Source: Arthrobacter sp.
GTDB lineage: Bacteria > Actinomycetota > Actinomycetes > Actinomycetales > Micrococcaceae
Length of the DNA: 12,963 nucleotides
Assembly: GCA_018260285.1 (NCBI GenBank)
Contig: JAGLBH010000034.1
Location: 1-12,963 of the forward strand
Direction of reading: 5' to 3'
The position numbers and the translations under genes were made by a program. The notes under the pieces were generated by a model, which saw nothing but the letters and a program-made list of their open reading frames with translations, made no database searches and had not been told where the DNA came from. Positions 1 through 12,963 of the stretch are shown here, one piece after another. The number at the start of each line of letters is the position of its first letter. The first letter of the stretch is position 1.

Positions 1-69
1 GGGGCGATTGCGGCGCTCAAAAAGGCCGCACCGCCTGCTGCTGAGAGTTCGTCCGACTCGCTGTTCTAG
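1..69 (+). CDS. C-terminal end of an unidentified protein (5' end outside window)
   Basis: An open frame enters at base 1 and stops at TAG (67-69). It encodes about 22 residues: a short Lys/Ala/Pro stretch, a Ser/Asp-rich segment, and the terminal residues DSLF. Low-complexity Ala/Pro/Ser tails are common at the C-termini of actinobacterial proteins. The last residues loosely resemble a beta-clamp binding motif (consensus QLSLF) but lack the Gln. No family can be assigned from so little. A small hairpin follows at 93-105. Translation in this frame is inferred only from the absence of stops and the plausible composition. Confidence 0.4.
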   Translation, partial: GAIAALKKAAPPAAESSSDSLF

Positions 70-92
70 GCGGCGCACAGAACGAGCGTTCA

Positions 93-105
93 AGGGCTCT
101 GCCCT
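93..105 (+). terminator. Small hairpin after the upstream gene, possible weak terminator
   Basis: AGGGC (93-97) and GCCCT (101-105) form a 5-bp stem with a 3-base loop, followed by TCTTAA. It lies between the stop at 67-69 and the next start at 120. The stem is short and the T-run poor, so it may have no function. Confidence 0.2.
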
Positions 106-107
106 CT

Positions 108-113
108 TAAAGT
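108..113 (+). promoter_or_regulatory. Possible -10 element for a leaderless DUF1737 mRNA
   Basis: TAAAGT (108-113) matches four of six bases of the TATAAT consensus and ends exactly 6 bases before the ATG at 120. The start codon has no recognisable Shine-Dalgarno sequence. This is the geometry of leaderless transcripts, which are common in actinobacteria. No convincing -35 is visible. Confidence 0.3.
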
Positions 114-119
114 AGTCCT

Positions 120-314
120 ATGACTGATGAACGACTCCCGATCTACCGACTTCTCACCGGGCCGGACGACGCGAACTTCTGCCGTCGTGTCAGTGAAGCC
201 CTCTCCCAGGGCTACGTCCTGCACGGCAGTCCCTCCATCACCGTCAAGGACGGTCACGGCTACGCCGCCCAGGCCGTCGTCTGGGCTGGGGAGGGCCTGC
301 CGCCGCGGGTGTGA
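120..314 (+). CDS. DUF1737 domain-containing protein
   Basis: A 64-residue protein that is almost entirely one DUF1737 domain. The family hallmark IYRLLTGPDDANFCRRVSEAL lies near the N-terminus (about residues 8-28). The typical 'GY-LHGSPSITV' segment (about 31-42) and the closing 'AAQAVVW' (about 49-55) follow. The family's biochemical function is unknown; its small size suggests a cytoplasmic accessory protein. The start is ATG with no obvious ribosome binding site but a -10-like hexamer 6 bases upstream, so the mRNA may be leaderless. The stop TGA overlaps a GTG codon at 311 in the frame of the next gene. The GIY-YIG gene follows on the same strand 50 bases later, so co-transcription is possible. 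Family assignment is from recalled motif similarity; no role is inferred. Confidence 0.82.
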   Translation: MTDERLPIYRLLTGPDDANFCRRVSEALSQGYVLHGSPSITVKDGHGYAAQAVVWAGEGLPPRV

Positions 315-352
315 GTTCCCACTGGCCAGGTCTGCACCCCCAGCGGGTCTGT

Positions 353-358
353 GACAAT
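353..358 (+). promoter_or_regulatory. Possible extended -10 for a leaderless GIY-YIG mRNA
   Basis: GACAAT (353-358) is preceded by TGT, giving an extended -10 arrangement, and ends exactly 6 bases before the ATG at 365. The GGAGG at 359-363 is only one base from that ATG, too close for a normal Shine-Dalgarno interaction. A leaderless start at 365 would explain this. No clear -35 was found. Confidence 0.25.
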
Positions 359-364
359 GGAGGC

Positions 365-1300
365 ATGACACAGGGAAAACACGTTCGATTATTCCTGGTC
401 GACGGCAAGCCCGGAGGCCTCATGACCGCAGAGATCATGAATTGGACCGGCCACCTCATCAAGGCCAGCCGCAGCCAGGTGCGTGTTCTCGCTGAGCGCC
501 CAGAGGGAAGCAAGACCGGAGTCTACATTTTGGTGGGCGCCTCCAATGAGCCTCTTGGCAGGCCCCTCGCGTATATCGGCCAAAGTGACAACATCGCCAG
601 GCGGCTCCGCGATCATGAGACGGGGAAAGACTTCTGGAACAAGGTCATCGTCATCACTTCCAAAGATGCGAACCTGACAACAGCCCATGTCCGCTTCCTT
701 GAAGCTCTCTTCATCAACGAGGCCTCCCGGCTCGGGCGCTTCGAGATCGTCAACAGCAACACTCCCACAGGCGGTGCCGACCTCCCCGAAGCTGACTACT
801 CGGACATGCTCCACTTCGCCGAACAGGTCGAGACGCTCCTTCCCCTCCTGGGCATCGAGCTCCTCCGCGGCCGAGATCACGACGACGCCCCTCTCGGATC
901 TGCCCACGATGCCTCAGAATCCCCGACAGGGTCCCCCGTATTCCAGCTGAAACACCAGGTCTTTGACATTGATGCCCGCGCCAAGCTCATCGACTCTGAG
1001 TTCACTGTGCTCAAGGGGTCCCGCGTGGCAGCAGAAATAGCGCCCGTTCGCGGCAGCCACAACGCTGCTACCAGACGCACTGCTGAAAACCGTGCTAAGG
1101 CGATTCAAACTCTCATCGACGAGGGCAGCATTCTCCCGGTCGGAGACGGTGGCGGGGTGACTCAGCGAGACATCGTCTTCAGCACTCCCTCTGCCGCGGC
1201 AGCCACTGTCCAAGGCCGAGCTGCCGTCAACGGCCGCACTGCCTGGGTGACGGAGGACGGACAGGCATTCGGAGACTGGGAAGACAGCCGACATGACTGA
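365..1300 (+). CDS. GIY-YIG nuclease family protein with C-terminal DUF4357
   Basis: A 311-residue two-domain protein. An N-terminal segment (about 8-40; LFLVDG, then TAEIMNWTGH) is typical of GIY-YIG/DUF4357 proteins. The GIY-YIG domain follows: 'GVYILVG' (52-58), 'AYIGQSDNIARRLRDHE' (69-85) with the conserved Tyr-Ile-Gly and Arg, and the candidate catalytic Glu in 'FLEALFI' (about 113) with Asn118. Residues about 205-305 match DUF4357: 'FTVLKGSRVA', then 'STPSAAA' and 'VNGRTAW'. GIY-YIG enzymes cut DNA with a metal ion; members with this layout are widespread and mostly uncharacterised. The frame is open back to a GTG at 311 that overlaps the DUF1737 stop, but the 18 extra residues do not look like the family, so ATG 365 is preferred. 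Its base composition looks less GC-rich than the cyd genes, consistent with an accessory gene. Family confident; substrate unknown. Confidence 0.85.
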   Translation: MTQGKHVRLFLVDGKPGGLMTAEIMNWTGHLIKASRSQVRVLAERPEGSKTGVYILVGASNEPLGRPLAYIGQSDNIARRLRDHETGKDFWNKVIVITSKDANLTTAHVRFLEALFINEASRLGRFEIVNSNTPTGGADLPEADYSDMLHFAEQVETLLPLLGIELLRGRDHDDAPLGSAHDASESPTGSPVFQLKHQVFDIDARAKLIDSEFTVLKGSRVAAEIAPVRGSHNAATRRTAENRAKAIQTLIDEGSILPVGDGGGVTQRDIVFSTPSAAAATVQGRAAVNGRTAWVTEDGQAFGDWEDSRHD

Positions 1301-1395
1301 AAACCTGGTGACTGCGGCTGCCTCCTTCACAGGAGACTCGCTCATCTGCTGATACGAACCAGATCGTCTGATCTGAAAGCACGACCGACGATCTC
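1301..1395. other. Intergenic gap at the convergent end of the GIY-YIG gene
   Basis: Between the GIY-YIG stop and the PIN remnant no gene, strong hairpin or RNA is visible. The bottom strand stays open in the frame of the remnant but shows no PIN motifs. This is a likely recombination scar or decayed sequence. Confidence 0.3.
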
Positions 1396-1435
1396 CACAA
1401 TGTGCGCACGCATCAACGAGAACCCTGAAAGCCAT
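1396..1435 (-). pseudogene. Remnant of a PIN-domain toxin (first ~10 codons only)
   Basis: On the bottom strand an ATG at 1435 begins 12 bases after the antitoxin-like gene's stop and encodes MAFRVLVDAC. This is the usual opening of PIN-fold toxins that partner with this kind of HTH protein: beta-strand 1 followed by the first catalytic Asp (residue 8). After this the three frames show none of the later PIN features, such as the second acidic cluster or the region around the third Asp. The open frame simply runs on antisense through the GIY-YIG gene to about 914. The spacing and order are those of a two-gene toxin-antitoxin operon. The reading as a truncated toxin is an inference from ten residues and could be chance. 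Confidence 0.35.
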
Positions 1436-1447
1436 GGAGGACTGCCC

Positions 1448-1933
1448 CTAAGCCTCGTCCTGGACCGGCAACTTGAAGTAGAACCCGCTTTCGAAGCCCT
1501 CTCGCGACATCGAGTCGAGAAGCTCGTCCCGAACCTCATCCAGACGCATCTCGTAGGCAACCAGGTCGCTCAAACGAACACGGCGGTGCCTTCCCACTTT
1601 CGTAAAGGGAATCTCCCCTCCTTCGAGGAGCTTGACGAGGGACGGCCGCGACATGGCAAGAAAATCTGCAGCCTGCTGAGTAGTCATCTGCTGGTCATTC
1701 GGCATCACCGACACACCGCGTCCTGCGGACAGCGCTTCAGCGACCGACACCAGCGCCTCATATAGGGGAGCCGGAAGCTCGCGCTCCTCCCCGGTCTGAC
1801 TGATCAGCCGAGCGACGCTGCGCTCTCTCCCGTTGGGCGTACTCTCCAAGAACTTGGTGAACTCCTCGAGCTCAGCCTGCTGCTCCGGAGAGGGAATGAA
1901 TGTCGACCGCTCCGACGAAACTGCTGATGCCAT
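1448..1933 (-). CDS. HTH (excisionase/antitoxin-type) DNA-binding protein
   Basis: A 161-residue protein with a predicted helix-turn-helix of the HTH_17/excisionase type at about residues 83-128. 'MTTQQAADFLAMSRPSLVKLL' supplies the helices, then 'GEIPFTKVGRHRRVRLSDLVAYE' the wing. The N-terminal half is helical and acidic, with no motif recognised. In actinobacteria such proteins often precede a PIN-domain ribonuclease and act as its antitoxin and as autorepressor. Here only a possible toxin remnant follows at 1435, so it may be an orphan. ATG 1933 was chosen because an AAGGAGGG ribosome binding site (1938-1945) sits 4 bases upstream. The frame extends to 1984, but that would place the start inside the promoter. 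A palindromic site in the promoter spacer suggests autoregulation. An excisionase-like role is an alternative, but no integrase is present. Confidence 0.8.
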   Translation of the reverse strand: MASAVSSERSTFIPSPEQQAELEEFTKFLESTPNGRERSVARLISQTGEERELPAPLYEALVSVAEALSAGRGVSVMPNDQQMTTQQAADFLAMSRPSLVKLLEGGEIPFTKVGRHRRVRLSDLVAYEMRLDEVRDELLDSMSREGFESGFYFKLPVQDEA

Positions 1934-1955
1934 TGGCCCTCCTTCTTCACGAGCA

Positions 1956-1984
1956 ACCCTATTCGAAATATTCGAAACCATCAA
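1956..1984 (-). promoter_or_regulatory. Promoter and operator of the HTH antitoxin-like gene
   Basis: Read on the bottom strand, a -35-like TTGATG (1979-1984) and a -10-like TAGGGT (1956-1961) are separated by exactly 17 bases. The spacer holds two TTCGAA hexamers (1962-1967 and 1971-1976) with a 9-base repeat period, giving a nearly symmetrical 15-bp element. The AAGGAGGG ribosome site and the ATG at 1933 follow. A repressor bound here would block RNA polymerase directly. Autoregulation by the downstream HTH protein is inferred. Confidence 0.5.
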
Positions 1985-2083
1985 GGACCAAGACTCCCTC
2001 CCAAGCCAACGCCTCGATCGTTGACAGACGATGCCTAGAGCTGGTCTTGTCCTTCAGAGGCCGGGCAGCGTCTCATCCTGTCC
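1985..2083. other. Intergenic gap downstream of cydDC
   Basis: About 100 bases between the antitoxin-like promoter and the cydDC stop. I see no convincing gene, hairpin with T-run or repeat. Transcripts from cydDC may therefore read towards the antitoxin-like gene on the same strand. Confidence 0.3.
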
Positions 2084-5000
2084 TCAGAGAGTGACAGTCC
2101 GCATCTGCGTCTGCGGTGCAAGCTCAGCGAAGTCCCGGTGGGCCACCACGATGACCGTCCGGCCCGCGAGAGCCACAGAGAGGTCCTGCACCAGGCGGGC
2201 GGCGCCGTCGTGATCCACGTGAGCGGTGGGCTCGTCGAGGAGGAAGACGTCCGCACCCGCCAGCAGGCCCCGCGCAATGGCGACGCGCTGCCGCTCTCCC
2301 CCGGAGAGCCAGGTGCCGCCGGGCCCTGCGGGCTGTTCAGGGTCCATCCCTGGCAGGCCCACGAGCTGCAGTGCTGAGCGAATCTGATCGTCGGTTGCCT
2401 CCGGGAGGGCGAGGCGCAGATTCGAGGAGACGGGAGCGTCGAAGAGGTAAGCATCCTGACCGCACCACATGACGCGGCCGAAACCGGGAGCCTGCACCCA
2501 CTGTCCGTCGATCCGGGAGATGACCTGTCCAGCCTCAGGTCGCTTGAACCCGGCGAGGGCGTCGAGCAGCGTGGACTTGCCGGAGCCGCTCGGCCCCGTG
2601 ATGAGGGTCCAGGCCTCGGGGGTGCCCCGGAAGGTGACCGGACCGATCCGGGGCCCGTTCGTGTAGGCGAGTTCCAGAGCGTCCGCCCCGTGGCCAAGGA
2701 GATCTGAGCAGCGGGTCCGTGCATCTGCCTGCGCGGTGTCTCGCTCGGCACGGAGATCGTTCTCGAGCGCACGTCGGTTGGTCTGCCACGAACGCCACTG
2801 CGGAATAGCCTCAAGCAGCGCAATGTAGGGATCCATGAGCGCGATCTGCAGCAGGGCCAGCGCGGCAAGCACCTCATGCGCAGGCGCGCTCTCCCCCATC
2901 CCGCGTGCAGCCCAGAGAACCGCCAGCGCCGCGAGCCCCTGACCGATGACCACAAGGAGCGCACCGAGCCCGCGGGAGGCCTCAGCACGCCGAAGGACAT
3001 CGCCATACTCGGCGTCCCGGCGCGCAAACTCATCGGCGGCACGCCGCCACGCCCGGCCCAGCAGGAGATCAGGCGCTGCCCGGTAGAGCTGCGTCAGCGT
3101 CCGGCTGAGCCAGGCGTCATGGGCGGTCATCGCGGACGTGGCGCGTGCATCGGCCCGCATCGTCAGCAGGCTCGCCCCGATGCCTGAGATCACCAGGGAG
3201 GCCACGGGGATCCACAGCATGTGCGTCGAGAGCAGGGCGAAGGCGATGAGGCTTCCGAGGCTCACCGCAGCGGCTGAGACTGCCGGGACGAGAGCCCTCG
3301 GCGCTGCATCTCTCACGGCATCGACGGCCGTCACGAGAACCGTGGTCCCGCCGTCCTGACGAGAGATGGTGCGCCAGTGCGCGGGGCTCTCCGCCAGGGC
3401 ATCCCAGAGGCGCAGGCGAAGATCCGCCGCGTAGGCGAGCATCCCCCGGTGCGTTGCCAGCCTCTCGGCATACCGAGACGCGGCGCGGAACAGGCCGAAG
3501 GCGCGCACGCCGACAATCGCCACGGACAGGTACATGATCGCCGGCTGCTGGGATGCGCGGACGATGAGCCACCCGGACAGCGCCGTGAGGGCCGCAGCCG
3601 AGCATGCCGAGATAACGGCGAGGAGCAGCCCCTGCCGCACATGCCTGTTCGTCAGGAGATGCGGAATCGCGCCATCGCCATCCGCAGCGGTCCCTGCCTC
3701 GGCTGCCGATTCCTCTCGAGCCGCCGTCGGGGCCAGCGAAGGCACGTCGACTGGTTCCACGTGCCCCGTTCGAGCGTCCTCGCCCGAGCCTCCCGGCACC
3801 AGCGTGATGACCCGATCGGCCCTCTCCATGACCTCGCGGTCATGGGTGACGACGACGACGGCCCGACCTCGGGCAGCCTCCTCGAGAAGGGAGATGACCG
3901 CTCGGGCGCTCTCGGCGTCGAGCTGTGACGTCGGCTCGTCAGCGAGCACGGGAATGCCGCCCTGCGCGTCAGAGGCGGCGAGCGTGCGGATGACGGCGAG
4001 TCGACGCTGCTCCCCCGGGCTGAGCAGGGCAATGGAGCGCTCGGCGAGGTGCCCCAGTCCGAGGGCTTGGAGCATCTCGCGGGCCCCCTCGGAGCTGAGA
4101 TGCTCTCCGCCATAGAGACCGACTTCCTCAAGCGGGGTCTCCCTGAGGAAGACGGGCGCCTGCGGCATCATGACGGTCGGCGCGGCGAAAAGCGACCCGC
4201 GGAGGACTGGGGCATCCTCGTGATCGCCGCGCTCCGCTCCGGAGAGCAGCGCAAGAAGGGTCGATTTCCCGCAGCCGCTCGGGCCGGCCAAGGCGGTGAG
4301 CCCCGGAGCAGCTGGAATCCTCAGATCCAGTCCCGGCACAAGGAGACGCTCTCCCCTGAGCAGGTCGCCCTCGACACGGGCGACGTCCGAACCGTTCGCG
4401 CTGGAAGAGGCGGTCTCCTGAACGGGGTGCTCCTCGACGACCGCCTCGGCGCGCTTGAGCGCAAGCTGGCCGTCCTCGGCCGCGTGGAAGGCCTGACCAA
4501 CCTCCCGAAGCGGCGTGTAGCACTCGGGCGCGAGGATGAGGGCCACCAGACCCGCATAGAGCGTCATGTCCCCGTGGATGAGCCGCAGGCCGATGACGAC
4601 GGCGACGAGCGCCACGGACATCGTGGCGATGAGCTCCAGGGCGAGCGAAGAGAGGAACGCCACCCGCAGGCTCTGCATGACCGAGTCTGTGTACTCGCGA
4701 GAGACGGCGGCGAGCCCGCGACGCTGCTGCCGGGCACGCCCCAGGGACACGAGGACGGAGAGCCCCCGGGCCAGCTCGGCGACGGTCTCGGTGAGGCGGC
4801 GCACCGCGGCGGAAAGCTCTGAGGTCCGCTCAGCCGTGTACTTGCCGATGAGGATCATGAAGACCGGCACGAGCGGCAGGGTGAGCGCGATGACGAGGGC
4901 CGAGGGCCAGTCGACGAGGACAATCCTGACGAGCAGGAACACGGGGATGATCGCGGAGTTCACGGCCGCCGGAATGAAGCCGGTGAAGTACGGGGTCATG

Positions 5001-5347
5001 TCCCGCAGGCCGCGTGACGCCAGGGCGACGTCGTCGACATCCCCTCGCGCGTGGGGATGGGAGAGTTTGGAGGAGAGGAGCGAGAGGCGCTGGCGGGCGG
5101 CGACGTCGCTCGCCATGCGGGCCGTGAGCCGCGGGGTGATTAAGGCCGCCGCACCCCGGGACGCGGCGCCGAAGAGAGCCAGTGCGGTGATGAGCGTCCA
5201 GTTCTGGTCGCCCGCCAGGCCGATTCCCTGGGCAAGCGCCTCCGCGAGAGCGATGAGCCCCAGGGAACGAGCGACGGCCGCCCCCGCCAGGCCCGCCTGA
5301 AGTGGGCGGGACACGGGCAGGGACGGCCGTCGGGTAGAGGTGCTCAC
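2084..5347 (-). CDS. cydDC: Fused CydD-CydC thiol reductant ABC exporter
   Basis: A 1087-residue inner-membrane ABC exporter with both half-transporters in one chain. CydDC exports cysteine/glutathione-type thiols and is needed to assemble cytochrome bd. The first membrane domain (about 20-290) includes the CydD-like 'LALELIATMSVALVAVVIG' and 'LILAPECYTPLREVGQAFHA'. Nucleotide-binding domain 1 has Walker A at 355-362, signature LSPGE (442-446), Walker B ending DEP (470-472) and switch His502. An Ala/Glu-rich linker (about 520-565) leads to the CydC-like membrane domain (about 566-850; 'ALSGWLIV', 'AFGLFRAASRYAERL'). Domain 2 has Walker A at 918-925, canonical LSGGE (1014-1018), Walker B 1034-1040 and His1070. 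The first signature is degenerate (Pro for Gly), so the two ATP sites are probably unequal. The start is GTG, 9 bases after cydB, with a weak ribosome site, suggesting translational coupling. It is the last gene of the operon. Confidence 0.93.
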   Translation of the reverse strand: MSTSTRRPSLPVSRPLQAGLAGAAVARSLGLIALAEALAQGIGLAGDQNWTLITALALFGAASRGAAALITPRLTARMASDVAARQRLSLLSSKLSHPHARGDVDDVALASRGLRDMTPYFTGFIPAAVNSAIIPVFLLVRIVLVDWPSALVIALTLPLVPVFMILIGKYTAERTSELSAAVRRLTETVAELARGLSVLVSLGRARQQRRGLAAVSREYTDSVMQSLRVAFLSSLALELIATMSVALVAVVIGLRLIHGDMTLYAGLVALILAPECYTPLREVGQAFHAAEDGQLALKRAEAVVEEHPVQETASSSANGSDVARVEGDLLRGERLLVPGLDLRIPAAPGLTALAGPSGCGKSTLLALLSGAERGDHEDAPVLRGSLFAAPTVMMPQAPVFLRETPLEEVGLYGGEHLSSEGAREMLQALGLGHLAERSIALLSPGEQRRLAVIRTLAASDAQGGIPVLADEPTSQLDAESARAVISLLEEAARGRAVVVVTHDREVMERADRVITLVPGGSGEDARTGHVEPVDVPSLAPTAAREESAAEAGTAADGDGAIPHLLTNRHVRQGLLLAVISACSAAALTALSGWLIVRASQQPAIMYLSVAIVGVRAFGLFRAASRYAERLATHRGMLAYAADLRLRLWDALAESPAHWRTISRQDGGTTVLVTAVDAVRDAAPRALVPAVSAAAVSLGSLIAFALLSTHMLWIPVASLVISGIGASLLTMRADARATSAMTAHDAWLSRTLTQLYRAAPDLLLGRAWRRAADEFARRDAEYGDVLRRAEASRGLGALLVVIGQGLAALAVLWAARGMGESAPAHEVLAALALLQIALMDPYIALLEAIPQWRSWQTNRRALENDLRAERDTAQADARTRCSDLLGHGADALELAYTNGPRIGPVTFRGTPEAWTLITGPSGSGKSTLLDALAGFKRPEAGQVISRIDGQWVQAPGFGRVMWCGQDAYLFDAPVSSNLRLALPEATDDQIRSALQLVGLPGMDPEQPAGPGGTWLSGGERQRVAIARGLLAGADVFLLDEPTAHVDHDGAARLVQDLSVALAGRTVIVVAHRDFAELAPQTQMRTVTL

Positions 5348-5356
5348 GCTGTGGCG

Positions 5357-6394
5357 CTAGCCTTTCTGGGTGCGAAGGATCTGTGCGGGGAAGTCGTGAG
5401 CCTCGGGGAGGTTCTCCACGCGCAGTCGCTTGCGGAAGACCCAGTAGGTCCACGCCTGGTAGGCCAGAACGAGCGGAACGCCGAACGCGGCCACACCCGT
5501 CATGACTCCGAGCGTATACGGGCTCGAGGCCGCGTTCTGGACTGTCAGGCTGAACGCCGGGTCCAGAGTGGACGGCAGGACCACGGGGTACGCGGACGTG
5601 AAGATCGAGGACACGCCTGCCACGAGGAAGGTTCCGAGAGCGATGAATGCCTTCATCTCCTCATCCTTCCGCGCGAACAGCCATGCGGCTACGAGTGCCG
5701 CCGCCGCGACGACGACGAGACCCAGCCCCGCGAAGTCCATGGCCCGGACGCCCACGAGGATGGCCCACACGGCAGCCGGAGCGCAGAGCGGGATCATCCA
5801 GACCTTGAGGGCGTTGCGAGCGCGAACGCGCATCTCGCCGTCGGTCTTGAGGGAGAGGAAGGCGAGGGCCTGGGCGATCGAGAAGCCGATGACCGCGAGC
5901 GCTCCGAGAATCGCGAAGAGAATCACCGAGAGAATCGGAGAGCCGGCCACGCGGTCTCCGTTCCCGTTGATGGGAAGGCCCGTGGTGGAGAGAGCAAGCG
6001 CTGCCCCGATGCCGCCGGCGGCGCCGATCGAGCCGAGGTTGAGAGCCCAGTCCCAGCCGTTGCGCCACTTCTCACCGGGCATCTTGCCTCGGTACTCGAA
6101 GGCGACCGCTCGGAAGATGAGCGCCACGAGCACGAGGAGAAGCGGAAGGTAGAGGCCGGAGAAGAGAGCCGCGTACCACTTGGGGAACGCCGCAAAGGTC
6201 GCGCCGCCCGCCGTGAGCAGCCAGACCTCGTTGCCGTCCCACACGGGGCCGATGGTGTTGATCATGAGTCGGCGCTCCTTGTCCGTGCGCCCGAAAGTGC
6301 GCAGCAGGATGCCGATGCCGAGGTCAAAGCCCTCGAGGAAGAGATAGCCGATCCACAGGACCGCGATGAGAATAAACCAGAGAGTGTCCAACAT
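5357..6394 (-). CDS. cydB: Cytochrome bd ubiquinol/menaquinol oxidase subunit II
   Basis: A 345-residue integral membrane subunit of the bd oxidase, which reduces oxygen to water with electrons from quinol. It opens with the family signature 'IGYLFLEGFDLGIGIL' (about 15-30) and carries the highly conserved 'GPVWDGNEVW' (49-58) and 'FPKWYAALFSGLYLPLLL' (about 70-87). Several hydrophobic segments fit the family's eight helices, and the length is normal. It pairs with CydA. The ATG at 6394 has an AGGAG ribosome site (6400-6404) 5 bases upstream that overlaps the cydA stop (6403-6405), an arrangement that favours coupled translation. The cydDC start lies 9 bases downstream. No damaged residues were noticed. 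Confidence 0.95.
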   Translation of the reverse strand: MLDTLWFILIAVLWIGYLFLEGFDLGIGILLRTFGRTDKERRLMINTIGPVWDGNEVWLLTAGGATFAAFPKWYAALFSGLYLPLLLVLVALIFRAVAFEYRGKMPGEKWRNGWDWALNLGSIGAAGGIGAALALSTTGLPINGNGDRVAGSPILSVILFAILGALAVIGFSIAQALAFLSLKTDGEMRVRARNALKVWMIPLCAPAAVWAILVGVRAMDFAGLGLVVVAAAALVAAWLFARKDEEMKAFIALGTFLVAGVSSIFTSAYPVVLPSTLDPAFSLTVQNAASSPYTLGVMTGVAAFGVPLVLAYQAWTYWVFRKRLRVENLPEAHDFPAQILRTQKG

Positions 6395-6399
6395 GGCGG

Positions 6400-6404
6400 C
6401 TCCT
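6400..6404 (-). promoter_or_regulatory. cydB ribosome binding site overlapping the cydA stop codon
   Basis: AGGAG read on the bottom strand overlaps the TAG stop of cydA and lies 5 bases before the cydB ATG. This links translation of the two oxidase subunits. Confidence 0.6.
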
Positions 6405-7980
6405 AGTAGGCGAAGGCGAGGACGTTGCGCTTGTCCTCATCGTCGGACGGGTGGGACTGATCCTCGAGGAGCTCGGGCATGGCGCTCGGCACGCCGCCGC
6501 GAACGAACTTCACGAGAAGCTTGACCTCGATGACCGCGAGCACGCCGTAGACGGCCGTGAGCACGATGAGCGAGGTGAGGATCTCACCGGCAGAGACGCC
6601 CGGCGAGACGGCTGCTGCCGTGTACATGAACACCTGGTCGACGCCGGTGGCCGAGGGGTTCGGAGCCACGATGAACGGCTGACGGCCCATCTCGGTGAAG
6701 ACCCAGCCTGCGGAGTTCGCGCCGAACTGGGCGAGAATGCCGAGGATTGCGGCGCGCATGAGCCACTTGCTCTCAGGCACGGTGCCCTTGCGGAGGATGA
6801 ACCATGCGATGAACGCCGCGAGGGCCGCAAGGCCGCCGAAGGTGATCATCATGCGGAAGCCCCAGTAGGTGACGTACATGACCGGCACGTAGTCGATCTT
6901 CTGGCCTGCGCGGTCCCCGTAGATCGCGTTGTCCGGGAGGTTCGTCCCGTACTTCTGCTCGTACTCGGGGACCAGGGTGTTGACGCCCTTGACCTGGGTG
7001 TTGAAGTCGCCGTTGGCCAGGAAGCTGAGCAGCCCCGGAACCTCGATGACCGCGTGGATGTTGTCACAGTTCTGTCCCGCGCCCTTGCCAACGGGGTTGA
7101 CGGAGAGGACGGAGAAACCCGTGCCGTCATGGCAGGCTGCCTCAGCGGCGGCCATCTTCATCGGCTGCTGCTGGAACATGAGCTTTGCCTGGAGGTCGCC
7201 GGTGACGGCGACGCCTGCGAAGGCGACCATCGCGAGGACGGCGCCGATGCGTGCGGACGTGAGCCAGACGCGGTGATCGGTCTTGTCACGCCCGGAGGCC
7301 AGGTGCTCGCCGACGACGACCGCTCCCTTGGCATCTACCGTGTCGATGCCGTCAGTGCGGCGACGCCACAGGTGGTACCAGGCGATTCCCAGAAGGAAGC
7401 TGCCGGCCACGGCCAGACCGCCGGTGATGGTGTGGGAGAAGGCGAGAATGGCCGTGTTGTTCGTCAGGACGGCCACGATGTCCGTCATGACGGGGCGGCC
7501 GTCCTTCATCTCGATGCCGACGGGGTGCTGCATCCAGGAGTTGGCCACGATGATGAAGTAGGCGGAGAGCCAGGTCGCGATGGCCGCAGCCCAGATGGTT
7601 GCGAGGTGAATCTTCTTGGGGAGGCGGTCCCAGCCGAAGATCCACAGACCGAGGAAGGTGGACTCCACGAAGAAGGCGAGGAGCGCCTCCATCGCGAGCG
7701 GAGCCCCGAAGACGTCACCGACGAACTTGCTGTACTCGCTCCAGGCCATGCCGAACTGGAACTCCTGCACAAGGCCTGTGACCACGCCGATGATGAAGTT
7801 GATGAGGAACAGCTTGCCCCAGAACTTGGTCATCCGCTTGAACTCGGGCTTTCCGGTGCGGACCCAGACAGTCTGAAGGGCCGCTGTGGTCACTCCGAGA
7901 CCCAGAGTGAGCGGGACCATGAGGAAGTGGTAAACGGTTGTGATGCCGAACTGCCACCGTGCTAATTCGAGTGCTTCCAC
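6403..7980 (-). CDS. cydA: Cytochrome bd ubiquinol/menaquinol oxidase subunit I
   Basis: A 525-residue membrane subunit that binds the three hemes and oxidises quinol. Compared with E. coli CydA: His18 (E. coli H19), Glu98 and Glu106 (E99, E107; oxygen-site proton path), His183 (H186), Met377/378 (M393 region) and Glu430 in 'GWVFTEMGRQP' (E445) are present. The quinol loop keeps 'QPMKMAAAEA' with Lys275 and Glu280 (K252, E257). The loop is of the short type and contains two cysteines (283 and 305); a disulfide is possible. GTG 7980 was chosen because it gives the standard N-terminus ('VEALELARWQFGITT') and has AGAAAG about 8 bases upstream. The frame is open to 8115, but that would run through the operators. 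It is the first gene of cydA-cydB-cydDC, divergent from the BlaI gene across 155 bases. Confidence 0.95.
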   Translation of the reverse strand: MEALELARWQFGITTVYHFLMVPLTLGLGVTTAALQTVWVRTGKPEFKRMTKFWGKLFLINFIIGVVTGLVQEFQFGMAWSEYSKFVGDVFGAPLAMEALLAFFVESTFLGLWIFGWDRLPKKIHLATIWAAAIATWLSAYFIIVANSWMQHPVGIEMKDGRPVMTDIVAVLTNNTAILAFSHTITGGLAVAGSFLLGIAWYHLWRRRTDGIDTVDAKGAVVVGEHLASGRDKTDHRVWLTSARIGAVLAMVAFAGVAVTGDLQAKLMFQQQPMKMAAAEAACHDGTGFSVLSVNPVGKGAGQNCDNIHAVIEVPGLLSFLANGDFNTQVKGVNTLVPEYEQKYGTNLPDNAIYGDRAGQKIDYVPVMYVTYWGFRMMITFGGLAALAAFIAWFILRKGTVPESKWLMRAAILGILAQFGANSAGWVFTEMGRQPFIVAPNPSATGVDQVFMYTAAAVSPGVSAGEILTSLIVLTAVYGVLAVIEVKLLVKFVRGGVPSAMPELLEDQSHPSDDEDKRNVLAFAY

Positions 7981-8010
7981 AAGGGTACTTTCTGCTGACA
8001 GGGGGACGAC

Positions 8011-8027
8011 TTCTACGATCCGTAGAA
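8011..8027. promoter_or_regulatory. Palindromic operator proximal to cydA (BlaI-type candidate)
   Basis: TTCTAC-GATCC-GTAGAA is a perfect 6-bp inverted repeat with a 5-base spacer, 31 bases upstream of the cydA GTG. It matches the second palindrome at 8083-8099 at the arms but not in the spacer, as expected for a dimeric winged-helix repressor. A -10-like TAAGAT on the bottom strand (8039-8044) lies just upstream, so bound repressor would sit at the start of the cyd transcript. Assignment to the adjacent BlaI-family protein is inferred. Confidence 0.6.
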
Positions 8028-8038
8028 ATTCACTTTCT

Positions 8039-8044
8039 ATCTTA
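8039..8044 (-). promoter_or_regulatory. Candidate -10 for the cyd operon
   Basis: TAAGAT on the bottom strand fits the TAnnnT pattern and would place the transcript start near 8032, next to the cydA-proximal palindrome. No good -35 is seen 16-18 bases upstream. A TATTCT near 8097-8102 is an alternative with a longer leader. Confidence 0.25.
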
Positions 8045-8082
8045 GCCCCCAGTCGCGGCCTGGTCCGGCCCGCCGCAGCCGC

Positions 8083-8099
8083 CTCTACTTCTTGTAGAA
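8083..8099. promoter_or_regulatory. Palindromic operator proximal to the BlaI-family gene
   Basis: Contains TCTAC-TTCTT-GTAGA (8084-8098) plus a shared terminal A, the same palindrome as at 8011-8027. It overlaps a top-strand -10-like TAGAAT (8095-8100), so a bound repressor would block transcription of the BlaI/M56 pair. The two palindrome centres are 72 bp apart, close to seven helical turns. Confidence 0.6.
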
Positions 8100-8100
8100 T
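8095..8100 (+). promoter_or_regulatory. Candidate -10 for the BlaI/M56 operon
   Basis: TAGAAT matches five of six bases of TATAAT and lies 35 bases before the BlaI-family ATG. It overlaps the right arm of the operator at 8083-8099. No convincing -35 is visible in the GC-rich sequence upstream. Confidence 0.35.
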
Positions 8101-8135
8101 AGGCTGATCATTCACTTCGGATACAAGGAGCTCCC

Positions 8136-8489
8136 ATGGCGGTTCTCGGCGACCTCGAGCGCGACGTCATGAATCATCTCTGGGCTTCGCCGGAGCCGCT
8201 CTCGGCCACCGAGGTTCGGGACGCCCTCGCCTTGGACCACACGCGCAGCCTCGCCGTGACCACGGTTCTGACCGTCCTCTCCCGCCTCGAGAAGAAGGCG
8301 CTCGTCTCCCGCGAGCGGGATGCGCGGCCCCACCGCTACGCGCCCACGCAGTCGCGGGCTGACCACACCGCGGCCCTCATGGCGGACGTCCTCGACTCGG
8401 CCAATGACCGCGAGGCTGTCCTCGCCCGGTTCGTCGGCCAGGTCTCCGAGGGCGAGGCAGCCATGCTGCGCCGCATTCTCTCCTCCTGA
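8136..8489 (+). CDS. BlaI/MecI/CopY-family transcriptional repressor
   Basis: A 117-residue protein of normal family length. Residues 1-70 form a winged helix: 'LGDLERDVMNHLWASPEPLSATEVRDAL' (helices 1-2), then 'RSLAVTTVLTVLSRLEKKALV' (about 37-57, recognition helix) and the wing 'RPHRYAPTQS'. The C-terminal part (about 75-117) is the dimerisation helix region. BlaI-type repressors bind palindromic operators as dimers and are released when an M56 membrane protease cleaves them; the M56 gene follows 10 bases downstream. ATG 8136 has AAGGAG at 8125-8130. Two matching palindromes in the divergent cydA-BlaI gap are the likely targets, giving autoregulation and control of the cyd operon. The usual Asn-Phe cleavage site of staphylococcal BlaI is not evident; an Arg-Phe occurs in the same area. 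No beta-lactamase gene is nearby. Confidence 0.9.
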   Translation: MAVLGDLERDVMNHLWASPEPLSATEVRDALALDHTRSLAVTTVLTVLSRLEKKALVSRERDARPHRYAPTQSRADHTAALMADVLDSANDREAVLARFVGQVSEGEAAMLRRILSS

Positions 8490-8499
8490 TCTCTCCCGC

Positions 8500-9279
8500 G
8501 TGCTCGTTCTCTCCGGCCTTCTCGGCCTTCTCGCTCTTGCTCTCGCCTGGCCTGTGCCCATTCTTCTCTCGCGCGCGTCGTGGCCTGCTCGCTCCCCTGT
8601 CCGAGCCATGGTCCTCTGGCAGCTCATCGCGCTGGCCGGCGGTCTCTCCATGCTCGGAGCTCTCCTGTTCTGGGGACTTGACGGCACAGGCTTCATCCGT
8701 CTTGTCGCCCTGAGCGCGAGCGCGCTGCTCTTCCTCCATCTGGTCCTCACCCTGGTCATCACGGGGCTCCGGATGGCGCGGCGGCGTCGTCGTCATCTCG
8801 ACGCGCTCCGGCTCGTGGCTCATGAGGCTCCGGAGGCGCGCGGACGCCTCGTCGTGGACTCGGCGCTCCCCCTGGCGTACTGCCTCCCCTCGACTGGCGG
8901 GTCGATCACCGTGGTGACGGACGGGATCCTGCGGGCGCTCAAGCCCCAGGAGCTCGAGGCGGTCCTGGCCCATGAGCGCGCGCACCTGACCCAGCGGCAT
9001 GACTACCTCATCTGGGCCTTCTCCGCCTGGCGGGCGGCGCTGCCGTGGCTCCCGACGTCCTCGCTGGCCCTCGCCTCAGTGGCAGAGCTCATCGAGTACC
9101 TGGCGGACGACACCGCCTGCGAGTCCCACCGGTCCGCGGACCTCGCGAGGGCCCTCCTCGTCGTCTCTCACGCGACCTCAGGCGCAGATCCCGTGAAAGA
9201 CGACGACGGTCCTCTCTCCGCTGAAGCCAGCGTCACCGGACGCACCGTGCGCAGGGCGCTGCGGCTCATCGAGTCCTGA
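8500..9279 (+). CDS. M56 family (BlaR1-like) membrane metallopeptidase
   Basis: A 259-residue membrane protease. Predicted transmembrane segments lie at about 2-23, 37-60 and 67-90, then a basic loop (RMARRRRRH). 'LPLAYCLPS' (about 123-131) is a family motif. The zinc site is 'HERAH' (158-162, HEXXH), with Glu199 in 'IEYLADD' a likely third ligand. M56 proteases cleave the partner BlaI repressor when activated. This protein lacks the penicillin-binding sensor domain of staphylococcal BlaR1, as is usual in actinobacteria, so the signal is unknown. It is also short, with no clear membrane helix after the zinc site region. GTG 8500, 10 bases after the BlaI stop, gives the hydrophobic N-terminus. 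The same frame is open upstream within the BlaI gene but encodes no family sequence there. The ribosome site is weak, suggesting coupling to BlaI. Confidence 0.85.
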   Translation: MLVLSGLLGLLALALAWPVPILLSRASWPARSPVRAMVLWQLIALAGGLSMLGALLFWGLDGTGFIRLVALSASALLFLHLVLTLVITGLRMARRRRRHLDALRLVAHEAPEARGRLVVDSALPLAYCLPSTGGSITVVTDGILRALKPQELEAVLAHERAHLTQRHDYLIWAFSAWRAALPWLPTSSLALASVAELIEYLADDTACESHRSADLARALLVVSHATSGADPVKDDDGPLSAEASVTGRTVRRALRLIES

Positions 9280-9293
9280 GCCGCCGAGGCGGC
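9280..9293. terminator. Short hairpin between the convergent M56 and parE genes
   Basis: GCCGC (9280-9284) and GCGGC (9289-9293) form a GC-only 5-bp stem in the 21-base gap between the two convergent stops. There is no T-run. It may act as a minimal two-way terminator or be chance. Confidence 0.25.
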
Positions 9294-9300
9294 CCCAGGC

Positions 9301-11406
9301 CTACGCGTCGATGCGGTCCCGGTCCAGCTGGGCTGCCCCGGAGATGATGAACTCCTTGCGGGGAGCCACGTCTGATCCCATGAGCAGCTCGAAGGCGCGC
9401 TCGGCGGCCTCGGCGTGCTCGATCCGCACGCGGCGCAGCGTCCGGTGGGCCGGGTCCATCGTCGTCTCCGCCAGCTGGTCGGCGTCCATCTCACCCAGGC
9501 CCTTGTAGCGCTGGATCGGCTCCTTGACCGTCTCCCCCGCCTGCTGCAGCTCGGCCAGACGCTGGTGCAGCTCGGACTCGGAGTAGGTGTAGATGTAGTC
9601 GTTCGGCTTGCCTCGGCGCACCACCTCGATGCGGTGCAGCGGAGGCACGGCCGCGTAGACCCGCCCGTGCTCCACGAGTGGCCGCATGTACCGGAAGAAG
9701 AGGGTGAGCAGCAGCGTGCGGATGTGCGCCCCGTCCACGTCGGCATCCGTCATGAGGACGATCTTCCCGTAGCGGGCGGCGTCGATCGCGAAGGAGCGCC
9801 CCGAGCCCGCGCCGACCACCTGGATGAGCGCGGCGCACTCGGCGTTGGAGAGCATGTCCGCCACGCTGGCCTTCTGCACGTTGAGGATCTTGCCTCGGAT
9901 CGGCAGGAGCGCCTGGGTGTCCGAGTTGCGCGCGTGACGGGCGGTTCCCAGGGCCGAGTCTCCCTCGACGATGAACAGCTCGGATCGGGCGACGTCGTCC
10001 GTGCGGCAGTCGAGCAGCTTGGCCGGCAGCGAGCTCGTCTCCAGGGCGTTCTTCCGGCGCTGGGTCTCCTTGTGCTGGCGCGCGGAGATGCGGGACTTCA
10101 TCTCGGAGACGACCTTCTCCAGGAGGAGGTTCGCCTGGGCCTTCTCGTTCCTGCCCGTGGCGCTCAGCCGGGCGGTGAGCTCCTTCTCCACGACGCGGGC
10201 CACGATCCCCTTGACCGCGCTCGTGCCGAGGATCTCCTTGGTCTGCCCCTCGAACTGCGGCTCGGGCAGCCGAACCGTCAGCACGGCGGTGAGGCCGGCC
10301 AGCACGTCGTCCTTCTCGATCTTGTCGTTGCCGGCCTTGAGCTTGCGCGCGTTGGCCTCGATGCTCTTGCGGAGCACCTTGAGGAGCGCCTGCTCGAACC
10401 CGGCCTGGTGGGTGCCGCCCTTCGGCGTCGAGATGATGTTGACGAAGCTCTGGATCTTCGTGTCGTAGCCCACGCCCCAGCGCAGGGCCACGTCCACCTC
10501 GCACTCGCGCTTGAGGTCCTCCATGACCGAGTTGCCGTCCTCGCCGATGACAGGGACCTTCTCAGTGAAGGAGCCGTGGCCCTGGAGGCGCCAGACATCG
10601 GTCACCGCGCCGTCTGCCGCGAGGAAGGCGGCGAATTCGGCGATGCCGCCGTCGTGCTGGAAGGTCTCCTCGACCGGGCCGCTCTCCCCCGGCGTGCCGG
10701 GGAGCCGACGCTCGTCGACGATGGTGATGCGCAGGCCCGGCACGAGGAACGAGGTCTGGCGCACCCGGGTGACGAGCTCCTCGAACTGGAACTGGGACTC
10801 CGGGGTGAAGATCTGGCGGTCGGCCCAATAGCGGATGCGGGTGCCCGTGACGCCTCGCTTGGCCTTCCCCACGACGTCCAGCTCACTGCCCTCCGTGAAC
10901 GGCGTGAAGGGGGCGTCTGCACGCGGGCGGCCCGAGTCTGCGAATCGCCCGGGCTCGCCCCGGCGGAAGGACATCTGGTAGGTCTTCCCCGCCCGGTCCA
11001 CCTGGACGTCCAGGCGCTCAGAGAGCGCGTTGACCACGGAGGCGCCCACGCCGTGCAGGCCGCCCGACGCGCCGTACGAGCCGCCGCCGAACTTGCCGCC
11101 CGCATGGAGCTTGGTGAAGACGACCTCGACGCCGGTCAGGCCCGTCCTCGGCTCGATGTCCACGGGAATGCCGCGGCCGTCGTCGTGAACCTCCACGCTG
11201 TTGTCCGGGTGCAGAATGACCCGGATGGACTGAGCGTAGCCGCCGAGCGCCTCGTCCACCGAGTTGTCGATGATCTCCCACAGGCAGTGCATGAGACCGC
11301 GGGAGTCAGTGGTGCCGATGTACATGCCCGGCCGCTTGCGGACAGCCTCCAGCCCCTCAAGTACCGCGAGGTGGTTAGCGTTATAAGCCGGGCTGGTTGA
11401 GGACAC
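9301..11406 (-). CDS. parE: DNA topoisomerase IV subunit B (type IIA, ParE-like)
   Basis: A 701-residue ATPase subunit of a type IIA topoisomerase. The GHKL ATPase has Glu44 and Asn48 in 'WEIIDNSVDEAL', 'HDDGRGIPV' (74-82) and 'GGLHGVGASVVNALS' (115-129). The transducer domain follows with 'TPKGGTHQAGFEQAL'. The Toprim domain begins at 'LFIVEGDSALG' (Glu481) and has the metal-binding 'DADVDG' (554-559). 'QRYKGLGEMDADQLAETTMDP' (about 632-652) is the conserved C-terminal motif. The Toprim sequence ('SALGTARHARNSDTQALLP') and the location beside sigA fit the ParE of actinobacteria rather than GyrB. With ParC it decatenates daughter chromosomes; parC is not in the window. The start is GTG 11406 with AAGGAA 9 bases upstream. 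It is convergent with the M56 gene and divergent from the DUF7455 gene. Confidence 0.92.
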   Translation of the reverse strand: MSSTSPAYNANHLAVLEGLEAVRKRPGMYIGTTDSRGLMHCLWEIIDNSVDEALGGYAQSIRVILHPDNSVEVHDDGRGIPVDIEPRTGLTGVEVVFTKLHAGGKFGGGSYGASGGLHGVGASVVNALSERLDVQVDRAGKTYQMSFRRGEPGRFADSGRPRADAPFTPFTEGSELDVVGKAKRGVTGTRIRYWADRQIFTPESQFQFEELVTRVRQTSFLVPGLRITIVDERRLPGTPGESGPVEETFQHDGGIAEFAAFLAADGAVTDVWRLQGHGSFTEKVPVIGEDGNSVMEDLKRECEVDVALRWGVGYDTKIQSFVNIISTPKGGTHQAGFEQALLKVLRKSIEANARKLKAGNDKIEKDDVLAGLTAVLTVRLPEPQFEGQTKEILGTSAVKGIVARVVEKELTARLSATGRNEKAQANLLLEKVVSEMKSRISARQHKETQRRKNALETSSLPAKLLDCRTDDVARSELFIVEGDSALGTARHARNSDTQALLPIRGKILNVQKASVADMLSNAECAALIQVVGAGSGRSFAIDAARYGKIVLMTDADVDGAHIRTLLLTLFFRYMRPLVEHGRVYAAVPPLHRIEVVRRGKPNDYIYTYSESELHQRLAELQQAGETVKEPIQRYKGLGEMDADQLAETTMDPAHRTLRRVRIEHAEAAERAFELLMGSDVAPRKEFIISGAAQLDRDRIDA

Positions 11407-11589
11407 GAGTGCACATTCCTTGGTGGGTAGCGGGGTGAACGACGAGGGCGAACGGCTCTACGCGATGAGCAAAACGACGCCCTGCAGCCGGGCGGCGGGC
11501 GTCCGTTCGTGTTTCTATGGTATCTATCGCCTCTTCGGATTCCCGGCAGGACGCCGAGGCCGAAGATCTGAGACTACTAGGAGGAAGAC
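11407..11589. promoter_or_regulatory. Divergent promoter region between parE and the DUF7455 gene
   Basis: A 183-base gap between two divergent starts. An AT-rich patch at about 11511-11528 contains TATGGT (11516-11521, top strand) and TACCAT (11517-11522, bottom strand), possible overlapping -10 elements. No good -35 elements are seen. The DUF7455 gene has a strong AGGAGG ribosome site at 11579-11584, 5 bases before its ATG. Confidence 0.3.
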
Positions 11590-11808
11590 ATGAGCGTAGC
11601 TGTTGCTGCCCCCACCCTGACGAGCACGGATCGCTGTGATCGCTGCGGAGCACAGGCGTACATTCGCGCTGTCCTCTCCTCGACCGGCGGCGAGTTGCTC
11701 TTCTGCGCCCACCACGGGCGTGACGTCGAGACCACGCTCCGCCCGCAGACCAGCGAATGGCTCGACGAGACGACGCGCCTGAAGGCCGAGCGCCACTTCG
11801 AGGACTGA
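11590..11808 (+). CDS. DUF7455 family small zinc-ribbon-like protein
   Basis: A 72-residue protein with 'CDRCGAQAYIRAVL' (Cys16, Cys19) and 'LLFCAHHGRD' (Cys39, His41, His42), a likely zinc knuckle, followed by an acidic helical tail. Members of this family sit beside sigA in many actinobacteria; their function is unknown. A role in transcription or as a small metal-binding partner is only speculation from position. The ATG has a strong AGGAGG at 11579-11584. The gene is convergent with sigA through a hairpin terminator and divergent from parE. Confidence 0.82.
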   Translation: MSVAVAAPTLTSTDRCDRCGAQAYIRAVLSSTGGELLFCAHHGRDVETTLRPQTSEWLDETTRLKAERHFED

Positions 11809-11846
11809 GCCTTCCGCCGCCTGACAGCGGCGCACTGACAGACGCC

Positions 11847-11879
11847 AAAGGCGGCTCCGGATCTCCCGGGGCCGCCTTT
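11847..11879. terminator. Bidirectional terminator between DUF7455 gene and sigA
   Basis: AAAGGCGGCTCCGG (11847-11860) pairs with CCGGGGCCGCCTTT (11866-11879) through a 14-bp stem with one mismatch and a 5-base loop. The A and T tracts at the stem ends give a T-rich end on either strand. It lies between the convergent stops at 11808 and 11911. Confidence 0.75.
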
Positions 11880-11910
11880 CGCTTGTCTCAGATCAGTCCG
11901 GAGCCCGGAA

Positions 11911-12963
11911 TCAGTCCAGGTAGTCGCGGAGGACCTGGGAGCGCGACGGGTGCCGCAGCTTCGACATGGTCTTCGACTCGATCTGGCGAATGCGCTCGCG
12001 GGTGACACCGTAGACGCGCCCGATCTCGTCTAACGTCTTCGACTGGCCGTCGGTCAGACCGAAGCGCATGGCGACGACGCCGGCCTCTCGCTCCGAGAGG
12101 GTGTCCAGCACCGAGTGGAGCTGCTCCTGGAGAAGGGTGAAGCTCACCGCGTCTGCCGGAACAACCGCCTCAGAGTCCTCGATGAGGTCGCCGAACTCGG
12201 AGTCCCCGTCCTCGCCGAGCGGGGTGTGGAGGGAGATCGGCTCGCGACCGTATTTCTGGACCTCGACGACCTTCTCTGGGGTCATGTCGAGCTCCTTGCC
12301 CAGCTCCTCCGGCGTGGGCTCGCGACCGAGGTCCTGGAGCATCTGGCGCTGAACGCGGGCGAGCTTGTTGATGACCTCGACCATGTGGACCGGGATGCGG
12401 ATCGTGCGAGCCTGGTCTGCCATGGCGCGGGTGATCGCCTGGCGGATCCACCACGTGGCGTAAGTCGAGAACTTGAAGCCCTTGGTGTAGTCGAACTTCT
12501 CGACAGCGCGGATAAGGCCCAGGTTGCCTTCCTGGATGAGGTCGAGGAAGAGCATGCCTCGGCCCGTGTAGCGCTTGGCGAGGGAGACCACGAGACGCAG
12601 GTTCGCCTCGAGCAGGTGGTTCTTGGCGCGCTTGCCGTCGTGGATGACCCAGAGCAGCTCGCGCTTGAGCTTGGGGTCGATCTCCGGGTTCTCCTCGAGC
12701 TTCTTGCTCGCATAGAGACCGGCCTCGATGCGCAGAGCGAGGTCCACTTCCTGCTCCGCGTTGAGGAGCGCGACCTTGCCGATCTGCTTCAGGTAGTCCT
12801 TGACCGGGTCGGCTGTGGCACCGGCGACGAGCACCTGCTGGACGGGCGCGTCGTCGTCGTCAGCCTCGGAGTAGCTGAATCCGGATCCCGTGTCGGCTTC
12901 CTCCTCCTCGGCCTTGGCGGCGGGCTTCTCGGCCTCCTCGGGCTCTTCCTCGACGTCGTCGGC
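11911..12963 (-). CDS. sigA: Primary sigma factor SigA/RpoD (5' end outside window)
   Basis: 350 residues of the housekeeping sigma factor are present; the frame is open through the window edge at 12963, so the N-terminus is missing. The visible N-terminal ~45 residues are acidic and Ala/Glu-rich (region 1.1 linker). Region 1.2 begins at '[29 protein letters not shown]'. Region 2 holds '[64 protein letters not shown]', covering core binding and -10 recognition and melting. Region 3 follows, and region 4.2 ends with '[34 protein letters not shown]', the -35 recognition helix-turn-helix. The order and ending 'LRDYLD' are typical of RpoD/SigA. A GTG at 12834 is internal, not the start. The upstream promoter is outside the window. 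Confidence 0.96.

What the first reader, a model, noticed from the sequence alone, without database searches (positions are those of the whole stretch)
7981..8135. BlaI/M56 switch divergent from the cytochrome bd operon with shared operators
The BlaI-family repressor and its M56 protease are transcribed away from cydA-cydB-cydDC. The 155-bp gap carries two near-identical palindromes (TCTAC-N5-GTAGA), one by each gene. The simplest reading is that one repressor controls itself and the bd oxidase operon. BlaI/BlaR systems are known mainly for beta-lactam response, and M. tuberculosis BlaI has been reported to affect genes beyond beta-lactamase, including ATP synthase. A link between cell-wall stress sensing and terminal oxidase choice would be noteworthy. 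The palindromes and gene order are seen; the regulation is inferred.
Basis: partly seen in the sequence, partly recalled or inferred. Interest (0 to 1): 0.72.

Follow-up and report, generated by a model that had tools for sequence, protein, structure and literature searches.

The report
BlaI operators governing a respiratory regulon
Two conserved DNA switches between a BlaI-type repressor and the cytochrome bd genes belong to a set found in front of oxidase, heme-making and repressor genes in many related soil bacteria, which suggests that this 'penicillin-resistance' type of switch mainly runs respiration there.

Summary
Observation confirmed: the 155-bp cydA-blaI gap holds two TCTAC-N5-GTAGA palindromes. 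They are operators by phylogenetic footprinting: 29 of 30 related blaI loci have 1-3 exact copies, all 61 copies lie in the upstream gap, and 53 of 61 spacers differ. The other exact sites of this genome precede hmp, hemQ, ppk2 and a CopC operon; one-mismatch sites precede ctaC, ctaE-qcr and an ABC/SufR promoter. In genomes with a BlaI orthologue the site occurs at hemQ in 17/26 (exact), ctaC 23/26 and ctaE 15/26 (at most 1 mismatch); in genomes without a close one, 0/4 each. The cell-wall reading is not supported: no penicillin-binding sensor domain was found on the protease and no exact site at 29 PF13354 loci. Prior art: a paper states that M. tuberculosis BlaI binds the cytochrome bd and ATP-synthase promoters. 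Verdict: a much broader variant of a known system. Binding, direction of regulation and signal are inferred.

The parts
8011..8027 (.). Operator 1 (cydA side), TTCTACGATCCGTAGAA
   Evidence: an exact TCTAC-N5-GTAGA copy is present in 25 of the 26 examined loci with cydA divergent
8083..8099 (.). Operator 2 (blaI side), CTCTACTTCTTGTAGAA
   Evidence: exact copies upstream of blaI in 29 of 30 loci
8136..8489 (+). blaI, 117-aa BlaI/MecI-family repressor, no cysteine
   Evidence: PF03965, 84.9 bits against cut-off 22.6; only PDB match 2g9w, E 1.7e-23
8500..9279 (+). M48/M56-type membrane metalloprotease, 259 aa, HERAH motif, no sensor domain found
   Evidence: Pfam M48 over cut-off, M56 under it; three TM-like segments and invariant Cys128
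6403..7980 (-). cydA, cytochrome bd oxidase subunit I
   Evidence: PF01654 E 2e-148
5357..6394 (-). cydB, cytochrome bd oxidase subunit II
   Evidence: PF02322; TIGR00203 over cut-off
2084..5347 (-). fused cydD-cydC transporter
   Evidence: TIGR02857 (residues 20-516) and TIGR02868 (569-1071), both over cut-off

Best explanation
The two palindromes are BlaI operators. A BlaI dimer binds TTCTAC-N5-GTAGAA and represses its own blaI-protease operon and cydABDC; in trans it acts on a regulon of the aerobic respiratory chain: here ctaC, ctaE-qcr, hemQ, an ABC/SufR promoter that leads to heme A synthase (ctaA) in a relative, a CopC operon, hmp and ppk2. When respiration is short of capacity (blocked oxidase, low heme or copper, NO, falling proton motive force) the membrane protease is thought to cut BlaI and so release both oxidase branches, their heme and copper supply, and itself. 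Shown: the sites, their conservation and their association with a BlaI orthologue. Inferred: BlaI binding, repression rather than activation, proteolysis, and the signal.
For: Exact sites in 29 of 30 blaI loci, all 61 in the upstream gap, 53 of 61 spacers different. Sites at hemQ 17/26 exact, ctaC 23/26 and ctaE 15/26 with at most 1 mismatch, against 0/4 each in genomes without a close BlaI orthologue; 29 permuted half-sites reach at most 1 genome, except one that reaches 8 for ctaC at 1 mismatch. All 6 exact sites of the own genome lie 9-47 bp ahead of a gene start: cydA, blaI, hmp, hemQ, ppk2, CopC operon. Of 48 further loci in 12 relatives, 33 face oxidase, heme, oxidase-assembly, copper, ATP-synthase, hmp or ppk2 genes. 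cydA away from blaI keeps two sites in G036 and G006. ATP-synthase operon 17/26 against 0/4. The only clear PF03965 gene in the own genome is this one.
Against: No binding or expression data for this lineage. Genome counts alone are not decisive: the reversed pattern is as frequent or more so in some genomes, e.g. G029 and G032. The ctaC site departs from the palindrome at one end in most genomes. ctaE lacks a recognisable site in 11 of 26 genomes, and the own genus lacks one at the ATP-synthase operon. No sigma-70-like promoter was found in the gap. Some BlaI-bearing genomes of the order (G037, G041, G042, G052) have no exact site.
Confidence: 0.8

Rival explanations
1. One reading: a BlaI/BlaR pair that senses beta-lactams or cell-wall damage and thereby shifts terminal-oxidase use.
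For: Family name; a paper reports that a beta-lactam plus clavulanate induces blaR-blaI and cydAB in M. tuberculosis (PMC5473688 passages).
Against: No sensor domain found on the window protease or six relatives. No exact site in 29 PF13354 loci; 6 of the 29 have a one-mismatch match, one of them (L208) about 265 bp ahead of the matched gene, and two are the same place. Other beta-lactamase classes were not tested.
Confidence: 0.1
2. The palindromes bind another regulator (for example the Rrf2-type protein encoded near hmp, or a CRP) and BlaI is merely a neighbour.
For: An Rrf2-family gene lies beside the hmp site; a CRP-type gene carries a site in G017. BlaI-bearing genomes of other families can lack the site.
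Against: The site is found upstream of blaI in 29 of 30 loci, also in the four where cydA is not adjacent, the pattern expected of autoregulation. Within the family, genomes without a close BlaI orthologue lack it at hemQ, ctaC and ctaE.
Confidence: 0.07
3. The palindromes are RNA hairpins (terminators or leader elements) rather than protein-binding sites.
For: Site 1 is scored terminator-like on the plus strand (1 found, 0.2 expected).
Against: The half-sites are identical in all 61 exact copies while the spacer varies, and one-mismatch sites show no paired change; copies are often repeated about 24-25 bp apart and precede many unlinked genes. The 61 were collected as exact matches, so the first point is partly by construction.
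Confidence: 0.03

Closest known systems
Mycobacterium tuberculosis BlaI-BlaR (Rv1846c-Rv1845c)
   Same: Its structure 2g9w (identity of that entry as Rv1846c recalled) is the only PDB match of the window BlaI. Its protease partner also lacks the extracellular sensor, and it is stated to bind the cytochrome bd and ATP-synthase promoters (PMC5473688 passages; ATP synthase also PMC12565901). Relatives of the window carry a site ahead of the ATP-synthase operon.
   Different: Here blaI is divergent from cydA, sites also precede ctaC, ctaE-qcr, hemQ, hmp, ppk2 and copper genes, and no exact site was found at PF13354 loci, whereas M. tuberculosis BlaI regulates blaC. The own genus shows no site at the ATP-synthase operon. 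The M. tuberculosis operator was not compared.
Staphylococcal BlaI-BlaR1 / MecI-MecR1
   Same: Repressor family and a neighbouring membrane metalloprotease gene; de-repression by repressor cleavage is the family mechanism (recalled; also introduced in PMC5473688).
   Different: BlaR1 senses beta-lactams with an extracellular penicillin-binding domain, not found here; its classical target is the beta-lactamase.
HrrSA of Corynebacterium glutamicum
   Same: Controls nearly the same gene set: ctaE-qcrCAB, ctaD, ctaCF, cydAB, ctaA, ctaB, heme-synthesis genes and hemQ (PMC7337898 passages).
   Different: A two-component, heme-responsive system, not a BlaI repressor; it activates the oxidase genes and represses heme synthesis.

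Membership tests
BlaI/MecI/CopY repressors (PF03965) | Penicillinase_R domain over Pfam's cut-off | tested here: met
   84.9 bits against 22.6
BlaI/MecI/CopY repressors (PF03965) | Binds a palindromic operator at its own promoter | tested here: inconclusive
   Conserved palindrome upstream of blaI in 29 of 30 loci; binding itself is not testable here
BlaR1/MecR1 beta-lactam receptors | Extracellular penicillin-binding sensor domain | tested here: not met
   No such Pfam match in the window protease or six relatives at E up to 1
BlaR1/MecR1 beta-lactam receptors | M56 zinc-protease domain with HExxH | tested here: inconclusive
   HERAH present; M56 model 21.5 bits, under the cut-off of 31; M48 passed
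Mycobacterial-type BlaI regulon | Operator at the cytochrome bd operon | tested here: met
   Two sites in the window; 25 of 26 examined cydA-linked loci
Mycobacterial-type BlaI regulon | Operator at the ATP-synthase operon | tested here: not met
   Own genome and both same-genus relatives: none within 1.5 kb of atpB; in the family 17 of 26 genomes with BlaI (3 exact) against 0 of 4
Mycobacterial-type BlaI regulon | Operator at a class A beta-lactamase gene | tested here: not met
   0 exact sites in 29 PF13354 loci from 14 of 26 genomes, many of them weak hits; 6 with one mismatch

The most novel reading that the evidence does not exclude
In actinobacteria the sensorless BlaI-protease pair is primarily a respiratory-capacity homeostat: the membrane protease reads the state of the electron-transport chain (quinone, heme or thiol redox, perhaps through its invariant AYC(L/I/V)P cysteine) and takes BlaI off both oxidase branches, heme a/b synthesis, oxidase assembly and ATP synthase. 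The beta-lactam role known from M. tuberculosis would be secondary.
Probability: 0.5. Interest if true: 0.82.

Novelty: new variant of a known kind. Interest (0 to 1): 0.62.

Why it matters
How mycobacteria trigger a BlaR that lacks the sensor domain is described as unknown (PMC5473688 passages). An operator map in which the targets are respiratory makes the question testable in harmless soil bacteria. It predicts that one repressor coordinates both oxidase branches with heme and copper supply, a job done by the unrelated HrrSA system in Corynebacterium, and it supplies an operator with which to find unknown oxidase-assembly genes.

Tried and rejected
Raw genome counts of the palindrome were rejected as evidence on their own, because the reversed-pattern control is at times as high. 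A hairpin/terminator reading of site 1: see rivals. The beta-lactamase link was tested with PF13354 only: 0 exact sites in 29 loci, 6 with one mismatch, two of these the same place.

Other one-mismatch sites of the own genome: 28 in all. Four were read: ctaE, ctaC, one inside the hemQ coding region, and one overlapping the 3' end of a 3-hydroxyacyl-CoA-dehydrogenase-like ORF (C383). The other 24 were read: 22 inside genes, one at the ABC/SufR promoter, one intergenic at an unrelated gene (L263).

G013 was counted as lacking BlaI; it has an exact site ahead of cydA and a divergent BlaI-protease pair (37% identity) with a one-mismatch site nearby, so it is a weak negative. The structure prediction of the protease had not finished and is not used.

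Full report
THE OBSERVATION. The gap 7981-8135 lies between cydA (minus strand, GTG at 7980) and blaI (ATG at 8136). It holds TCTACGATCCGTAGA (8012-8026) and TCTACTTCTTGTAGA (8084-8098), the only exact matches in the window. The 17-mer form with at most one mismatch occurs twice against 0.01 expected. The host genome is an unnamed 1.98-Mb draft, 82% complete, with one clear Penicillinase_R gene and one hit under the cut-off (21 bits against 22.6). The family name Micrococcaceae is recalled.

THE SITE IS AN OPERATOR. Of 59 related genomes 39 have a BlaI homologue. I examined the 30 matches for which one search gave loci (L014-L043, the window's own included). cydA is divergent in 26 of 30. 29 of 30 carry exact sites (7 loci one, 12 two, 10 three) and L043 carries none; L043 has one copy with a 6-base spacer. 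All 61 exact copies lie in the upstream gap, none elsewhere in these loci, and 53 of the 61 spacers differ. The outer bases extend the core to TTCTAC-N5-GTAGAA: T before it in 27 of 29 and A after it in 27 of 29 for the blaI-nearest site, 29 of 29 for both at the cydA-nearest site. The first spacer base is a purine in 27 of 29 and the last a pyrimidine in 29 of 29 at cydA, in 18 and 26 of 29 at blaI. Of 32 spacings between successive copies 20 are 18-26 bp, about two DNA turns. In the window the spacing is 72 bp, one site per gene.

REGULON IN THE OWN GENOME. Six exact sites: cydA and blaI; 29 bp ahead of the called start of hmp (flavohaemoglobin); 25-40 bp ahead of hemQ, depending on the start codon; 47 bp ahead of ppk2; and 9 bp ahead of a 219-aa membrane protein followed by CopC. 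One-mismatch sites include the promoters of ctaE-qcr (111 bp) and ctaC (98 bp) and the divergent ABC/SufR promoter. In the relative G005 the matching ABC genes are followed by ctaA, heme A synthase, next to a ctaB-like gene. Of the 28 one-mismatch sites 22 lie inside genes; another is inside hemQ.

REGULON IN RELATIVES. Sites were counted upstream (-400 to +30) of orthologues, 30 loci per gene: 26 from genomes with a BlaI orthologue and 4 without a close one (G004, G007, G015, G034 for hemQ; G007, G013, G015, G034 for ctaE and ctaC; G004 gave no match for either cta gene). hemQ: exact 17/26 against 0/4; two of the nine misses do carry a site, the own genome (truncated contig) and G014 (436 bp ahead of the match start). 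ctaE: exact 8/26, at most one mismatch 15/26, against 0/4. ctaC: exact 3/26, at most one mismatch 23/26, against 0/4, mostly TCTAC-N5-GTAGT. 29 permuted half-sites reach at most one genome, except one that reaches 8 for ctaC at one mismatch. Within 1.5 kb of atpB: 17/26 (3 exact) against 0/4 (G004, G013, G015, G034), best permuted control 7. Of six site-bearing layouts printed, five have the site in the intergenic stretch ahead of the first small gene of the operon (in G006 only 2 bp ahead of the called start), and in G003 it overlaps the end of that gene.

CONTEXTS OF EXACT SITES. For 12 relatives I fetched 50 loci: every exact site of 11 genomes and part of G002's, whose listing was cut. Two (L063, L083) are blaI loci. 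The other 48, read from translations, with Pfam run on examples only: hemQ 11, hmp 4, ctaE 3, copper-type 3 (one, L081, without a Pfam match), ppk2 2, CtaG/CopD 2, SURF1 2, ABC/SufR 2, TlpA-like 2, ATP synthase 1, cydA away from blaI 1: 33 in all. The rest: an unknown small membrane protein 5, CRP 1, three single uncertain genes, six unclear. In a few cases the site falls inside the called 5' end of the ORF. Two more genomes, G014 and G010, were taken after the regulon had been proposed: of 20 sites 12 face ctaC (2), hemQ (2), hemA/hemE (1), ABC-type (2), SURF1, ctaB, CopD, TlpA-like and sdhC (1 each, sdhC at 244 bp); 3 face unknown small membrane proteins; 5 are other or unclear. Three of the 12 (both ctaC, one hemQ) were already known, so this is not a fully independent set.

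CONTROLS AND COUNTER-EVIDENCE. In one search family genomes without a close orthologue have 0, 0, 0, 1 and 2 exact sites (G004, G007, G015, G034, G013) and the 21 with one have 3-16; but the reversed pattern gives 0-10, sometimes as many, so counts alone prove little. Of 13 order-level genomes 11 have none and two have one; four with a BlaI homologue (G037, G041, G042, G052) have none. G007, G015 and G034 have no cydA at E 1e-30; G004 has cydA without an exact site; G013 has cydA with one, and a divergent BlaI-protease pair. Ten cydA places in nine order-level genomes without BlaI have no site. G014 and G026 have BlaI but no cydA, so the pair is not tied to cyd. Of 20 out-of-family blaI loci fetched, eight have a cydA or cydA-like gene divergent; six of these have exact sites (L223-L226, L232, L233), L231 only one-mismatch ones, L241 none; the other 12 have no exact site.

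THE PROTEASE. It is 259 aa here and 286-370 aa in 28 relatives (L015 gave none). It passes Pfam M48 but not M56, and no sensor domain was found in it or in six relatives. A cysteine in AYC(L/I/V)P, 30 residues before HExxH, is invariant in 29 of 29 in-group proteins and 18 of 18 out-of-family ones (two of 20 loci gave no protein). HExxH itself was a selection criterion in both calls. The repressor has no cysteine. A redox role of that cysteine is a guess.

HOW IT LIKELY WORKS. BlaI dimers sit on single or paired sites near the starts and repress; the protease, encoded just downstream of blaI, cuts BlaI under a respiratory signal. That both oxidase branches and heme supply share the operator suggests a capacity response (make more respiratory chain) rather than a swap of one oxidase for the other. 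Repression, cleavage and signal are inferred from the family.

KNOWN WORK. Passages in PMC5473688 say that M. tuberculosis BlaI binds the cytochrome bd and ATP-synthase promoters, citing Sala et al. 2009, and that mycobacterial BlaR lacks the sensor; I could not read Sala et al.. PMC12565901 (abstract and passages) reports BlaI binding at the Rv1303 promoter and lowered transcript of its M. smegmatis homologue. PMC7337898 (passages) describes HrrSA. Nine searches listed no paper whose title or abstract start describes a BlaI regulon with ctaC, ctaE, hemQ or ctaA; most hits were not opened and the library lacks most subscription journals. So the cyd link itself is not new; the breadth, the operator and its conservation in this family appear to be.

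Noticed in passing
L062, L066, L072, L082, L084, L323, L337: A small membrane protein (called ORFs 117-186 aa, alike by eye; no Pfam match in the two tested, L084 and L323) has an exact operator 9-110 bp upstream in seven genomes: a candidate unknown respiratory assembly factor.
   Followed up: partly
ctaC upstream regions, loci L154-L182: The ctaC site is mostly asymmetric (GTAGT instead of GTAGA) and sits in a strongly conserved stretch, GGTAAGC ahead of it and AAAACT after it, perhaps a promoter or a second protein's site.
   Followed up: no
8500-9279: The protease has an invariant AYC(L/I/V)P cysteine (residue 128) 30 residues before HExxH, in and outside the family; its role is unknown.
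   Followed up: partly
genome G004: A family member with no match for ctaC or ctaE and no BlaI orthologue, but with cydA and hemQ: it may respire through cytochrome bd alone.
   Followed up: no
311-1300 (+) and 1448-1984 (-): A DUF4357 protein and an excisionase-type HTH protein at the left end of the window, with no evident link to the finding.
   Followed up: no
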